From the NCBI GenBank assembly GCA_946186925.1, contig CAMHPA010000005.1:1-64000 (forward strand): DNA of 64,000 bases. The letters are read 5' to 3'. A model generated the notes under the pieces. The model saw only the letters and a program-made list of their open reading frames with translations. It was not told the origin of the DNA and did not search any database. This document shows positions 1 to 64,000 of the stretch, one piece after another; within the stretch, counting starts at the first letter, position 1; each line of letters opens with the position of its first letter. This DNA is from an uncultured Bacteroidota bacterium (GTDB lineage: Bacteria; Bacteroidota; Bacteroidia; Bacteroidales; SZUA-534). The translations under genes were made by a program, and so were the position numbers.

Positions 1-357
1 GTTGTAACGCCCGTCATCGATGCGCTTCATAGCGTGCAAAACACGGCGCTGCACAGGTTTCAGGCCATCGTCGATGTGCGGAACGGCACGGTCCAGAATC
101 ACGTACGAAGCGTAATCAAGGAACCAGTTCTGATACATACCCGTAACGCTCGAGATGTCGGTCAGGTCGTTGGCAAGTCCGCTGAACGGCTTCACGTCCT
201 CAACATCGAATACTTCCTCGCCTTCAACATCCTCGGGCTGATTCTCGTCGCTATTAAATTCTTCTGAATCAATTTCTTCCGAAGCCGATTCCTGATTCTC
301 GTTCAGTTCCTCGTTTTCAGAATCCATTGGTGTCTTGTCGTCAAATTCGTCTGACAT
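1..357 (-). CDS. parC: DNA topoisomerase IV subunit A, N-terminal part (cut by window edge)
   Basis: This is the first 119 codons of a type IIA topoisomerase A subunit, which cuts and rejoins DNA and pairs with ParE to decatenate chromosomes. The ORF track misses it because it runs off the left edge. An acidic, low-complexity tail of about 55 residues precedes a recognisable start of the breakage-reunion domain ([15 protein letters not shown], then [12 protein letters not shown]). The catalytic Tyr lies beyond the window. The start ATG at 357 sits 12 bases after the parE stop, so the two genes are probably one transcript. Assignment to parC rather than gyrA rests on the ParE partner directly upstream and is an inference. 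Confidence 0.9.
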
Positions 358-369
358 ATTCTATGCTTA

Positions 370-2337
370 TTATTTTTCCTCTTCAACCAAATCCTCTTCA
401 ATTCGCAGATTATCAATGATAAACTGTTGGCGCTGCGGTGTGTTTTTGCCCATATAGTACGATAGCAAGTTGGCAATGCTATCGCCTTTCTTCACGTTCA
501 CTGCATCGAGCCGTATGTCTTTGCCAATGAAGAATTTAAACTCATCGGCCGAAATCTCGCCCAAACCTTTGAATCGTGTTATCTCTGCCGTCGAGCCGAT
601 TTCTTTTGCCGCCGCGTCGCGCTCAGCCTCGCTGTAGCAGTATTTCGTCACCTTCTTGTTGCGCACGCGGAAGAGCGGCGTCTGCAAAATATAGACGTGG
701 TTCTTGCGAATCAAATCGGGAAAGAATTGCAGGAAGAAAGTGATGATTAACAGGCGGATATGCATTCCGTCGACATCGGCATCGGTGGCGATTATCACCT
801 TGTTGTAGCGAAGGTCGTCAAGGCTTTCCTCGATGTTGAGCGCAGCCTGCAGATTATTGAACTCTTCGTGCTCATACACAACCTTTTTGGTCATTCCGTA
901 GCAGTTGAGCGGCTTACCGCGAAGGCTGAAAACCGCCTGAGTCTCAACGTTTCGGCTCTTGGTGATGGAACCCGACGCCGAATCGCCCTCGGTGATGAAA
1001 ATCGATGACTCATAGCGCAAATCCACCTTTTCCTCAACGTCTGACTTCTCGGTAACGCCTTTCGGATAGGTTACCTTGCTGTCGTTCAGGTGAATACGAC
1101 AGTCGCGCAGTTTGTCGTTATGCAGATTGACTTTTTTGGCTAAATCGCGCGCTTTTTTCTGCACACCCGACATCAGTTTGCGTTCTTTTTCAGCGTCTTG
1201 TATCTTCTTTAACAGGATGTTGGCCGTGTCGGGATTCTTGTGCAGGAAATCGTCAACTTCTTTCTTGATGAAATCGCCCACGAACTTGTTCACACTCACG
1301 CCGCTCAACTCGTACGGGTGGCCGTCGCTGTCCTTGTCGGGCGCCATATTGGCCGAGCCGAGTTTCACCTTGGTCTGACTCTCGAACGTCGGCTCGATGA
1401 CGTTGATGGCGATGGTTGCCACAATGCCGCCGCGAATGTCAGAGAGTTCGAAATTCTTCTGATAAAAATCTTTTATTGTGCGCGAAAGATGCTCACGCAG
1501 AGCACTTTGGTGCGTTCCACCCTGCGTGGTGTACTGTCCGTTGACAAACGAATAATAATCCTCGCCGTATTGGTCGATGTGGGTGAAGGCGATTTCAATG
1601 TCGTCGCCTTTCAGGTGGACAATCGGATAGAGCGGCTCTTCGCTGTTGCGCTCTTGCAGCAAATCGAGCAAGCCGTTGCGCGACACAAACTTCTGCCCGT
1701 TGAAAACCAGCGTCAGACCAGTGTTCAGGTAGGTATAGTTGCGCAACATTGTCTCAATGTAGTCGGTGTTGAAGTTGTATGGCCCGAATACCGACTCGTC
1801 GGGCGTGAACTGCACCTTGGTGCCGTTGCGCTCGGTGGTGGGCTGCAAATCGTACTCTTTAATGAGTTTACCCGCTTCAAAATCAGCCTGTTTAACCATT
1901 CCGTCGCGGAACGACCAAACCGAAAACTTCGACGACAGCGCATTGACGGCCTTTGTGCCCACGCCGTTCAGACCAACCGATTTTTGGAACGATTTGGTGT
2001 CATACTTCGCGCCAGTATTCATAATGGAAACGGCAGCCACCATCTTGCCTTGCGGAATGCCGCGGCCATAGTCGCGCACGGTGAGCGTGTGGTCCTCGAG
2101 TCGGATGTCGATAGTTGACCCGAACTTCATTCTAAACTCGTCTATCGAGTTGTCAATCACCTCTTTGAGTAGTACATAAATACCGTCGTCGGCGCTGCTG
2201 CCGTCGCCCAGTTTACCAATGTACATACCAGGCCGCAACCGCACGTGTTCAAGGCCTTCGAGCGTTTTAATGTTGTCGTCGCCGTAATCGCTACCCACAA
2301 TGCCGTTCAAAGCATTGTTATCGTCACTGATTGCCAT
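370..2337 (-). CDS. parE: DNA topoisomerase IV subunit B
   Basis: This is the ATPase subunit of topoisomerase IV, 655 aa from the start chosen here. The GHKL ATPase part shows the N-terminal GMYIGKLG block, [10 protein letters not shown] (Mg/ATP motif) and YGRGIP. The TOPRIM part shows [10 protein letters not shown] and DADVDGMHI, with FKGLGE near the C-terminus. The ORF track starts 53 codons earlier, but that stretch has no family similarity I can see. The ATG at 2337 begins a normal ParE N-terminus and lies about 30 bases downstream of a good TATATTTG -7 box. The gene is followed directly by parC. Confidence 0.94.
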
Positions 2338-2367
2338 ATTATGGTGTATTCTTAAAGAAAATTTCGC

Positions 2368-2375
2368 CAAATATA
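2368..2375 (-). promoter_or_regulatory. Putative -7 promoter box of parE-parC
   Basis: The minus strand reads TATATTTG, an exact match to the Bacteroidota -7 consensus TAnnTTTG, about 30 bases before the chosen parE start. No convincing -33 TTG lies at the preferred spacing, so this is a moderate call. It argues against the longer ORF-track start. Confidence 0.4.
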
Positions 2376-2774
2376 GAAATTTGAGTTTGGGAGGATTTGA
2401 CGATTTTTCAACAATGGACGGTTGAAAGCAGATATGGGTATTGCGGTATTTTATGAAGAAGTAATTAATGTCGGATTTGAACTGCGCGCGATTCACCCTT
2501 CATCAGCGCATTTTTCCGTTGAAAGGCTCAATGTATCGGGATTAAGCCGTATAGATGATAATCTCCAACGTATTTGTGTTTCAATTGATTGAAAAAGGTA
2601 TATTTTACATTTATTTGATATAAAATAATTTGCATAAGATTTGCAACCGATTGCAATACAAATTGCTACGATTTGTTCGGACGCAATTATCTGAAATTGC
2701 AAACGAAATATCCAGAATTGCAAGACGCACCATCCCATCCACAATAGTTTTATAGCTATCTAATTTAAATTATT
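2376..2774. other. Gene-free divergent region with phased TTGCA motifs
   Basis: This is the intergenic space between divergent parE and the CE15 esterase gene. I see no credible gene; the 83-aa ORF at 2493-2744 has no recognisable family or supporting context. The part nearest the esterase carries repeated TTGCA motifs starting at 2630, 2641, 2651, 2663 (TTGC only), 2697 and 2718. The intervals are close to multiples of one DNA turn, as expected for a regulator binding on one face. A weak -7-like TAGTTTTA lies at about 2744-2751. Confidence 0.4.
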
Positions 2775-5318
2775 ATGAATACTAAAATTATTGCAACAAT
2801 GCTGCTCGGAAGTCTTGCATTGGCTTCGAGCGCACAACAAGTTTCAGATTCGACGGCAGCAATTCCGTTAGTCTATCCGATGGAGAACACAGGCATGTTA
2901 TTTGAAAAACCTGCAATTCTTACAGCCGACCAAATGGAAAGCTGCGCAACTTTACCCGACCCTTTTGCCTGGTCTGACGGTTCTGGCCGCTCAGAAGAGT
3001 TTGCCGATTGGGCAAAACGCCGCAATGAGATCAAGAGCGAGGTCGAATATTATGAAATAGGTGTCAAGCCTGATGTGGACCGTGACCAAGTCGACGCTAA
3101 CTATGTGGTTACCTACTACGAAAAGGATACTGCGATACGGGAGTTTTCTTGGGCGACATGGAGTTTCGACACTGTGTACCACAAAAAAGGCGAACTTAAA
3201 TCTTCTAATCTTGAGGTTTTTGTTACCGTAAACGATTCAACAGCACGCCTGACATCAAGTATAACCATACCTGAAGGCGATGGACCGTTCCCGGTATTCA
3301 TCAGCCTGGGCGGCTCGGGTTTTGCCGGCGATTTCCCCGGTTGCATCCAATTGAGTTTCAATACTGACCAAGTGGCCACATATGGAAGCTCAAGTGCCCG
3401 ATATGACGGCGACATTTCCAAACAGAAAGATCAATTTAACTCACTTTATCCAGAACTATATGGCAACGGCAACTACAGCAAATGGGCCTGGGGTGTGAGC
3501 CGTTTGATTGACGGTCTGGAAATTGCCAATGAAAAAGGGCAACTGAAAGCTGATATAGCGCACATAGCGCTTAGCGGATGCTCGTATGCCGGCAAAATGG
3601 CCATGTTCTGCGGCGCATTCGATGAGCGCGTTGCTCTTACCATAGCCCAGGAACCTGGTGGCGGCGGCGCAAGCGCATGGCGTACCATCGATTATGTTAA
3701 TAAGAACAACGTAATGAAAAAACGCAGCGACGGTGTTGAAGGTCTCGGCAACACTAACTACTCTTGGTTTATGGCCAGCCTCCAAAAATTCAACGGTAAG
3801 GCCGACCTTCTTCCACACGACCACCACGAGATTCTGGCGATGTGCGCCCCACGTGCACTGTTAGTACTCGGCAACACTGACATGGAGTGGCTTTGCGACT
3901 ACTCGACTTACATCACTTGCCGCGCCGCCGAAAAAGTGTACGAGACATTCGGCATTGAGGACCGCTTCGGATTTGTTATTGACGGCGGACACGACCACTG
4001 CTCGGCAACAACCGCTGAAAGAAACGCTGTTAAAGCTTTTGCCGCCAAATTCATCTTTGGCGATACCACATCCAACACGCTTATCCGCACGGCCCTCAAC
4101 GGCAGCCAATACGACATTGAGGACGCCGACTACGAAAGTTGGATTGAAGAATGGAAACCTGCCGACCCGAATCGTCCGAGTATCAGCATTGTAGAACCAA
4201 CCTCCAGCACAACTTACAGAGCTGAAGATGCACCTGAATCTGTCAAATTTAAAGCGCAGGTTGAAGACAAAAACAATGATGTTGCAAAAGTTGAATTCTT
4301 TGTGAACGGCACTGTGGCAAAAACTGTGACAGCCGCTCCGTACGAATTTGAACTGAAACTTACCGAACCTGGCGACTACAACGTTTATGCAATTGTAACC
4401 GATGCCACCAATTTATATAAGAGGTCGGGAACAATCTCAATTGTAGTAAAAACCCCCGAGGTAGGCGTCAAGCGCACCCCTGCCGCTCCAAAAATCGACG
4501 GCTTACTCGACGATGTTTGGACCAATGTCGAAAAACTATATGCTAAAAATGTGGTTCAAGGTTCATTTGACGATGAGGAAGATTTAAGCGGCCACGTCCA
4601 ACTGCTGTGGGATGACACTTACATATACGCATTTGCAACCGTTGTCGACAATGAACTTAAAAACGACAGTGGCTCTGATGTTTACAAAGATGACAACATT
4701 GAGTTGTACTTCGACTGCAACAACTCGAAGGGCGGCTCTTACGACTCCGACGATGTTCAATTCTCGTTCAACTATGGTAGCACAAGCATATATACCAAAT
4801 CAGGTTCGGGCGACAACCAATATTCCACTGAAGGAATCGAATTTGTGATAGACGAAAACCGTGATGGTTACAATGTTGAAGTTGCAATTCCCTGGGCTAC
4901 AATCAAGTGCGAACAACCCAAGGATGGATTGAAGATAGGATTCGAATTTATGATTGATGACGACGATGATGGCGGCGACCGCGATGGCAAGCTCGCTTGG
5001 AACTCAACCGAAGATAATGCTTGGCAGAGCGCATTTTCGTTTGGAACCATCACAATTGTGAACGATGTTGTCAATACCGCTATTGGTGAAGAATTGAAAC
5101 AGCTGGCTTCGCTATACCCGAGTCCGGCAACTGATTTTGTATTCGTAAACGGATTTGAAGGTGATTTCAATTATGAAGTTTTTGATGTATACGGAATAGT
5201 AAAAGCTGCGGGTACGGCCAGCAAACGCATCAGCGTGGCAACACTACCCAAAGGCCTCTACATTGTTCGAATCAAAGATGGAATTTTGACTCGCAACTTG
5301 CGGTTTGTTAAAGAATAA
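2775..5318 (+). CDS. Secreted CE15 glucuronoyl esterase with Ig-like, CBM9 and T9SS sorting domains
   Basis: This 847-aa multidomain enzyme is predicted to cleave ester links between lignin alcohols and glucuronic acid on xylan. It has a signal peptide (residues 1-20, LALASSAQQ). The CE15 esterase domain (about 90-430) has nucleophile S270 in GCSYAG, likely acid E293 in AQEPGGGG, and His at 406 or 408 in DGGHDH. An Ig-like domain spans about 468-560 (VEFFVNG, YAIVTDA). A CBM9-like domain spans about 564-765 (KIDGLLDDVW, QLLWDDTYIYAF). A type IX secretion C-terminal domain spans about 780-847 (LYPSPATD, LPKGLYIVRI). The last implies export by T9SS and release or anchoring at the cell surface. 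It stands alone, with a strong terminator after it. Confidence 0.9.
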   Translation: MNTKIIATMLLGSLALASSAQQVSDSTAAIPLVYPMENTGMLFEKPAILTADQMESCATLPDPFAWSDGSGRSEEFADWAKRRNEIKSEVEYYEIGVKPDVDRDQVDANYVVTYYEKDTAIREFSWATWSFDTVYHKKGELKSSNLEVFVTVNDSTARLTSSITIPEGDGPFPVFISLGGSGFAGDFPGCIQLSFNTDQVATYGSSSARYDGDISKQKDQFNSLYPELYGNGNYSKWAWGVSRLIDGLEIANEKGQLKADIAHIALSGCSYAGKMAMFCGAFDERVALTIAQEPGGGGASAWRTIDYVNKNNVMKKRSDGVEGLGNTNYSWFMASLQKFNGKADLLPHDHHEILAMCAPRALLVLGNTDMEWLCDYSTYITCRAAEKVYETFGIEDRFGFVIDGGHDHCSATTAERNAVKAFAAKFIFGDTTSNTLIRTALNGSQYDIEDADYESWIEEWKPADPNRPSISIVEPTSSTTYRAEDAPESVKFKAQVEDKNNDVAKVEFFVNGTVAKTVTAAPYEFELKLTEPGDYNVYAIVTDATNLYKRSGTISIVVKTPEVGVKRTPAAPKIDGLLDDVWTNVEKLYAKNVVQGSFDDEEDLSGHVQLLWDDTYIYAFATVVDNELKNDSGSDVYKDDNIELYFDCNNSKGGSYDSDDVQFSFNYGSTSIYTKSGSGDNQYSTEGIEFVIDENRDGYNVEVAIPWATIKCEQPKDGLKIGFEFMIDDDDDGGDRDGKLAWNSTEDNAWQSAFSFGTITIVNDVVNTAIGEELKQLASLYPSPATDFVFVNGFEGDFNYEVFDVYGIVKAAGTASKRISVATLPKGLYIVRIKDGILTRNLRFVKE

Positions 5319-5340
5319 CACTGTTACTCTATAATTGGGA

Positions 5341-5375
5341 AAGTCGCTTTCGGTTGCCGGAAGCGGCTTTCTTTT
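5341..5375 (+). terminator. Rho-independent terminator after the CE15 gene
   Basis: A stem of about 13 bp (AAGTCGCTTTCGG with CCGGAAGCGGCTT, using G-U pairs) with a TTG loop is followed by TTTCTTTTT, starting 22 bases after the stop codon. Confidence 0.8.
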
Positions 5376-5383
5376 TGAACACA

Positions 5384-5413
5384 AAAAAACGGAACCTTGC
5401 GGCTCCGTTTTTC
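5384..5413 (-). terminator. Rho-independent terminator of trpB (possibly bidirectional)
   Basis: The stem AAAACGGAACC / GGCTCCGTTTT has a TTGC loop. Both flanks carry A or T runs, so it could stop transcription from either side. It lies about 25 bases past the trpB stop. Confidence 0.75.
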
Positions 5414-5437
5414 TGACAATCAACGTTTTATAATCGA

Positions 5438-6802
5438 TTAAATAATCTTCTCAAGTTTCGATACGTTGCGGTCAATATCCTCTTGCGGCAACTCGAAGTT
5501 GGTCAGGTCGCCGGCCAGATATTGGTCGTAAGCGGTCATATCGATGAGTCCGTGTCCCGAAAGGTTGAACAGAATGGTCTTCTGCTTGCCTTCTTCTTTG
5601 CATTTGTTGGCCTCGCGAATGGTGGCGGCGATTGCGTGCGCCGACTCTGGTGCGGGAATGATGCCCTCAACCTGTGCAAACAACGTTGCTGCCTGGAACG
5701 ACTCAAGTTGCGGAATATCAACACCTTTCATCATACCGTCTTTAAGCAGCTGGCTCACAATGGTTCCGGCGCCGTGATAGCGCAAACCGCCTGCGTGAAT
5801 GTGAGCCGGTGCAAAATCGTGGCCCAGAGTGAACATCGGCAGCAGCGGTGTGTAGCCGGCTTCGTCGCCAAAATCGTACTGGAACACGCCGCGCGTCAGT
5901 TTCGGGCACGATGAAGGTTCGGCGGCGATAAACTCTGTAGTCTTGCCATCGACAAGGTTGTGGCGCATAAACGGGAACGAAATTCCACTGAAGTTTGAGC
6001 CACCACCGAAGCAGCCAATCACCATATCGGGATACTCGCCTGCCATAGCCATCTGTTTTTCGGCCTCAAGACCGATAACTGTCTGATGCAGAGAGACGTG
6101 GTTCAGAACGCTGCCGAGAACATATTTGCAGTTCGGGGTTTGCATTGCTAGTTCAACAGCCTCCGAGATGGCCGTTCCAAGGCTTCCCTGATAAGTCGGG
6201 TTGGCGGTCAGAATGTTCTTTCCCGCACGCGTGCCCATTGATGGCGATGCAATCACCTGTGCGCCATAAGTTTGCATAATCAGTCGGCGATATGGTTTTT
6301 GGTTGTAGCTCACCTTCACCATAAACACAGCCAAATCGAGTCCGAAGACTTTGGCGGCATACGACAGAGCCGCACCCCACTGACCTGCGCCTGTCTCGGT
6401 GGTGATGTTGGTCACGCCTTCTTTCTTGCAGTAGTAAGCCTGCGCCAGAGCCGAATTCAGCTTGTGCGAACCCACAGGGCTGACACTCTCGTTCTTGAAG
6501 TAGATGTGCGCGGGGGTGTCGAGCGCTTTCTCAAGACCATAGGCGCGCACCAGCGGTGTCGAACGGTAGTTTTTGTACTGATTGCGCACCTCCTCCGGGA
6601 TGTCAATCCAGCGGTCGGTGGTGTTCAGCTCCTGCTCCGAGCAGGCGCGGTTGAACAGTCCCGACATCTCGTCGACCGTGAGCGGCTTGCGAGTTCCCGG
6701 GTTAAGCATCGGCAGCGGCTTGTTTTTCATATCGGCCACAATATTGTACCATTGTGTTGGTATCTCGTTCTCCGTCAGGAAGAACCTCTTTTGTTTTTCC
6801 AT
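5438..6802 (-). CDS. trpB: Tryptophan synthase beta chain, TrpB2 type
   Basis: This is a PLP-dependent beta-replacement enzyme that makes L-tryptophan from indole and serine. At 454 aa it is longer than the usual TrpB1 (about 400 aa). With its N-terminal extension and block order it matches the TrpB2 group. K114 in GSHKLNS is the expected PLP Schiff-base lysine, and CFGGGSNFSG is the phosphate-binding glycine loop. No trpA or other trp gene is adjacent, so it is a stand-alone copy, common for TrpB2. It is preceded by a leader peptide with a Trp triplet and a terminator hairpin, so tryptophan-controlled attenuation is strongly suggested. Confidence 0.93.
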   Translation of the reverse strand: MEKQKRFFLTENEIPTQWYNIVADMKNKPLPMLNPGTRKPLTVDEMSGLFNRACSEQELNTTDRWIDIPEEVRNQYKNYRSTPLVRAYGLEKALDTPAHIYFKNESVSPVGSHKLNSALAQAYYCKKEGVTNITTETGAGQWGAALSYAAKVFGLDLAVFMVKVSYNQKPYRRLIMQTYGAQVIASPSMGTRAGKNILTANPTYQGSLGTAISEAVELAMQTPNCKYVLGSVLNHVSLHQTVIGLEAEKQMAMAGEYPDMVIGCFGGGSNFSGISFPFMRHNLVDGKTTEFIAAEPSSCPKLTRGVFQYDFGDEAGYTPLLPMFTLGHDFAPAHIHAGGLRYHGAGTIVSQLLKDGMMKGVDIPQLESFQAATLFAQVEGIIPAPESAHAIAATIREANKCKEEGKQKTILFNLSGHGLIDMTAYDQYLAGDLTNFELPQEDIDRNVSKLEKII

Positions 6803-6846
6803 TTTTTGATAGTTTTTAATTGATGTTTAAATGTACCTTCAGAATA

Positions 6847-6881
6847 TTAAAAAAGCCCGCAAGTGGAGTGCTTACGGGCTT
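6847..6881 (-). terminator. Attenuator terminator upstream of trpB
   Basis: On the minus strand the stem AAGCCCGTAAG / CTTGCGGGCTT (loop CACTCCA) is followed by six T residues. It lies between the leader peptide stop and trpB, 45-80 bases before the trpB ATG. Two upstream segments could compete: AAGTGGAG inside the leader ORF (6911-6918) is the exact complement of CTCCACTT in the loop and 3' arm, and TTAGCCCG at its stop could replace the 5' arm. This arrangement is expected for ribosome-coupled attenuation. Confidence 0.85.
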
Positions 6882-6904
6882 AAATCTTACAACAAACCGA
6901 CGGG

Positions 6905-6976
6905 CTAATCCTCCACTTTAATTTCGGACTGGCGCCACCACCATTGTTTGCTGTTCAAATTGTTTACGTTGTTCAT
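6905..6976 (-). CDS. trpL: trp leader peptide (23 aa, three consecutive Trp codons)
   Basis: The small ORF encodes MNNVNNLNSKQWWWRQSEI followed by KVED, ending in TAG. It is too short for the ORF track. Three adjacent TGG codons at 6935-6943 lie 17 bases before a segment that can pair with the terminator hairpin. When charged tRNA-Trp is scarce, a ribosome stalled on the triplet would leave that segment free to disrupt the terminator. When Trp is plentiful, the ribosome would run to the stop and cover it. Three Trp codons in 23 residues directly upstream of a tryptophan synthase gene are very unlikely by chance. Confidence 0.87.
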   Translation of the reverse strand: MNNVNNLNSKQWWWRQSEIKVED

Positions 6977-6997
6977 TTTTTTTCTTGTCAAAACGTT

Positions 6998-7029
6998 GCG
7001 AAGTAAAAATTTTTTTTGTGAAAGTGCAA
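6998..7029 (-). promoter_or_regulatory. Candidate promoter for trpL-trpB
   Basis: The minus strand has TTG (7027-7029), a 21-base spacer, then TACTTCGC (6998-7005), a partial match to TAnnTTTG. It lies about 22 bases before the leader peptide ATG. This is a weak-to-moderate call based on position and similarity only. Confidence 0.35.
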
Positions 7030-7072
7030 GCGTTTTCTTGAGATTGTGTTTCAATAAAATGTGTCACACTGT

Positions 7073-8044
7073 TCACACCACAAACTGCATAATCTCTCGT
7101 GCCAGAACCGAGTACAGTCCGCCAAGCACCATTACTATTTTAATAAGTGTGCTGATGCGCTTGTAATGCTTCACCTCGCTTGCGCGGATGGTCATAAATG
7201 CGGCGGCGCAGGCGGGGGCAATCAGAAGGGCGGCAATGTAGATAAGTGTCAGAAAATCGTGCAGAAACAGCTGGTAAACGGCCAACAGGCAGGCTATCAT
7301 AAGCAGAAAGAGCGACACAACAACAATCTTCGATATTCGCATACCGAAGTGGATGGGGAGCGTGTCGCAGCCGCAGTAGCAGTCGCCTTCAACGTCCTCC
7401 ATATCTTTCACAATCTCACGGATAAGGTTGGTGAGGAAGGCGAAAAATGCGAATCCTGCGGTCCAATATAATATTGGTTTGAAAGTCAGACCGTTGGCGA
7501 TTATGCTGAATCCGTATGCGCGGGTCAGTTCGGCGCACTCAAAAATGCCTTCTTGTATTGGTATTGAGGCGGTTACTAGTGCAACAACAATGTTGCCGAC
7601 AAGCAGTTGCTTTTTGTAAGTGGTTGAATATAACCAATATAATCCTGAAATCATCAGGTAGAAAAGAAGTATCGATATTCGGCCGAAATGCCACGCAAAT
7701 ACCGCCGCAAGCAAAATGGCCGCCGCGTTGAGTGCGGAGTGGTAGATTATGGCGTGCCGGCGCGGCAGCGTACGGTCCACAATCACCTTGTCGGGACGGT
7801 TGATGGTGTCAATCCGGCGGTCGAAATAGTCGTTGATTACATATCCGGCGGCGCCTTGCAGCACATTAATCAGTATCAGAATGGTGAAGTAAAAGCCTGA
7901 CAATTGCAAAGATACAACTTCGCCAAGCTGAATCGAATACTGATAGTCGAGTATCGGCTTGATGATGCAGTAGCGCATCAGAATCATTGTGAACGGCACA
8001 ATCAGCAGGTTCGGCCATCGTATTATCGACAGATATTTGTACAT
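7073..8044 (-). CDS. UbiA-family prenyltransferase (geranylgeranylglycerol-phosphate transferase-like)
   Basis: This is an integral membrane prenyltransferase of 323 aa with eight or nine hydrophobic segments. The first Asp-rich motif, N71-DYFDRRID, fits the NDxxDxxxD signature that binds Mg-prenyl diphosphate. The second lies near REIVKDMEDVEGD. The family transfers polyprenyl groups to quinone or lipid acceptors. In Bacteroidota this particular form is usually annotated as geranylgeranylglycerol-phosphate geranylgeranyltransferase, but the acceptor cannot be told from sequence. The gene is followed downstream by nothing but the trp leader region. The upstream neighbour (KdsC-like) ends 15 bases away, suggesting co-transcription. 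Confidence 0.82.
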   Translation of the reverse strand: MYKYLSIIRWPNLLIVPFTMILMRYCIIKPILDYQYSIQLGEVVSLQLSGFYFTILILINVLQGAAGYVINDYFDRRIDTINRPDKVIVDRTLPRRHAIIYHSALNAAAILLAAVFAWHFGRISILLFYLMISGLYWLYSTTYKKQLLVGNIVVALVTASIPIQEGIFECAELTRAYGFSIIANGLTFKPILYWTAGFAFFAFLTNLIREIVKDMEDVEGDCYCGCDTLPIHFGMRISKIVVVSLFLLMIACLLAVYQLFLHDFLTLIYIAALLIAPACAAAFMTIRASEVKHYKRISTLIKIVMVLGGLYSVLAREIMQFVV

Positions 8045-8059
8045 AGTGCGCCTGTTTTT

Positions 8060-8587
8060 TTACAGAAAATTCTCTGTCTCAAAATTCACCCATCGGCCCT
8101 GGGCGCGCAAAACCTGCTCAATCACATCGCGCACGCAGCCGTGGCCGCCGTTGAGGTCCGACACGTATTTCACAAACGGTTTGATGTCGTTCACGGCGTC
8201 GGCGGGGCAGGTGGGCACACCGGCGCGTTTCAGAATGGGGTAATCGGGCACGTCGTCGCCCATATAGAGCACGTCGTCGTCGGTCAGGTTGTGGCGTTTC
8301 AGAAAATCGTCGAAGGCCGGAACTTTTGCCAGGCTGCCGATGTAGAGGTCGGTGAGGCCGAGGCTCTCAAAGCGTTTCACTACTCCGGCGTTGTTCTTGC
8401 CCGCACTGATGATGGCGATGGGGTAGCCCTGCTCGTGGGCGAATCGCAGCGCAAAGCCGTCGCGGGTGTTCGACTGGCGCACCTGCTGGCCGTCGGCCAG
8501 ACAAATCATTGTGGCGTCGGTGCAGACACCGTCAATATCGAAGGCAAACGCCTTCACTTTCATCAAATCTTCCTTGAAATTTGCCAT
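8060..8587 (-). CDS. kdsC: KdsC-like HAD phosphatase (KDO-8-phosphate phosphatase)
   Basis: This is a small cap-less HAD phosphatase of about 175 aa. In lipopolysaccharide synthesis the family removes phosphate from 3-deoxy-D-manno-octulosonate 8-phosphate. HAD motif I is AFDIDGVCTD, motif II is IISAG, and motifs III/IV sit around GSLAK and YMGDDVPDYP. The MANFKEDLMK start at 8587 is preferred because homologous N-termini begin about this far before motif I. An ATG 9 codons upstream (8614) cannot be excluded. It is the second gene of a likely three-gene run: DUF2520 protein, KdsC, UbiA. Confidence 0.83.
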   Translation of the reverse strand: MANFKEDLMKVKAFAFDIDGVCTDATMICLADGQQVRQSNTRDGFALRFAHEQGYPIAIISAGKNNAGVVKRFESLGLTDLYIGSLAKVPAFDDFLKRHNLTDDDVLYMGDDVPDYPILKRAGVPTCPADAVNDIKPFVKYVSDLNGGHGCVRDVIEQVLRAQGRWVNFETENFL

Positions 8588-8625
8588 TTGTGTAAATTTT
8601 TGATTTTCTGGCAAATGCAGTCGAA

Positions 8626-9396
8626 TCAGTTGCCTTTCGGCTTGTATCTGCCTTGAATCCTTTCCGACACAAAACTATACAATTTTTGCAACTCAGAGTC
8701 GGGCAGCGATTGCATTTGGCGGTTCATAACCTTTGAGTCGCCACGGCGGGCCGGGCCGGTTTGTGCTGCCACAGGGCCGAGTTCGGCGGCTTTGACGGCC
8801 GTTTCGGCAATCAGCTCACGCATAATATCAAATGGTATGTTGCTGTTTTTCAGGATGGTTTCGGCCTCGGCATACATACTGTTGGCAAAGTTGCTGGCAA
8901 ACACTGCGGCAATGTGCAGTTGGGCGCGTTGCGCGGTTGTCATCGGGCGCACGTTGTTGCTCAAAGTGCGGGCGAGTGTGGCAAGCGTTTCGGCCGTTTG
9001 CCCGCTGTTGCCCTCAATGCAGAATGGCACGCGGCTGACATCGATTTTCCGGCTTTTGCTGAACGACTGCAGCGGATAAAGCACTCCGTGGCTGCTGAAA
9101 CGGCTCAGCACGCTCATCGGAACGCTTCCGGCAGTGTGTGCCACAACGCCTTCAACATCAGGCATTTGTGCAACCACGTCGGCAATGCTGTCATCGCTTA
9201 CGCTGATAAGGTAGATGTCGGCGTTGGCGGGTATTTGGCTGATTTTGTCAAACGGTTTGGCATTCAGCGCTTTCGCGAGTTCCTTGGTGTGCCCGAAGTT
9301 GCGCCCGCACACTCCGGCAATTGTGTGTCCGGCTTTGAGCATCGCGCTCGACAGGTGCGTGGCCACATTTCCCGAGCCGATAATGAAAACAATCAT
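8626..9396 (-). CDS. Rossmann-like / DUF2520 domain protein
   Basis: This 256-aa protein has an N-terminal nucleotide-binding fold (FIIGSGNVATHL, a GxGxxA-type loop) like ketopantoate or pyrroline-5-carboxylate reductases. A helical DUF2520 domain follows (about 130-250, with AQLHIAAVFASNFANSMY). The family resembles NAD(P)-dependent oxidoreductases, but the substrate is not known. It probably shares a transcript with the KdsC-like gene, 38 bases downstream of its stop. Confidence 0.85.
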   Translation of the reverse strand: MIVFIIGSGNVATHLSSAMLKAGHTIAGVCGRNFGHTKELAKALNAKPFDKISQIPANADIYLISVSDDSIADVVAQMPDVEGVVAHTAGSVPMSVLSRFSSHGVLYPLQSFSKSRKIDVSRVPFCIEGNSGQTAETLATLARTLSNNVRPMTTAQRAQLHIAAVFASNFANSMYAEAETILKNSNIPFDIMRELIAETAVKAAELGPVAAQTGPARRGDSKVMNRQMQSLPDSELQKLYSFVSERIQGRYKPKGN

Positions 9397-9418
9397 GGCA
9401 ATTTTTTTATCAGTTATC

Positions 9419-10414
9419 TCATTTTCTGTAGAAATCGGGTCCTAGTACAATCGATTCAATGAGCCGGTCGTCAGTGCCAATGAACCGGAAATCAACGTAG
9501 CCATCATTTAGCATTGCCATGCGCACGGCGTACAGGTCGGCGACAAATCTCCAAAGTTCGTTTTTCGCCAGTTTTTCTAATCCAGCATGGTTGGGCGCCC
9601 CTTTCCGTCGGCTTCTAAGGTTCAATGCAAGTTTGTTGGCGCCATAATCCATTTTTATGGCCGATAGCTGTATCCTTTCGGCAATGTCGTATGGAATCTC
9701 TTTTGCGGCAGATCTTAAGACTCGTTCGAAATCTTTCTGCGGACAGCGGAATGGCCCGGTTGCGTTTAATGCCTGCTCCATATCTTTCGGGTGAATTACG
9801 ATGGTGTAGATGGGAAAATCAGTGGATTCGCGGAAAGCGTAACGAATTTGTAGAGAGTCGTCTATGCATGTTTTGAGCAGTTTTGCGTCCTCGTCGCGCA
9901 GGTTTTTCAGCGCTTCGGAGTGCCTGAATTTCGATTCGCAAATCAGCCGGTCGTCAGAGTAGTCCTGAATGTGGGTGTTGGGTAGCCGCATTGTAAACAT
10001 CATGTATTTTTTATGTAGAGAGATGCTGTCGTACACAATGCCATCTTTCACCAGCGGCAGTGTCGCCATTTTTGCTTTGACAATGGCTTCCAAAGCATCG
10101 TATTTCAATCCGGCAGCTTCTCGTGCTTGTAGCTCGTGTTTGTCTTTCTGATTTTGAATCAGCCACATAATGCCCATGGCAATGCCAAACGCCACAATCA
10201 GTGTGGCGGTTAGTATTTTCGTGGCAGATTTCTGCGAGCCGCCAATCATCGACTCTTCAAGGTCGGCAATTTCATGGGCTGAGGCTTGTAAATCGGCGCA
10301 ATGCTTGTCGAATGTTGGTTTGTTATCAGTCAGGCCGCACACTATGCCGCGTTCCATGTCGCGTTTCGATTTCTTGCAAATGGCGCAGTATTTTATTTTG
10401 TCCGATAGTTCCAT
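9419..10414 (-). CDS. Zinc-ribbon-like, single-pass membrane protein of unknown function
   Basis: No characterised family is recognised. The N-terminus has a Cys cluster (YCAICKKSKRD, IVCGLTDNKP, KHCADL), which looks like the short metal-binding header found on many unrelated Bacteroidota proteins. One transmembrane helix follows at about residues 67-87 (ATLIVAFGIAMGIMWLI), then a coiled or mixed region of about 240 residues. The bulk of the protein should lie on the other side of the inner membrane from the Cys cluster. Its leader carries degenerate octanucleotide repeats. The gene lies between recR and the DUF2520 gene on the same strand. Confidence 0.6.
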   Translation of the reverse strand: MELSDKIKYCAICKKSKRDMERGIVCGLTDNKPTFDKHCADLQASAHEIADLEESMIGGSQKSATKILTATLIVAFGIAMGIMWLIQNQKDKHELQAREAAGLKYDALEAIVKAKMATLPLVKDGIVYDSISLHKKYMMFTMRLPNTHIQDYSDDRLICESKFRHSEALKNLRDEDAKLLKTCIDDSLQIRYAFRESTDFPIYTIVIHPKDMEQALNATGPFRCPQKDFERVLRSAAKEIPYDIAERIQLSAIKMDYGANKLALNLRSRRKGAPNHAGLEKLAKNELWRFVADLYAVRMAMLNDGYVDFRFIGTDDRLIESIVLGPDFYRK

Positions 10415-10477
10415 AGTTATTTTATTTTGGAGTTAGTAATTAGGATTTTATTCAAGTTGTTTATGTGTCAGTTTTAT

Positions 10478-10517
10478 GTGTCAGTCAATAAGTCATTCAA
10501 CCATTCGGTTAATCAGT
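10478..10517. repeat. Degenerate octanucleotide repeats upstream of the zinc-ribbon gene
   Basis: The plus strand divides into five consecutive octamers: GTGTCAGT, CAATAAGT, CATTCAAC, CATTCGGT, TAATCAGT. They overlap the recR stop codon and lie 63 bases before the start of the next minus-strand gene. The unit resembles those in front of asnB and several CAZyme genes, but this copy is the most decayed. Confidence 0.45.
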
Positions 10518-11124
10518 TTTTGTATGGTACTCGATTCAAGATGGAGCGTCCTAATGTTATTTCATCTGTGTATTCGAGCTCGTCGCCCACCGAGAGGCCT
10601 CGCGCTAGTGTGGTTATAGGCACGCCAAATGGGCATAACCGTCTGAACAAGTAGAAATTGGTGGTGTCGCCCTCGATGGTGGTACTGGTAGCCAGAATCA
10701 CTTCAGCGATAGTGTTTTCTTGCATTCGCCGCTCGAGGCTGTCGATGTTTAAATTTTTTGGTCCGATGCCGTCCATTGGCGATATGCGGCCGCCCAGCAC
10801 ATGGTAGAGCCCGTGGTACTGACCGGTATTCTCGATAGCGATCAGTTCACGGATTGTTTCCACAACACAGATGATCGAGTGGTCGCGGCGTTCGTCGGCG
10901 CATATGTCGCACAATCCTTCTGATTCTGTGATGTTGTGGCATTCCGGGCAAATCATAATATCGGTTTTCATTTGGCTGATGGACGATACGAACGCTTCCA
11001 CATCCTCATTAGGTTGGTTGAGCAGGTGCAGTGTGAGTCGCAGTGCGGTTTTTTTGCCGATTCCTGGCAATTTGCCGAACTCATTCACCACATTATCTAG
11101 CAGTCGCGATGGTAACTGTTGCAT
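10513..11124 (-). CDS. recR: Recombination protein RecR
   Basis: RecR acts with RecF and RecO in recombinational gap repair and loads RecA. The 203-aa length is normal. Features in order: an N-terminal HhH region ([15 protein letters not shown]), a Cys4 zinc finger with C59, C62, C72 and C75 (CPECHN, LCDIC), a TOPRIM domain ([10 protein letters not shown] to ATSTTIEGD) and the C-terminal [14 protein letters not shown] segment. The only close downstream gene is the zinc-ribbon protein, which seems functionally unrelated. Confidence 0.96.
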
Positions 11125-11298
11125 TATTTTGTTTTATAGTGTAAATGTAACGGAAAAGTGAGGCGTATCCTACAAAATCTGCAATTATTTTAAAAAAATG
11201 AGTCTGTTGTGCGTATTTTATTGATAGTCATGATTTATGGAATAATTTATATGCATTACTTACGTGAGTTGGCCAGTTGGAATAGCAAGCTTGCTAAT

Positions 11299-11336
11299 AA
11301 AAAAAGGAAATCCCCACTGTGAGAATTTCCCTTTTC
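11299..11336 (-). terminator. Terminator of the 194-aa secreted protein gene
   Basis: On the minus strand an imperfect stem (AAAAGGGAAATTC with GGGGATTTCC, loop near TCACAGT) is followed by a run of T residues. It lies about 25 bases past the stop at 11362. Confidence 0.65.
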
Positions 11337-11361
11337 TATTTGATAACAAATTATCAGTCTT

Positions 11362-11946
11362 TCATTTGCAAGCCTTTTTGACTTTTCCTGCCAACACTTT
11401 TCCTGCTCGTGCATAAGCTTCGCCGACGCGGTCGGCAACAGAAAAGTCATAGCCCATGGCCGTATAGCCTAATGATTTGAGAATCTGCACGGTGGCCACT
11501 TCCTTATTCGAATTCTCTGTGTCAAGAATTCTAATGGTCACGTTGATATAAGCATCCTGGCGCATAACACCGACATTGAATCCCGGCTCAAAAAAATCGG
11601 TATTTACCTGAATATCATATTTCTGCTTTTCGTCTTTGCAGATGATTTCGCTGTGCTTGGTAAACAATTCGCGGAATTTTGCCGGATAAACATTCTGCTT
11701 GTCGCTTTCCCACGCTTCGCGCCATTTGTCACCACGACCGGCTTCTTTTTCGTTGCCTTCCGTAGTTTTTTTCGTAATGTAGTCAGCTTCAGTCATTTTC
11801 CCCACTTGCATATTATCGTAGGTGAAGTTAACACTGACAGCATCAACACCTTTCAGGCATTTCAGGTCACCTTTCACAATCACTTTTTGTGCCGATGCAA
11901 ACAAGCACGCGCACAGGCCAATAGCCAATAATGATAATTTTTTCAT
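11362..11946 (-). CDS. Secreted protein of unknown function
   Basis: This 194-aa protein has a clear signal peptide (MKKLSLLAIGLCACLFASAQ). The mature part is a mixed alpha/beta domain with DKWREAWESD and a C-terminal helix ending in KVKKACK. The lone C-terminal Cys is not in a lipobox position. Similar short secreted proteins occur in Bacteroidales, but I do not know a function. It is monocistronic, with its own terminator, and is convergent with nothing nearby. Confidence 0.65.
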   Translation of the reverse strand: MKKLSLLAIGLCACLFASAQKVIVKGDLKCLKGVDAVSVNFTYDNMQVGKMTEADYITKKTTEGNEKEAGRGDKWREAWESDKQNVYPAKFRELFTKHSEIICKDEKQKYDIQVNTDFFEPGFNVGVMRQDAYINVTIRILDTENSNKEVATVQILKSLGYTAMGYDFSVADRVGEAYARAGKVLAGKVKKACK

Positions 11947-12073
11947 TGTTTATTTGTTTTTAGTAATGATAAAGGTATGAGTTTTTCCCTTTTGATAACA
12001 CCTGCCGTTATAATATATAATTTATTGAAAATTAGCGAATAAGGATTGCGGAATAAAATTATTCAAAAATATC

Positions 12074-12119
12074 TTGTTTGTTACCGACAGGTTACATACT
12101 TTTGTAACCGGCAAGTAAC
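12074..12119 (+). promoter_or_regulatory. TetR-gene promoter overlapped by a symmetric operator
   Basis: A -33 TTG (12074-12076) and a -7 TACTTTTG (12097-12104) are 20 bases apart. A dyad centred at 12099.5 overlies the -7 box: GTTAC (12080-12084), GGTTAC (12090-12095), GTAACC (12104-12109), GTAAC (12115-12119). Both inner and outer half-sites are symmetric about the same point. A repressor bound here would block its own promoter, so autoregulation by the TetR protein is likely. Confidence 0.75.
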
Positions 12120-12130
12120 ATAGATGAATT

Positions 12131-12718
12131 ATGACAACAAAAGACAGAAACCAAACCGAGCGGCGCATTCTCGACGCCGTTGGGACGATTGTTGAGACCG
12201 AAGGCTTTGAAGCCGTGGGCGTTAACGCAGTGGCGAGCGCGTCGGGTGTGTCGAAGGTGCTGATTTACAGATATTTTGGCTCGATTGAGCAATTGCTGGC
12301 CAAGTATTTGGAAGACAACGATTTCTGGCTCAACACCGAATTTCCCATTCAGCAGTATGACAATGTGAAAGAGTTTTCAAAAGCCGTTTTCCGCGCGTAT
12401 ATCGATATGCTGCGCAAGTCGCCCGCACTTCGCAAACTCTACCGCTGGGAACTCACAACCAACAATCCTGCTATTGCGGGCCTGCGCGAGCGCCGCGAAC
12501 GGACGGCAATGGACATTATCAATGCCGTGAGTCGGCAGTCGGGGCAGGACATTGACCAAGTGGCTGGCATTTCAACTCTTATAACGGGCTCGGTATCATA
12601 CCTTTGCATTCTTGCCGAGAATTGCGCAGTCTATAACTCGCTCGAAATCAACAGCGATTCGGGTTGGAATAAGTTGCTGAAAACCATTGATTTTATGTTC
12701 GACAAAATATTTGATTGA
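12131..12718 (+). CDS. TetR-family transcriptional repressor
   Basis: This 195-aa regulator has an N-terminal helix-turn-helix at about residues 10-55 (ILDAVGTIVETEGFEAV, SKVLIYRYFGS). The all-helical ligand-binding and dimerisation domain has no ligand that I can assign. The symmetric operator in its own promoter and the nitroreductase gene that starts 2 bases after its stop suggest that it senses a compound handled by that enzyme. The start ATG at 12131 is about 20 bases past the predicted transcription start. Confidence 0.9.
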   Translation: MTTKDRNQTERRILDAVGTIVETEGFEAVGVNAVASASGVSKVLIYRYFGSIEQLLAKYLEDNDFWLNTEFPIQQYDNVKEFSKAVFRAYIDMLRKSPALRKLYRWELTTNNPAIAGLRERRERTAMDIINAVSRQSGQDIDQVAGISTLITGSVSYLCILAENCAVYNSLEINSDSGWNKLLKTIDFMFDKIFD

Positions 12719-12720
12719 AG

Positions 12721-13683
12721 ATGGAAAGTTTGACATTTTTTGAAATAGCGAAAATCCTGATTTCGTTTGCCGTTTGCGCGCCGTCGGGACACAACTCGCA
12801 GCCTTGGAAGTTCCAAGTTGTTGGAAATACGATAGTTATCGCGCCCGATTTCACGAAACGGCTGGCGGTGGTCGATTCGTCGGACAAAGAGTTGTTTATC
12901 AGTCTTGGTTGCGCGCTCGAGAATATGCAGATTGCCGCAACCAACTACGGCTACACGTCCGACTACGATTACACAGATGGAAAAATCGTTGTAACATTCA
13001 CAAAATCGGACAGTTGCGCGACTGATACACTTTTTGCGCACATTAAAACGCGTCACACGCACCGCGGAAGTTTCACTGGCAAAAAGATTCCGCAAGAGCA
13101 GATTGATGCACTAAAAACAATTGATAATAAGAGCGTTGCCATTTTTGCTTCGTGCACGCCACAGGCCGATTTCATTTGCCGAGGAATTGCTGAAGGCAAT
13201 GATATTCAGATGAGCGACACGGCTTTCAAACGCGAACTGCTGTCGTGGATGCGGTTCAACAAAAAGCACATTGCGCAGACGCAAAACGGCTTGTGCTACA
13301 ATGTTTTGGGCTTTCCTTCCACACCAAAGCCGATGGGGCGGATGTTTGTGAAGATGGCCCTGAATCCGAAATCGCAAAACAAAACCGATGGCAAGGTAAA
13401 TGCTTCTGCGTCACACTTTTGCGTATTGAGCACCAACGGTACTTCACCAAAAGATTATATTGCCCTTGGCAAAACGCTTGAGCGACTGCTGCTTACGGTA
13501 TGCGGCTCGGGTTTGGCCTACAATTTCAGCAATCAACCTTGCGAGATTCCCGCACTCACCGAAAAACTGCGTTCGGAATTGAAAATCAGCGGTTATCCTG
13601 CTATAACTCTGCGACTTGGCTATGCCGATGCGCCAAAATTCTACGCGCCGCGCAAGAGCGTTGATGAGGTGATGGTGGAGTAG
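12721..13683 (+). CDS. Nitroreductase-family (Acg-like) flavoprotein
   Basis: This FMN-type oxidoreductase fold protein is 320 aa from the ATG chosen here. The ORF track uses a TTG two codons earlier that overlaps the TetR stop. The nitroreductase signature is near the N-terminus (CAPSGHNSQPWKF), and LGCALENMQIAATNYGY forms the next helix. A second half (RTHRGSFTGKKI; CGSGLAYNFSNQP) gives the long Acg-like layout. The substrate is unknown; the families reduce nitro, quinone or enone compounds with NAD(P)H. It is translationally close-coupled to the TetR gene and ends at a strong terminator. Confidence 0.8.
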   Translation: MESLTFFEIAKILISFAVCAPSGHNSQPWKFQVVGNTIVIAPDFTKRLAVVDSSDKELFISLGCALENMQIAATNYGYTSDYDYTDGKIVVTFTKSDSCATDTLFAHIKTRHTHRGSFTGKKIPQEQIDALKTIDNKSVAIFASCTPQADFICRGIAEGNDIQMSDTAFKRELLSWMRFNKKHIAQTQNGLCYNVLGFPSTPKPMGRMFVKMALNPKSQNKTDGKVNASASHFCVLSTNGTSPKDYIALGKTLERLLLTVCGSGLAYNFSNQPCEIPALTEKLRSELKISGYPAITLRLGYADAPKFYAPRKSVDEVMVE

Positions 13684-13709
13684 GACAGCAATCGACAGTT
13701 AGGTGTAAT

Positions 13710-13747
13710 CGGGGTTGACCGACTTTTTGGTCGCCCCGTTTTTTTAT
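13710..13747 (+). terminator. Terminator of the tetR-nitroreductase operon
   Basis: The hairpin CGGGGTTGACCGA / TGGTCGCCCCG has a short CTTTT loop and is followed by seven T residues. It starts 26 bases after the stop codon. Confidence 0.85.
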
Positions 13748-13789
13748 TGGCGTCATTTTTAATAACATTGCGCCAAAATCGATAGCAGA

Positions 13790-14299
13790 ATGTTAATCTA
13801 CCTAATAGGATATATGGGTGCGGGCAAAACCACTTACGGCAAGCGGCTTGCGCGCGACATCAACTACAACTTCATCGACCTTGACCAAAAAATTGAGGCC
13901 GAGCAGGGCAAGACCATTGCCGAAATCTTTGCCGAACGTGGCGAGGACGGCTTCCGCCAAATCGAGCGCGAGGCGATGATGCAGACTTTCGGACTCGAGA
14001 ACACCATTGTGGCTACGGGCGGCGGCACGCCTTGCTTTTTCGACAATATGCAGCAACTAAATGCTCACGGCGCCACGCTCTATATTGAGATGACGCCCAA
14101 AGCGCTCGTCTGGAACCTGATGAACTCGCACAAGGACCGCCCGCTGCTGCACGACAAGACCTACGAGGAACTTGTTGAGTACATTGAGACCACGCTGCAG
14201 AAGCGGCTGCCGTTCTACTCGCAGGCGAAATACGTGGTTGACGGCATCGGCATCACATCGCAGAAAATGATTGATGCACTTCACGATTGCAAGTTATGA
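13790..14299 (+). CDS. aroK: Shikimate kinase
   Basis: This enzyme phosphorylates shikimate in the chorismate pathway. The 169-aa length is normal. The Walker A loop is at residues 7-15 (GYMGAGKTT), the shikimate-binding DLD follows (FIDLDQKIE), then the FRQIE motif and GGGTPC. The LID region carries KDRPLL. The stop overlaps the ispD start by ATGA, so the two are translationally coupled although they serve different pathways. Confidence 0.95.
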   Translation: MLIYLIGYMGAGKTTYGKRLARDINYNFIDLDQKIEAEQGKTIAEIFAERGEDGFRQIEREAMMQTFGLENTIVATGGGTPCFFDNMQQLNAHGATLYIEMTPKALVWNLMNSHKDRPLLHDKTYEELVEYIETTLQKRLPFYSQAKYVVDGIGITSQKMIDALHDCKL

Positions 14300-14967
14300 A
14301 CCGCAGCGTTATCATAGTGGCAGGTGGCTCGGGCAGCCGAATGGGCGGCGATGTGCCAAAGCAGTTTCTGCCGTTGGCTGGGCGTCCGATTCTGATGCAC
14401 ACCATCGAGGCTTTTCATCGGTTTGATAATCAGATGAATATTGTGCTTGTTCTGCCATCAAAGCAGCACGATTACTGGCGACAACTTTGCAGTGAATATT
14501 CGTTCGATAAGATTGATTATCAGTTGGTTGATGGCGGCGAGACGCGCTTCCATTCCACATTGAATGGGTTGGCGAAAGTCCCTGCCAACGGCATTGTGGC
14601 CGTTCACGATGGTGTGCGGCCGTTGGTGTCGCAAGAGACGCTGCAACGTTGCTTCAGCGCCGCCGAGCAGTGCAAGGCGGTGGTTCCCGCAATTCCTGTC
14701 AACGAGTCGGTGCGGCAGATTGAGCCCGATGGCGGCAACCACGCTGTCGACCGCAGCACTTACCTATTGGTGCAGACGCCGCAGGTTTTCGATGCCGCCA
14801 CGCTGCATCAGGCTTTCCGTCAGCCATATAGCCCGCTTTTCACCGACGATGCATCGGTGGTTGAGCGTATGGGCGTGAAAGTATCGATTGTTGAAGGCAA
14901 CTTTGAGAACATCAAAATCACTCGGCCTGTGGATTTGGTTCTGGCTGAGGCGATTATAAAATGGTAG
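14296..14967 (+). CDS. ispD: 2-C-methyl-D-erythritol 4-phosphate cytidylyltransferase
   Basis: This enzyme performs the third step of the MEP isoprenoid route, joining CTP and MEP. The 223-aa form begins at the ATG that overlaps the aroK stop (ATGA). The ORF track begins at an in-frame TTG three codons earlier. The nucleotide-binding loop is VAGGSGSRMG followed by VPKQF, with further motifs VHDGVRPLV and LLVQTPQ, and TDDASVVE near the end. The region after the gene is AT-rich and gene-free to 15118. Confidence 0.94.
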   Translation: MNRSVIIVAGGSGSRMGGDVPKQFLPLAGRPILMHTIEAFHRFDNQMNIVLVLPSKQHDYWRQLCSEYSFDKIDYQLVDGGETRFHSTLNGLAKVPANGIVAVHDGVRPLVSQETLQRCFSAAEQCKAVVPAIPVNESVRQIEPDGGNHAVDRSTYLLVQTPQVFDAATLHQAFRQPYSPLFTDDASVVERMGVKVSIVEGNFENIKITRPVDLVLAEAIIKW

Positions 14968-15118
14968 AGGTGCGGATTATGGATTTTTGATGTCGTTTCG
15001 CGAGAAATTATTAGAAAATTCAATTCAAAATTTTACAAAATCCTATTCTTTTGATTTTGAGAAATTTTGTTGAAAATTTTTTTGACATTTCCGCCAGTAG
15101 GGCGCACCGTTGAATTTG

Positions 15119-15589
15119 TTATTTTAGTATCGCGTCAATCAATCCATTACAAGCGTCGTCGAGCAAATCGAGTACAAGTTCAAAATCGCTGTCGCCGCCA
15201 TAGTACGGGTCGGGTACAGAATTGACACGGTAAGTCTGACAATAATCACTCATCTTGCTGATTTTCTGGCACGATTGTTCGTCGGGTGCTATTTCGAGCA
15301 GGCGGCGGATGTTGTCGTCGTCCATACCTATAATATAATCGAAGTGGCTGAAATCGGCGGTGGTAATCTTCCGGGCGATGCTGGTGATGTTGATTCCGCG
15401 TTTGGCGGCGTGATGGCGCATCCGCGGGTCGGCTTTCTCGCCTGAGTGATAACTGATTAGCCCTGCCGAATCAATTTCAAAATCGGATTCCATACCGCGT
15501 TGAGCAACAACTTGTTTCATCACGGCTTCGGCGCAGGCCGAACGGCAGATATTGCCCAAGCACACAAAAAGAATTTTTGTTTTACCCAT
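15119..15589 (-). CDS. Low-molecular-weight protein-tyrosine phosphatase
   Basis: This small Cys-based phosphatase is 156 aa from MGKTKILF; the ORF track adds seven codons upstream. The P-loop is near the N-terminus (FVCLGNICRSACAE, the CX5R signature) and the catalytic acid lies in PDPYYGG close to the C-terminus. In bacteria such enzymes often dephosphorylate the BY-kinase (Wzc) of exopolysaccharide systems. A Wzc gene lies 5 kb away, but co-regulation is not shown. Confidence 0.9.
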   Translation of the reverse strand: MGKTKILFVCLGNICRSACAEAVMKQVVAQRGMESDFEIDSAGLISYHSGEKADPRMRHHAAKRGINITSIARKITTADFSHFDYIIGMDDDNIRRLLEIAPDEQSCQKISKMSDYCQTYRVNSVPDPYYGGDSDFELVLDLLDDACNGLIDAILK

Positions 15590-15675
15590 CGATGTCAGAT
15601 TTTGCGGCAAATTTCAATAAAATCGGCATAATCTTGCTGTAATTCGAAGCAAAAAATTACTTTTGCGCCGCGTTT

Positions 15676-15748
<73 letters not shown>

Positions 15749-15756
15749 CAGGCAAA

Positions 15757-15790
15757 GGCTGAACCTGTTTGGGTTCAGTCTTTTTTTTTT
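15757..15790 (+). terminator. Terminator after tRNA-Thr
   Basis: The hairpin GGCTGAACC / GGGTTCAGTC (one G-U pair, TGTTT loop) is followed by at least ten T residues, nine bases after the tRNA end. Confidence 0.85.
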
Positions 15791-15801
15791 TGCGTGTTCG
15801 G

Positions 15802-15833
15802 TTTGCTTGAGAGCCGATTGTTTTGTATTTTTC
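15802..15833 (+). promoter_or_regulatory. Putative gpmA promoter
   Basis: TTTG (15802-15805), a 20-base spacer, then TATTTTTC (15826-15833), matching 7 of 8 positions of TAnnTTTG. It lies 23 bases before the gpmA ATG. Confidence 0.5.
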
Positions 15834-15856
15834 CACCATAAAAATTCGAAGAAAAA

Positions 15857-16618
15857 ATGGGAAAATTGGTATTGATACGTCATGGCGAGTCGGTGTGGAA
15901 CGGCCGCAGTTTGTTCACAGGTTGGGTTGATGTGCCGCTTACGCAGGCTGGAATTGTTGAAGCTTCTCGAGCAAGCCACAAGATTGCCAATATTGATTTC
16001 GATGTCGTTTATGCATCGGCACTCATCCGCTCACTACAGACAGCATTCATTGTTTTGCTCAGCGACTCACGTCGCCGCACCCCCTATCTGGTTCACTCTT
16101 CCGATTTTTTCCATCGAAAATGGTATCATACGTTCAGCCACACTGAGCAGAAAAATATGATTCCCGTGTACCGCTGCTGGCAATTAAACGAGCGATTCTA
16201 TGGTGATTTACAAGGACTTAGCAAATCAAAGATTGCCGATATTTTTGGTGTCGACAAAGTGGTGAGCTGGCGTCGCGGTTACACTGAGCGTCCGCCAAAG
16301 GGCGAGAGTCTTCAGGATACATCACGCAGAGTTATCCCATTCTTTAACAAAGAGATAGTCAAGCAATTGGAAGCCGGCAAAAACGTTCTTGTATCGGCGC
16401 ATTCAAACACTCTGCGCTCAATTGTGATGAATATTGAACAAATGGATGAAGCGCAAGTGGTTGGTTTGGAAGTGGATACAGCAAATTTGATAATTTACGA
16501 CTATAGTGGTGGCGAATACATTCGCGAGACTTTGCCCGAAATGCCAATAGAGATGCCGAACGGCCCAAGAGCTGGAATGCCTGGCAAGCCAAACGGTGAA
16601 ATGCCCGATCAGGCTTAA
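15857..16618 (+). CDS. gpmA: 2,3-bisphosphoglycerate-dependent phosphoglycerate mutase
   Basis: This glycolytic enzyme interconverts 3- and 2-phosphoglycerate through a phosphohistidine. The RHGES signature places the catalytic His at residue 9 (LIRHGESVWN). The second-half motifs are NERFYGDLQG and SAHSNTLRS. At 253 aa it has an insertion around SDSRRRTPYLVHSSDF relative to the E. coli enzyme, and a Met/Pro-rich C-terminal tail (LPEMPIEMPNGPRAGMPG) of no known function. The gene is monocistronic, behind the tRNA-Thr terminator. Confidence 0.92.
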   Translation: MGKLVLIRHGESVWNGRSLFTGWVDVPLTQAGIVEASRASHKIANIDFDVVYASALIRSLQTAFIVLLSDSRRRTPYLVHSSDFFHRKWYHTFSHTEQKNMIPVYRCWQLNERFYGDLQGLSKSKIADIFGVDKVVSWRRGYTERPPKGESLQDTSRRVIPFFNKEIVKQLEAGKNVLVSAHSNTLRSIVMNIEQMDEAQVVGLEVDTANLIIYDYSGGEYIRETLPEMPIEMPNGPRAGMPGKPNGEMPDQA

Positions 16619-16670
16619 GATACAAGGAATCAAAAGCTTAGAAAAACAAATAGACTATCATTCTCGCATT

Positions 16671-16718
16671 CAGTTAATCAATCCATCAGTTAATCAATCC
16701 ATCAGTTAATCAATCCTT
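16671..16718 (+). repeat. Tandem 16-bp repeat (2 x octamer) directly before asnB
   Basis: Three copies of CAGTTAATCAATCCAT are present, the third ending in TT. They are placed head to tail and stop 3 bases before the asnB ATG. Each 16-mer is two related octamers (CAGTTAAT, CAATCCAT). The array occupies the position where a ribosome binding site would lie, and no GA-rich site is seen. Confidence 0.9.
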
Positions 16719-16721
16719 GCA

Positions 16722-18608
16722 ATGTGCGGAATAGCAGGCATTTATGCAGTTACACCCGAAGGGGCTGAAAAATTTCCGTTAGTGAACGATGCCGTGCGGC
16801 TACTGTCGCGGCGCGGCCCCGACTGCCAAAAGGTTTACACCGACAAGCGCATCTGTCTGGGACACGCGCGGCTGTCGGTCATCGACTTGAGCGAAAAAGC
16901 CAATCAGCCGATGCACGATTCCACGGGGCGCTACACCATAGTATATAATGGCGAAGTGTTCAACTACAGGCGTCTGCGCGAAAAACTCATCGACAAAGGA
17001 TACAAGTTTACATCTGAAAGTGACGCTGAAGTTGTTTTGTACCAATACATTAACGACGGCCCGAAGTGCCTTGACAAGTTTGTGGGCTTTTTTGCGTTTG
17101 CCATCTACGACAAAGTTGACGACGTGCTTTTCATTGCCCGCGACCGCATGGGGCAGAAACCGCTGCTCTACTGGCAGGGGCACGACCGCATTGTTTTTGC
17201 GTCGGAAATGAAGGCGATGATGGCGCTCGGCGTGCCACGAAAACTTGATATGACATCGCTTTTCGCCTATTTGCAGTTCAATTATATTCCGTCGCCCGAC
17301 ACCATTTTTGAGAACGTGAAAAAACTCAATCCTGGGCATTACCTGATGGTGAGCAACGGACAGACGAAGGAAGTCAGATATTACTCAATACCATACAATT
17401 ACAGTAATCTGGAAGTGATGGATTACGAGCACGCGCAGCGGATGTTGCGCGAGTTGATTGAGCAGTCGGTGGCAGAGCGTCTGGCGGCCGATGTGCCTGT
17501 TGGTGCGTTTTTGAGCGGCGGCATCGATTCGTCGGTTATTGTGGCCGAAGCATCGAAGCACGTTGATCAACTCGACACATTTTCAATCGGTTACGCCGAT
17601 GATCCGTTCTTTGACGAGACTCGCTACGCGCAACTGGTGGCCGACAAGTTCCACACCAACCATCACGTTTTCAAACTCACCAACAACGACCTTTTCGGCT
17701 GTCTTTACAACGTTCTCGACTACCTTGACGAGCCGTTTGCCGACTCGTCGGCCATTGCGGTGAACATCTTGAGCCGCGAGACGCGCAAGCACGTAACGGT
17801 GGCGCTTTCAGGCGATGGCGCCGACGAAGTTTTTGGCGGCTACAACAAGCATCTGGCGCACTACAGAGCGCTCAAGGGCGGTCTTGCAAACACTCTTGTC
17901 AGGATGGCTAGCCCACTTTATGAAATGCTTCCGCAGTCGCGCAACACAAAGTTCAGCAACAAGATACGCCAACTGAACCGATTCGCCAAAGGATTGAAAT
18001 TGAGCGAACAAGACCGTTATATGGCCTGGGCGTCGCTGATGGACGAAGACACCGCATCGCGAATGCTCAACCGCAAAGTGCTGATTCAGGACAATAACCG
18101 TCGCAAGTTCAACATTATCAGTTGTATACGCGACGATAAGCAGATTGGCGACATTCTGTACGCCGATATGCAACTGGTGCTGGTGAGCGATATGCTTTTC
18201 AAGGTTGACATGATGAGTATGGCCGAAAGCCTTGAAGTGCGCAGCCCGTTCCTTGACCACCGACTGGTGAATTTCGCATTCTCGCTACCATGCAACTATC
18301 TGGTAAACAGTCGAAAACGCAAAATGATTCTGCAGGACGCATATCGTCAGCAACTGCCATACGAACTCTACAACCGCCCGAAACACGGATTCGAAGTGCC
18401 GTTGCTCAACTGGTTCCGCGGTGAGTTGCGCTCAACCATCGAGACTGATTATCTGAACGATGACTTCATCCGTGAGCAGAATATTTTCAATCCCGAAATG
18501 GTGCGGCAACTCAAGGAACAGATGCTCTCGAAAAGCCCCGCCGACTCACAGGCACACATCTGGGCGCTCATCGTCTTTCAGCATTGGTGGAAGAAATATA
18601 TGCTTTAG
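16722..18608 (+). CDS. asnB: Asparagine synthase (glutamine-hydrolysing)
   Basis: This is a 628-aa two-domain amidotransferase. The N-terminal class II glutaminase begins MCGIAGIY with Cys2 as nucleophile. The synthetase domain carries the PPi loop SGGIDSS at about 263-269. It makes asparagine from aspartate and glutamine, or amidates another carboxylate. Its position directly before an exopolysaccharide block leaves open a role in amidating a sugar acid; many polysaccharide loci carry such AsnB paralogs. The leader is the 16-bp tandem repeat. Confidence 0.9.
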   Translation: MCGIAGIYAVTPEGAEKFPLVNDAVRLLSRRGPDCQKVYTDKRICLGHARLSVIDLSEKANQPMHDSTGRYTIVYNGEVFNYRRLREKLIDKGYKFTSESDAEVVLYQYINDGPKCLDKFVGFFAFAIYDKVDDVLFIARDRMGQKPLLYWQGHDRIVFASEMKAMMALGVPRKLDMTSLFAYLQFNYIPSPDTIFENVKKLNPGHYLMVSNGQTKEVRYYSIPYNYSNLEVMDYEHAQRMLRELIEQSVAERLAADVPVGAFLSGGIDSSVIVAEASKHVDQLDTFSIGYADDPFFDETRYAQLVADKFHTNHHVFKLTNNDLFGCLYNVLDYLDEPFADSSAIAVNILSRETRKHVTVALSGDGADEVFGGYNKHLAHYRALKGGLANTLVRMASPLYEMLPQSRNTKFSNKIRQLNRFAKGLKLSEQDRYMAWASLMDEDTASRMLNRKVLIQDNNRRKFNIISCIRDDKQIGDILYADMQLVLVSDMLFKVDMMSMAESLEVRSPFLDHRLVNFAFSLPCNYLVNSRKRKMILQDAYRQQLPYELYNRPKHGFEVPLLNWFRGELRSTIETDYLNDDFIREQNIFNPEMVRQLKEQMLSKSPADSQAHIWALIVFQHWWKKYML

Positions 18609-18713
18609 TCCATTTTAGGCGGTTCGCCATAAAATAAAAGCCCGCGACATAAGCAAAAACTGCAGTTTTTTAGCAAATTGCGAAGCATTTGCACGAAAAA
18701 CGGGGGGAAGATT

Positions 18714-19961
18714 ATGCCGCGTATTTTGAGAATAATAAACAGATTTAATTTGGGTGGTCCGACATACAACGCGGCATATCTATCGCGCTATATGCCAAAC
18801 AATTACGAGACCTTGCTTGTGGGCGGCATCAAAGAAGACGACGAAGAAAGTTCGGAATATATTGTGCGGGGACTGGGCATTGAGCCGATTGTAATTCCCG
18901 AAATGCGCCGCCAACTGAACGCCCAAAACGATTTGGCGGCCTACCGCAAAATTACCGAACTGATTCACGATTTCAAACCCGACATTGTGCACACGCACGC
19001 GTCGAAGGCGGGAACTGTTGGGCGTTTGGCGGCCATCCGCAGCCACGTGCCTGTCATTGTCCACACCTTCCACGGACACGTTTTTCACTCGTATTTTGGC
19101 AAGAAGCAGACGAAAATGTTTCTAAACATTGAACGCGGGCTGGCCGAACACACGTCGCGCATCATCGCCATCAGTCAAAAGCAGAAAGATGAGTTGTGCG
19201 ACACCTTCAAAATAGCACCGTCAGACAAGTTCAGTATTATTCCACTTGGCTTTGATTTACAACGCTTTACCGAAGATAAGGAACAACGCCGACGCAAGTT
19301 CCGCTCAACATTCAATCTGGCCGACGACGAAGTGGCCATCGGCATTGTGGGGCGACTGGCGCCTGTCAAAAACCACAAGCTTTTCATTGATGCCATCGCG
19401 AAAGCGAAACAGCAGACAACGTGCAAGTTACGGGCATTTATCATTGGCGATGGCGAGTTGAAGGCCAACCTGATGGCGCAGTGCGCCGAACTTGGGTTGA
19501 GCACGGCCACGACTGACGGTTACGAGCCCGCCACGGTGGCCGATGTCACCTTCACATCGTGGATTCGGAACGTTGAAGTGGTCTATCCTGGACTCGACGT
19601 GGTGGCTATGACATCGCTCAACGAAGGCACGCCCGTGAGCCTGATTGAAGCGCAGGCGGCCAACGTACCGATTGTCACTACCAATGTGGGCGGAATTGAA
19701 AATATTGTAATACAGAACGATACAGCCGTGCTTGCGGCCAACGGCGATGCCGATGATTTTGTCGAAAAACTGCTACCTGTGGTCGAAAGCGCCGAAATGC
19801 GCCAACGGATGTCGGCCAACGGCTGGACTTATGTGAAAGACAAGTTCCACTACACGCGGCTTGTGGCCGATGTGGACAGGCTGTATCAGGAACTGCTTGC
19901 CGACGCTGAAAAACAAAACAAGCGGCAAAGGCATTTTTTTATAAATTCGCAACCTGAATGA
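18714..19961 (+). CDS. GT4-type glycosyltransferase
   Basis: This GT-B fold enzyme (415 aa from MPRILRIINRFNLGG) is predicted to add a sugar to a lipid-linked glycan at the cytoplasmic face. The start at 18714 is preferred over the ORF-track start because a strong GGGGGGAAG lies just before it. The Rossmann halves are visible, with an acceptor-side GGPTYNAAYL loop, HTHASKAG, and a donor-side GIVGRLAPVKNH and TSLNEGTPVSLIEAQA (EX7E-like). The stop overlaps the next gene (ATGA). Confidence 0.88.
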   Translation: MPRILRIINRFNLGGPTYNAAYLSRYMPNNYETLLVGGIKEDDEESSEYIVRGLGIEPIVIPEMRRQLNAQNDLAAYRKITELIHDFKPDIVHTHASKAGTVGRLAAIRSHVPVIVHTFHGHVFHSYFGKKQTKMFLNIERGLAEHTSRIIAISQKQKDELCDTFKIAPSDKFSIIPLGFDLQRFTEDKEQRRRKFRSTFNLADDEVAIGIVGRLAPVKNHKLFIDAIAKAKQQTTCKLRAFIIGDGELKANLMAQCAELGLSTATTDGYEPATVADVTFTSWIRNVEVVYPGLDVVAMTSLNEGTPVSLIEAQAANVPIVTTNVGGIENIVIQNDTAVLAANGDADDFVEKLLPVVESAEMRQRMSANGWTYVKDKFHYTRLVADVDRLYQELLADAEKQNKRQRHFFINSQPE

Positions 19962-20722
19962 AACGTTTAAAAACGATATCGCTAATTGTTGCCGCGCTTT
20001 GTGGATTGAACCTGATGCAAAGTTGCAAAGTATTGTATCCCAATCAGATGCTCAAAACCGATTCGGGTTACAATTTCGACGATGTTGAAGAGAACCAACC
20101 CGAATACGTCATCAATCTTTACGACAAACTCGATGTTCGCGTCTACACTAACAATGGCGTGCAACTAATTAATACAGAACAAGGTGGCGGGGCTGTTCAG
20201 CAGCATACAAACACTGTAGGCTATCTGGTCGACAGCGACAGCACCGTCAAACTGCCAACCATCGGACGCGTGAAAGTGGCAGGAATGACCGTCACTGCCA
20301 CCGAAACGCTGCTTGAAGGAATGTACAAGCAGTATTATCAGGAACCATTTGTAAAAGTGAACGTTACCAACCGCCGCGTGATAATTTTCCGTTCAGGAAG
20401 CAGCAGCGGCAGCGTGCTCAACATCAACAACGAAAAGTTCACCCTGATTGAAGCGCTGGCACAGGCTGGCGGCATCGACGACTTGGGCAAAGCCTACAGA
20501 ATCAAGGTTTTGCGTGGCAATCTGAAGAACCCGAAAGTCTTTCTCTACGACATTTCGAGCATCGAAGACGTAAAAAAATCGAACCTTGTACTGCAATCGA
20601 ACGATATAATCTACGTTGAAAGGCGTCCGCGATACGTCAACCGCACCCTTTCCGAAATAATGCCATACGTATCGATATTCAATACGGCGATACTTATCTA
20701 TCTGACAGCAAAGAATTTATAA
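19958..20722 (+). CDS. wza: Wza-type polysaccharide export lipoprotein
   Basis: This outer-membrane polysaccharide export protein is 254 aa. The lipoprotein signal is MKRLKTISLIVAALC up to the lipobox LMQSC. The polysaccharide export (Poly_export) domain is centred on YVINLYDKLDVRVYTNNG and VDSDSTVKLPTIGRVKVAG. An SLBB-like domain follows (LVLQSNDIIYVERRP), with a C-terminal hydrophobic segment (MPYVSIFNTAILIYLTA), as in Wza helical pores. It overlaps the glycosyltransferase gene by 4 bases and the Wzc gene begins 3 bases after its stop. Confidence 0.9.
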   Translation: MKRLKTISLIVAALCGLNLMQSCKVLYPNQMLKTDSGYNFDDVEENQPEYVINLYDKLDVRVYTNNGVQLINTEQGGGAVQQHTNTVGYLVDSDSTVKLPTIGRVKVAGMTVTATETLLEGMYKQYYQEPFVKVNVTNRRVIIFRSGSSSGSVLNINNEKFTLIEALAQAGGIDDLGKAYRIKVLRGNLKNPKVFLYDISSIEDVKKSNLVLQSNDIIYVERRPRYVNRTLSEIMPYVSIFNTAILIYLTAKNL

Positions 20723-20725
20723 CAA

Positions 20726-23110
20726 ATGAAACAAACACGCATACCGCTGATTAACGACAATTTCGACTTGTCAATCTTTCTGCAGATTCTGCGCAAAGGC
20801 TGGTGGGTGTGCGCTGCGATGCTTCTGCTGTCGGGCACGGCCGCATTCCTGTATATGCGCTACACAGCGCCGCTCTATGAGTCGTCATGCGTGATTCAAA
20901 TCAACGAAGAAGACCGCAACGCAAGTATGCTCAACTTCTCGAATCAGTACAACAAAACCGACCTGTCGAAAGTGCTTGAGTTGATGCGCTCGAAAGAGTT
21001 TCTGAAAAAGGCTCTGAGCGAGTTGCCGCTTGAGATTTCGTACTTCAACGAAGGCACGTTCATGTCGTTCGAGATGTACCCCGACACACCTTTCAAAATT
21101 GAACTGGCATCGCATAATGGCGACCTTTACAACAAGCCGTTTTATGTTGATTTCACCGACTCGCTGACAGCAAAAATCACTTTTAAAAACGCAAGAAATG
21201 CTGGTTCACAAACAATTAAACTCGATGAGTGGGAACAGGTGGGTAACACTATGCTCAAGTGCTCGGTGAACAACCGAAAGGCCATCGACGAGCATGCATC
21301 GCGCCTTGGCGAACGCTATTTTGTGATTATCAACAACCCGAACAACATCATCAGCGAGCACAGTCGCAACCTTGATATCACGCTGCTCAACTCGGCCGCG
21401 CAGACCATCAAGATTACCTACGCAAGCCACAACGCCAACAAAACATGGCACATTGTGAACACCATTGCTGAAGAGTATCTGAAATACGATGTTCGGAACA
21501 AGCGCGAGAGTTCGGCCAACATTCTGGCTTTCATCGATGAGCAACTGAAGTCGATTTACAGCAGCCTTGACGAGACCGAAAAGCAGATTCAGTCGTTCAA
21601 AAAAGAGAACAAGATTAAGTCGCAAAACGGCCCCGCAGTGAGCGCTTCGACGCAGAAAATTGAGAGCCTTGAAGAAAAAGTCAGTGAGATTGACTACGAA
21701 CTGCTTGCTATTGAGCAAATTAAGGCAAAACTTGAAGCGGGCGGCGACATCAACACCTACGAGATGCAGGCGGCGCTGGCTGGAACCAAAGCCGCACAGA
21801 CAATGGGCAACATCCTGGCCAATCTGCAACGCATAATCGACGAACGTCAGCAACTGCTTAACAGCCTGACAATCGACAACATAAAGGTGAAACAAGTTGA
21901 GAAGCAACTCGACAATCAGATTACGCTCACCATCGATTTTGTGAGTACCATTCTCACCCGTATGCGCGAGCAACGCGCTGAATATCAAGTGCAAATCAGC
22001 GAACTTGAAAAATGGCTGTTCAACGAGAAAAACTACGACGAACTTGAATACGCACGTCTGCAACGGATGTACGATGTGAATCAGACCTACTATAACCAAC
22101 TGATTGACAAGAAGGCAGAGTATCTGATTTCGCAGGCGGGCTACATCTCGCGCAACACCATTCTTGAGTCGGCCACAATGCCTGTTGAGCCCATATCGCC
22201 AAAAGCGGGCAGCATCTATCCCGTATTCATTCTGCTTGGGTTGATTATTGGTTGCATCTATTTGATTATCCGATATTTAGTATATAACGAAATTACATCG
22301 GCGAGTATGGTGCAAAACTACACCAAGGCACCGATTCTGGGGGTGATTCCGCAATATGAAAGCCCCGTCGAAGTGTCGCAACTGCTGGTGATGAAAGACC
22401 CGCATTCGCCTTTCTCTGAAGCATTTAGGTCGATACGGTCGAACCTGCAATTCATTTCGCACGGCGCCGAAGCCAACATTCTGACCGTGTCGTCGACCAT
22501 CTCGGGCGAAGGCAAAACGTTTGTGGCCATCAACCTTGCGGGCATCATCGCCACATCGGGCAAAAAGGTGGTTCTGCTCGACCTTGACTTGCGCCGCCCG
22601 CGCATCCATCAGGGTTTCAAAGTTGAGAACCAATGCGGCATCAGCACCATTCTGATTGGCCGAAACAAGATTGAAGATTGCATCCATCACACTGAAATTG
22701 AGAACTTTGATTTCATTACGGCAGGGCCGATTCCGCCCAATCCGTCGGAATTGGCGGGTAGCAAAGAGATGGACAATCTGGTTGACGAACTTCAGAAAAA
22801 GTACGACATCATCATCATCGATACACCGCCTGTGGGCATTGTGTCGGACGCTGTAGTTAGTTTGCACAGAGCCACTTACCCGATTTATGTGATGAAAGTG
22901 GGCGTGTCGAAACGGCAGTTTATTGAGAACGTGAACCTGCTGCGCACTGAAAAGGGAATGGAATATCTGTCGATAATTTTGAACGGCGCCAATATAAAAA
23001 CGCATTCCTACAACGGTTACGGATACGGCTATGGTTACGGCTACGGCTATGGCTACGGCGAGACAAAAAAGAAAACTCGGCACTTGTTCGGTGCCAAAAA
23101 AACGGTTTAG
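20726..23110 (+). CDS. wzc: Wzc-type exopolysaccharide co-polymerase and tyrosine autokinase
   Basis: This 794-aa inner-membrane protein sets chain length and drives export with Wza. It has a first TM helix at about 28-46, a Wzz periplasmic domain with long coiled coil (LDETEKQIQSFKKENK), a second TM at about 495-517, and a cytoplasmic BY-kinase. Walker A is TISGEGKT (about 590-598), Walker A' is LLDLDLRRPR and Walker B is IIIIDTPP. The C-terminus ends in a Tyr cluster made of a perfect (GY)7G repeat before basic ETKKKTRHLFGAKK, the predicted autophosphorylation site. It is tightly packed between wza and the WecA-like gene. Confidence 0.92.
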   Translation: MKQTRIPLINDNFDLSIFLQILRKGWWVCAAMLLLSGTAAFLYMRYTAPLYESSCVIQINEEDRNASMLNFSNQYNKTDLSKVLELMRSKEFLKKALSELPLEISYFNEGTFMSFEMYPDTPFKIELASHNGDLYNKPFYVDFTDSLTAKITFKNARNAGSQTIKLDEWEQVGNTMLKCSVNNRKAIDEHASRLGERYFVIINNPNNIISEHSRNLDITLLNSAAQTIKITYASHNANKTWHIVNTIAEEYLKYDVRNKRESSANILAFIDEQLKSIYSSLDETEKQIQSFKKENKIKSQNGPAVSASTQKIESLEEKVSEIDYELLAIEQIKAKLEAGGDINTYEMQAALAGTKAAQTMGNILANLQRIIDERQQLLNSLTIDNIKVKQVEKQLDNQITLTIDFVSTILTRMREQRAEYQVQISELEKWLFNEKNYDELEYARLQRMYDVNQTYYNQLIDKKAEYLISQAGYISRNTILESATMPVEPISPKAGSIYPVFILLGLIIGCIYLIIRYLVYNEITSASMVQNYTKAPILGVIPQYESPVEVSQLLVMKDPHSPFSEAFRSIRSNLQFISHGAEANILTVSSTISGEGKTFVAINLAGIIATSGKKVVLLDLDLRRPRIHQGFKVENQCGISTILIGRNKIEDCIHHTEIENFDFITAGPIPPNPSELAGSKEMDNLVDELQKKYDIIIIDTPPVGIVSDAVVSLHRATYPIYVMKVGVSKRQFIENVNLLRTEKGMEYLSIILNGANIKTHSYNGYGYGYGYGYGYGYGETKKKTRHLFGAKKTV

Positions 23111-23116
23111 CGGACT

Positions 23117-24175
23117 ATGACTTTGTATTTTAGCATATTTTTTCTGTCGGTTTTTTGTTTGACAATGGGCGTGCACGCTTTTTTCTTGTCGCGTTCGCAA
23201 CGTCAAAACATTAAGAAACACAACATTACAGGCGAGCGATGGGCGTCGCAGCGCAAACCGATGCTTGGCGGCGTCGGTTTTTTTGCGGGCTTTGCGATAG
23301 GTGTTCTGGGATGGATTATCTTTGGCTCTCGCTCGGCACAAACAGTTGACGGACAACTTGTTGCTGGTATTTTGGCGGCCGTCAGCCTGGCGTTTGTTAT
23401 GGGGCTGATTGACGATGTTTTCAACACTTCGCCAATGTTCAAGTTTGCAATGCAGTTTGCCGTGGGCGCGATTCTGATTGTGTGCGGAATCTATATTCAG
23501 ATATTTGATAATCAGTGGCTTAATTATGCGTTGACGCTGTTTTGGGTTGTCGGCATAATGAACTCGCTCAATATGCTCGACAATATGGATTCCGTCACCA
23601 ACACAATGTGCGTGATTGTGCTTGCGGGCATTCTGGTGATGCTTCTTTCGCCTGTGCGCGATATGTTTTTTGTCCTGCTGATTTTGTCCACACTTGCTTC
23701 AATGATAGCCTTTTACAAGTTTAACTGGCATCCATCGAAAATGTATATGGGCGACAACGGCTCGCAGTTTTTGGGCGCGTTTATGGCCATTATGAGCATC
23801 CGCTACCTGTGGAATCCTGCGGCGGCCGAACTGTCGAACCCCGTTTATCCGTTTCTGATTGTCTATCTGGCATTTCTGATACCTATTACCGATACGGCCA
23901 CCGTCACCATCAACCGTTTGATGCGCGGTCAGTCGCCGTTTGTCGGTGGCACCGACCACACCACGCATCACCTTTCGTACCGCGGCTTGAGCGACCGTCA
24001 GGTGGTTTGCCTGCTGGGCGCCATCAACATTGTTTCGACATCGGTGGCAGTGTGGTTCCTGCTGATGCCGCCAAAACAAGCGTGGCCGCTGTGGGTGGCA
24101 GGCTGCGCCGCAGTTGTGGTGTCGGGGTTGCTCTATGCCAACACCAAGGTTACCAAACCCAAACAGAAAAAATAA
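23117..24175 (+). CDS. WecA/MraY-like polyprenyl-phosphate sugar-1-phosphate transferase
   Basis: This 352-aa polytopic membrane enzyme is predicted to start a glycan by moving a sugar 1-phosphate to undecaprenyl phosphate. It shows GLIDDVFNTSP (Asp pair), SLNMLDNMDSVTN, the MYMGDNGSQFLG motif and GGTDHTTHHL near the C-terminus. It follows wzc by 6 bases, so it is probably the initiating enzyme of the exopolysaccharide locus. The donor sugar (often GlcNAc-1-P) is not determinable here. Confidence 0.88.
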   Translation: MTLYFSIFFLSVFCLTMGVHAFFLSRSQRQNIKKHNITGERWASQRKPMLGGVGFFAGFAIGVLGWIIFGSRSAQTVDGQLVAGILAAVSLAFVMGLIDDVFNTSPMFKFAMQFAVGAILIVCGIYIQIFDNQWLNYALTLFWVVGIMNSLNMLDNMDSVTNTMCVIVLAGILVMLLSPVRDMFFVLLILSTLASMIAFYKFNWHPSKMYMGDNGSQFLGAFMAIMSIRYLWNPAAAELSNPVYPFLIVYLAFLIPITDTATVTINRLMRGQSPFVGGTDHTTHHLSYRGLSDRQVVCLLGAINIVSTSVAVWFLLMPPKQAWPLWVAGCAAVVVSGLLYANTKVTKPKQKK

Positions 24176-24220
24176 TGTAGGGACGCGATTCATCGTGTCC
24201 GTTCGTGCAATTCGCAAATT

Positions 24221-25177
24221 ATGAAAAATCAGATAATTACAATTATAGTTTCGGCGTTGGTTTCGGCCGCTGTGGCGTTTGCCGTGGTGCGGTTTTTCAA
24301 TACGTCCAACGAGTTCACCGTCAGTCAGGTTACCGATGCGGTGCCAATGCCTGACAATCTGATATTTATGGGCGAAACGGTGCCAATCCACAACTTCGAC
24401 ACCCGCGAGAGCCTTGACCGTGAGTTGCAGGTGAACCGCCTTTGGCACTCGCAAACCATTCTGATGCTCAAACGCGCTCACCGCTATTTCCCTGTCATTG
24501 AGCCGATTCTGAAAGAAAACGAAGTGCCCGACGACCTGAAGTACATTGCCGTTATTGAGAGTTCGCTGATGAACGTGGTGTCGCCGTCGGGCGCCAAAGG
24601 ATTCTGGCAGTTTCTGGGCGGCACGGCAAAAGATTTCGGCCTTGAAGTGAACGATGAAGTGGATGAACGCTACAATCTTGAGAAATCGACCATCGCCGCA
24701 ATCGCGTACTTCAAGCGGATGAAAGACAAGTTTGGCTCGTGGACAATGGCCGCGGCGTCATACAACATCGGTGGCAACGGTCTGGCCAAATTCGCAGGGC
24801 AGCAAAAGAGCAACAACTACTACGACCTTGTGCTTGGCGAAGAAGCGGGGCGCTACGTTTTCCGCGCCATCGCCATCAAACAGATAATGGAAAATCCTGA
24901 AACATACGGATTTGCAATGCCGAAAGACGAACTCTATCAGCCGATTCCCTACTCGGTTGTGGAAGTTGACAGCACCATTGCCGATATGGCCGACTTCGCC
25001 TTTGAGCACGGCACTAACTACAAGATGCTCAAACTGATGAACCCCTGGCTTCGCAGCACAAAACTCACCAATCCGAAGCGCAAAACGTACTCGATAAAAA
25101 TCATCGACCCGAAGTATCGGATTGTTGAAACTGACACGTCGCTGTTCGTCTTGCCGCAAGACATTGAACTGAATTAG
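24221..25177 (+). CDS. Membrane-anchored lytic transglycosylase (SLT fold, GH23)
   Basis: This 318-aa peptidoglycan-cleaving enzyme has an N-terminal uncleaved anchor (IITIIVSALVSAAVAFAVV). The SLT domain has catalytic Glu at about residue 112 (YIAVIESSLMNVVSP), then GAKGFWQFLGGTA, AAIAYFKRMKD and MAAASYNIGG. No LysM is evident. It closes the exopolysaccharide block by position, 45 bases after the WecA-like gene; local wall opening for polysaccharide assembly is possible but inferred. Confidence 0.88.
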   Translation: MKNQIITIIVSALVSAAVAFAVVRFFNTSNEFTVSQVTDAVPMPDNLIFMGETVPIHNFDTRESLDRELQVNRLWHSQTILMLKRAHRYFPVIEPILKENEVPDDLKYIAVIESSLMNVVSPSGAKGFWQFLGGTAKDFGLEVNDEVDERYNLEKSTIAAIAYFKRMKDKFGSWTMAAASYNIGGNGLAKFAGQQKSNNYYDLVLGEEAGRYVFRAIAIKQIMENPETYGFAMPKDELYQPIPYSVVEVDSTIADMADFAFEHGTNYKMLKLMNPWLRSTKLTNPKRKTYSIKIIDPKYRIVETDTSLFVLPQDIELN

Positions 25178-25433
25178 CCCCTATTTGGCGCCCGCCGCCG
25201 CCGAACATTGCCCCAATTCATCGAAAAAAATCATCGCCACACGCTATAAACGATTGATTTTTTGACTAATATCGCCAATCGATTTTCTAATCGAAAAAAC
25301 AGCGCTTATTGATAAATAGTAAAAAATACAATTTATATTTGAGTGGCTGATTTTCGGTTACGAGAGTCGGATTAAAAAAAAACAAACGTTTGCTTTGGCA
25401 GACACAATTACTACTAAACTAAATACTTTTAAA
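25178..25433. other. Intergenic region before the arabinose block
   Basis: About 250 bases with no gene. On the plus strand it contains TATATTTG at 25334-25341, an exact -7 match with a TTG 22 bases upstream, giving a leader of about 85 bases before the epimerase ATG. A local inverted repeat around AATCGATTTTCTAATCGA (about 25277-25295) could be an operator. The arabinose regulator of this group is not encoded in the window. Confidence 0.4.
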
Positions 25434-26615
25434 ATGAAAAAGGTTTTATTTGCATTGAGTGCCTTGGCTATGGTTGCCTGCACTTCGAAACAGCAATGCC
25501 AACTTCCGCTTGCCGACAAGGCGAATTTCGCGAAAGAAGTTGACGGAAAACAAGTTAGTTTGTTCACCATTAAGAACGATGCTGGCGTGACAGCACAAAT
25601 CACCAACTACGGCGGACGTATTGTCAATCTTTTCGTTCCCGACAAAAACGGTGCTTTTCAGGATGTTGTGATGGGTTTTGACAACCTTGACCAATATCAG
25701 TCATCGAATGACGGTCTCTATTTTGGCGCACTCATCGGCCGCTACGGCAACCGCATCGGTGGCGCATCGTTCAAGATTGGCGAAGAGACTTTCAATGTTG
25801 ACGCCAACGAGCGCCGCAACTCGCTGCACGGTGGCAAAAAAGGCTATTTTGCAGTGGTTTGGGACGGCAAACAACTCAACGACAGCACTTTGGAACTGTC
25901 TTACCTGTCGGCTGACGGCGAAGCAGGTTTCCCTGGCAACCTGAACGTGAAGGTTGTTTACACCATCACCAAATGCAACGCCATCAAGATTGAGTACTTT
26001 GCCGAGACTGACAAACCGACTGTTTGCAACCTTACAAACCACTCGTTCTTCAACCTTTCGGGCGATGCTTCGACAACCATCAACGACCACGTGCTGATGA
26101 TTAACGCCGACAGTTACACCCCTGTTGACTGGTCGCTGATTCCGACTGGCGAAATCGCTTCGCTCGACAACACCCCGCTCGACTTCCGCACACCGACTGC
26201 CGTTGGTGCCCGCATCGACAGCGTTCGTGGCGGATATGACCACAACTATGTTCTGAACGACTCGGCTAAATGCTGCAAGAGCGGTCTGACACTCGCTGCC
26301 ACAGTTACAAGCCCTGTTTCGGGTATCACAATGAAGGTGCTCACCAACGAGCCTGGTCTGCAATTCTATGCAGGCAACTTCATCTCTGGCAAAGAGACTG
26401 GCAAATACGGCAAACTCTATCCGCGCCGCGGCGCTCTCTGCCTTGAGACTCAACACTTCCCCGACAGCCCGAACAAAGAGAACTTCCCGTCGGTTGTGCT
26501 GAATCCTGGTGAGAAATACTACAGCGTCTGCGTTTACGCCTTCTGCAACAAAGAGTGCTGCGAGAAAGACGGCAACAAAGAATGTTGCGAGAAAGAAAAT
26601 TGCGAGAATAAGTAA
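25434..26615 (+). CDS. galM: Aldose 1-epimerase lipoprotein (mutarotase)
   Basis: This enzyme interconverts alpha and beta anomers of aldoses. From MKKVLFALS it is 393 aa with a lipobox (MVACTSK), so it is predicted to be membrane-anchored outside the cytoplasm. The ORF-track start 13 codons earlier would bury the signal. Family motifs are GRYGNRIGGASF, RRNSLHGGKKG, NLTNHSFFNL (catalytic His) and YDHNYVLN, with Glu in PGLQFYAGN-type context. It is unusual in ending with a Cys-rich repeated tail (NKECCEKDGNKECCEKENC). It is the first gene of the arabinose block, 40 bases before the symporter. Confidence 0.9.
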   Translation: MKKVLFALSALAMVACTSKQQCQLPLADKANFAKEVDGKQVSLFTIKNDAGVTAQITNYGGRIVNLFVPDKNGAFQDVVMGFDNLDQYQSSNDGLYFGALIGRYGNRIGGASFKIGEETFNVDANERRNSLHGGKKGYFAVVWDGKQLNDSTLELSYLSADGEAGFPGNLNVKVVYTITKCNAIKIEYFAETDKPTVCNLTNHSFFNLSGDASTTINDHVLMINADSYTPVDWSLIPTGEIASLDNTPLDFRTPTAVGARIDSVRGGYDHNYVLNDSAKCCKSGLTLAATVTSPVSGITMKVLTNEPGLQFYAGNFISGKETGKYGKLYPRRGALCLETQHFPDSPNKENFPSVVLNPGEKYYSVCVYAFCNKECCEKDGNKECCEKENCENK

Positions 26616-26655
26616 ATCAACAATTTACAATACGTAATAATCAAAACAATTTTTT

Positions 26656-28614
26656 ATGAGACAAATTTTAGACAGTTTGGCTAACAACGGTTTCGCGGTT
26701 GCTGACTACGCTGTGTTCATCGTCTACATTTTGATTCTTGTGGGCTGCGGCGTGTTCATCCCGAAATGGATGGCCAAAAAGAAAGGTGCCAACGGCGCCG
26801 AAAACTCAAAGGACTACTTCCTTGCAGGTAACTCATTGACTTGGTGGGCGGTAGGTGCTTCGCTGATTGCAGCCAACATCTCGGCTGAACAGTTCATCGG
26901 AATGTCGGGCTCGGCTTACGCATCGGGCATCGCCATTGCGGCTTACGAACTGATGGCCGCCGCAACTCTGCTTGTTGTGGCCAAATTCCTTCTGCCTGTG
27001 ATGATTCGCAAGAACATCTTCACCATCCCGCAGTTCTTGAGCGACCGCTACAACTGGGGCGTTGGTCTGGCGTTCTCGTCGTTCTGGCTGTTCCTTTATG
27101 TGTTCATCAACCTGACATCGGTGGCTTGGCTTGGCGCTTTGGCTATCAAACAGATTCTCGGTCTGCCGACAATCATCGGAATGTTCGGAATGGATATGAC
27201 ACTGGTGGGTATCATTCTGATTCTCTACCTGATAGCAGGCGCCTACTCAATCTACGGCGGTCTGGCGTCAGTTGCCTGGACCGACGTTATGCAGGTTACC
27301 TTCCTGGTTGGTGGCGGCCTTATCACGGCTTACTTCACACTCGATTTCATTGCACCGCTTCTGGGTGCCGACGGCGCAGTTTCGGCTCTTGGCGCAGTTA
27401 TGGACAAACTTGGAACCATCGAAGGCGACAAGCACTTCAACCTTGTGGTTGACCGCAACAGCGGACTTTATCCGAACATCACCGACGACCCGTACTTCAC
27501 ACTGCCTGGTCTGGCGCTGATTATTGGCGCGCTCTGGCTGACTAACATCGGCTACTGGGGCTTCAACCAATACATCATTCAGAAAGGTCTGGCCGCAAAG
27601 AGTCTCGACGAAGCAAAGAAGGGCCTTTTGTTCGCCGCTTTCCTGAAGATTTTGATTCCGTTCATCGTCTGCATTCCTGGTGTTTGCGCATTCCTTATCT
27701 GGCAACATCCTGACTTGTTGAGCGGCTCAATCGATTTGCACGGAACCATCGAGCGCTCTGACGACGCTTATCCGTTCCTTATCCGCAACTTCACGCCTGT
27801 TGTTGTGAAAGGTCTGTCGTTTGCCGCATTGACCGCCGCCGTCATCTCGTCGCTGGCTTCAATGTTCAACTCAACATCGACCATCTTCACAATGGACGTT
27901 TACAAGAAGTTCATCAACAAGGAAGCATCTGAACGCAAACTCGTGAGCGTTGGCCGTATTACTTCAATCGTGGCTCTGCTGCTGGCTTTGGTGGCTGTTT
28001 ACCCGATTATGGGCGGTGCCGACCAAGCGTTCCAAATCATTCAGGAATACTCTGGATTCGTTTATCCTGGCGTGGTTGTAATCTTCGGACTTGGCCTGCT
28101 GTGGAAACGTTCGTCGGGTCCTGCCGCTGTTGTGGCAGCCATCGGCACGTTCTTCTTCAGCATCCTGTTCAAGTTCATTATGCCTGAAACGCCGTTCCTG
28201 CTTCGTATGGGCTATGTGTTTATGGTTCTGGTTGTTCTGTTCATCGGAATTTCGATTTTCTGCAACAAGAAGAACGAAGTTGCCGCTGCCGAAATGGACG
28301 GTCAGACTGTCAAAATGCAGCGCACCTGGTCGAACATTCTGCTCGGCGTTGGCGCTATCTGCCTGATACTCGGCATTGTACAGTTGATTGCTAAAATTGA
28401 ATTCCTGCAGATTTACGGCTTTGAAGCCATATTCTTCCTTGCCGCAATGCTGCTCACGCTGGGCTTCTACCTGCGTTCGAACGCCAACGACTCGGTTCAG
28501 GACCACAAGGCTGTTGGTACCGACCTTGAACTGTTCCACACCGACAAGGTGTTCAACATTGGCGCTCTGGCAGTTATAGCAATTTTGGCTGTTCTCTACA
28601 TTGCTTTGTGGTAG
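26656..28614 (+). CDS. Sodium/solute symporter (SSS family), likely arabinose importer
   Basis: This 652-aa protein has about 14 transmembrane segments. It carries the SSS signatures: DYFLAGNSLTWWAVGASLIAA, SAEQFIGMSGSAYASG, and the long GAYSIYGGLASVAWTDVMQ segment. Relatives co-transport Na+ with glucose, galactose or arabinose. The substrate is inferred as L-arabinose from its place between the epimerase and araD/araA. The gene ends in a strong terminator, so araD downstream probably has its own promoter or depends on read-through. Confidence 0.9.
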   Translation: MRQILDSLANNGFAVADYAVFIVYILILVGCGVFIPKWMAKKKGANGAENSKDYFLAGNSLTWWAVGASLIAANISAEQFIGMSGSAYASGIAIAAYELMAAATLLVVAKFLLPVMIRKNIFTIPQFLSDRYNWGVGLAFSSFWLFLYVFINLTSVAWLGALAIKQILGLPTIIGMFGMDMTLVGIILILYLIAGAYSIYGGLASVAWTDVMQVTFLVGGGLITAYFTLDFIAPLLGADGAVSALGAVMDKLGTIEGDKHFNLVVDRNSGLYPNITDDPYFTLPGLALIIGALWLTNIGYWGFNQYIIQKGLAAKSLDEAKKGLLFAAFLKILIPFIVCIPGVCAFLIWQHPDLLSGSIDLHGTIERSDDAYPFLIRNFTPVVVKGLSFAALTAAVISSLASMFNSTSTIFTMDVYKKFINKEASERKLVSVGRITSIVALLLALVAVYPIMGGADQAFQIIQEYSGFVYPGVVVIFGLGLLWKRSSGPAAVVAAIGTFFFSILFKFIMPETPFLLRMGYVFMVLVVLFIGISIFCNKKNEVAAAEMDGQTVKMQRTWSNILLGVGAICLILGIVQLIAKIEFLQIYGFEAIFFLAAMLLTLGFYLRSNANDSVQDHKAVGTDLELFHTDKVFNIGALAVIAILAVLYIALW

Positions 28615-28644
28615 AATTGGCCCGACTTATTGTTGAATAATAGT

Positions 28645-28690
28645 GACTGCTGTTTTCGATGTCGCAATGTCGGGAACAGCAGTCTTTTTT
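28645..28690 (+). terminator. Terminator after the symporter gene
   Basis: The stem GACTGCTGTT / AACAGCAGTC is a perfect 10-bp match around a 20-base loop that itself can pair, followed by six T residues. It starts 31 bases after the stop. Confidence 0.85.
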
Positions 28691-28726
28691 AAGTAGAATA
28701 TACTTTTTGCAAGACGTTAAGGATGA

Positions 28727-28870
28727 GATGGTTAAGATAGTTTAAGGTTTTAGAAGTTTAGAAAGTAGAGAGAGTTGAGAAGGTTGAGTTGTTTAGAAAA
28801 CTAAACAGCGAAGCACTAAACTTTCTAAACAGCGAAGCGCTAAACTTCTCAACCGCGAAGCGCTCAGCCT
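28727..28870 (+). repeat. Octamer-phased leader with 24-bp repeats before araD
   Basis: Nearly the whole 140-base stretch reads as degenerate octamers. The clearest part is a 24-bp unit: CTAAACAGCGAAGCA at 28801, CTAAACAGCGAAGCG at 28825 and CTCAACCGCGAAGCG at 28848. The upstream half (AGTTTAGAAAGT, GTTTAGAAAAC) is partly complementary to these units, so long hairpins are possible. The core CTAAACAGCGAAGCG recurs at 58948 in front of the GH43 gene. Confidence 0.8.
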
Positions 28871-28901
28871 TAAAAATCTTGCAGAACAAAAAAATGACGA
28901 T

Positions 28902-29612
28902 ATGTTAGAAGAATTAAAAGAAAAAGTGTTCAAGGCCAATCTCGACCTTGTGAAACAGGGACTCGTGATTTTCACCTGGGGCAACGTTTCGGGCATCGAC
29001 CGCGAAAAGGGCCTTGTGGTTATCAAGCCTTCGGGCGTGTCGTACGACGAAATGAAGGCTTCAGATATGGTGGTTGTCGATTTACAGAGCGGCAAGGTGG
29101 TTGAAGGCGACTTGAATCCGTCGAGCGATACCCCAACGCATCTGGCTCTATACAAGGCTTTTCCGAACATCAAGGGTGTTGTGCACACACACTCAACCTA
29201 TGCTACAGCGTTTGCGCAGGCTGGCCGCGACATTCCGAATATCGGCACCACTCACGCCGACTATTTCTACAAGGACATTCCCTGCACCCGCGATATGACA
29301 AAGGCCGAAGTTGAAGGTCAGTATGAGTTGGAAACAGGCAATGTGATTGTTGACGAGTTCTTGAATATCAGAAAGATAAATCCAGACCACACGCCTGGCG
29401 TACTGGTCAAGAACCACGGCCCGTTCTCGTGGGGCACATCGCCCGACAACGCCGTCTACAACGCCAAAGTAATGGAACAATGCGCTAAAATGGCGTTTGT
29501 GGCGTTCTCAGTGAATCCGAACACAACAATGAATCCGTTGCTTATCGAGAAACACTATAGCCGCAAGCACGGACCAAACGCTTACTACGGACAAAAAGGA
29601 CAAAAACATTAA
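28902..29612 (+). CDS. araD: L-ribulose-5-phosphate 4-epimerase
   Basis: This class II aldolase-fold enzyme (236 aa) converts L-ribulose 5-phosphate to D-xylulose 5-phosphate, the last step of arabinose catabolism. N-terminal WGNVSGID and KPSGVSYDE bind the substrate phosphate. The zinc ligands are in [12 protein letters not shown], with the C-terminal [12 protein letters not shown] segment. The araA gene starts 33 bases after its stop, so the two are almost certainly one transcript. Confidence 0.95.
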
Positions 29613-29645
29613 TTATCATATAATTAAATCAAAAAAAATAAAATT

Positions 29646-31187
29646 ATGAGCAAAGCATTTGAAAATCTTGAAATCTGGTGGGTAACTGGTGCGCAGTTAC
29701 TGTATGGTGGCGACGCTGTTGTTGCAGTTGACGGCCACTCGAAGGAAATGGTTGAAGGCTTGAACAAGAGCGGCAACATTCCTGTGAAAATAGTTTACAA
29801 AGGTACTGCTAATAGCAGCAAGGAAGTTGAAGACGTGATGAAGGCCGCCAACAACGACGCAAAGTGCGCGGGCATTATCACTTGGATGCACACTTTCTCT
29901 CCCGCAAAAATGTGGATTAAAGGTCTGCAAGCACTCGAGAAACCGCTGTTGCACTTCCACACACAGTACAACGCCGAAATTCCTTGGGACAAAATCGATA
30001 TGGATTTTATGAACCTGAACCAATCGGCTCACGGCGACATTGAGTTCGGACATATCTGCACCCGTATGCGCGTGGCTCGCAAGGTGGTTTGCGGCTATTG
30101 GAAAGACGCACAGACTCAGAAGCAGATTGCCGTTTGGGCACGCGTTGCCGCTGGCGTGGCCGACGCTCACAACGTCCGCTGCCTGATGTTCGGTATGAAT
30201 ATGAACAACGTTGCCGTTACCGATGGCGACCGCGTTGAATTCGAGCAACGTTTGGGTTATCACGTTGATTACTATCCTGTTTCATCGCTGATGGAATACT
30301 TCAAGAAAGTTACCGACAAGGAAGCCGACGAACTTGTTGAAGAATACAAGAAACTGTATACCATTAAGATAGACGAGTCGGGCGAGAAGGTTTATTGGGA
30401 AAAGGTGAAGAACGCCGCTAAAGCAGAAATCGCTCTGCGCCGCGTGCTCAAAGACGAAGGTGCAACTGCCTTCACTACCAACTTCGACGACCTTGGCGAT
30501 GCCAACATCGACGACCCGAACTTTGTCGGCTTCGACCAAATTCCTGGTCTGGCATCACAGCGCTTGATGCAGGAAGGCATCGGCTTTGGCGCTGAAGGCG
30601 ACTGGAAGACAGCCTGCCTCTGCCGCACTCTGTGGGTTATCCAGCAGGGAATGCCGAAGGGTTGCTCGTTCTTGGAAGACTACACGCTGAACTTTGCTGG
30701 CGACCGCAGTTCGTGCCTGCAGAGCCATATGCTCGAAATCTGCCCGCTCATTGCTGTCGACAAACCGAAACTCGAAGTACACTTCCTTGGCATCGGCATC
30801 CGCAAGCAGCAGACAGCCCGTCTGGTGTTCACATCGAAGACAGGCCGCGGCATCAAAGCCACCGTTGTCGACCTTGGCAACCGCTTCCGTCTTATCAGTC
30901 AGGAAGTTGAGTGCATCGAGCCGAAACCAATGCCTAAACTTCCCGTTGCATCGGCCTTGTGGGTTCCGCAACCGACATTCGAGATTGGCGCAGGCGCCTG
31001 GATTCTGGCTGGCGGCACGCACCACAGCGCATTCTCGTACGACATCGACGAAGAGTATTGGGAAGATTTTGCAGAGATGACTGGCATCGAGTATGTCCGC
31101 ATCAACAAAAACACCAACCTCGGCGATTTCAAACAGACACTGCGCAACAACGAAGTGTACTATATGCTGAATAAATCACTGAAATAG
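29646..31187 (+). CDS. araA: L-arabinose isomerase
   Basis: This enzyme converts L-arabinose to L-ribulose. The 513-aa length fits the family. Diagnostic blocks include WITWMHTFSPAKMWI, HFHTQYNAEIPWD, GFGAEGDWKTA (catalytic Glu and metal site), FLEDYTLNF (second Glu) and the C-terminal GGTHHSAFSYD (His ligand region). Downstream, a hairpin separates it from the GxxExxY gene and the FGGY kinase. Confidence 0.97.
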   Translation: MSKAFENLEIWWVTGAQLLYGGDAVVAVDGHSKEMVEGLNKSGNIPVKIVYKGTANSSKEVEDVMKAANNDAKCAGIITWMHTFSPAKMWIKGLQALEKPLLHFHTQYNAEIPWDKIDMDFMNLNQSAHGDIEFGHICTRMRVARKVVCGYWKDAQTQKQIAVWARVAAGVADAHNVRCLMFGMNMNNVAVTDGDRVEFEQRLGYHVDYYPVSSLMEYFKKVTDKEADELVEEYKKLYTIKIDESGEKVYWEKVKNAAKAEIALRRVLKDEGATAFTTNFDDLGDANIDDPNFVGFDQIPGLASQRLMQEGIGFGAEGDWKTACLCRTLWVIQQGMPKGCSFLEDYTLNFAGDRSSCLQSHMLEICPLIAVDKPKLEVHFLGIGIRKQQTARLVFTSKTGRGIKATVVDLGNRFRLISQEVECIEPKPMPKLPVASALWVPQPTFEIGAGAWILAGGTHHSAFSYDIDEEYWEDFAEMTGIEYVRINKNTNLGDFKQTLRNNEVYYMLNKSLK

Positions 31188-31198
31188 TTCTCTAATTG

Positions 31199-31247
31199 TC
31201 ACCGAATTGAACGAATAAACTAATATTTGTTCATTCGGTGATTTTTT
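31199..31247 (+). terminator. Hairpin after araA, probable terminator
   Basis: TCACCGAATTGAACGAATAA pairs imperfectly with TTTGTTCATTCGGTGA, followed by six T residues. The right arm contains the 11-bp ATTCGGTGATT that recurs at 31754, so the hairpin and the repeat boundary coincide. Confidence 0.55.
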
Positions 31248-31287
31248 AACGAATGCGCTAACGCGCTGACGAATCAGGCAAATAGTT

Positions 31288-31674
31288 ATGGAAAGTGTTT
31301 TGTACAAGTCCGAATCATACAACATTGTTGGGGCATTGTATGCTGTCCATAACGAACTTGGTTGCGGGTTCCTCGAACCCGTTTATCAAGAAGCGCTTGA
31401 AATAGAATTACGTTCGCAAGGAATACCATTTGAAAGAGAAAAGGAATTCGATGTTTTCTATAAATCGGAAAAACTTGACAAAAAATATAGGGTTGATTTT
31501 TTATGTTACAACAAGATAATTGTTGAGTTAAAAGCCGTTACAGAGATGCGACCTGAATTTCAGGCGCAAACACTTAATTATATGAAAATGGCGAAAATCA
31601 AATTGGGTTTGCTTGTTAATTTTGGTTTGCCAAAATTGGAAATTCAGCGTTTGGTTCGTATGCAAGGCTGGTAG
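31288..31674 (+). CDS. GxxExxY protein
   Basis: This 128-aa member of the family is named for the motif seen here as GFLEPVYQEALEIEL. It has the core of a PD-(D/E)XK nuclease fold (RVDFLCYNKIIVELKAV: D...ExK). The function is not established; the fold suggests a nuclease. The gene interrupts the arabinose block, between araA and the sugar kinase, and is bracketed by 11-bp direct repeats. That and its unrelated role suggest later insertion. The hairpin at 31698 may end its transcript. Confidence 0.88.
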   Translation: MESVLYKSESYNIVGALYAVHNELGCGFLEPVYQEALEIELRSQGIPFEREKEFDVFYKSEKLDKKYRVDFLCYNKIIVELKAVTEMRPEFQAQTLNYMKMAKIKLGLLVNFGLPKLEIQRLVRMQGW

Positions 31675-31697
31675 TTTGTCGATACGTTCAATTCGTC

Positions 31698-31715
31698 ATA
31701 TCCGCTTGCGGATAT
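31698..31715. terminator. Small perfect hairpin after the GxxExxY gene
   Basis: ATATCCGC-TT-GCGGATAT, 23 bases past the stop, followed by TTGTT. The stem is perfect but the T-run is poor, so termination is possible rather than certain. Confidence 0.4.
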
Positions 31716-31777
31716 TTGTTAAACAGGAATAAGAATTAGTTATAATTTGTTTAATTCGGTGATTAATAATAAATAAG

Positions 31778-33370
31778 ATGAATGCAAAAGATTTAATAGT
31801 TAGTGGTAAAGCCATTCTCGGCATTGAGTTTGGCTCAACCCGCATCAAGGCCGTTCTGATTGACGGTGACAACAAACCTATCGCGCAGGGCTCGCACGAG
31901 TGGGAAAACCAACTCGTCGACGGCCTGTGGACATACAGCATCGACGCCATTTGGGGCGGACTGCAGGATTGCTACGCCAACCTTCGCGCCGACGTTAAAC
32001 AACAGTATGGTGTTGAGATTGAGAACCTTGCGGCCATCGGCATTAGTGCAATGATGCACGGCTATATGGCTTTCGACAGCAAGCAGCAGATTTTGGTGCC
32101 GTTCCGCACTTGGCGCAACACCAATACTGGTCAGGCGGCTGCCGAACTGTCGAAGTTATTCAACTACAACATTCCGCTTCGCTGGTCGATTTCGCACCTC
32201 TATCAGTGCATTCTGAATGGCGACAAGCACGTTTCCGACATCGATTTTCTGACCACGCTGGCTGGTTACATTCACTGGCAACTCACTGGCGAGAAGGTTC
32301 TTGGCGTGGGCGATGCGTCGGGAATGATTCCTGTCGACCCGAAAACCAAAACCTACGACGCCGCAATGGTTGAGAAGTTCGACAAACTGATTGCGCCAAA
32401 GAAGTTGGGTTGGAAGTTGCTCGACATTCTGCCAAAATCGCTTAACGCAGGTGCCGATGCTGGTAAACTCACCGCCGAAGGCGCCAAACGTCTCGACCCA
32501 TCGGGACACCTGAAAGCAGGCATTCCACTCTGCCCGCCCGAAGGCGACGCAGGAACGGGAATGGTGGCCACCAACGCCGTGAAGCAGCGCACTGGCAACG
32601 TTTCGGCTGGAACATCGTCGTTCTCGATGATTGTCCTCGAAAAAGAACTCTCGAAACCATACGAGATGATTGATATGGTGACAACCCCCGATGGCAGCCT
32701 GGTGGCAATGGTTCACTGCAACAACTGCACAAGCGACCTGAACGCCTGGGTTGGAATCTTCCGCGAGTTCGAAGAGTTGATGGGCATGAAAGTTGATATG
32801 AACGAGCTCTTTGGCAAACTTTACAACAACGCGCTCACTGGCGATGCCGATTGCGGCGGACTGCTCTCGTACAACTACATTTCGGGTGAGCCCGTTACTG
32901 GCCTTGCCGAAGGACGGCCTCTGTTTGTGCGCTCGGCCAACGACAAGTTTACGCTTGCCAACTTTATGCGCGCGCACCTTTACGGCTCGGTTGGCGTGCT
33001 CAAACTCGGCAACGACATTTTGTTCAAGCAAGAGAACGTGAAGGTTGACCGCATCACTGGCCACGGTGGTTTGTTCAAGACCAAAGGCGTTGGCCAGCGC
33101 GTGCTTGCGGCCGCTATCAACTCGCCAATCTCGGTTATGGAAACCGCTGGCGAAGGTGGCGCCTGGGGCATTGCCCTGTTGGCCGCTTATGCCGTTAACA
33201 ATGCTAATAACCAAACACTTGCCGACTGGCTCGATGCAAAAGTATTTGCAGGAAACACTGGCGTTGAGATAGCCCCGACTGCCGAAGATGTTGCAGGCTT
33301 CAACCGCTACATCGAGAACTACAAAGCGGGCCTGGCCATTGAGAAAGCCGCTGTTGAGGCGAAGAAATAA
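31778..33370 (+). CDS. FGGY-family sugar kinase, likely L-ribulokinase
   Basis: This 530-aa ATP-dependent carbohydrate kinase has the FGGY fold: the N-terminal phosphate loop is [14 protein letters not shown], a [12 protein letters not shown] block lies nearby, and the C-terminal half has [11 protein letters not shown] and [12 protein letters not shown]. It is distinct from classical AraB and XylB. The position after araD-araA, with no other kinase in the block, points to L-ribulose phosphorylation, closing the arabinose route. A xylulokinase role is the alternative. The GxxExxY gene separates it from araA. Confidence 0.85.
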
Positions 33371-33390
33371 GCAGATTTTTCTGATACAAT

Positions 33391-33425
33391 GAAAGGCAAT
33401 CTCCGAAAGGTGGTTGCCTTTTTTG
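33391..33425 (+). terminator. Terminator after the FGGY kinase gene
   Basis: AAAGGCAATC / GGTTGCCTTT with a small loop and a following T-run, 20 bases after the stop. Confidence 0.8.
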
Positions 33426-33472
33426 TTTGAATGAAAATCGACGATTTACCGCAAAAAAAGCAAGGTTTGTGC

Positions 33473-33500
33473 TTGTATATCAATTTTAAATGTATTTTTG
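33473..33500 (+). promoter_or_regulatory. Putative promoter of the lipoprotein gene
   Basis: TTG (33473-33475), a 17-base spacer, then TATTTTTG (33493-33500), an exact TAnnTTTG match. Between this and the gene, GGTAAACGAATCGTTATCC (about 33541-33559) is an imperfect palindrome that could be an operator. Confidence 0.45.
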
Positions 33501-33585
33501 TGATAATCAATTTAGTATTAACCGGAAATGGGATTGTGAGCGGTAAACGAATCGTTATCCGATTTTCTATTAATTAATTCAAAAA

Positions 33586-35649
33586 ATGCCTATGAAAACT
33601 TTGACAATCAAAAAGATGCTATTGATGGCTTTGATGCTGCTGCCATCACTTTTCCAATCGTGCGATATTCAGTCATTGTTAGATGAAATGAACAACGAGG
33701 ATGAGGAAGAAAACTACTCCTACAACAACGATATTGGCGGCAAGACAACCGAGTACGGAACAAAGTCGTGGGCTGCGTTGTCTGACAAGGCGCCGTTTAT
33801 CAGTAAATTCGAGGCTGTCGGCAGCGATTTGAACTACAGTTCATATTCGACCGGCGTTCGCGATGGCGAGCGAGTGGAGGAGGTGCATTTTGAACGAGCA
33901 ACCACTGATGATGAGGCTGCGGCCTACATTAAAAAAATGCTTGCCGGCGGCTACGTATTCACCTTCGGTGATGGTGCTTTGAAAGGATACAAGATTGATT
34001 CGGAAGGAGTTAAGTACGAAATAGAGTATGGCAATAACCAGTATTGCTATCGAAAAACCGAAATCAGCAGTCAGAAAAAAGATTCGGCCGCAAAGTTGTA
34101 TTCCGATGAATTGAAAAATCAGTCGGGTACAAAAATTTATACCAACTGGGCGCAAGTTTCGAAGGATGTATCGTGGCTTCAGATTTTTCCGGAAGCTGGC
34201 GGTGTTTACGCATTGAGCAAGGCTTCGGGCAACGAGGTCAAACTGTATGGCGATATTAGTTATGAAACCATCGACAAGTTGGTTGAGAATGCGTTAGCTA
34301 ATGGTTTTAGTGAGTTTAACTGGGGTAGTTCGTTTGAGAAAGAAATCAACGGCAACCGTTACGTGCTGACAACAAGCTACGATGTTTTGACCTTCCAGCG
34401 TATTCTGGCTGATGGCAACAATGGCAATAATGATATTCCCGACAATCCAACGCCGTCTGAAAACCAGGAAAATAATGGCGAAAACGGTAATGGTGAGGCC
34501 CCAGTTGACGGTGGCACACCCGAGGAAAATAACAACAACGAAGAAAACAACGACAATCAACAGTCTGTATCGGCCGACGATTTCAATGCTGACGGAAAAA
34601 TCGATTGGCGCGACAAATTCTACAAGCTGGCAGCGACAAGCGGCGTCAGCACCAAAACCCGCAAAACCTACAATGGCGAAGTGTCGTTCTATAATTTCTC
34701 ATCGTCGTATGGCGGCATTCAGGTTTACGATTCTGTGGCAGGCTTCGATGCCAGCCAGTATTACTACGACCTTTCGGTCAAAGGCGGAATGTATTACAAG
34801 TATGAGAAAGGCGCCTGGCGCTATACAAGCAGTGTGTTCAAAGACCGTAACAAACCTGCCGACGAGGGTTACAAAAGCGAGTTCAGTTCGATAGTTTATT
34901 GGGCTCCGACATCGTGGGGCGATGCTAATTCAAGTTTTGTCACTTCAAACTGGACTAAGGTTGGCAGCAAAACTTATGCTGGCCGCCAATGCACTGAGTA
35001 TAACTATTCTGGCACCACATATTATATTGATAACGAGACCGATGCGTGCCTATATTACAATGGCTCCGGTGTCGAATTTGAAACTTTGGAATTCACGGTT
35101 GGCGCAAAACTGTCGGTTCCTGAACACAGAGAATGCAAGGCCGATTTCCCGACAAACGTGAAAATTACAACAACCGATACAGTTAAACTGTTCGGCACCA
35201 CAGTTACTAATCTGACTATCATTAAGCTAGGCAACGAGTGGATGTGCACTGATGGCAAGGGAACATATCAATATTGGAAGTTCGACAACAATGGCGTAAC
35301 ACTGAAAGCAATGGTGAAAGATGATGGTGACGAAAGCTGGACATCGGTTTTGGACGACAGCCATTGGCAGGATTTCGACTACTTTGCACAAAAATGCGAT
35401 TTCAGCTTCATTTTCAGCAACTCAACACCCAAAGGCAGCTGCTACAGCGAGTGCAACCCAACAAGTGAAACGCTCACCGTTTGTGGCGTTGAGTGCGTGA
35501 AATATGGCGGCTCAAGCGTTCTGGATACAAAGTATGAATTTTATGTAAATGAGCGCAACAATGTGGTTTACAAGGCGAAGGATGTTTCATACAGTGAGAT
35601 AACTGGCTGGGACACTTCGGTGACCGCGTTTGAGATTCCTGCGCCATAA
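33586..35649 (+). CDS. Large lipoprotein of unknown function with an acidic Asn-rich linker
   Basis: No family is recognised. The 687-aa product (or 685 aa from the second ATG at 33592) has a lipoprotein signal ending LFQSC, followed by an acidic stretch (MNNEDEEENYS). An N-terminal mixed domain runs to about residue 275. A low-complexity Asn/Glu/Gly/Pro linker spans about 280-328. Just after it is DFNADGKIDWRD, resembling a single calcium-binding dockerin or EF-hand loop. The C-terminal 340 residues are beta-rich (YYIDNETDACLYY). Surface display is likely; function unknown. It is monocistronic. Confidence 0.6.
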   Translation: MPMKTLTIKKMLLMALMLLPSLFQSCDIQSLLDEMNNEDEEENYSYNNDIGGKTTEYGTKSWAALSDKAPFISKFEAVGSDLNYSSYSTGVRDGERVEEVHFERATTDDEAAAYIKKMLAGGYVFTFGDGALKGYKIDSEGVKYEIEYGNNQYCYRKTEISSQKKDSAAKLYSDELKNQSGTKIYTNWAQVSKDVSWLQIFPEAGGVYALSKASGNEVKLYGDISYETIDKLVENALANGFSEFNWGSSFEKEINGNRYVLTTSYDVLTFQRILADGNNGNNDIPDNPTPSENQENNGENGNGEAPVDGGTPEENNNNEENNDNQQSVSADDFNADGKIDWRDKFYKLAATSGVSTKTRKTYNGEVSFYNFSSSYGGIQVYDSVAGFDASQYYYDLSVKGGMYYKYEKGAWRYTSSVFKDRNKPADEGYKSEFSSIVYWAPTSWGDANSSFVTSNWTKVGSKTYAGRQCTEYNYSGTTYYIDNETDACLYYNGSGVEFETLEFTVGAKLSVPEHRECKADFPTNVKITTTDTVKLFGTTVTNLTIIKLGNEWMCTDGKGTYQYWKFDNNGVTLKAMVKDDGDESWTSVLDDSHWQDFDYFAQKCDFSFIFSNSTPKGSCYSECNPTSETLTVCGVECVKYGGSSVLDTKYEFYVNERNNVVYKAKDVSYSEITGWDTSVTAFEIPAP

Positions 35650-35696
35650 AAAGTAGATACAAGTGAAGCAATATTTGTAATAGAGCTATAAAACAA

Positions 35697-35728
35697 CAAA
35701 GGCCTGGATATGCAATCCGGGCCTTTTT
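35697..35728 (+). terminator. Terminator after the large lipoprotein gene
   Basis: AAAGGCCTGGAT / ATCCGGGCCTTT with an ATGCA loop and five T residues, about 50 bases after the stop. Confidence 0.8.
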
Positions 35729-35753
35729 GCTTAGTTATAGTCAATCGGACAAT

Positions 35754-35984
35754 CTATTCGTCGTCGTCTTCGTCGTCATTTTCGTCGGTCTCTTCGTTTT
35801 CATCATCTGCATCTTCGTCATCCTCATCGTCGCTGCGGCGTTTAGTCGACACTTTTTCGCGCTCGGCCAGTTTTTCGGCCCAGTATGAGTATTCTCGCGC
35901 CAGTTTTGGGTATTCCTCAAGTGTGGCTCTAAAAAGCAGATGTTCCAAGTGCTCAACTTTTTCCTTTATGTCTTTAGTATCCAT
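35754..35984 (-). CDS. Small acidic-tailed protein of unknown function
   Basis: This 76-aa protein starts at MDTKDIKEKVEHL. The ORF track adds 15 upstream codons that look non-coding. The first half is amphipathic helix (EHLLFRATLEEYPKLAREY). The last 30 residues are almost pure Asp/Glu with no structure expected. Acidic tails of this kind can mediate binding to basic proteins; nothing more can be said. It lies 55 bases downstream of rsmG on the same strand and could be the last gene of that operon. Confidence 0.6.
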   Translation of the reverse strand: MDTKDIKEKVEHLEHLLFRATLEEYPKLAREYSYWAEKLAEREKVSTKRRSDDEDDEDADDENEETDENDDEDDDE

Positions 35985-36039
35985 ATCAGTTATTTTTTTT
36001 GACACTGCAATTATAATGTATCTGTACAATTATCCAACA

Positions 36040-36660
36040 TCACATTTCCAAATGAACAATTTTTTTGGTTTCGAAAAACGGCTCGTCAAAAAAGTCAGAA
36101 ATGTTGAAAATGGTTGTTTTTCGGTTAACGCGTTTCAGTTCATCATTAAAATCACCGCCTTTTAGGTAGAGGATACCGTTGGTAATCATGTTTTTTCCGC
36201 CAGGCGCCACGCATTCCCGCGTCATATTGTAGAATGTGTCGAGACGGGTGACTGCACGGCTCACAACAAAATCGAATTTCTCTGTTACTTGCTCAACTCG
36301 GGTGTGAACGCCTTCAACGTTTTTCAGCCCAAGTGCGTTGGCAACGGCATTCACTACGGTTATTTTTTTGCCGATGCTGTCGACGAGTTTGAAACTGCAG
36401 TCGGGGAACATGATGGCCAGTGGTATGCCCGGGAACCCGCCGCCTGTGCCAACATCTATAATTCGGGTTCCATCAATAAAACTCACCACTTTGGCAATGG
36501 CCAGTGAGTGTAATATGTGGTTAATATACAGGTTATCAATATCTTTACGCGATATGACATTGATTTTGGCATTCCAGTCAATGTATAGCGATTGTAGTTT
36601 ATTGAAACTATCAATCTGATTGCCAGTTAGATTTGGAAAATACTTAAGAATGCAATCCAT
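36040..36660 (-). CDS. rsmG: 16S rRNA (guanine-N7) methyltransferase RsmG
   Basis: This enzyme methylates N7 of G527 in 16S rRNA. The 206-aa length fits. The SAM-binding motif I is IIDVGTGGGFPGIPLA, motif II KLVDSIGKK, and the family-typical FDFVVSRAV follows. It starts 2 bases after the sigma factor stop, so the two are co-transcribed. Confidence 0.95.
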   Translation of the reverse strand: MDCILKYFPNLTGNQIDSFNKLQSLYIDWNAKINVISRKDIDNLYINHILHSLAIAKVVSFIDGTRIIDVGTGGGFPGIPLAIMFPDCSFKLVDSIGKKITVVNAVANALGLKNVEGVHTRVEQVTEKFDFVVSRAVTRLDTFYNMTRECVAPGGKNMITNGILYLKGGDFNDELKRVNRKTTIFNISDFFDEPFFETKKIVHLEM

Positions 36661-36662
36661 GG

Positions 36663-37295
36663 TTAGACTAAATGGTCGCTGCGGTCTTTCAGCATCTCAT
36701 AGAGCATCTCTCGTGCCCTAAACAGCTGCGCCTTGACAGTACCGAGAGGGAATCCAAGTTTTTCGGAAATCTCTTCATACGACAGCTCTTTGAAATAGCG
36801 CATCTCAACCAGTTCGCGGTAGCGTGGTTTGAGGTTGGCTACCACATTTCGCAGCATGGCATGTTTCTGCTGAAGAATTATGTTCTCTTCGGGGTCGGGA
36901 GCGTCATACTTCAGTGCCAATGTGGCTTCTTTTGCGAAAACATCACCCAAACTGTTCTCATCGTCTGATGTCGAAGTGCTAACAATGTCAAGCTGGCGTG
37001 TTTTCTGTCGGCGTAGGAAATCGATACAGTTGTTAGATGCAATTCTGAACAGCCAAGTGCTGAATGCGAATTCTGGAGAATACTGGTCAATATTGCGGAA
37101 TGCTTTGCCAAATGCTTCAATGGTCAGGTCTTCAGCATCAATTTTGCTTTTCACCATCTTGAAGATGGTAAAGTAGATAGAATCCTTATATATGGCGAGC
37201 AATTCAGCAAAAGCTTTCTCGTCGCCTTTTTGGGCACGCTCAACCAGCGCATAATCGCGTTTGGCCTTGTCCGAAAATTCAGGATTCAAGTTCAT
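36663..37295 (-). CDS. ECF-type RNA polymerase sigma factor
   Basis: This 210-aa sigma-70 family factor has region 2 (AFAELLAIYKDSIYFTIFKM, AFSTWLFRIASNNCIDFLRR) and region 4 (LSYEEISEKLGFPLGTVKAQLFRARE). The TSTSDDENSLGDVFAKE stretch between them is longer than in minimal ECF factors. No anti-sigma gene is adjacent. It overlaps the upstream GT2 gene by 4 bases and is followed at 2 bases by rsmG, so its expression is tied to both. Confidence 0.9.
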   Translation of the reverse strand: MNLNPEFSDKAKRDYALVERAQKGDEKAFAELLAIYKDSIYFTIFKMVKSKIDAEDLTIEAFGKAFRNIDQYSPEFAFSTWLFRIASNNCIDFLRRQKTRQLDIVSTSTSDDENSLGDVFAKEATLALKYDAPDPEENIILQQKHAMLRNVVANLKPRYRELVEMRYFKELSYEEISEKLGFPLGTVKAQLFRAREMLYEMLKDRSDHLV

Positions 37296-38419
37296 TGACA
37301 GCGTTTGTCTCTTAAATTCAATATGTTAAATGCCAATTGCAAAATAGGCAAAGTGATGTCAAATATAGGAATTAAAAATAAAAATCCACGCTCTCTAAAT
37401 TTTCGCATGTTTAATTTGTATACAATCAATTGGATCAGCAGTCGGAATCCATATGCTGCAGCTGCTTCAATGTATAGTTCGAACTTGCAGATTGCCAGTA
37501 TCATAACTGCGTAGAACAGCAGCCGGCTCAGCAGTTCGTAGCTCAAAATAATTTTTGTTCCCAGCCGGTAGTATGTCCATGTTGAAAGGTGGCGTTTTTT
37601 CTGACTTACCCATTGTGCGAAGCTTTCACAGGGGACTGACAATGTTCGGCTCTCATTTGATGTGGCGATTCGTGTGTTGCGTTTTGTAGCGCGCTCATTC
37701 ACAAACAAGTCATCGTCGCCCGACATCAGGTAGTAGTGCGACTGAAAGCCGTTTTTCTCGAAGAACACGCTGCGGGTGTATGACATGTTACGCCCCACAC
37801 CCATATAGGGGTGACCGGCTTTTGCCCAACCCATATACTGCATGGCAATAGTCAGGGTGTCGAAACGTATAATCTTGTTGAGCAGTCCTTTGCGCGGTTC
37901 GTAGCCACCGTAGCCAAGAACTATCTGAGTGTTGTCGGTGTAGCAGGCCATAATATTGGTGAGCCATTGGTCGCTCACGGGGTAGCAGTCGGCGTCGGTC
38001 AGCACAACATGCTCGTTTTTTGCCGATTTCAAGCCAACAGTGACGGCTAGTTTCTTGCCATGCGAGAATTTGCGGTCAATCTCGATGCTTGTGTGGCGCA
38101 GGTTCTTGTAGGTGAGTTCCATTTCCGCCAGAATCATCAGCGTGTCGTCTTCCGAGCAGTCATTCACCACAATAACTTCAAAATCGGGGTAGTCCTGTGT
38201 CAGGATTTTCGGAAGAAACTGTTTAAGATTCTCGCCTTCGTTGCGGGCGCAGATGATGACTGACACCGTTGGCAGATTGTCGCCCGGTTGCGGCTGTTTG
38301 TTGCAGACAGGTCGCAGCCCGACGCTTAAATAGTACACCACCTGAATCAGTAGCGCGAAAGCAAACACCAATAGCACAATCAGTTGCCATTGGTCAAGCG
38401 AGTTAAGATATTGTTCCAC
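37292..38419 (-). CDS. Membrane glycosyltransferase, GT2 family
   Basis: This 375-aa enzyme has an N-terminal TM helix (LIVLLVFAFALLIQVVYYL), a GT-A domain and a C-terminal membrane part. The nucleotide-sugar site shows VSVIICARNEGENL, VVNDCSEDDT and the DxD-like LTDADCYPVS. SGDDDLFVNERA and QWVSQKKRHLST correspond to the acceptor Asp and a variant of the QxxRW motif of processive GT2 enzymes. Product unknown. The stop overlaps the sigma factor start (ATGA). Confidence 0.88.
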   Translation of the reverse strand: MEQYLNSLDQWQLIVLLVFAFALLIQVVYYLSVGLRPVCNKQPQPGDNLPTVSVIICARNEGENLKQFLPKILTQDYPDFEVIVVNDCSEDDTLMILAEMELTYKNLRHTSIEIDRKFSHGKKLAVTVGLKSAKNEHVVLTDADCYPVSDQWLTNIMACYTDNTQIVLGYGGYEPRKGLLNKIIRFDTLTIAMQYMGWAKAGHPYMGVGRNMSYTRSVFFEKNGFQSHYYLMSGDDDLFVNERATKRNTRIATSNESRTLSVPCESFAQWVSQKKRHLSTWTYYRLGTKIILSYELLSRLLFYAVMILAICKFELYIEAAAAYGFRLLIQLIVYKLNMRKFRERGFLFLIPIFDITLPILQLAFNILNLRDKRCQ

Positions 38420-38566
38420 TTTTGTGCAGATTAACTGATTGCAATATCATGCGAAACTCAAAAAAAAGTTTTTCTGATTTCTCAATTTTATTGACACAGC
38501 ATGGTTAATATGTGTCGCGGCTTCCGGTTTGCCGGAAATTGGCCATGTGAGACTATAAATCAAACT

Positions 38567-41005
38567 TTATTGTTTTGCGCCTGTGCAGTATTTGCAGTAG
38601 TCCGATTTGACATTCTCATTCTCGAACACGCGAAGTGAGAATCCTTCGCCCTTGCCGCTCAACAGTTTGCAGTAGGTCTCGGGTTCAATCTGCTGAATGC
38701 GTGACATGGCTGTATCGAAGGCCGCTGTGTGCATCAGATTCTCAAAAAGCGAGCAGAGCGACACGTATGTGAGCAGAATCTGCATATTGGTGGTGCTGCC
38801 AACCCATGGTTCCAATGTCTTGATTGTCAGCATGTAGTCTTTGTTGTCGAGAAACAGTTCCGCCAGTTTCAGGCTGTTGTCCATCGACTCAGTTTTCACA
38901 TCAACAATCTTCTTTATGCGGTCGACGCAGGCGGTTTTCACCGAGCGCACGTGCGTAATCGAGTCCACTTCGCTGATGGTTTTGAGTTGTAGGCGAAGGT
39001 TCAGCTTGTCGATGGTTTCCTTCTTCAGTGTTGTTGAGTAAAGTCTGTCGATGCCCGATTGCAGGCGGCTGCCGATGTCTTTGAACAGTCCGTCGGGGTA
39101 GGTGATTTGTATCAGCAAGTCGTTGAAGGCGATGTACTCGTTGTAGGGGCTCATTTCGGCCAAAGCGCTGATTTTCTCTTTCAGCTCGGCATCCTTCACC
39201 TGTCCCAGCCTGTGGCGCAGCCAAAGGTCGTTCATGGCCAGGCCGGCAAATTCGGGTGTCGCAGGAATCCGCATCTCATCGAGTGCGTCGGGGGTGTAAT
39301 CGCCGGTCAGAATGCGCTTCATAACCAGTTTTTGTATCGACAGTGCCAGCACGCGGTCCGACGAGTCGCACGCTTCGCTGAACTTGCGCAGTACGAACGG
39401 ACGCTCGTTCTTGCCTGTCACATCGTACACAATGCGCATGCTGATGCGGGCGTAGCGGTGTTTCTGCAGAATGGGTTCAAGCTCTTTGGCCAGATTTTTC
39501 TTTAGAATGGTGTCCTGCACCTGTTCAATATTGAGTCGTGCCAGATTGCTGTATTTTGTTGAGCGGATGTCAGTTGCAAAGTCGTCCCAGTTGTAGTCGG
39601 TTATAATTTCGGTTGTGGTTGAGTCCATCTGCCGTTTTTCGAGCGCGCGGACAATGCTTTCGGCGCGGCGGCGCTGCAGGTTGCGGTTCACCGAGTCGCT
39701 GCCTTCAACCGACGAGTAGGCCGTGATACTCATGTTCAGGATTTTAAAGTCGCGTTGCTCGAGTGCTTCCAGAAACGGTTCAATGTCCGCTTCGTTGTAG
39801 TCGGCCTTGTTGCCTTTGAACGGAATCACAAACTCAAGGTCGGCGCTGTCGGGCACGGGTTTGTAGCCGCCGAATCGCGAGTTGATTGAGATGGTGTCGG
39901 CCAGCAGTTTCACGTTGTTTTTGTAAGTGCCTTTAATCGGGTAGATGAACGATTTCGGCACACTTGTGCATACTGCGCCATCCTGCACAATGAGCAGGTT
40001 TATCTCGCTGTTGGCCAAATCCACTTCAGGCGGCAAATCGGCAACTTTCGTCTTGATGGCTTTGGGCCGGCCTTCTTTGGCTGCCAGATTCTTCTTGAAA
40101 AGTTTTTTTGCTTTCACCGGCTTGGTCAGCACGCCGCGGTTGAAACGGTTGTAATCCAGAATGTTGCGTTCGAGACTGCAGTCGTATTGTTCTTTTTGCA
40201 GAATGTCGAGAGCCAGCGCGTCGGTGTTGTTGCGCAGCAGCTTTTGCAGCGGCTTGGCGTTTTCCATATCGATGTAAACCTGTCTGTCTTCAATCACAAG
40301 CGCGTCGCGGAACTCATGCAGGTTGGTCATGCGGTTCACGCGCTTGCACACTTCGGGGTCGTAGACGTCGAGCCCCATGTTTTTCTCGGTGTACGGCACT
40401 TTCAGTTGGCTGCGGTTGCGCATTCCTTCGTTGAACGAACGGAAATTGCCAAGAACAACACTTACAAATACACGTTTACCATCGGCGTCGATATGTGATG
40501 AAACACCTATATATCTGTATTTTGTGCTTTCAAAGAGTGCGGCAATTTTACTATTCGACATCCATCGGAAAACCAGTTCCTCAGCCATCTGGTAATACGA
40601 TAGTTCCAGTTTGCCCTTAACTACATTGATTTTGGCCGTTATCTCATCAGCTTCGCTTGAACCTCCAAAGGCCTGCATACGTTCGCCCACAGGTAGTTTC
40701 AACTTCGCATTAGGGTCATCCTTTGCCATCAGGGCCATGTATTCTGATTGTTCGTTGGCCACGGCAAACATGAGCTGCCGGAAATGTAAAGGCTCGCAGT
40801 CGCGCTCATATAGAATGTAGTTTATTTGGTCGATGATGATGCTATCGAGCAGTTTTGGGTAGAAATCATCGGGGTCGATCGGTGTGATTGCCGCTATCGG
40901 CTCACCTTCAATATGATAGATTTTGCGAGCCACATTCTGCTGTGCCGTTACAATCAGTGAGCCGGCAAGAATAATCAGTAGGGCGAGTGCTATCTTTTTA
41001 GCCAT
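38567..41005 (-). CDS. Secreted protein with CAP-like N-terminus and OmpA-like central domain
   Basis: The 812-aa protein has a signal peptide (IALALLIILAGSLIVTAQQ). Residues about 45-190 resemble a CAP/SCP domain (LLDSIIIDQINYILYERDC, AEELVFRWMSNSKIAALF). A central region at about 400-520 looks like an OmpA-type domain (LEFVIPFKGNKADYNEAD, then ITAYSSVEGSDSVN, NLQRRRAESIVRALE). The C-terminal 280 residues are helical, possibly TPR-like. I do not recognise the whole architecture. The OmpA-like part suggests attachment to peptidoglycan or the outer membrane. It stands alone between the GT2 operon and the small ORF at 41070. Confidence 0.6.
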   Translation of the reverse strand: MAKKIALALLIILAGSLIVTAQQNVARKIYHIEGEPIAAITPIDPDDFYPKLLDSIIIDQINYILYERDCEPLHFRQLMFAVANEQSEYMALMAKDDPNAKLKLPVGERMQAFGGSSEADEITAKINVVKGKLELSYYQMAEELVFRWMSNSKIAALFESTKYRYIGVSSHIDADGKRVFVSVVLGNFRSFNEGMRNRSQLKVPYTEKNMGLDVYDPEVCKRVNRMTNLHEFRDALVIEDRQVYIDMENAKPLQKLLRNNTDALALDILQKEQYDCSLERNILDYNRFNRGVLTKPVKAKKLFKKNLAAKEGRPKAIKTKVADLPPEVDLANSEINLLIVQDGAVCTSVPKSFIYPIKGTYKNNVKLLADTISINSRFGGYKPVPDSADLEFVIPFKGNKADYNEADIEPFLEALEQRDFKILNMSITAYSSVEGSDSVNRNLQRRRAESIVRALEKRQMDSTTTEIITDYNWDDFATDIRSTKYSNLARLNIEQVQDTILKKNLAKELEPILQKHRYARISMRIVYDVTGKNERPFVLRKFSEACDSSDRVLALSIQKLVMKRILTGDYTPDALDEMRIPATPEFAGLAMNDLWLRHRLGQVKDAELKEKISALAEMSPYNEYIAFNDLLIQITYPDGLFKDIGSRLQSGIDRLYSTTLKKETIDKLNLRLQLKTISEVDSITHVRSVKTACVDRIKKIVDVKTESMDNSLKLAELFLDNKDYMLTIKTLEPWVGSTTNMQILLTYVSLCSLFENLMHTAAFDTAMSRIQQIEPETYCKLLSGKGEGFSLRVFENENVKSDYCKYCTGAKQ

Positions 41006-41069
41006 CAGTTTCCTTTTTCTAAAAAACTCGCAAATCTACAAATTATTGTTAGTCTGCCTATAGCGATTT

Positions 41070-41297
41070 TCATTTTTGCATATTGGGGTCGGTGGCGCAG
41101 ATGGCCGCCAGCCGTTCCACAAATTTCCGTTCCGACGGATGTTTCTCGTACATGTAGAGCAGCATTTCGTCTTGCGCTTCACGCGATTGCCTGAGAATGG
41201 ACAGCGCCGTGGTTATCAGGCCCTGACTATAGCGCAGCCGCTGCATTTGGTCGAGCAGCGATAACTCTTTGGGCGATAGCGGGTTGCGGTTTTGCAT
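41070..41297 (-). CDS. Small helical protein of unknown function
   Basis: This 75-aa protein starts at MQNRNPLSPKELSLL, 13 bases after the DUF456 gene stop. The ORF-track start would overlap that gene. It is predicted all-helical (LLDQMQRLRYSQGLITTAL, EMLLYMYEKHPSERKFVERL) with no signal peptide or Cys. It probably shares the transcript of the DUF456 gene. Not recognised. Confidence 0.55.
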   Translation of the reverse strand: MQNRNPLSPKELSLLDQMQRLRYSQGLITTALSILRQSREAQDEMLLYMYEKHPSERKFVERLAAICATDPNMQK

Positions 41298-41310
41298 TGG
41301 TTGCGGACGG

Positions 41311-41793
41311 CTAAATGTTTGCAAGAAACTCTTTTATAAAATAATAAATCATCGCGCTCGACAGAATGAGTTTCAAAACCAGTCCGGTCATGATTCCGAC
41401 AAACGACCCCAAAGCGGCGTACAGAGAGCGGTCAGTATCATTGTTGCCGGTGTACTCGCCAATGAAAGCGCCAATGAGCGGGCAGAACACAATTCCGGGC
41501 AAACCGAAAAACATCCCCACAAAAACACCGATTGTGGCGCCCCAGGTTCCGCGCTTGGTGCCGCCGAACTTTTTTGTGCCCCACGCTGGTACAATGTAGT
41601 CGAGCACCACGGCGGCCACAGCCAGCACGGCCATGGTAACCATAAACGCGGTGCTGAAATTGCCCCATCGTGTGAATTGCAGCATCAGCAGCGACAGAAA
41701 ACTCAATGGCGGTCCTGGAATGACCGGCACAAAACAGCCGAAAAATCCCGCCAAAGCCAGAAAAACGCCGAGTGTCAGAAGAATGTAATCCAT
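41311..41793 (-). CDS. DUF456 membrane protein
   Basis: This 160-aa hydrophobic protein has the family layout: a start helix (MDYILLTLGVFLALAGFFG), the conserved VPVIPGPPLSFLSLL block, and Gly-rich TM helices (GVFVGMFFGLPGIVFCPLIGAFIGEY). The function of DUF456 is not known. The start at 41793 is chosen because the preceding 14 codons of the ORF-track version are polar and untypical. Confidence 0.85.
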   Translation of the reverse strand: MDYILLTLGVFLALAGFFGCFVPVIPGPPLSFLSLLMLQFTRWGNFSTAFMVTMAVLAVAAVVLDYIVPAWGTKKFGGTKRGTWGATIGVFVGMFFGLPGIVFCPLIGAFIGEYTGNNDTDRSLYAALGSFVGIMTGLVLKLILSSAMIYYFIKEFLANI

Positions 41794-41863
41794 AACTTTG
41801 TAAATATAGTGTTTACATATGTTTGATTTGCACAATTAGTATAGTTTGGCAATGATGCGTCGG

Positions 41864-44368
41864 CTACTTTCCCTTCATCTCAACCACCTGTCCCTTAACC
41901 GTTTCCACATCATACTCAAAGTATTTTCCAAACTCGGGCTGACCGATGCTTGCCTTTTCCGACACAATCGGCTCTTTCACATCAGCCGACACAAGCAGAG
42001 CGTTCGGGCAAGTGCCTTCGGCGGGTTTTAGGCCAGCGCCTTCGAGTTCAACGGCCGAGCGGATTCGCAGTGTTCCGCCGATGGTCGATGTGATTTTTGC
42101 CGACGCCAGTTTGCCGCCATTCCAATCCATATCAACCACAAATCCGCCGCGGGCGCACAAGCCGCTCACACTGCCGTCGGCCCAAACGTCGGGCAGGGCA
42201 GGCAGAAGATGCACGGCGCCATCGTGGCTCTGCAGCAGCATTTCGGCCACGCCAGCGCAGAATCCGAAGTTGCCGTCAATTTGGAAAGGCGGATGCGCGT
42301 CGAACAGATTGGCATAGGTGCGTCCGTTGCCGCGTGCCATCCACGGGTTTCCGCCCGACGGCAGCAGATTGAGCATATTGCAGATAATCCGATAAGCGTG
42401 ATTGCCGTCGAGCAGACGCGCCCAAAGGTTGATTTTCCAGCCGATAGACCAGCCAGTGGCCATATCGCCACGCTGCGTGAGCGTGTTTTTGGCGGCCTCA
42501 AACAGTTGCGGTTGCTTGAATGGCGAAATCTGATTCGACGGATACAGCCCGTACAGATGCGACACGTGGCGGTGTTGGTCGGTCGGGTCGTCGGCGTCAA
42601 CAAGCCACTCTTGCAGTTGGTTGTGCTGCCCAATCGCCATTGGCGCGATGCGGCCGAGAACGGTCTGCGCCGAATCGCGGAAAGCGGCATCAACACCGAG
42701 CACCGCCGAAGCCGCAATTGCCTGATTCAGAACATCAAAAACAATTTGATTGTCCATCGTGCAGCCCGCCGTCATCGACGAGCCGTCGTTGGTGTAGCCG
42801 TGTTCGGGCGATGTCGAAGGCGTGGTCACCAGATAGCCCAGCGTGGGGTGCTCAACCATCGCCGTCATATAGAATCGGGCGCTCTCTTTCAATATGTTAT
42901 AGTTGTCGGCAAGGAATTTTCGGTCGCCAGTGAACAGATAATGCTGCCAGATGTGCGTTGTGAGCCAGCCGCCGCCGTTGGGCCACATTCCCCAGTAGGC
43001 GCCGTCAATCGGGCCCGTCACACGCCATATGTCGGTGTTGTGGTGAGCCACCCAGCCGTCGGCGTTGTACATCTGCCGAGCCGTGGCGCGGCCAGTCTGC
43101 GCAAGGTCGCCAATGAGCGAGAACAGCGGCTGATGGCATTCGCTCAAGTTGGTCACTTCGGCAGGCCAGTAGTTCATTTCAGCGTTGATGTTTATGGTGT
43201 ATTTGCTGTCCCACGGCGCGTCGACCATATTGTTCCAGATGCCCTGCAGGTTGGCCGCCTGCCCGCCAGGCTGCGACGACGAGATGAGCAGATAGCGCCC
43301 GTATTGGAACATCAGCGCCACCATTGCTTGGTCGTTGCCCTTGTTGAAGGCTTCCAACCGACGGTCGGTCTCAATGGCCGAACTGTCCGATTTTGGCAAC
43401 TCAAGCCGCACGCGGTCAAATTGCTTTTTGTATGCTGATATATGATTGGCTAACAGTTGCTTATAATCTTTCTCAACGGCTTTCGCCAATGCCGATTCAG
43501 CCGCTTCTTCGGCATTTCCGCTCACATCGTTGTAGTTCACAAAATTGGTTGCCGATGCAATGTAGATGGTTGCCGACGATGCGCCGCGCACCATCAGTTT
43601 GTTCTCGCCAGCCAGATTGGTACCGTCGCTTTTCACTGTAACTGCCAGATATGCACCCAGTTTGGCATCAACGCCTTCCTGCGATTTTCCGTCAATCTTG
43701 ACAATCATTTTCACATCTTCGGCGCTTTTGAAGCCACCAGTGCCAACAATTGTTGTCTTATTGTCCTTCACATCGATGGTGTTCGGCAGCGGGCAGTTGT
43801 GACTGATGTCGAAATTCAGCGCCTTCCGTTGGTCCGAGTCAATGCGCACAACTATCACATTATCAGTCAGTGAAGCGAAAGCCGTGCGCGTGATGTTGGC
43901 GCCATTGGCCGCAAAACGCGTGGTGGCTGTGGCATTGCTGATATTCAAGTCGCGATAGTAGTTGCTAACATCTTGAATATCTGATATATCGATAAACAAA
44001 CTGCCCAGCGTTAGATAGCCCATACCGTTCTGTCCTGTAAAGAAATTCTGATTCACAACATCTTGTGCTTCAGCAAATTTGCCGTCAAAAATCAGTTTCC
44101 TGACCTTTGGCAGAGCCGCGTTGGCCTTTTCAGGGATATTGTTGTGCGGACCGCCAGCCCAGAACGTCTCGTCGTTGAGTTGGATTTCCTCGTGTCCCGT
44201 GCCGCCGAAAATCATTCCGCCCAAATGCGAGTTTCCGATGGGCAGCGCCTCGGTCCAGGCCTTTGCAGGCTGCGAGTACCACAACTTAAGTTCTTCATTG
44301 TCAGCCTTGTTGCCGCACGAGCAGACAACCGCGCCAACCATTAACGCTAATGCAATTTGTTTCTTCAT
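41864..44368 (-). CDS. GH95 alpha-L-fucosidase / alpha-L-galactosidase lipoprotein
   Basis: This 834-aa exo-glycosidase (lipobox VVCSCGNK) is predicted to remove terminal alpha-L-fucose or L-galactose, as on xyloglucan. The N-terminal beta-domain begins [23 protein letters not shown]. The (alpha/alpha)6 barrel carries the inverting-enzyme motifs [12 protein letters not shown] (Asn pair), [10 protein letters not shown] (Glu acid) and [11 protein letters not shown] (Asp). Sequence alone does not separate fucosidase from galactosidase activity. It is the last gene of the GH block reading leftward. An AAAAGTA-N5-TACTTTT dyad precedes it. Confidence 0.92.
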
Positions 44369-44389
44369 ACAGAGTGTGTTTTGTTTTCG

Positions 44390-44419
44390 TAAATATATCT
44401 AAAAGTATTTTGTACTTTT
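44390..44419 (-). promoter_or_regulatory. GH95 promoter region with dyad AAAAGTA-N5-TACTTTT
   Basis: On the minus strand TATATTTA (44390-44397) is a near -7 box 22 bases before the ATG. The perfect inverted repeat TAAAAGTA-TTTTG-TACTTTTA (8-bp arms, 44400-44420) sits just upstream. The same AAAAGTA-N5-TACTTTT dyad lies before the GH97 gene at 50478-50496. Confidence 0.5.
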
Positions 44420-44460
44420 ATAAATATGGGGAAAATTTTGTGCGCGCTTTCCGCGAAAGT

Positions 44461-44538
44461 CCCGCCTGCCGCTATCTTACAGCATTGAGCACAGTTTCGG
44501 GCAACGTTCCCAAAAGGGTTATGGCAGAGAGTTTGCGG
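44461..44538. repeat. 78-bp direct repeat, copy A (3' end of rhuM gene)
   Basis: This segment covers the last codons of the RhuM gene and its 3' flank. It matches copy B at 45408-45485 at 70 of 78 positions by hand alignment. The two copies have the same orientation and bracket the rhuM gene. Confidence 0.9.
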
Positions 44539-45311
44539 CCAATGTCTTTAAGCGAGTGGCCGCAGTGGTATAGGTTGTTATCGACAATGAGCCAGCGGTC
44601 GTGCGAAGGGGCGGTCCAAATGTGCGTGTCAATTGGCTCAACGCCAGCGGCAGAGTTGTGGATATTGCGCAGCGCGGTCAGGTCTTTGCCAGAATAAATA
44701 TCGGCGGTAACGCCAGAGCCGCGCACATCGAGCATCTCAAATGTTGCGGCATCAACATACGCATCGATTATGACAACTCGCTGTGTGGCGCTTTTTATGA
44801 GTCGCTCAAGCAGAGCCCGCGCCTCAAAAAACTGCCCGTCGAAAAACACTTGCTCAACGGGCAGAGCGTTGGTTCGCACAAAGAAGTCGATTTTGTTTTC
44901 GGCATCAGTCATACGCTGTTCAAGCCTTTCAAAACGCTGATTAACAGCATATCCTTTTAGCAGATAGTCTTTCAGTACACGATTCGCCCATTGGCGGAAT
45001 TGAGTGGCATTACGGGAACTAATTCTGTAACCAACTGATAGAATAGCGTCTAAATTGTAATGTTGAACATCCCGCTTAACCATACGCGAACCTTCAAGTC
45101 GAACTACCGAGAAAACCTCGGTAGTTGAGTTTTTGTCCAGTTCCTGTTCTTGAAATATGTTCTTCAAATGCAAGCCCACATTATCGGTAGAGCATCCGAA
45201 CAACAATGCTATCTGCTGCTGCGTCAGCCACACCGTTTCCTCGCTTAACCGCACTTCGAGTTTTACGGCTTCGTCGGGTTGGTATAGTATGATTTCGTTT
45301 CTATCTGTCAT
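44472..45311 (-). CDS. RhuM-family protein with PLD-like C-terminal domain
   Basis: This 279-aa protein starts at MTDRNEIILYQ. The N-terminal RhuM domain (about 1-130) contains VWLTQQQIALLFGCSTDNV, a predicted DNA-binding HTH, and HYNLDAILSVGYRI. A short coiled linker (QRFERLEQRM) follows. The C-terminal part (HDRWLIVDNNLYHCGHSLKDIG) resembles one HxKxxxxD-type motif of the phospholipase D superfamily. RhuM proteins are widespread on mobile DNA and some resemble toxin or defence parts; function unknown. It sits between GH95 and GH2 genes, and a remnant of a second copy lies behind it. Confidence 0.82.
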   Translation of the reverse strand: MTDRNEIILYQPDEAVKLEVRLSEETVWLTQQQIALLFGCSTDNVGLHLKNIFQEQELDKNSTTEVFSVVRLEGSRMVKRDVQHYNLDAILSVGYRISSRNATQFRQWANRVLKDYLLKGYAVNQRFERLEQRMTDAENKIDFFVRTNALPVEQVFFDGQFFEARALLERLIKSATQRVVIIDAYVDAATFEMLDVRGSGVTADIYSGKDLTALRNIHNSAAGVEPIDTHIWTAPSHDRWLIVDNNLYHCGHSLKDIGRKLSAITLLGTLPETVLNAVR

Positions 45312-45407
45312 AATGTTTGCTTGGCAAAGTGTTCTTGTACAGAGCAATACAAATGTATAAAAGTCAACTTGAAAAAGAAAACGTTTTTGAATATACCGTT
45401 CAGAAGC

Positions 45408-45485
45408 CCCGCTTGCCGCTATCTTACAGCACAGAGCACCGTTTCGGGCAGCGTTCCCATAAGGGTTATGACTGAGAGTTTGCGG
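45408..45485. repeat. 78-bp direct repeat, copy B
   Basis: The second copy of the rhuM 3' end, about 950 bases from copy A, differs from it by 8 substitutions and no gaps. It ends inside the coding region of the small membrane protein gene. Confidence 0.9.
45419..45485 (-). pseudogene. Remnant of a second rhuM gene (C-terminal 21 codons)
   Basis: The minus strand reads RKLSVITLMGTLPETVLCAV plus R and a stop, closely matching the intact RhuM C-terminus (RKLSAITLLGTLPETVLNAV). No more of the gene is visible upstream; instead the sequence passes into a different ORF. It is best explained as the tail of a duplicated or replaced rhuM copy. Confidence 0.8.
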
Positions 45486-45762
45486 ATTCTTCCTTTTCTT
45501 CTTCCTCTTTCTTTCTTTTAAACTTGGCTTTCAGCCGTTTAACGCCTTCCACTCCCAGGATTGTCAGGCCGCCGTATTGGCAGGTTTTGGCCAGGCCGAA
45601 AAGCACAACCCACAGCGCGCCTTTGACTTGCGGCGAAAGGAACGGAAAAGCCATCTGTGCAAACGACAGAATGTAGAACGGAATGCAAAGCAGCAGAATC
45701 ACCACACCCGTCCTGAACGACAGCCCTTTAAGGAAGTTTTTTATCTTTTCCAACATTTTCAA
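45466..45762 (-). CDS. Small membrane protein with altered C-terminus
   Basis: This 98-aa protein has two hydrophobic segments (TGVVILLLCIPFYILSFAQM and GALWVVLFGLAKTCQYGGLTI). The tail is basic then acidic (RLKAKFKRKKEEEEKEE). Similar short membrane proteins occur in Bacteroidales; function unknown. The final residues SANSQS and the stop codon come from the rhuM remnant (copy B of the repeat) read in another frame, so the natural C-terminus was probably lost or changed by that event. It ends the reading direction from the GH2 gene, 21 bases away. Confidence 0.7.
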   Translation of the reverse strand: MKMLEKIKNFLKGLSFRTGVVILLLCIPFYILSFAQMAFPFLSPQVKGALWVVLFGLAKTCQYGGLTILGVEGVKRLKAKFKRKKEEEEKEESANSQS

Positions 45763-45783
45763 TCGCGCGTTTTTGCAAATATA

Positions 45784-48354
45784 TCAATCTTCCAGCCATC
45801 CAAAAACCTTTGCCTCAATGATTTTGGCATTCTCGGGCGAACCGAAATTGAGTTTTAAGAATCTCATTGTCAGGTCATTGTGCTCAATAACGATTTTTTG
45901 CGGCGCGCGGTCGTAGTGCGCAAGTTGAATGTAATAGCCGCCATCGTTTGATATTGAGACGGTTACATCGTCGGTGGCACTGCCGAGCGTCACTTCAACG
46001 CGCTTGAGCGTAATGCCGCGCTCGGTGTCCAGAACCCATTGCGGCGCCTTGTCGGTTGGGGCGGGCTGCCAAAAGGTCCGCTCGTCGCCGTCGGCGGCCA
46101 TACCAGCCGAATGGCCAGGCGCGTTGCTGTGCGCAAATGTCGGGTTGTTGGTGCCCAGAATCTGAATATCGTCATCTGTTCTTGCCTTGCGTTTCTGAAT
46201 GTACGGGCGGTCGGCAACCACAGGCGTTTTGCCCTCAACAAACCGTTCGCCGCCCACAAACTCAAGTTCAATGGTGCCCGAAGCCAGTCCGTCCGACGTT
46301 GCCTCAACAACCGTTTTGCCCGACTGATACGCACGCATCTCAATGGCGCACAATCCGTCAAGAATCTGAATGTCAGAGTTTTTCGAGAAGCAAATCTCTC
46401 TGCCTGTCGGGAATTCGCCAGGGCCCGAAACAATGCGCAGTCGCACGTCGGGCGAGTTCGAAATGAGCCGTCCGCTTGCGTCTAAAACGCTGACTGTCAG
46501 CCGCACATCGTCGGTTCCGTCGGTCAGTATGCCTTTGGTTTTGGTCGATTCGATTTTCAAAGCCGCGGGTTCGCCTTCGGTTGGCCATTCGGGCGGCGCA
46601 ATGCCCGCGTATTCGTTTCTGTACCAATAATATGCACGTTTCGGAATGCGGAAATAATCGATGATTCCCGTCTTGCCCAACTGACTGCCGAAAATGCTTC
46701 CGTGGTCGAACCCGCACCAAATGCACTGTCCGCCGCGCCACTCAACACCCTTGTAGGCATCGTCTTTCTGCAAATCGGCCCACCCAGGGTCGTACACGCC
46801 AGGGCGAATAGCCGTTGTGGTGCTGTATTCCGACACCAGCGACGGAATGCCAGGCCGAATGAAGTCGGGAATGGTTGCGCCGTCGCCGTTGTAGCCAACA
46901 GCGTCGCCAAGCAGGTCGAAGCGGTCGGCGCCGAGCGGACGCTGAGCCCCACCAATGGCCGCATAGCGCGTCGTGTCGAGTTGGTGGGTGCGCTCAACCA
47001 TCTTGCGCAGCAGATTTTTGGTGGCCGCAATTGTCTGACGCTGAGTGAAAAACACTTCGTTACACATCGACCACGCGAAAATCGAAGGTTGGTTCCGATT
47101 GATAACAATCATCTCTTCGAGTTGTTGCAAAACGCTCTGCTCAAAAGCCGCAGTGTCTTCATTATTAATAGGATAGGCGCTTGCATACCAATATCCGTCC
47201 TGTTGGTTGCCGCCCGTTCCCCAAAACGCCATTTCCGACCAAAACAAAATGCCCTGACGCGAGCACTCGTCGGCAAAAGCGGGCGAATGCGGATAGTGCG
47301 AGCCGCGTATCATATTGAAACCTGCCTCTTTAATCATCCGCACGTCGCGGCGGACGGCCTCTTCGGTAATGGCGTCGCACCAGCCAGCGTGGTCTTGGTG
47401 AACATTGGCGCCGCGCAGGTATAAGTGCTTGCCGTTCAGGAAGAAACCGTGGTCGGCGGTCCAGTCGAGCCAACGGAACCCGAAAACCGACGATTGCGAA
47501 TCTATCACCTTAGTGCCATCAACTATCTGACATTCAGCCGTATAAAGTGTAGGCGAATCAACCGACCAAAGCATTGGGTTGGCAATTTCCGCTGTCGCGA
47601 TATTGGCGGTCAAGCGCTCGCCAGCCTTCATTTTCAGTTCTTTATCGCTTTGCGCGACGATTGCGCCCTTGCCGTCTTTGACAATCAGCCGCAAAGTGGC
47701 CGTTTTGTCCGCATTAGCCTGATTTTCAATGGTTACATCGGTACTAACCGCAGCCGATTTGCCTTCGGTTTCCTTCAGACCAGGCGTTGTGATTTGCAGA
47801 CCGCACCACGCAATGTGCGTCGGGTTTTTCTTGGCCAGCCGCACCGTGCGGTAAATGCCGCCGTTGAAGTTGTGCTCGCCCGCACGCGGTGCAACTTTTG
47901 GATTCCAAATGTTGTTAACTCTCACTGCCACAATATTTTCGCCCACTACGGCATTCTCGGTAATATCAATGCTGAAACCCGTGTAACCGCCTGTGTGCGA
48001 GCCGCTTGGCTTGCCATTGACAAATATCTCAGCTTCCTGAAAAACGCCGTCGAATTCAATGAACAGTCTGTTTTTCAAGTCGTTGGCCGAAAGGTTGATT
48101 TTCTTGCGATACCAGCCGTAGCCCGTGTAAAAATCGCGCGACATAAAGTAAGGTATTGCAAATGAGTGCGGTATCCCAATCTTCTGCCACTGCGAATCGT
48201 CGAAATCCGCGTTTTGCGCGCCATCGAAATCGCCCAACGCAAAAGTCCAATTGGCATTTATCACTTCAGTGCCGTAATCGGTTGTTTTTGTGCACGATAC
48301 CGCTATTGCAAATACGGCAGTCAGGGCGGCGAGTGAGAGTTTGTGTATCTTCAT
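45784..48354 (-). CDS. GH2 glycoside hydrolase lipoprotein (beta-galactosidase-like) with C-terminal discoidin-like domain
   Basis: This 856-aa retaining beta-glycosidase starts at MKIHKLSL; the lipobox is AIAVSCTK. Features in order: jelly-roll sugar-binding domain (GYGWYRKKINL), Ig-like domain, TIM barrel with acid/base E433 in SMCNEVFF and nucleophile E509 in LVSEYS (76 residues apart, as in LacZ), a further Ig-like domain (LTVSVLDASGRLISN), and a discoidin-like domain near the end (AADGDERTFWQ). Beta-galactosidase, beta-glucuronidase or related exo-activity cannot be distinguished. The ORF-track start is eight codons too long. Confidence 0.9.
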   Translation of the reverse strand: MKIHKLSLAALTAVFAIAVSCTKTTDYGTEVINANWTFALGDFDGAQNADFDDSQWQKIGIPHSFAIPYFMSRDFYTGYGWYRKKINLSANDLKNRLFIEFDGVFQEAEIFVNGKPSGSHTGGYTGFSIDITENAVVGENIVAVRVNNIWNPKVAPRAGEHNFNGGIYRTVRLAKKNPTHIAWCGLQITTPGLKETEGKSAAVSTDVTIENQANADKTATLRLIVKDGKGAIVAQSDKELKMKAGERLTANIATAEIANPMLWSVDSPTLYTAECQIVDGTKVIDSQSSVFGFRWLDWTADHGFFLNGKHLYLRGANVHQDHAGWCDAITEEAVRRDVRMIKEAGFNMIRGSHYPHSPAFADECSRQGILFWSEMAFWGTGGNQQDGYWYASAYPINNEDTAAFEQSVLQQLEEMIVINRNQPSIFAWSMCNEVFFTQRQTIAATKNLLRKMVERTHQLDTTRYAAIGGAQRPLGADRFDLLGDAVGYNGDGATIPDFIRPGIPSLVSEYSTTTAIRPGVYDPGWADLQKDDAYKGVEWRGGQCIWCGFDHGSIFGSQLGKTGIIDYFRIPKRAYYWYRNEYAGIAPPEWPTEGEPAALKIESTKTKGILTDGTDDVRLTVSVLDASGRLISNSPDVRLRIVSGPGEFPTGREICFSKNSDIQILDGLCAIEMRAYQSGKTVVEATSDGLASGTIELEFVGGERFVEGKTPVVADRPYIQKRKARTDDDIQILGTNNPTFAHSNAPGHSAGMAADGDERTFWQPAPTDKAPQWVLDTERGITLKRVEVTLGSATDDVTVSISNDGGYYIQLAHYDRAPQKIVIEHNDLTMRFLKLNFGSPENAKIIEAKVFGWLED

Positions 48355-48402
48355 AATCAGTTGGTTAAATATTTGCAAATAAGTTTTTTGCGTTCGAAAA
48401 CA

Positions 48403-48440
48403 AAAAAATCCGACACACTTTGACCGTGTCGGATTTTTGT
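48403..48440 (-). terminator. Terminator between GH97 and GH2 (bidirectional look)
   Basis: AATCCGACAC / GTGTCGGATT with a short loop and A/T runs on both sides, 6 bases past the stop of the GH97 gene at 48446. Confidence 0.85.
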
Positions 48441-48445
48441 TTCAA

Positions 48446-50386
48446 CTATTCGCAAATCACCACGCCGCCATTGCACGGAATGGTAATCGCAACTTGCTGT
48501 TTCTTGTTAATTTTAAAATCTTTAACACTGCCGTTCAGGTTGGCGTCGTCGCTGTAGAGTTTCACGGTTGAGTTGGCGTTGAGCATTGGCAGGTTCAGGT
48601 TGAGTTTAAGCGTTTCCTTCTGCGCGTTAATGCCCACAATGTACCATTTGTCGGCGTGGCGGCGCGCCAGAACAGCGTACTTTCCAGGATAGCCGTCAAT
48701 GAACTTCACCTCGTCCCAGGTTGTCGGCACCTGTTTCATAAAATCGACGGCCCAGACGGGTGCGTCGGTCAGGTTGTTGGGCGCCATAGCAAAGTGATTC
48801 ACAGCCGTTTGGAACATAACCGAAATGGCCAGCGCAAACACATCCGACGTGCGGCGCGTGTTGCCGTGCTGATTGTCGTAGGCGTAGTGCTTGTTGAGCG
48901 TGCTGCCGCCCCAGTCCATACTGCCCACCGTGTTGCGAATGAACGGGTGCAGAGTGGCGCAGAAAGCCTCGTTGTCGCACTCGTTTTGGCCGAAAGCCAG
49001 ATTCTCGCTTGCGCGGACGGCCTCACAAGCCGCAAAGTTCGGGTACATACGTTCCCAACCGCGCGGAAGCGTGCAGCCGTGGAAGATTACCAGCAGACCG
49101 TAGTCATTGGCGTCGTTCAGAATATCCTCGTAGAGTTGCATCATCGGCTGCTTGTCGCTGCCAAAGAAATCCACCTTAATTCCGCGAATACCAATGCTTT
49201 GCATCCATTTCATCTCGGCGCGGCGGGTGATTATGTTGTCCATAATTCCGCGCGGACTCTGCGGCGCGTCGTTCCAGTAGCCGTTCGAGTTGTACCACAA
49301 GTAGATAGCCACGTTTTTCTGCTTTCCGTAGTCGGCCAGTTCCTTTATTTTGTCGCGGCCGATTTGAGTGTCCCAAAGCGCGTCAATCAGCACCGACTCG
49401 AAGCCCATTGCGGCCGAAAAATCGATATACTTCTTCTGCACATCGAAGTTGGTATTGCCGTCCATTCCGATAATCCACGACCACGAGCCGCGTCCGTACT
49501 TGTATTCCTGCGACGCCTCGTAGAGCGGTTTCACATAGTCGAATGCTACCGTAGTCTCAACAATCGGTGCCAGAGTTTTGCCCAAAGTTATTGTGCGCCA
49601 AGGTGTTGACGACGGCAGAGTCATTCCAGGCGTTGAAGAGCCCAGACCGTTCATCTCGCCCTCTTGCGGAAGGCCGATAGTGTAGAGCCCGCCGTTGCCG
49701 CCCATCAGTCGGCCACCAAAGTAGCGGCCGTTCACGCCAGTTTCCGAAATCAGAATCCAGCCCTTGTCGGCGTTCTTGAACAGGCACGGGAAGGTGTAGC
49801 CTTGTCCCCAGCCGTTCTTTCCAAGTGCGTCATCCACAGTGTAATGCGTCTCGTACGAAGGTGTTGTACGCGCGAAACCGCCCATTGGGGTGGCCTGCGG
49901 GCAAAGGAAAGTGGTGGCGCCGTCGGGCAAGCGGAAGCCCGAAGCCTCTTCTTTGACCACGCAGCAGAACGTAGGACGCTGAGCCATAAGATTATAGCGG
50001 AACACAACATCGCGGTTCGACACGTAGAACTCGACACTGTAAACGTTTTTGCCGCCCTTGGCGAAGGTGAAAATGCCGCCGTTGGCCTCAACGTCAATCT
50101 TGCTCTGTTTCGAGTTGCGCAGCGTGTAACTGTCGGTGTATTTCAGGTCTTCCTTGCTGTCGGTCAGCGACATACCGTTGGTGTAGTCGCCCAAATCGAG
50201 CACCAAACCCAGCGGCGACTGCTCAAGAAACACATCGCCGTTCAGTTTCACCGAATACGACGGCTTTCCATCGGCATCCGATATGGTTACAACTATTTGT
50301 CCGTCAGGACTTTTAATCTCTTTCTCTGTCGATTGCGCACCAAAGAATCCGCACGCCAAAACCAGACCTAATAAAACCTTTTTCAT
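48446..50386 (-). CDS. GH97 glycoside hydrolase (retaining type)
   Basis: This 646-aa secreted enzyme has a signal peptide (KKVLLGLVLACGFFGAQS). The start at 50386 is preferred; an ATG two codons upstream is also possible. The N-terminal beta-sandwich (KSPDGQIVVTISDADGKPSY) precedes a TIM barrel. The likely nucleophile is D406 in IKVDFFG, and E461 in RASEN lies 55 residues later. Family knowledge says GH97 enzymes with this Asp are retaining alpha-galactosidases or beta-L-arabinopyranosidases, unlike inverting SusB. The two other GH97 genes here keep the same spacing. It is monocistronic. Confidence 0.9.
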   Translation of the reverse strand: MKKVLLGLVLACGFFGAQSTEKEIKSPDGQIVVTISDADGKPSYSVKLNGDVFLEQSPLGLVLDLGDYTNGMSLTDSKEDLKYTDSYTLRNSKQSKIDVEANGGIFTFAKGGKNVYSVEFYVSNRDVVFRYNLMAQRPTFCCVVKEEASGFRLPDGATTFLCPQATPMGGFARTTPSYETHYTVDDALGKNGWGQGYTFPCLFKNADKGWILISETGVNGRYFGGRLMGGNGGLYTIGLPQEGEMNGLGSSTPGMTLPSSTPWRTITLGKTLAPIVETTVAFDYVKPLYEASQEYKYGRGSWSWIIGMDGNTNFDVQKKYIDFSAAMGFESVLIDALWDTQIGRDKIKELADYGKQKNVAIYLWYNSNGYWNDAPQSPRGIMDNIITRRAEMKWMQSIGIRGIKVDFFGSDKQPMMQLYEDILNDANDYGLLVIFHGCTLPRGWERMYPNFAACEAVRASENLAFGQNECDNEAFCATLHPFIRNTVGSMDWGGSTLNKHYAYDNQHGNTRRTSDVFALAISVMFQTAVNHFAMAPNNLTDAPVWAVDFMKQVPTTWDEVKFIDGYPGKYAVLARRHADKWYIVGINAQKETLKLNLNLPMLNANSTVKLYSDDANLNGSVKDFKINKKQQVAITIPCNGGVVICE

Positions 50387-50454
50387 TTGCATAGTGTTGA
50401 TTACGTGTTGTTTATAAATTGTATTAATAGTTTCCCCTAATTGAATTGTTAACA

Positions 50455-50496
50455 CAAATGTAATCAAATTTTTTATAAAAAGTAAAAAATACTTTT
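50455..50496 (-). promoter_or_regulatory. GH97 promoter with upstream dyad
   Basis: The minus strand has TACATTTG (50455-50462), an exact -7 match. The perfect inverted repeat AAAAGTA-AAAAA-TACTTTT (50478-50496) is centred 25 bases upstream of it, over the expected -33 region where no TTG is seen. A weak promoter with a dyad in this place fits an activator-dependent gene. Confidence 0.55.
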
Positions 50497-50529
50497 ATTT
50501 CTTTTTTGAAAAGAAAAATCGGGCGGATA

Positions 50530-50559
50530 TTGTTTGTTGATGATAAAAACGTATTTTTG
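50530..50559 (+). promoter_or_regulatory. Fic gene promoter
   Basis: TTG (50530-50532), 19-base spacer, TATTTTTG (50552-50559): an exact Bacteroidota promoter. The 45-base leader that follows contains GGTGACTGTATGGCCACC (about 50570-50587), which can fold as a hairpin just before the start region. Confidence 0.65.
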
Positions 50560-50609
50560 TTGGCAAAATGGTGACTGTATGGCCACCTTTTAATAAATAT
50601 TTTTGAATT

Positions 50610-51683
50610 ATGAGATACCTGACATTAGAAAAAGCCATCAGCGAATGGCAGAAAATCCAGCCGCTTTCGGAAAGTGACAAAGCGCGTTTGAGCCGCAGAT
50701 TCACCATCGATTTCAACTACAATTCGAACCACATCGAAGGTAACACGCTGACTTACGGACAGACCGAGATTCTTCTGCTTTTCGGAAAAATCATAGGTGA
50801 AGCCTATGTGAAAGATGTTCAGGATATGGCGGCAAGCAATGTCACGCTCAAAATGATGAAAGAAGAAGCACTTGTGCGGGAAACACCTTTAACTCAAAAT
50901 TTTATCCGCACGCTTCACAAAACGTTGCTGCGCGAAGATTATACCGTTTACCGTAATCTGCCAGGCGGTATGCAGACAAGTTATACCATTCACGCGGGGC
51001 AGTACAAAACGCGCCCAAACAGCGTCATCACCCGCTATGGCGACCGCTTTGAGTACGCATCACCCGAAGAAACGCCCGCGCTGATGACCGACCTTGTTGA
51101 TTGGTACAATCAGGCCGAAACCGAAGGCCGCTTGTCGCCTGTTGAAATTGCTGCGTTGTTCCACTACCGTTATATCCGCATCCACCCGTTTGAAGATGGC
51201 AACGGACGCATTGCACGGCTGTTGGTCAATTATATACTGACAAAGCACGATTACCCGATGATAGTTGTGCGCAGCCGACTGAAAAGCGAGTATCTTGAAG
51301 CCTTGCACGCAGCCGATATGCTAGTTGGTTCGGCACCACATTTGGGCGCAAACGCATCGCTTCAAGACATAAGACCTTTTTTGCAGTATTTCAAGAATTT
51401 AGTGGCGCGTGAAGTTTACAATGATGTTTGTTTCTTGACCGAACACGATGAAAATCTTTGGTGGTACGATGGTGAACGTATCGCTTTCCGTTCACCGAAT
51501 TATGGCAAACTTCTAATGCTAATGATGACCGAACCATCTTTGACTCTGACAGATATTCAGAACCATTTGGAAATCAATATGTCGGCAATTAAGAAATTAG
51601 TCGGGCAACTGATTGACAAACACTACATTGAACGTGGCACGACAGATGGTTCGTGGCGAGTTTTCATCACACCGTCGGTGTAG
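50610..51683 (+). CDS. Fic-domain protein (class II, predicted AMP-transferase)
   Basis: This 357-aa protein is predicted to transfer AMP from ATP to a target protein. The Fic motif is HPFEDGNGRIAR (catalytic His about 192). The N-terminal auto-inhibitory helix motif SNHIEGN at about 39-45 fits the (S/T)xxxE(G/N) of class II proteins, so the protein is probably held inactive until released. A winged-helix domain follows at about 290-357 (LTLTDIQNHLEINMSAIKKL). The target is unknown. It is the only plus-strand gene in the CAZyme block, with its own strong promoter. Confidence 0.92.
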   Translation: MRYLTLEKAISEWQKIQPLSESDKARLSRRFTIDFNYNSNHIEGNTLTYGQTEILLLFGKIIGEAYVKDVQDMAASNVTLKMMKEEALVRETPLTQNFIRTLHKTLLREDYTVYRNLPGGMQTSYTIHAGQYKTRPNSVITRYGDRFEYASPEETPALMTDLVDWYNQAETEGRLSPVEIAALFHYRYIRIHPFEDGNGRIARLLVNYILTKHDYPMIVVRSRLKSEYLEALHAADMLVGSAPHLGANASLQDIRPFLQYFKNLVAREVYNDVCFLTEHDENLWWYDGERIAFRSPNYGKLLMLMMTEPSLTLTDIQNHLEINMSAIKKLVGQLIDKHYIERGTTDGSWRVFITPSV

Positions 51684-51699
51684 GGTTTAACTTCTTCAA

Positions 51700-51735
51700 T
51701 AAAAAAGGCCTGACACCGAAGCATCAAGCCTTTAA
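51700..51735 (-). terminator. Terminator of the CE6-CE1 gene (shared with fic)
   Basis: AAAGGCTTGA / TCAGGCCTTT with a 10-base loop, T-run on the minus strand and some T residues on the plus strand. It lies between the two convergent stops. Confidence 0.75.
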
Positions 51736-51754
51736 AATTCAGCGCTTTCGACGG

Positions 51755-53767
<2,013 letters not shown>

Positions 53768-53780
53768 GATTCTTTTGGCA

Positions 53781-53788
53781 CAAATATA
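53781..53788 (-). promoter_or_regulatory. Putative -7 box of the CE6-CE1 gene
   Basis: TATATTTG, an exact match, about 74 bases before the ATG. No TTG stands at the ideal -33 spacing, which fits a need for an activator; paired 20-bp sites lie further upstream. Confidence 0.5.
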
Positions 53789-53856
53789 GCAATTCGTCAA
53801 TTCAAAGAGTGCCGATTGTGCGATTTGCGAAGAAATGGGCGAATGGCGGGGTTTTG

Positions 53857-53908
53857 TCTTTTATATCGGATAAAACTTGTTGATTTTATCTTTTATAATG
53901 GATAAAAC
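53857..53908. promoter_or_regulatory. Paired 20-bp direct repeats, probable activator sites
   Basis: TCTTTTATATCGGATAAAAC (53857-53876) and TCTTTTATAATGGATAAAAC (53889-53908) match at 18 of 20 positions and start 32 bases apart, three DNA turns. Each is itself partly palindromic (TTTTAT-N5-ATAAAA). They lie about 80-135 bases upstream of the predicted CE6-CE1 transcription start. Confidence 0.65.
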
Positions 53909-53958
53909 ACAAAAAAAACGCAATTGCCGCAAAGTGTTGGCAAATTCTAATAGCACCG

Positions 53959-55878
53959 TTAATTTTTAGAAGATTCTTCCGCAATCACAAATCCCCCGCG
54001 CGGCAGCAGTTTCACCGTTTTGGGCAGATTGTTGGCGTCGATATTGGTGATTGTCCACGGGTTATCGGGATTGCCGCTGTCGGCGAACATTTTGAACTTG
54101 CCGCTCTTGATAAAATCAAGATTCAGAGCGATTTCGCGCTCGCTGTCGCTGCCGTTGATTCCTGCCACATACCATTTGTCGTTGCGCTCGCGGGCCATTA
54201 CGGCGTACTCGCCAGGGTAGCCGCAAACGAGTTTCGTCTCGTCCCAAACGGTCGGCAGGTTGGTGAAGAACCGCTGAACTTCAGTTGGTTGCGACAGGTA
54301 ACTTGTCGGGCGGTCGGCAAGGTGCAGCACGGCCGATTCAAAAAGCACCGTCAGCGCCAACTCGTGGGCGTGCGTGGTGATGTGCGGAAACTGCGAATCG
54401 GTGAAGGTGCAAGGCGTGTAGTCCATTGAGCCCACCACGCCGCGGGTGAACGGCAGAGTGGCGTTGTGCATTGCGGCCCTGTCGGTCAGGAATGGGGCGT
54501 TGTTGTACCATTCGGCACCCATAACTGCTTCTGTACTAACCAGATTCGGATATGTTCGCTGCCAGCCGCGCGGCAGTGTGGCGCCGTGGAAATTGACCAG
54601 CAAATGGTGCTTTGCGGCGCTCTCGAGCAGTTCAATGCAGTATTGGTTTGTGCGCTGCTTGTCGCCTTCAAAGAAATCGATTTTAACGCCCGCTATGCCA
54701 TTATCTTCCAGCCATTTGAATTCTTTTTCTCGGTCTTCGGCCTTGTTCAGCCGATATTTCGGACCAGGGGCGCGGTCAACCCATTTAGTGGTTGAATTAT
54801 ACCACATTAGCAGTTTCACGCCCTTCTGTTTCGCGTAGGCGATGGCTTCGTAGATGTTGCCGCCGTGCATTTCGTCCCATTCGGCGTCGATGAGCGTGTA
54901 GGGCAGTTTCAGTTCGGCGGCCAAGTCAATGTATTGTTTTACAATCTGATAATCGCTCGAACCGTGGTTGTAGGCCCAGTAAATCCACGATGCCACACCA
55001 GGCTTAATCCATTCATTATCAGCAATTCTGCACGGCGTGCTCACGTCAGTCACAAGAGTCGATTCCACCACGTCGGCCAGCGACCCGATGATGGCCACGC
55101 GCCACGGCGTCTGCCAGCCGTCGCTCAGTGCAAGGCGGTTTTCGTCGTTTTGGATTTTGTAACTCGACGCGGCGGTGTTTCTCAAACTTGAGCCACTGTT
55201 TTTGCCTGTCATATCTGCTTCAGTGATAAGAATATACAGACTGTCTTTCGGTTCAAAAAGCGACGGGTAGGCCCAGTGGCAGCCTTCGCGTTCCTTCGGA
55301 TTTGGCCAGTAAAACTTTTCGTACGAGTCGTCGAAGCGCTGCAGCCAGCGTTTGGTCGAATCGGCAAAATGGTAGGTGGTCTGCTCTTGCAGGAAGTTGC
55401 ACTCGCTGTATCCCTTGGCCAGCGCAAAGCGGAAAGCCACGCCGTTGTTGTAGGCGCGCACAATCACGTTCTGTGTGCGGTTGTTGCGGTCAACAAAACT
55501 GAAGGTGCGCTCGGTTGCCTGATTGATGCAGTGCAAACGCTTGCCCGACAGCATTTTATAGTTGTCTTGGATGTCGATGGTTTTCGATGCGTTTTTGTAC
55601 GACAGAAAAGCGTCAGCCCCTTCTGTGAGTCCGAATTTTGGAATCGAAATCACCTTATCCCATTCACCGTCAGTCATATAATAGACGTTGAGCGACGGAA
55701 TGTTATCGACGTTCAATTCGCATTGGAAACGGATTTTGCCGTTGGGCGATGTCAGGCCCAATTTTTGGTCGAACTTGCCGTCGGCGGCACTCGAAGCACC
55801 CAGCAACGCAACTATCAGACATACAGCCGATAGGAAGATGCACGCAAGGGCACAAATCAGAAGTGAGCGTTTGTTCAT
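53959..55878 (-). CDS. GH97 glycoside hydrolase (retaining type), second copy
   Basis: This 639-aa protein has an N-terminal hydrophobic signal segment (LLICALACIFLSAVCLIVALL). Its TIM barrel is typical of GH97: YTLIDAEWDEMHGGN, nucleophile D401 in VKIDFFEGDKQ and E456 in MGAEW, 55 residues apart. It is closely similar over its whole length to the next GH97 (56006-57877), so the two probably arose by tandem duplication. The N-terminal beta-domain starts TSPNGKIRFQCELN. Likely activity is alpha-galactosidase or beta-L-arabinopyranosidase. Its 127-base leader is made of octamer repeats. Confidence 0.9.
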   Translation of the reverse strand: MNKRSLLICALACIFLSAVCLIVALLGASSAADGKFDQKLGLTSPNGKIRFQCELNVDNIPSLNVYYMTDGEWDKVISIPKFGLTEGADAFLSYKNASKTIDIQDNYKMLSGKRLHCINQATERTFSFVDRNNRTQNVIVRAYNNGVAFRFALAKGYSECNFLQEQTTYHFADSTKRWLQRFDDSYEKFYWPNPKEREGCHWAYPSLFEPKDSLYILITEADMTGKNSGSSLRNTAASSYKIQNDENRLALSDGWQTPWRVAIIGSLADVVESTLVTDVSTPCRIADNEWIKPGVASWIYWAYNHGSSDYQIVKQYIDLAAELKLPYTLIDAEWDEMHGGNIYEAIAYAKQKGVKLLMWYNSTTKWVDRAPGPKYRLNKAEDREKEFKWLEDNGIAGVKIDFFEGDKQRTNQYCIELLESAAKHHLLVNFHGATLPRGWQRTYPNLVSTEAVMGAEWYNNAPFLTDRAAMHNATLPFTRGVVGSMDYTPCTFTDSQFPHITTHAHELALTVLFESAVLHLADRPTSYLSQPTEVQRFFTNLPTVWDETKLVCGYPGEYAVMARERNDKWYVAGINGSDSEREIALNLDFIKSGKFKMFADSGNPDNPWTITNIDANNLPKTVKLLPRGGFVIAEESSKN

Positions 55879-55880
55879 TT

Positions 55881-55920
55881 GTCTAATCGTTTAATTGTTC
55901 AATCGGTCAATCGTTTAATC
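55881..55920. repeat. Octanucleotide repeats directly before the second GH97
   Basis: Five in-phase octamers on the plus strand: GTCTAATC, GTTTAATT, GTTCAATC, GGTCAATC, GTTTAATC. They end 2 bases before the ATG when read on the coding strand. Confidence 0.85.
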
Positions 55921-55972
55921 GATTATTCATTTAATTGTATTTTAAGTACTTACCATTCGTTCCCAATCATTC

Positions 55973-56004
55973 AATTCACCGTTTCACCAGTTCACCAATT
56001 CACC
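55973..56004. repeat. Octanucleotide repeats after the third GH97 stop
   Basis: Four in-phase octamers: AATTCACC, GTTTCACC, AGTTCACC, AATTCACC. They begin just after the stop codon at 56006 in reading direction. They carry the same TTCACC core as the GH43 leader, but in the opposite orientation relative to transcription. Confidence 0.8.
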
Positions 56005-56005
56005 G

Positions 56006-57877
56006 TCAATTCTGCGCAATCACAAATCCTCCGCGCGGCAGCAATTTCACCGTTTTCGGCAGACTGTTGGCGTCGATATTTTCGATTGTCCACGGGCTGT
56101 CGGCATTGCCGCTGTCGGCGAACATTGTGAACTTTCCGTCTTTTATAAAGTCAAGATTCACAGCAATTTCGCGTTCGTTGTCGGTGCCGTTGATGCCCGC
56201 AACGTACCATTTGCCATTGCTTTGGCGCGCAACAACCGCATAATCAGCAGGATAGCCGCCAACGAATTTCGTTTCGTTCCAGGCGGCAGGCAATTGCCCG
56301 AAGAAGTTTTGCACTTCCTGCGGCTGCGCCAGAAGGCTCTCGGGGCGGTCGGCAAGGTGCTGCAGGCCAGACTCAAAGAGCACCGTCAGCGCCAACTCGT
56401 GGGCGTGCGTGGTGATGTGCGGATGCTGCGAATCGGAAAAAGCGCACGGCGTGTAGTCCATTGAGCCGACAACGTTGCGCGTGAACGGCAGCGTGGCGTT
56501 GTGTGCAGCGGCCTTGTTGGTGAAGGTCGGTACGTTGTTGTACCACTCGGCGCCGTAAACCGCTTCGGTGCTCAACAGATTGGGATAGGTGCGCTGCCAG
56601 CCGCGCGGCAGGGTGGCGCCGTGGAAATTCACCGTAAGATGGTGGCGTGCAGCCGATTGCAGCAAATCGATGCAATAACTCATATTCATTTGATTGTCGC
56701 CCGAGAAAAAGTCGATTTTCACGCCCGCAACCCCGATTTTCTCGAGCCACGCGAACTCTTTCTCGCGGTCTTCGGGCTTGTTCAGGCGGAACTTCGGCCC
56801 AGGCGCGCCGTCAATCCAGCCAACCGACGAACTGTACCAAATCAGTGGCTTAACCCCCTGACTAACAGCGTATCGCACGGCGTCTTCAATGGTTTTGCCG
56901 TCCTTCATTTCGTCCCATTCGGCGTCGATGAGCGCGTACGGAAGTTTCAGACTGACAGCCAAATCCACATATTTTTTGATGATGTTGTAATCGTTCGAGC
57001 CGTGATTGTAGGCCCAGTAAATCCACGAAACCACGCCAGGCTCAATCCATTTGGTGTCGTCGATTTGGCAGTCGTCGGCCACGTCGGTAATCAGCGTAGA
57101 TTCCACAATATCAGCCAGATTGCCGATAATCGCCACGCGCCACGGCGTCAGGTGCGAGCCGCTGATTTCGGTCTCGTTCTTGTCGGGGCGGACGTTAAAA
57201 ATCTCGATGTTGTCGCCGTCGTTCCAAAGGCACGAAGCGCTGTTGTCGGCGCCCACGCCCGATTCGCTCAAAAGCACAAAAACGCTGTCCGACGGCTGCA
57301 TAAGCGCGGGGTACGACCAGCGGCAGCACCAGCCGTTTTTCACGAAAGTGCCTGAAAAACTGAACACTGCCTTCTGCTTTGCGGTGGTGTCGGGCGTGAA
57401 AAATCCTTCGTACGACTCGGCCCACTGCATAAACCAGCGGCGCGTGCCTTCCCGAATCTCGTAAGATGTTAATTCTGTGGGAATTGCCATTGGCTCGGCC
57501 ACGTTGTGGAACTGATAGCGGAAGGCGATTCCGTTGTTATAGACGCGGAAAATCAGGTCGGTGTTCGCGTCCAGCGCGGCCGTGTACTCGTTGGCCTGAT
57601 TGGTGCAGTGCGACCGCTTGCCAGCAATCATTGAGTAGTCGGCGCTCACCGCTTGCGCGAATTTCAGTTCGGGGGCGGCGGCAAGGCTGTCGTAGCCGAT
57701 TCGGGCGATTGTAAGTGCGTCATTATCAAGATATTTCACAAGATACTTGCCCGTTTCGGCATAAACGGTTATCCGTCCGTCGGGCGAAACTGCGACTTGT
57801 TCTTTTTTTGAACTGCAACTTGCTGAAATCAAAGCAATTGCAATCGCAAACAGCGATATGGCACTGCTTCTTTTCAT
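56006..57877 (-). CDS. GH97 glycoside hydrolase (retaining type), third copy, lipoprotein
   Basis: This 623-aa lipoprotein (lipobox LISASCSSK) has the same layout as its neighbour: beta-domain, TIM barrel with YALIDAEWDEMKDGK, D389 in VKIDFFSGDNQ, and E444 in YGAEW. It starts 6 bases after the GH43 stop, so GH43 and this gene are translationally linked. An arabinose or galactose side-chain role would fit that partner. Confidence 0.9.
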   Translation of the reverse strand: MKRSSAISLFAIAIALISASCSSKKEQVAVSPDGRITVYAETGKYLVKYLDNDALTIARIGYDSLAAAPELKFAQAVSADYSMIAGKRSHCTNQANEYTAALDANTDLIFRVYNNGIAFRYQFHNVAEPMAIPTELTSYEIREGTRRWFMQWAESYEGFFTPDTTAKQKAVFSFSGTFVKNGWCCRWSYPALMQPSDSVFVLLSESGVGADNSASCLWNDGDNIEIFNVRPDKNETEISGSHLTPWRVAIIGNLADIVESTLITDVADDCQIDDTKWIEPGVVSWIYWAYNHGSNDYNIIKKYVDLAVSLKLPYALIDAEWDEMKDGKTIEDAVRYAVSQGVKPLIWYSSSVGWIDGAPGPKFRLNKPEDREKEFAWLEKIGVAGVKIDFFSGDNQMNMSYCIDLLQSAARHHLTVNFHGATLPRGWQRTYPNLLSTEAVYGAEWYNNVPTFTNKAAAHNATLPFTRNVVGSMDYTPCAFSDSQHPHITTHAHELALTVLFESGLQHLADRPESLLAQPQEVQNFFGQLPAAWNETKFVGGYPADYAVVARQSNGKWYVAGINGTDNEREIAVNLDFIKDGKFTMFADSGNADSPWTIENIDANSLPKTVKLLPRGGFVIAQN

Positions 57878-57883
57878 ATCAAT

Positions 57884-58882
57884 TTATTTTGTCTGATTAA
57901 CGAATTTGATTGTTCCGTCGGCGTTGAATTCCATTTCGTCAACGCAAACCGAGCGGCGTCCGATGGCGCCCTTCACGCCGTCGATTTCGAGCGTGGCGTT
58001 GTGGTAGAACAGCCACCATTTGCCGCAGAACTCAACCACCCCAGGGTGGATTGTGAAACTGTTCGCGGCTTCGCCCGTAACCTGCCCGCGGGGTGTCCAC
58101 GGGCCGCTGAACGACGGCGCTGTGGCATAGTCGATGGCTTCGCCGCCACGGCCCCACGACGCGTAAATCAGGTAGCAGGTGTCGTTGCGCTTTGTGAGCC
58201 ACGGGCCTTCGGTGTATTTCGGTACGTTAACCACCTGAATGTCACTGTCTAACTCAATCATATTGGGCTTGAGTTTGGCCATAAAGCAAGTGCCGTTGCC
58301 CCAGCAGAGCCAGGCGTCGTCGCCGTCGATGTAAACGGTCGGGTCGATGTCGTTCCACCAACCGCGAGCACCGTTCGAAGTCATTGTGTCACAAATAATT
58401 GGCTTGCCGATTGCGTCAACAAACGGACCCGTCGGCGAGTCGCTCACAGCCACGCCGATGGCGTAACCCGAGTACGGCTGCTTGCCTTGGCAGGTGATGT
58501 AGTAGTAGAATTTGCCGTTGCGCTCAACCACTTGCGCAGCCCAGGCCGTGCCCACTTTGGGCGTCACGGTATCGGCCCACGCAAAATCGCCAGGGCGCAG
58601 CACCGAGCCGTGGTCGGTCCAGGTTTCCATATCGGCGGTCGAGTAGCAGAGCCACTCGGTGATGTTGAATTCCTTGCCGCCGCCAGCGCTGTCCTGACCA
58701 GGATAGAACTCGTCGTGGCCAACGTACAGATAGAGCCTGTCACCCGAAACCATTGGTGCGGGGTCGGCAGTGAACTTATTGCGAATGAGCGGGTTGCCTT
58801 CGAAAGTGAAGGTGTTTTGCGATTGCTGCGCCGTGCAGCCAACCGCCAGCAGAGCCAGCCCGAAAAGAAGGTTTTTGTTCAT
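57884..58882 (-). CDS. GH43 glycoside hydrolase (arabinofuranosidase / xylosidase type)
   Basis: This 332-aa five-bladed beta-propeller enzyme has a short lipoprotein signal (LLAVGCTAQQ). Inverting catalytic residues are seen as ADPAPMV (base Asp), WWNDIDPTVY (Asp) and YTEGPWL (acid Glu). It is a bare GH43 with no extra C-terminal domain. The subfamily and choice between alpha-L-arabinofuranosidase and beta-xylosidase cannot be settled from sequence here. It leads the GH43-GH97-GH97 run. Its leader is a long octamer array. Confidence 0.9.
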   Translation of the reverse strand: MNKNLLFGLALLAVGCTAQQSQNTFTFEGNPLIRNKFTADPAPMVSGDRLYLYVGHDEFYPGQDSAGGGKEFNITEWLCYSTADMETWTDHGSVLRPGDFAWADTVTPKVGTAWAAQVVERNGKFYYYITCQGKQPYSGYAIGVAVSDSPTGPFVDAIGKPIICDTMTSNGARGWWNDIDPTVYIDGDDAWLCWGNGTCFMAKLKPNMIELDSDIQVVNVPKYTEGPWLTKRNDTCYLIYASWGRGGEAIDYATAPSFSGPWTPRGQVTGEAANSFTIHPGVVEFCGKWWLFYHNATLEIDGVKGAIGRRSVCVDEMEFNADGTIKFVNQTK

Positions 58883-58891
58883 TGTTTTAAT

Positions 58892-59054
58892 GTTTAATCG
58901 GTGAATTGGTGAATCGGTGAATCGTTTAAGGGTTTAAAAGTTTAAGACTAAACAGCGAAGCGACTTACCCCCTAAACCCTTACCAACACCCAACACCTAA
59001 CACCCAACACCATTCTGTTAACAACTTATAACTTAATAACTTATAACTTAAAAC
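58892..59054. repeat. Long octamer-phased leader before GH43
   Basis: From 58892 the plus strand is a run of octamers in one phase: GTTTAATC, GGTGAATT, GGTGAATC, GGTGAATC, GTTTAAGG, GTTTAAAA, GTTTAAGA, CTAAACAG, CGAAGCGA. CTTACCCC, CTAAACCC and other ACC-rich units follow, then an ACTTATA/ACTTAATA array to the CE1 stop. The core CTAAACAGCGAAGCG (58948-58962) is shared with the araD leader 30 kb away. No gene is seen in it. Confidence 0.85.
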
Positions 59055-60640
<1,586 letters not shown>

Positions 60641-61507
60641 TCAGTTTATGGCTTCGCGAATGGTGGCGTTAAGAATATGCACATCGGTCAGATTGCCGCC
60701 GGTCCATACAACCCAGTATATGCCGCGCTCGCCATCATCGTCGGCCAGCTCGAGCATGTGCCGGATTTCGCCCAAAGTACATGTAAACGATTGTTCGCCA
60801 ATCTTTTTCAGTATTATGTTCCGCCCGGGGCAGACGGCTTCAATCACATCGGCGCTTGAGCATACCATGCCGATTACCCAGTTGTTCATGGGCACGACAG
60901 TGCCCGAATCAGACACGAAGGTCATCTCGCCATTGGCGTAGTAGTTGAATGAAACCAAAGCTTCATCGCTATAGCCGTCGAATTCCGATGCGTCGATAAA
61001 GCTGTCGTGCATTTTTAACTCATGGTTTTCGCCATACTGTGTCGCCTTGCGGAATTCCGCGCTTTTAACAACAATGTCGCATGGGCGCTTACTCATCACG
61101 TAGGCTTCAACCACGTGCGATTTGCCTTCCGGGTCAAGGTCGACGCGCAAGGTTGTGCGGCCGTTGACTATCGGTGCCGACTCTGATGTTATAATACTCG
61201 ATGTTGTGTATCTGACATTCAGGAAAAGTGTTGTGGTATCGGTGGTGATGTTGTCAACCGTCACAACCAACTGGTCGTAATCGCTGAAGTTGGCGGCAGG
61301 TTTAATGCTGTCGTCGCCAAACGACCAACCGCACCCTGCCCAGTTTTCAGTGTAGTGCATGCGGTGTGTCTCCGCGTTATATTCGCCACGCCAAGTAAGG
61401 TTTACTTCATCGGGGCTAAGTATGTATTTTGTGTCGCTTGGTGTGCTGCACGCAACGGCAAAAGCTGCTGTGGCCAGCACTACAATTTTATTAAAAGTTG
61501 TTTTCAT
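60641..61507 (-). CDS. Lipoprotein of unknown function, paralog A
   Basis: This 288-aa lipoprotein (lipobox AFAVACSTP) is not a family I recognise. The first half looks like a beta-sandwich (SDYDQLVVTVDNI, TLFLNVRYTTSS, NGRTTLRVDLDPEGK), reminiscent of jelly-roll carbohydrate-binding domains. The second half is conserved with its neighbour (ECPGR-like CPGRNIILKKIGEQSF, GGNLTDVHILNATIREAIN). Position beside CE1 and GH31 genes suggests surface glycan binding, which is inference. It is about two-thirds identical to paralog B by eye. Confidence 0.65.
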   Translation of the reverse strand: MKTTFNKIVVLATAAFAVACSTPSDTKYILSPDEVNLTWRGEYNAETHRMHYTENWAGCGWSFGDDSIKPAANFSDYDQLVVTVDNITTDTTTLFLNVRYTTSSIITSESAPIVNGRTTLRVDLDPEGKSHVVEAYVMSKRPCDIVVKSAEFRKATQYGENHELKMHDSFIDASEFDGYSDEALVSFNYYANGEMTFVSDSGTVVPMNNWVIGMVCSSADVIEAVCPGRNIILKKIGEQSFTCTLGEIRHMLELADDDGERGIYWVVWTGGNLTDVHILNATIREAIN

Positions 61508-61588
61508 TTATTTATTCTTAACGGATATACTTACGTATTTTTTTCTCTCTTGTCATATTTTGCAAGGTTTCTTACGAGTTCTGTTCGA

Positions 61589-62461
61589 TTAGTTTATAGC
61601 CTCACGGATGGTTGTGTTAAGCATATGGACATCAGTTAGATTTCCGCCCTTCCATACGTTCCAATAAAGGCCATACTCACCATCATCGTCTTCAAGATCA
61701 AGCATATAGCGAATGTCACCCAAGCGGCAATCAAATGATTGCTCGCCAATTTTTTTCAAAATTATGCGGCGGCCGGGGCATACAGCCTCAATAGGGTCGG
61801 CACTTGAGCAAACAACGCCGATTCCCCAGTTGTTCATTGGCGCAATACGCCCCGAATCGGTGTCCATGTAAGTCATCTCGCCATCAGCGAAAAATTTGAA
61901 CGACACCAGCGCGTCATCGCTGTAGCCGTCAAATTCCGATGCCTCGATAAATTTGCCGTGCATCCTCAGCTTACGTTCTCTCCCATATTGTATTGCCTTG
62001 CGGAAGGCACCCCCTAACAAAGTCAGCTCGCACGGATATTTGCTCATTACATAGACTTCAAGTATGTGCGATTTTCCCTCTGGGTCAAGGTCAAGACGCA
62101 AGGTGGTGCGTCCGTTAACGATTGGTGCGGTTTCCGACGATATGATATCGGTATTTGTGTATCTTGCATTAAGAAAGAGGGTTACACTATCGCCAACAAT
62201 GCTGTCAACATCTACAACCAGCTGGTCATAGTCGCTAAAGTCGCCAGAAGGCATAGTACTATCGTCACCAAACCACCAACCGCATCCAGCCCATTTGTCC
62301 AGGTATGTCATGCGGTGTGTTTCTTGGTCATAGTCGCCACGCCAGGTTAAATCAGCTTTGCCGGGCTTCAAAACGAATCTCTTATTGGAAGGTTTTGATG
62401 TGCAGCATGCTAAGAAAATGACCGTTAAAACCAACAATATGCCGTTGTATGTGGTTCTCAT
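61589..62461 (-). CDS. Lipoprotein of unknown function, paralog B
   Basis: This 290-aa lipoprotein (lipobox FLACCTSK) is collinear with paralog A over the full length. Identity is highest at the C-terminus (KKIGEQSFDCRLGDIRYML; GGNLTDVHMLNTTIREAIN) and lowest in the signal region. Base usage is more AT-rich than in paralog A. Conserved Cys residues include WAGCGW, PCEL and CPGR. The two genes have separate leaders of about 80-160 bases, not a tight overlap. Confidence 0.65.
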   Translation of the reverse strand: MRTTYNGILLVLTVIFLACCTSKPSNKRFVLKPGKADLTWRGDYDQETHRMTYLDKWAGCGWWFGDDSTMPSGDFSDYDQLVVDVDSIVGDSVTLFLNARYTNTDIISSETAPIVNGRTTLRLDLDPEGKSHILEVYVMSKYPCELTLLGGAFRKAIQYGRERKLRMHGKFIEASEFDGYSDDALVSFKFFADGEMTYMDTDSGRIAPMNNWGIGVVCSSADPIEAVCPGRRIILKKIGEQSFDCRLGDIRYMLDLEDDDGEYGLYWNVWKGGNLTDVHMLNTTIREAIN

Positions 62462-62555
62462 CCTCTTTTTTATTCAGTGACTTTTATACGTATTGGAAAT
62501 GTCTTTGTTACTCGATATTTCTCATATTTATGAATGAAGAATATAAACATATCAG

Positions 62556-62600
62556 TAAAAAAACTGCCGGCTGACATCAAGATTGTGCTAGCCGGCAGTA
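62556..62600 (-). terminator. Terminator of the second CE1 gene
   Basis: ACTGCCGGCT / AGCCGGCAGT forms a perfect 10-bp stem with a 17-base loop, followed on the minus strand by seven T residues, about 20 bases past the stop. Confidence 0.9.
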
Positions 62601-62620
62601 TCATTTAAGTGCATAAGTTT

Positions 62621-63733
62621 TTATTTGAACAGCCTTTGAGCGAACAGATACAAATCCTCGCGCCAAACGGGCCAGGTGTGACCGCCTTCTTTCGAATCGT
62701 AGAATTCGTATTTAATACCCATAGTATCAAACTTTTGCATCATTACTTTGCAGTTGTTGTAGGCAATGTCGGTTGAACTGCCTTGCGACAGCCACAGCAG
62801 TTTGATGTTCTTGTTGAACTGGTCTTTGTTGGCTTCCAAATACTTGTAGCATTTGGTGCCGGGGTCGTTGTCGCCGCCGCGGTTGTTGGCAAACCAGCCC
62901 GAGCTGAACACGCCCAGATAGTTGAAGAAATCGTTGTGCGGCATACCCACGTGCATTGTGTAGAGTCCGCCCATCGACAGGCCGGCAAGAGCGCGCATTT
63001 GCGGACGTGCGTCGACGCGGTAGTTTTTCTCAACAAACGGTACAATGTTGTCCATAATCTCTTTCTCGATGTCATCGTAGCCGCCCACGTTGGCGTCGAG
63101 GCTGACAAGAATCATCGGCACAGCCTTGCCTTCGGCGGCCAGATTGTCGAGAATGATGTTTCCGCGACCTTGGTTAACCCAGCCGCGGCAGTCCTCGCCA
63201 CCGCCGTGGATAATGTAGAACACGGGATATTTCTTATTGGTGTCTTTATCGTAGCCGGCGGGGGTGTAGACGTACATTGTGCGCCACGATTTGGTCACGC
63301 TTGAGAAGTAGTTCTCGGTGCGGATGCAGCCGTGCGGAACGTCCTGAATCTGATATTGTTTGCCACCGTCGAGGTAGGGCACTTCAACGCAGCTCATCAT
63401 ACGGCCGCAGCCGAAGAAGGTCTCGCTGCCCGGGTCGTTCACCGACACGCCGTCCACAATCAGGCTGTAGTACTGAATGCCGCTCACAATGCGCTCGGTC
63501 TTGCCCGACCATACGCCGTCGGCGTTTTTAGTCATATCGTACTTTTTCCCGCAAATGTCAACCTGCACCTTTTGCGCTTCGGGTGCGCGCAGTTGGAACT
63601 CGATGGTGTTGTCGGGGTAGATGGCGGGATATTTGCTACCCTGAATGTTGGTTGTGGCAGGTGTCTGTGCCACTGCAGATGCGCAAAGTGCCAGAGCCGG
63701 CAGCAGTTGCAGCGTTCTTTTGAATTTGTTCAT
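62621..63733 (-). CDS. CE1 carbohydrate esterase, second copy
   Basis: This 370-aa secreted esterase (signal LLPALALCASAVAQ) has the same two-domain plan as the 59055 gene: beta-sandwich (EFQLRAPEAQKVQVDI) then alpha/beta-hydrolase with AGLSMGGLYT (Ser) and GGHTWPVWRED (His). It probably follows the GH31 gene on one transcript, 26 bases after its stop. Confidence 0.9.
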   Translation of the reverse strand: MNKFKRTLQLLPALALCASAVAQTPATTNIQGSKYPAIYPDNTIEFQLRAPEAQKVQVDICGKKYDMTKNADGVWSGKTERIVSGIQYYSLIVDGVSVNDPGSETFFGCGRMMSCVEVPYLDGGKQYQIQDVPHGCIRTENYFSSVTKSWRTMYVYTPAGYDKDTNKKYPVFYIIHGGGEDCRGWVNQGRGNIILDNLAAEGKAVPMILVSLDANVGGYDDIEKEIMDNIVPFVEKNYRVDARPQMRALAGLSMGGLYTMHVGMPHNDFFNYLGVFSSGWFANNRGGDNDPGTKCYKYLEANKDQFNKNIKLLWLSQGSSTDIAYNNCKVMMQKFDTMGIKYEFYDSKEGGHTWPVWREDLYLFAQRLFK

Positions 63734-63759
63734 TTTTTATTCCGATTAAAGTTTAGTGT

Positions 63760-64000
63760 TTATAGTTTAATGATAGTTTCTTTTCCTTCATATTCAACGC
63801 TTTGCGCGATATCAGTTCCCGCAACTTTCACGTTGAAAGTGCGTTTTGCGGGCATTCCGGCAAATGAGCCTTTGCGCTCGCCAATGGTCAGTGTGCGCGC
63901 TGCATCGTTCCAAACAAATTGTATTTCAGACGATTGACCTTTCAGGTAATCGTTGTTAGAGCCTTCGTCTTCGTAGAGTGTGAATGTGGCGTCAGCCTTC
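63760..64000 (-). CDS. GH31 alpha-glycosidase, C-terminal end (cut by window edge)
   Basis: Only the last 79 codons and stop are in the window; they are missing from the ORF track. The reading FTLYEDEGSNNDYLKG, then TLTIGERKGSFAGM and RTFNV, is the typical DUF5110 C-terminal beta-domain of GH31 enzymes of Bacteroidota, such as alpha-xylosidases and alpha-glucosidases. Catalytic residues lie outside the window, so activity cannot be stated. Its stop is 26 bases before the CE1 start. Confidence 0.85.
   Translation of the reverse strand, partial: KADATFTLYEDEGSNNDYLKGQSSEIQFVWNDAARTLTIGERKGSFAGMPAKRTFNVKVAGTDIAQSVEYEGKETIIKL

Follow-up and report, generated by a model that had tools for sequence, protein, structure and literature searches.

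We find that the stretch once read as a leader before a GH43 gene is a complete gap between two genes, and that similar tandem arrays occupy about 16% of the intergenic regions sampled, the sample covering 26% of the genome. We class the arrays with the intergenic heptanucleotide repeats, as a variant in which the units are degenerate and the words many. We put at roughly 60% the probability that they are near-neutral filler of the heptanucleotide (STRR/LSSR) type, grown by slippage and templated repair. As a general rule, the leader reading is already contradicted. Since arrays are found in about one-sixth of sampled gaps, congeners have or lack them at the same locus, and their polarity is seen across phyla, their origin is directly testable.

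Tandem arrays in the window

The DNA analysed (the window) is 64,000 nucleotides long. The whole of the flagged stretch is a 172-bp gap (58883-59054) between two co-directional minus-strand genes, an esterase gene upstream (59055-60203; PF00756, E = 2e-21) and a GH43 gene downstream (57884-58882; PF04616, E = 3.4e-40). In the coding direction the gap runs from the esterase stop codon, TAAGTTTTAAGTTATAAG..., to just short of the GH43 ATG. An array of eight degenerate octamers (58883-58946, minus strand; plus-strand consensus nGKTKAAn) adjoins this ATG on its upstream side, and its coding-strand form, GATTCACC/TTAAAC, is C-rich. The units in order from 58883 are TGTTTTAA TGTTTAAT CGGTGAAT TGGTGAAT CGGTGAAT CGTTTAAG GGTTTAAA AGTTTAAG ACTAAACA GCGAAGCG. 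The 8-base phase noted here was borne out by a local lag-8 score of 22.5 (58883-58945), which none of 5000 dinucleotide shuffles matched, either at lag 8 or as the maximum over lags 2-30. TRF called two repeats within the array, 58896-58924 and 58924-58947, both of period 8.

The array is followed by the word CTAAACAGCGAAGCG (outward form CGCTTCGCTGTTTAG; 58947-58963, minus strand, located by sequence), a hinge at which the polarity of the array switches from the G-strand to the C-strand side. Across intergenic regions (IGRs) the hinge word faced outward 17 times against 6, and its density was 3.5 per 10 kb of IGR compared to 0.17 in coding DNA; genome-wide, AGCGAAGCG occurred 90 times and a control 61 times. 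Two further arrays lie on the esterase side, both on the minus strand and called by TRF. The ACC-rich stretch, which had been taken for octamers, is heptameric, comprising 4.1 copies of CCAACAC (coding strand GGTGTTG; 58983-59011; lag-7 score 17.0). The noted ACTTATA array is present at 59023-59058 and is likewise of period 7, with five copies of AACTTAT (coding strand TAAGTTA), the first unit lying at the esterase stop codon TAA (coding orientation ...AAATAAGTTTTAAGTTATAAG).

Similar arrays had been reported before other genes of the window, always near a start codon. We located them at 16670-16716, 28754-28864, 53740-53768 and 55884-56004, and none was found for the zinc-ribbon gene. The gap between two GH97 genes (55879-56005, minus strand) has period 8 (lag-8 score 17.5; TRF), with GGTGAAT words on one side and GATTAAAC on the other. 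The array region before the gene at 28902 (approximate limits 28707-28880, plus strand; lag-9 score 11; TRF 28754-28864) is preceded by a terminator-like hairpin. In the co-directional gap before 16722, TRF called 2.9 copies of TCAGTTAATCAATCCA, a 16-base unit of two octamers (16670-16716, plus strand), and it called 3.6 copies of AATCGGTC at the start of the gene 51755-53749 (53740-53768, minus strand). The listed arrays do lie near start codons, because all of them sit between co-directional genes; for the same reason they also follow a stop codon.

Abundance, turnover and known repeat classes

The host genome (G000) is a 3.32-Mb draft metagenome assembly (MAG) of 148 contigs, and the named records carrying the same genes as the window are rumen Salinivirgaceae MAGs. 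We surveyed about 26% of the genome as two samples of stretches together with the window, and added pattern searches. The first sample (396 kb plus the window) was picked in part near AGCGAAGCG sites, and the held-out sample (400 kb) was picked regardless of content. Gene ends were taken from a home-made gene caller, and an array was called at a local repeat score of at least 12 in the first sample and at a threshold of 11 in the held-out sample. Among the 217 gaps of the first sample, arrays were detected at lag 7 in 25, at lag 8 in 11 and at lag 9 in 3, with corresponding counts of 21, 7 and 3 among the 167 held-out gaps. Lags 2-6 and 10-13 each gave 0 or 1 of the 217 gaps, and shuffles gave close to none; length-matched coding pieces yielded 1.1 calls against 32 in the observed gaps. 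Thus the predicted lag-8 signal in intergenic DNA is real, exceeding shuffles and non-multiple lags, yet the main period is 7.

Typical of the most frequent array words are AAGTTTA, GTTATAA, TTTAGGA and GGTGAAT. Two words were searched in 11 genomes of the genus, and GATTCACCGATTMACC was found in 10 and CTAAACTTYTAAAC in all 11, with reversed controls near zero and few matches outside the genus; on these two words the array word set looks genus-specific. Congeners differed in density (10 of 27 gaps with arrays in G010 against 3 of 30 in G008), and two of four family-level genomes, each sampled lightly, were without arrays. Most of the other Bacteroidales sampled showed the same periods, at lower density (arrays in 2 of 44 Bacteroides-like gaps, 5 of 83 Prevotella-like gaps and 6 of 39 gaps at other Bacteroidales loci).

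The comparison of repeat number between relatives revealed unit-sized gain and loss among array alleles. Named relatives with arrays at the loci examined are MAGs, not isolates. At the esterase-GH43 locus, L004, a relative whose esterase is 95% identical, shares the array apart from gaps of 7, 7 and 9 bp; three others (L001, L003 and L054; 97.7-98.7% identity) have different arrays, and L002, at 98.96%, has none. The gap between the GH97 genes has three alleles, one of them 44 bp long and without an array, and an allele difference of 8 bp was found from L008. An array of about 190 bp before 28902 is present in G000, G002 and G003 and absent from G001 and G004 (by locus, present in L126, L129 and L130 and absent from L127 and L128), and both genes flanking the array-free gap of G004 are 97-98% identical. 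Array alleles differed by 7, 7, 9, 8 and 8 bp, compared to 1-2 bp for array-free alleles. At two loci the DNA is replaced from stop codon to start codon. Because flanking identities at the tested loci are mosaic, the genes there recombining, some of the turnover may reflect the import of whole alleles. The array-free esterase-GH43 allele of L005, L006 and L008 contains CTCGCGAAGCGA and, where the array would be, an ordinary terminator-like hairpin with the inverted repeat AAAAGYNACTC...GGGTGGCTTTT.

Successive units differed by C/T mismatches at 0.182 against 0.063 expected and, in slight excess, by A/G mismatches at 0.268 against 0.219, which is the expectation for duplication followed by point mutation. 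Together with the unit-sized steps of 7 and 8 bp between alleles, this mismatch pattern supports the original proposal of repeat expansion.

The proposal that standard feature types do not cover the arrays is right as regards annotation, but the literature already describes heptanucleotide short tandem repeats in bacterial intergenic DNA (PMC4692102, PMC4679880). Like STRR/LSSR repeats, the arrays are intergenic tandem repeats with a unit of about 7 bp, in excess of chance, with periods of 8 and 9 as well, and they change in length by whole units between relatives. The units were not perfect or near-perfect; they are degenerate, with several words per gap, and the arrays are therefore a variant and not a plain member of the class. 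The STRR heptanucleotides of heterocystous cyanobacteria, as they are described, are similarly non-coding tandem heptamers spread genome-wide. A 2007 report ranked heptamers first in number among the long simple repeats of most bacterial genomes.

Rehm et al. (2015, PMC4692102) placed the GGGNATC and GGGGA(C/T)T heptamers of Xanthomonas and Anabaena on the non-coding strand in the 50 bp upstream of genes and on the coding strand in the 50 bp downstream. Our arrays resemble them in being of period 7, intergenic, scarce in divergent gaps and variable among close relatives, and in having the same polarity. Those heptamers, however, are G-rich and quadruplex-capable and occupy relatively stable loci, whereas a single gap in our genome mixes many degenerate words with periods of 7-9, most of them lacking GGG runs; no dominant GGG unit was present among the commonest array words. 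The TAACTGA heptamers of Beggiatoaceae, cyanobacteria and some Bacteroidetes (MacGregor 2015, PMC4679880) are likewise intergenic, with 7-nt indels between strains and relatives that lack the array at the same locus, and TAACTGA gaps in G. forsetii and A. sublithincola also hold other heptamers. In the main genome of that study a single word lies mostly 5' of starts, whereas here many words are used and stops are equal to starts. The literature searched yielded nothing direct on heptamer arrays specific to Bacteroidota.

Outward polarity and the origin of the arrays

In array gaps, the strand that leaves a gene in the 5' to 3' direction is G-rich at both kinds of edge, start and stop. Within 30 bp of a gene, polarity was outward in 78 cases and inward in 9, with the G-strand leading away from the gene at both edges, as in the Rehm-type heptamers. 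A G-rich left half was combined with a C-rich right half in 42 of the 49 co-directional array gaps and in all 6 convergent and all 5 divergent ones. Single words also faced outward at both edge types (outward to inward: GTTATAAG 28:2, AGTTTAG 49:8, TTTAGGA 33:6 and GGTGAAT 42:8); GAGTTGA and CGAAAATC showed no such bias at edges. Skew was 0.105/-0.108 in array gaps compared to 0.009/-0.020 in the non-array gaps of the same genome. The G-strand led outward in 14 of 16 arrays of other Bacteroidales (p = 0.004).

If the arrays are filler, an array would begin at the edge of a gene, in DNA that holds no essential signals, either following a break or gap or through slippage. It would then lengthen through slippage and the copying of short words from other arrays, and the growth step of 7-9 nt may reflect the length of DNA held by the polymerase, as has been suggested in print for heptamers. 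Arrays would be tolerated wherever no promoter or terminator is lost. The outward polarity of the G-strand would arise if the growing strand is each 3' end running out of a gene. Against the filler reading, slippage by itself explains neither why a set of words is shared nor why the polarity is outward.

A directional form of gap repair would place the polarity at the centre: after a break or a deletion between genes, each 3' end would be extended with C-poor, telomere-like words in steps of 7-9 nt, and the ends would then be joined. Outward G-strands at both edges of co-directional (42/49), convergent (6/6) and divergent (5/5) gaps agree with this, as do the independence of left and right arms, the stop-to-start replacement at two loci, and the passage of 9 of 46 arrays through a stop codon into the upstream gene. 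However, no enzyme was identified and Ku is absent, the sharing of words demands an extra source of template, and the C/T excess between units suits ordinary duplication and mutation; we therefore consider this course of events unlikely. That Ku-independent outward extension of 3' ends rebuilds gene gaps, as one widespread mechanism in Salinivirgaceae, other Bacteroidales, Xanthomonas and Anabaena, appears equally doubtful. If it were true, the arrays would be telomere-like, gene-outward remains of gap rebuilding in templated steps of 7-9 nt. Non-homologous end joining with Ku was rejected as the source of filler: Ku was found in none of 30 genomes, and the B. subtilis positive control was detected.

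The polarity could in part be explained by two translation constraints, namely a shortage of G in the leaders before starts, and DNA after stops that is rich in stop codons and poor in C. Stop codons per nucleotide on outward strands near stops amounted to 0.104, against 0.083 in shuffles and 0.068 on inward strands. On the other hand, non-array gaps showed little of the skew of array gaps and identical words face outward at starts and stops, and it seems improbable that these constraints are the source of the polarity. That the same words face outward at both edges while ordinary gaps are almost unskewed speaks for a cause in the way the arrays form; outward extension of 3' ends during gap repair would produce such a polarity. 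Stop-codon cassettes were rejected as the sole reason for the words, the excess being only moderate and present at start edges too. A Y1/RAYT transposase was also set aside as the spreader, since most congeners have 1-2 copies and several other genera as many or more, and it is therefore not specific. Insertion of a mobile element with target duplication was dismissed, no duplication being visible by eye at one empty-site locus.

RNA structure and position relative to genes

REP/BIME elements occupy co-directional and convergent gaps and are not found at promoters. The arrays resemble them in their co-directional and convergent placement, and might act as intercistronic hairpins in which the G arm after a stop pairs with the C arm before a start, stabilising or separating operon messages. 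The esterase-GH43 gap reaches a folding energy of -47.6 kcal/mol (z = -3.9). Across array gaps, however, the fold z of -2.1 equalled the -2.0 of non-array gaps, and a gap's own arms were no more complementary than swapped arms (duplex energies, p = 0.26; alignment scores, p = 0.93). The mismatch of left and right arms argues against hairpin elements and terminal inverted repeats, and conserved hairpin or cruciform arms were accordingly rejected. Unlike REP/BIME, the arrays have no conserved palindrome and pair their arms at chance level, and such hairpins are, in our estimate, slightly less likely still than the alternatives above. The stability of array gaps relative to shuffles (z about -2), although non-array gaps equal them, was counted against the filler reading too, as the arrays may have an RNA role. 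A search of the window with Rfam returned a tRNA alone, and no riboswitch or other RNA family at the arrays.

In co-directional gaps, 50 of 242 start edges and 43 of 242 stop edges had an array no more than 40 bp away (p = 0.49). Among divergent start edges the count was 4 of 134 (p = 5e-7 against the co-directional starts), and among convergent stop edges 8 of 106; the edge counts held under three gene-calling settings. TAnnTTTG is a promoter-like motif of Bacteroidota. It was present in 10 of 46 array gaps compared to 56 of 143 other co-directional gaps, and on either strand in 40 of 46 divergent gaps. Together with the edge counts, this scarcity indicates a preference for promoter-poor gaps that separate co-directional genes and probably lie within operons. 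Eleven of 46 arrays overlap coding sequence: 9 cross the upstream stop codon, 3 go beyond the downstream start, and one of these does both.

These counts bear on the proposal of a family of leader elements, in which the repeats are selected as control sites for translation or transcription just 5' of starts. Many arrays do end 0-10 bp before a start codon, the coding strand on the start side is C-rich and G-poor, and TAACTGA provides a precedent, having been proposed in Beggiatoaceae as control sites bound by S1, Csp or CsrA-like proteins (PMC4679880). Arrays are nevertheless as dense at stops and rare at divergent starts, and the orthologous GH43 genes of L002, L005, L006 and L008 have no array at all, which leaves this the least likely of the readings weighed. 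The sampled gaps showed no preference for start codons, an outcome that the original prediction had itself named as counting against it. No sequence-specific regulatory role was detected in the sampled arrays, and any effect on an operon would be exerted through spacer length and weak RNA structure. Such arrays should not be taken for regulatory leaders.

Several other elements were observed beside the arrays. The dispersed palindrome CCCGATAGYTATCGGG (L002, 10257-10442) is present in 11 of 11 genus genomes, with 48 strand hits in G000 and none for controls, and also in several genera of the family and three genomes of other families of the order. In L002 it lies within an array, beside a duplicated TAAACAGCGAAGC, and a near-match was seen in the window in the gap 60204-60640. 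A second palindromic intergenic word, GTAGAGACGYGGCGCGCCRCGTCTCTAC, occurs in or beside arrays in L086 (4801-5382), L087 (8376-8523) and L080 (2753-2952). Finally, the gap at 18920-19452 of L105 contains a short ORF-like stretch with arrays on either side (GTTGAAACGCTTCGCTGTTGAAC ... CTTGTTAAACCCGTTAAAC), which looks as if a small gene lies between two arrays.
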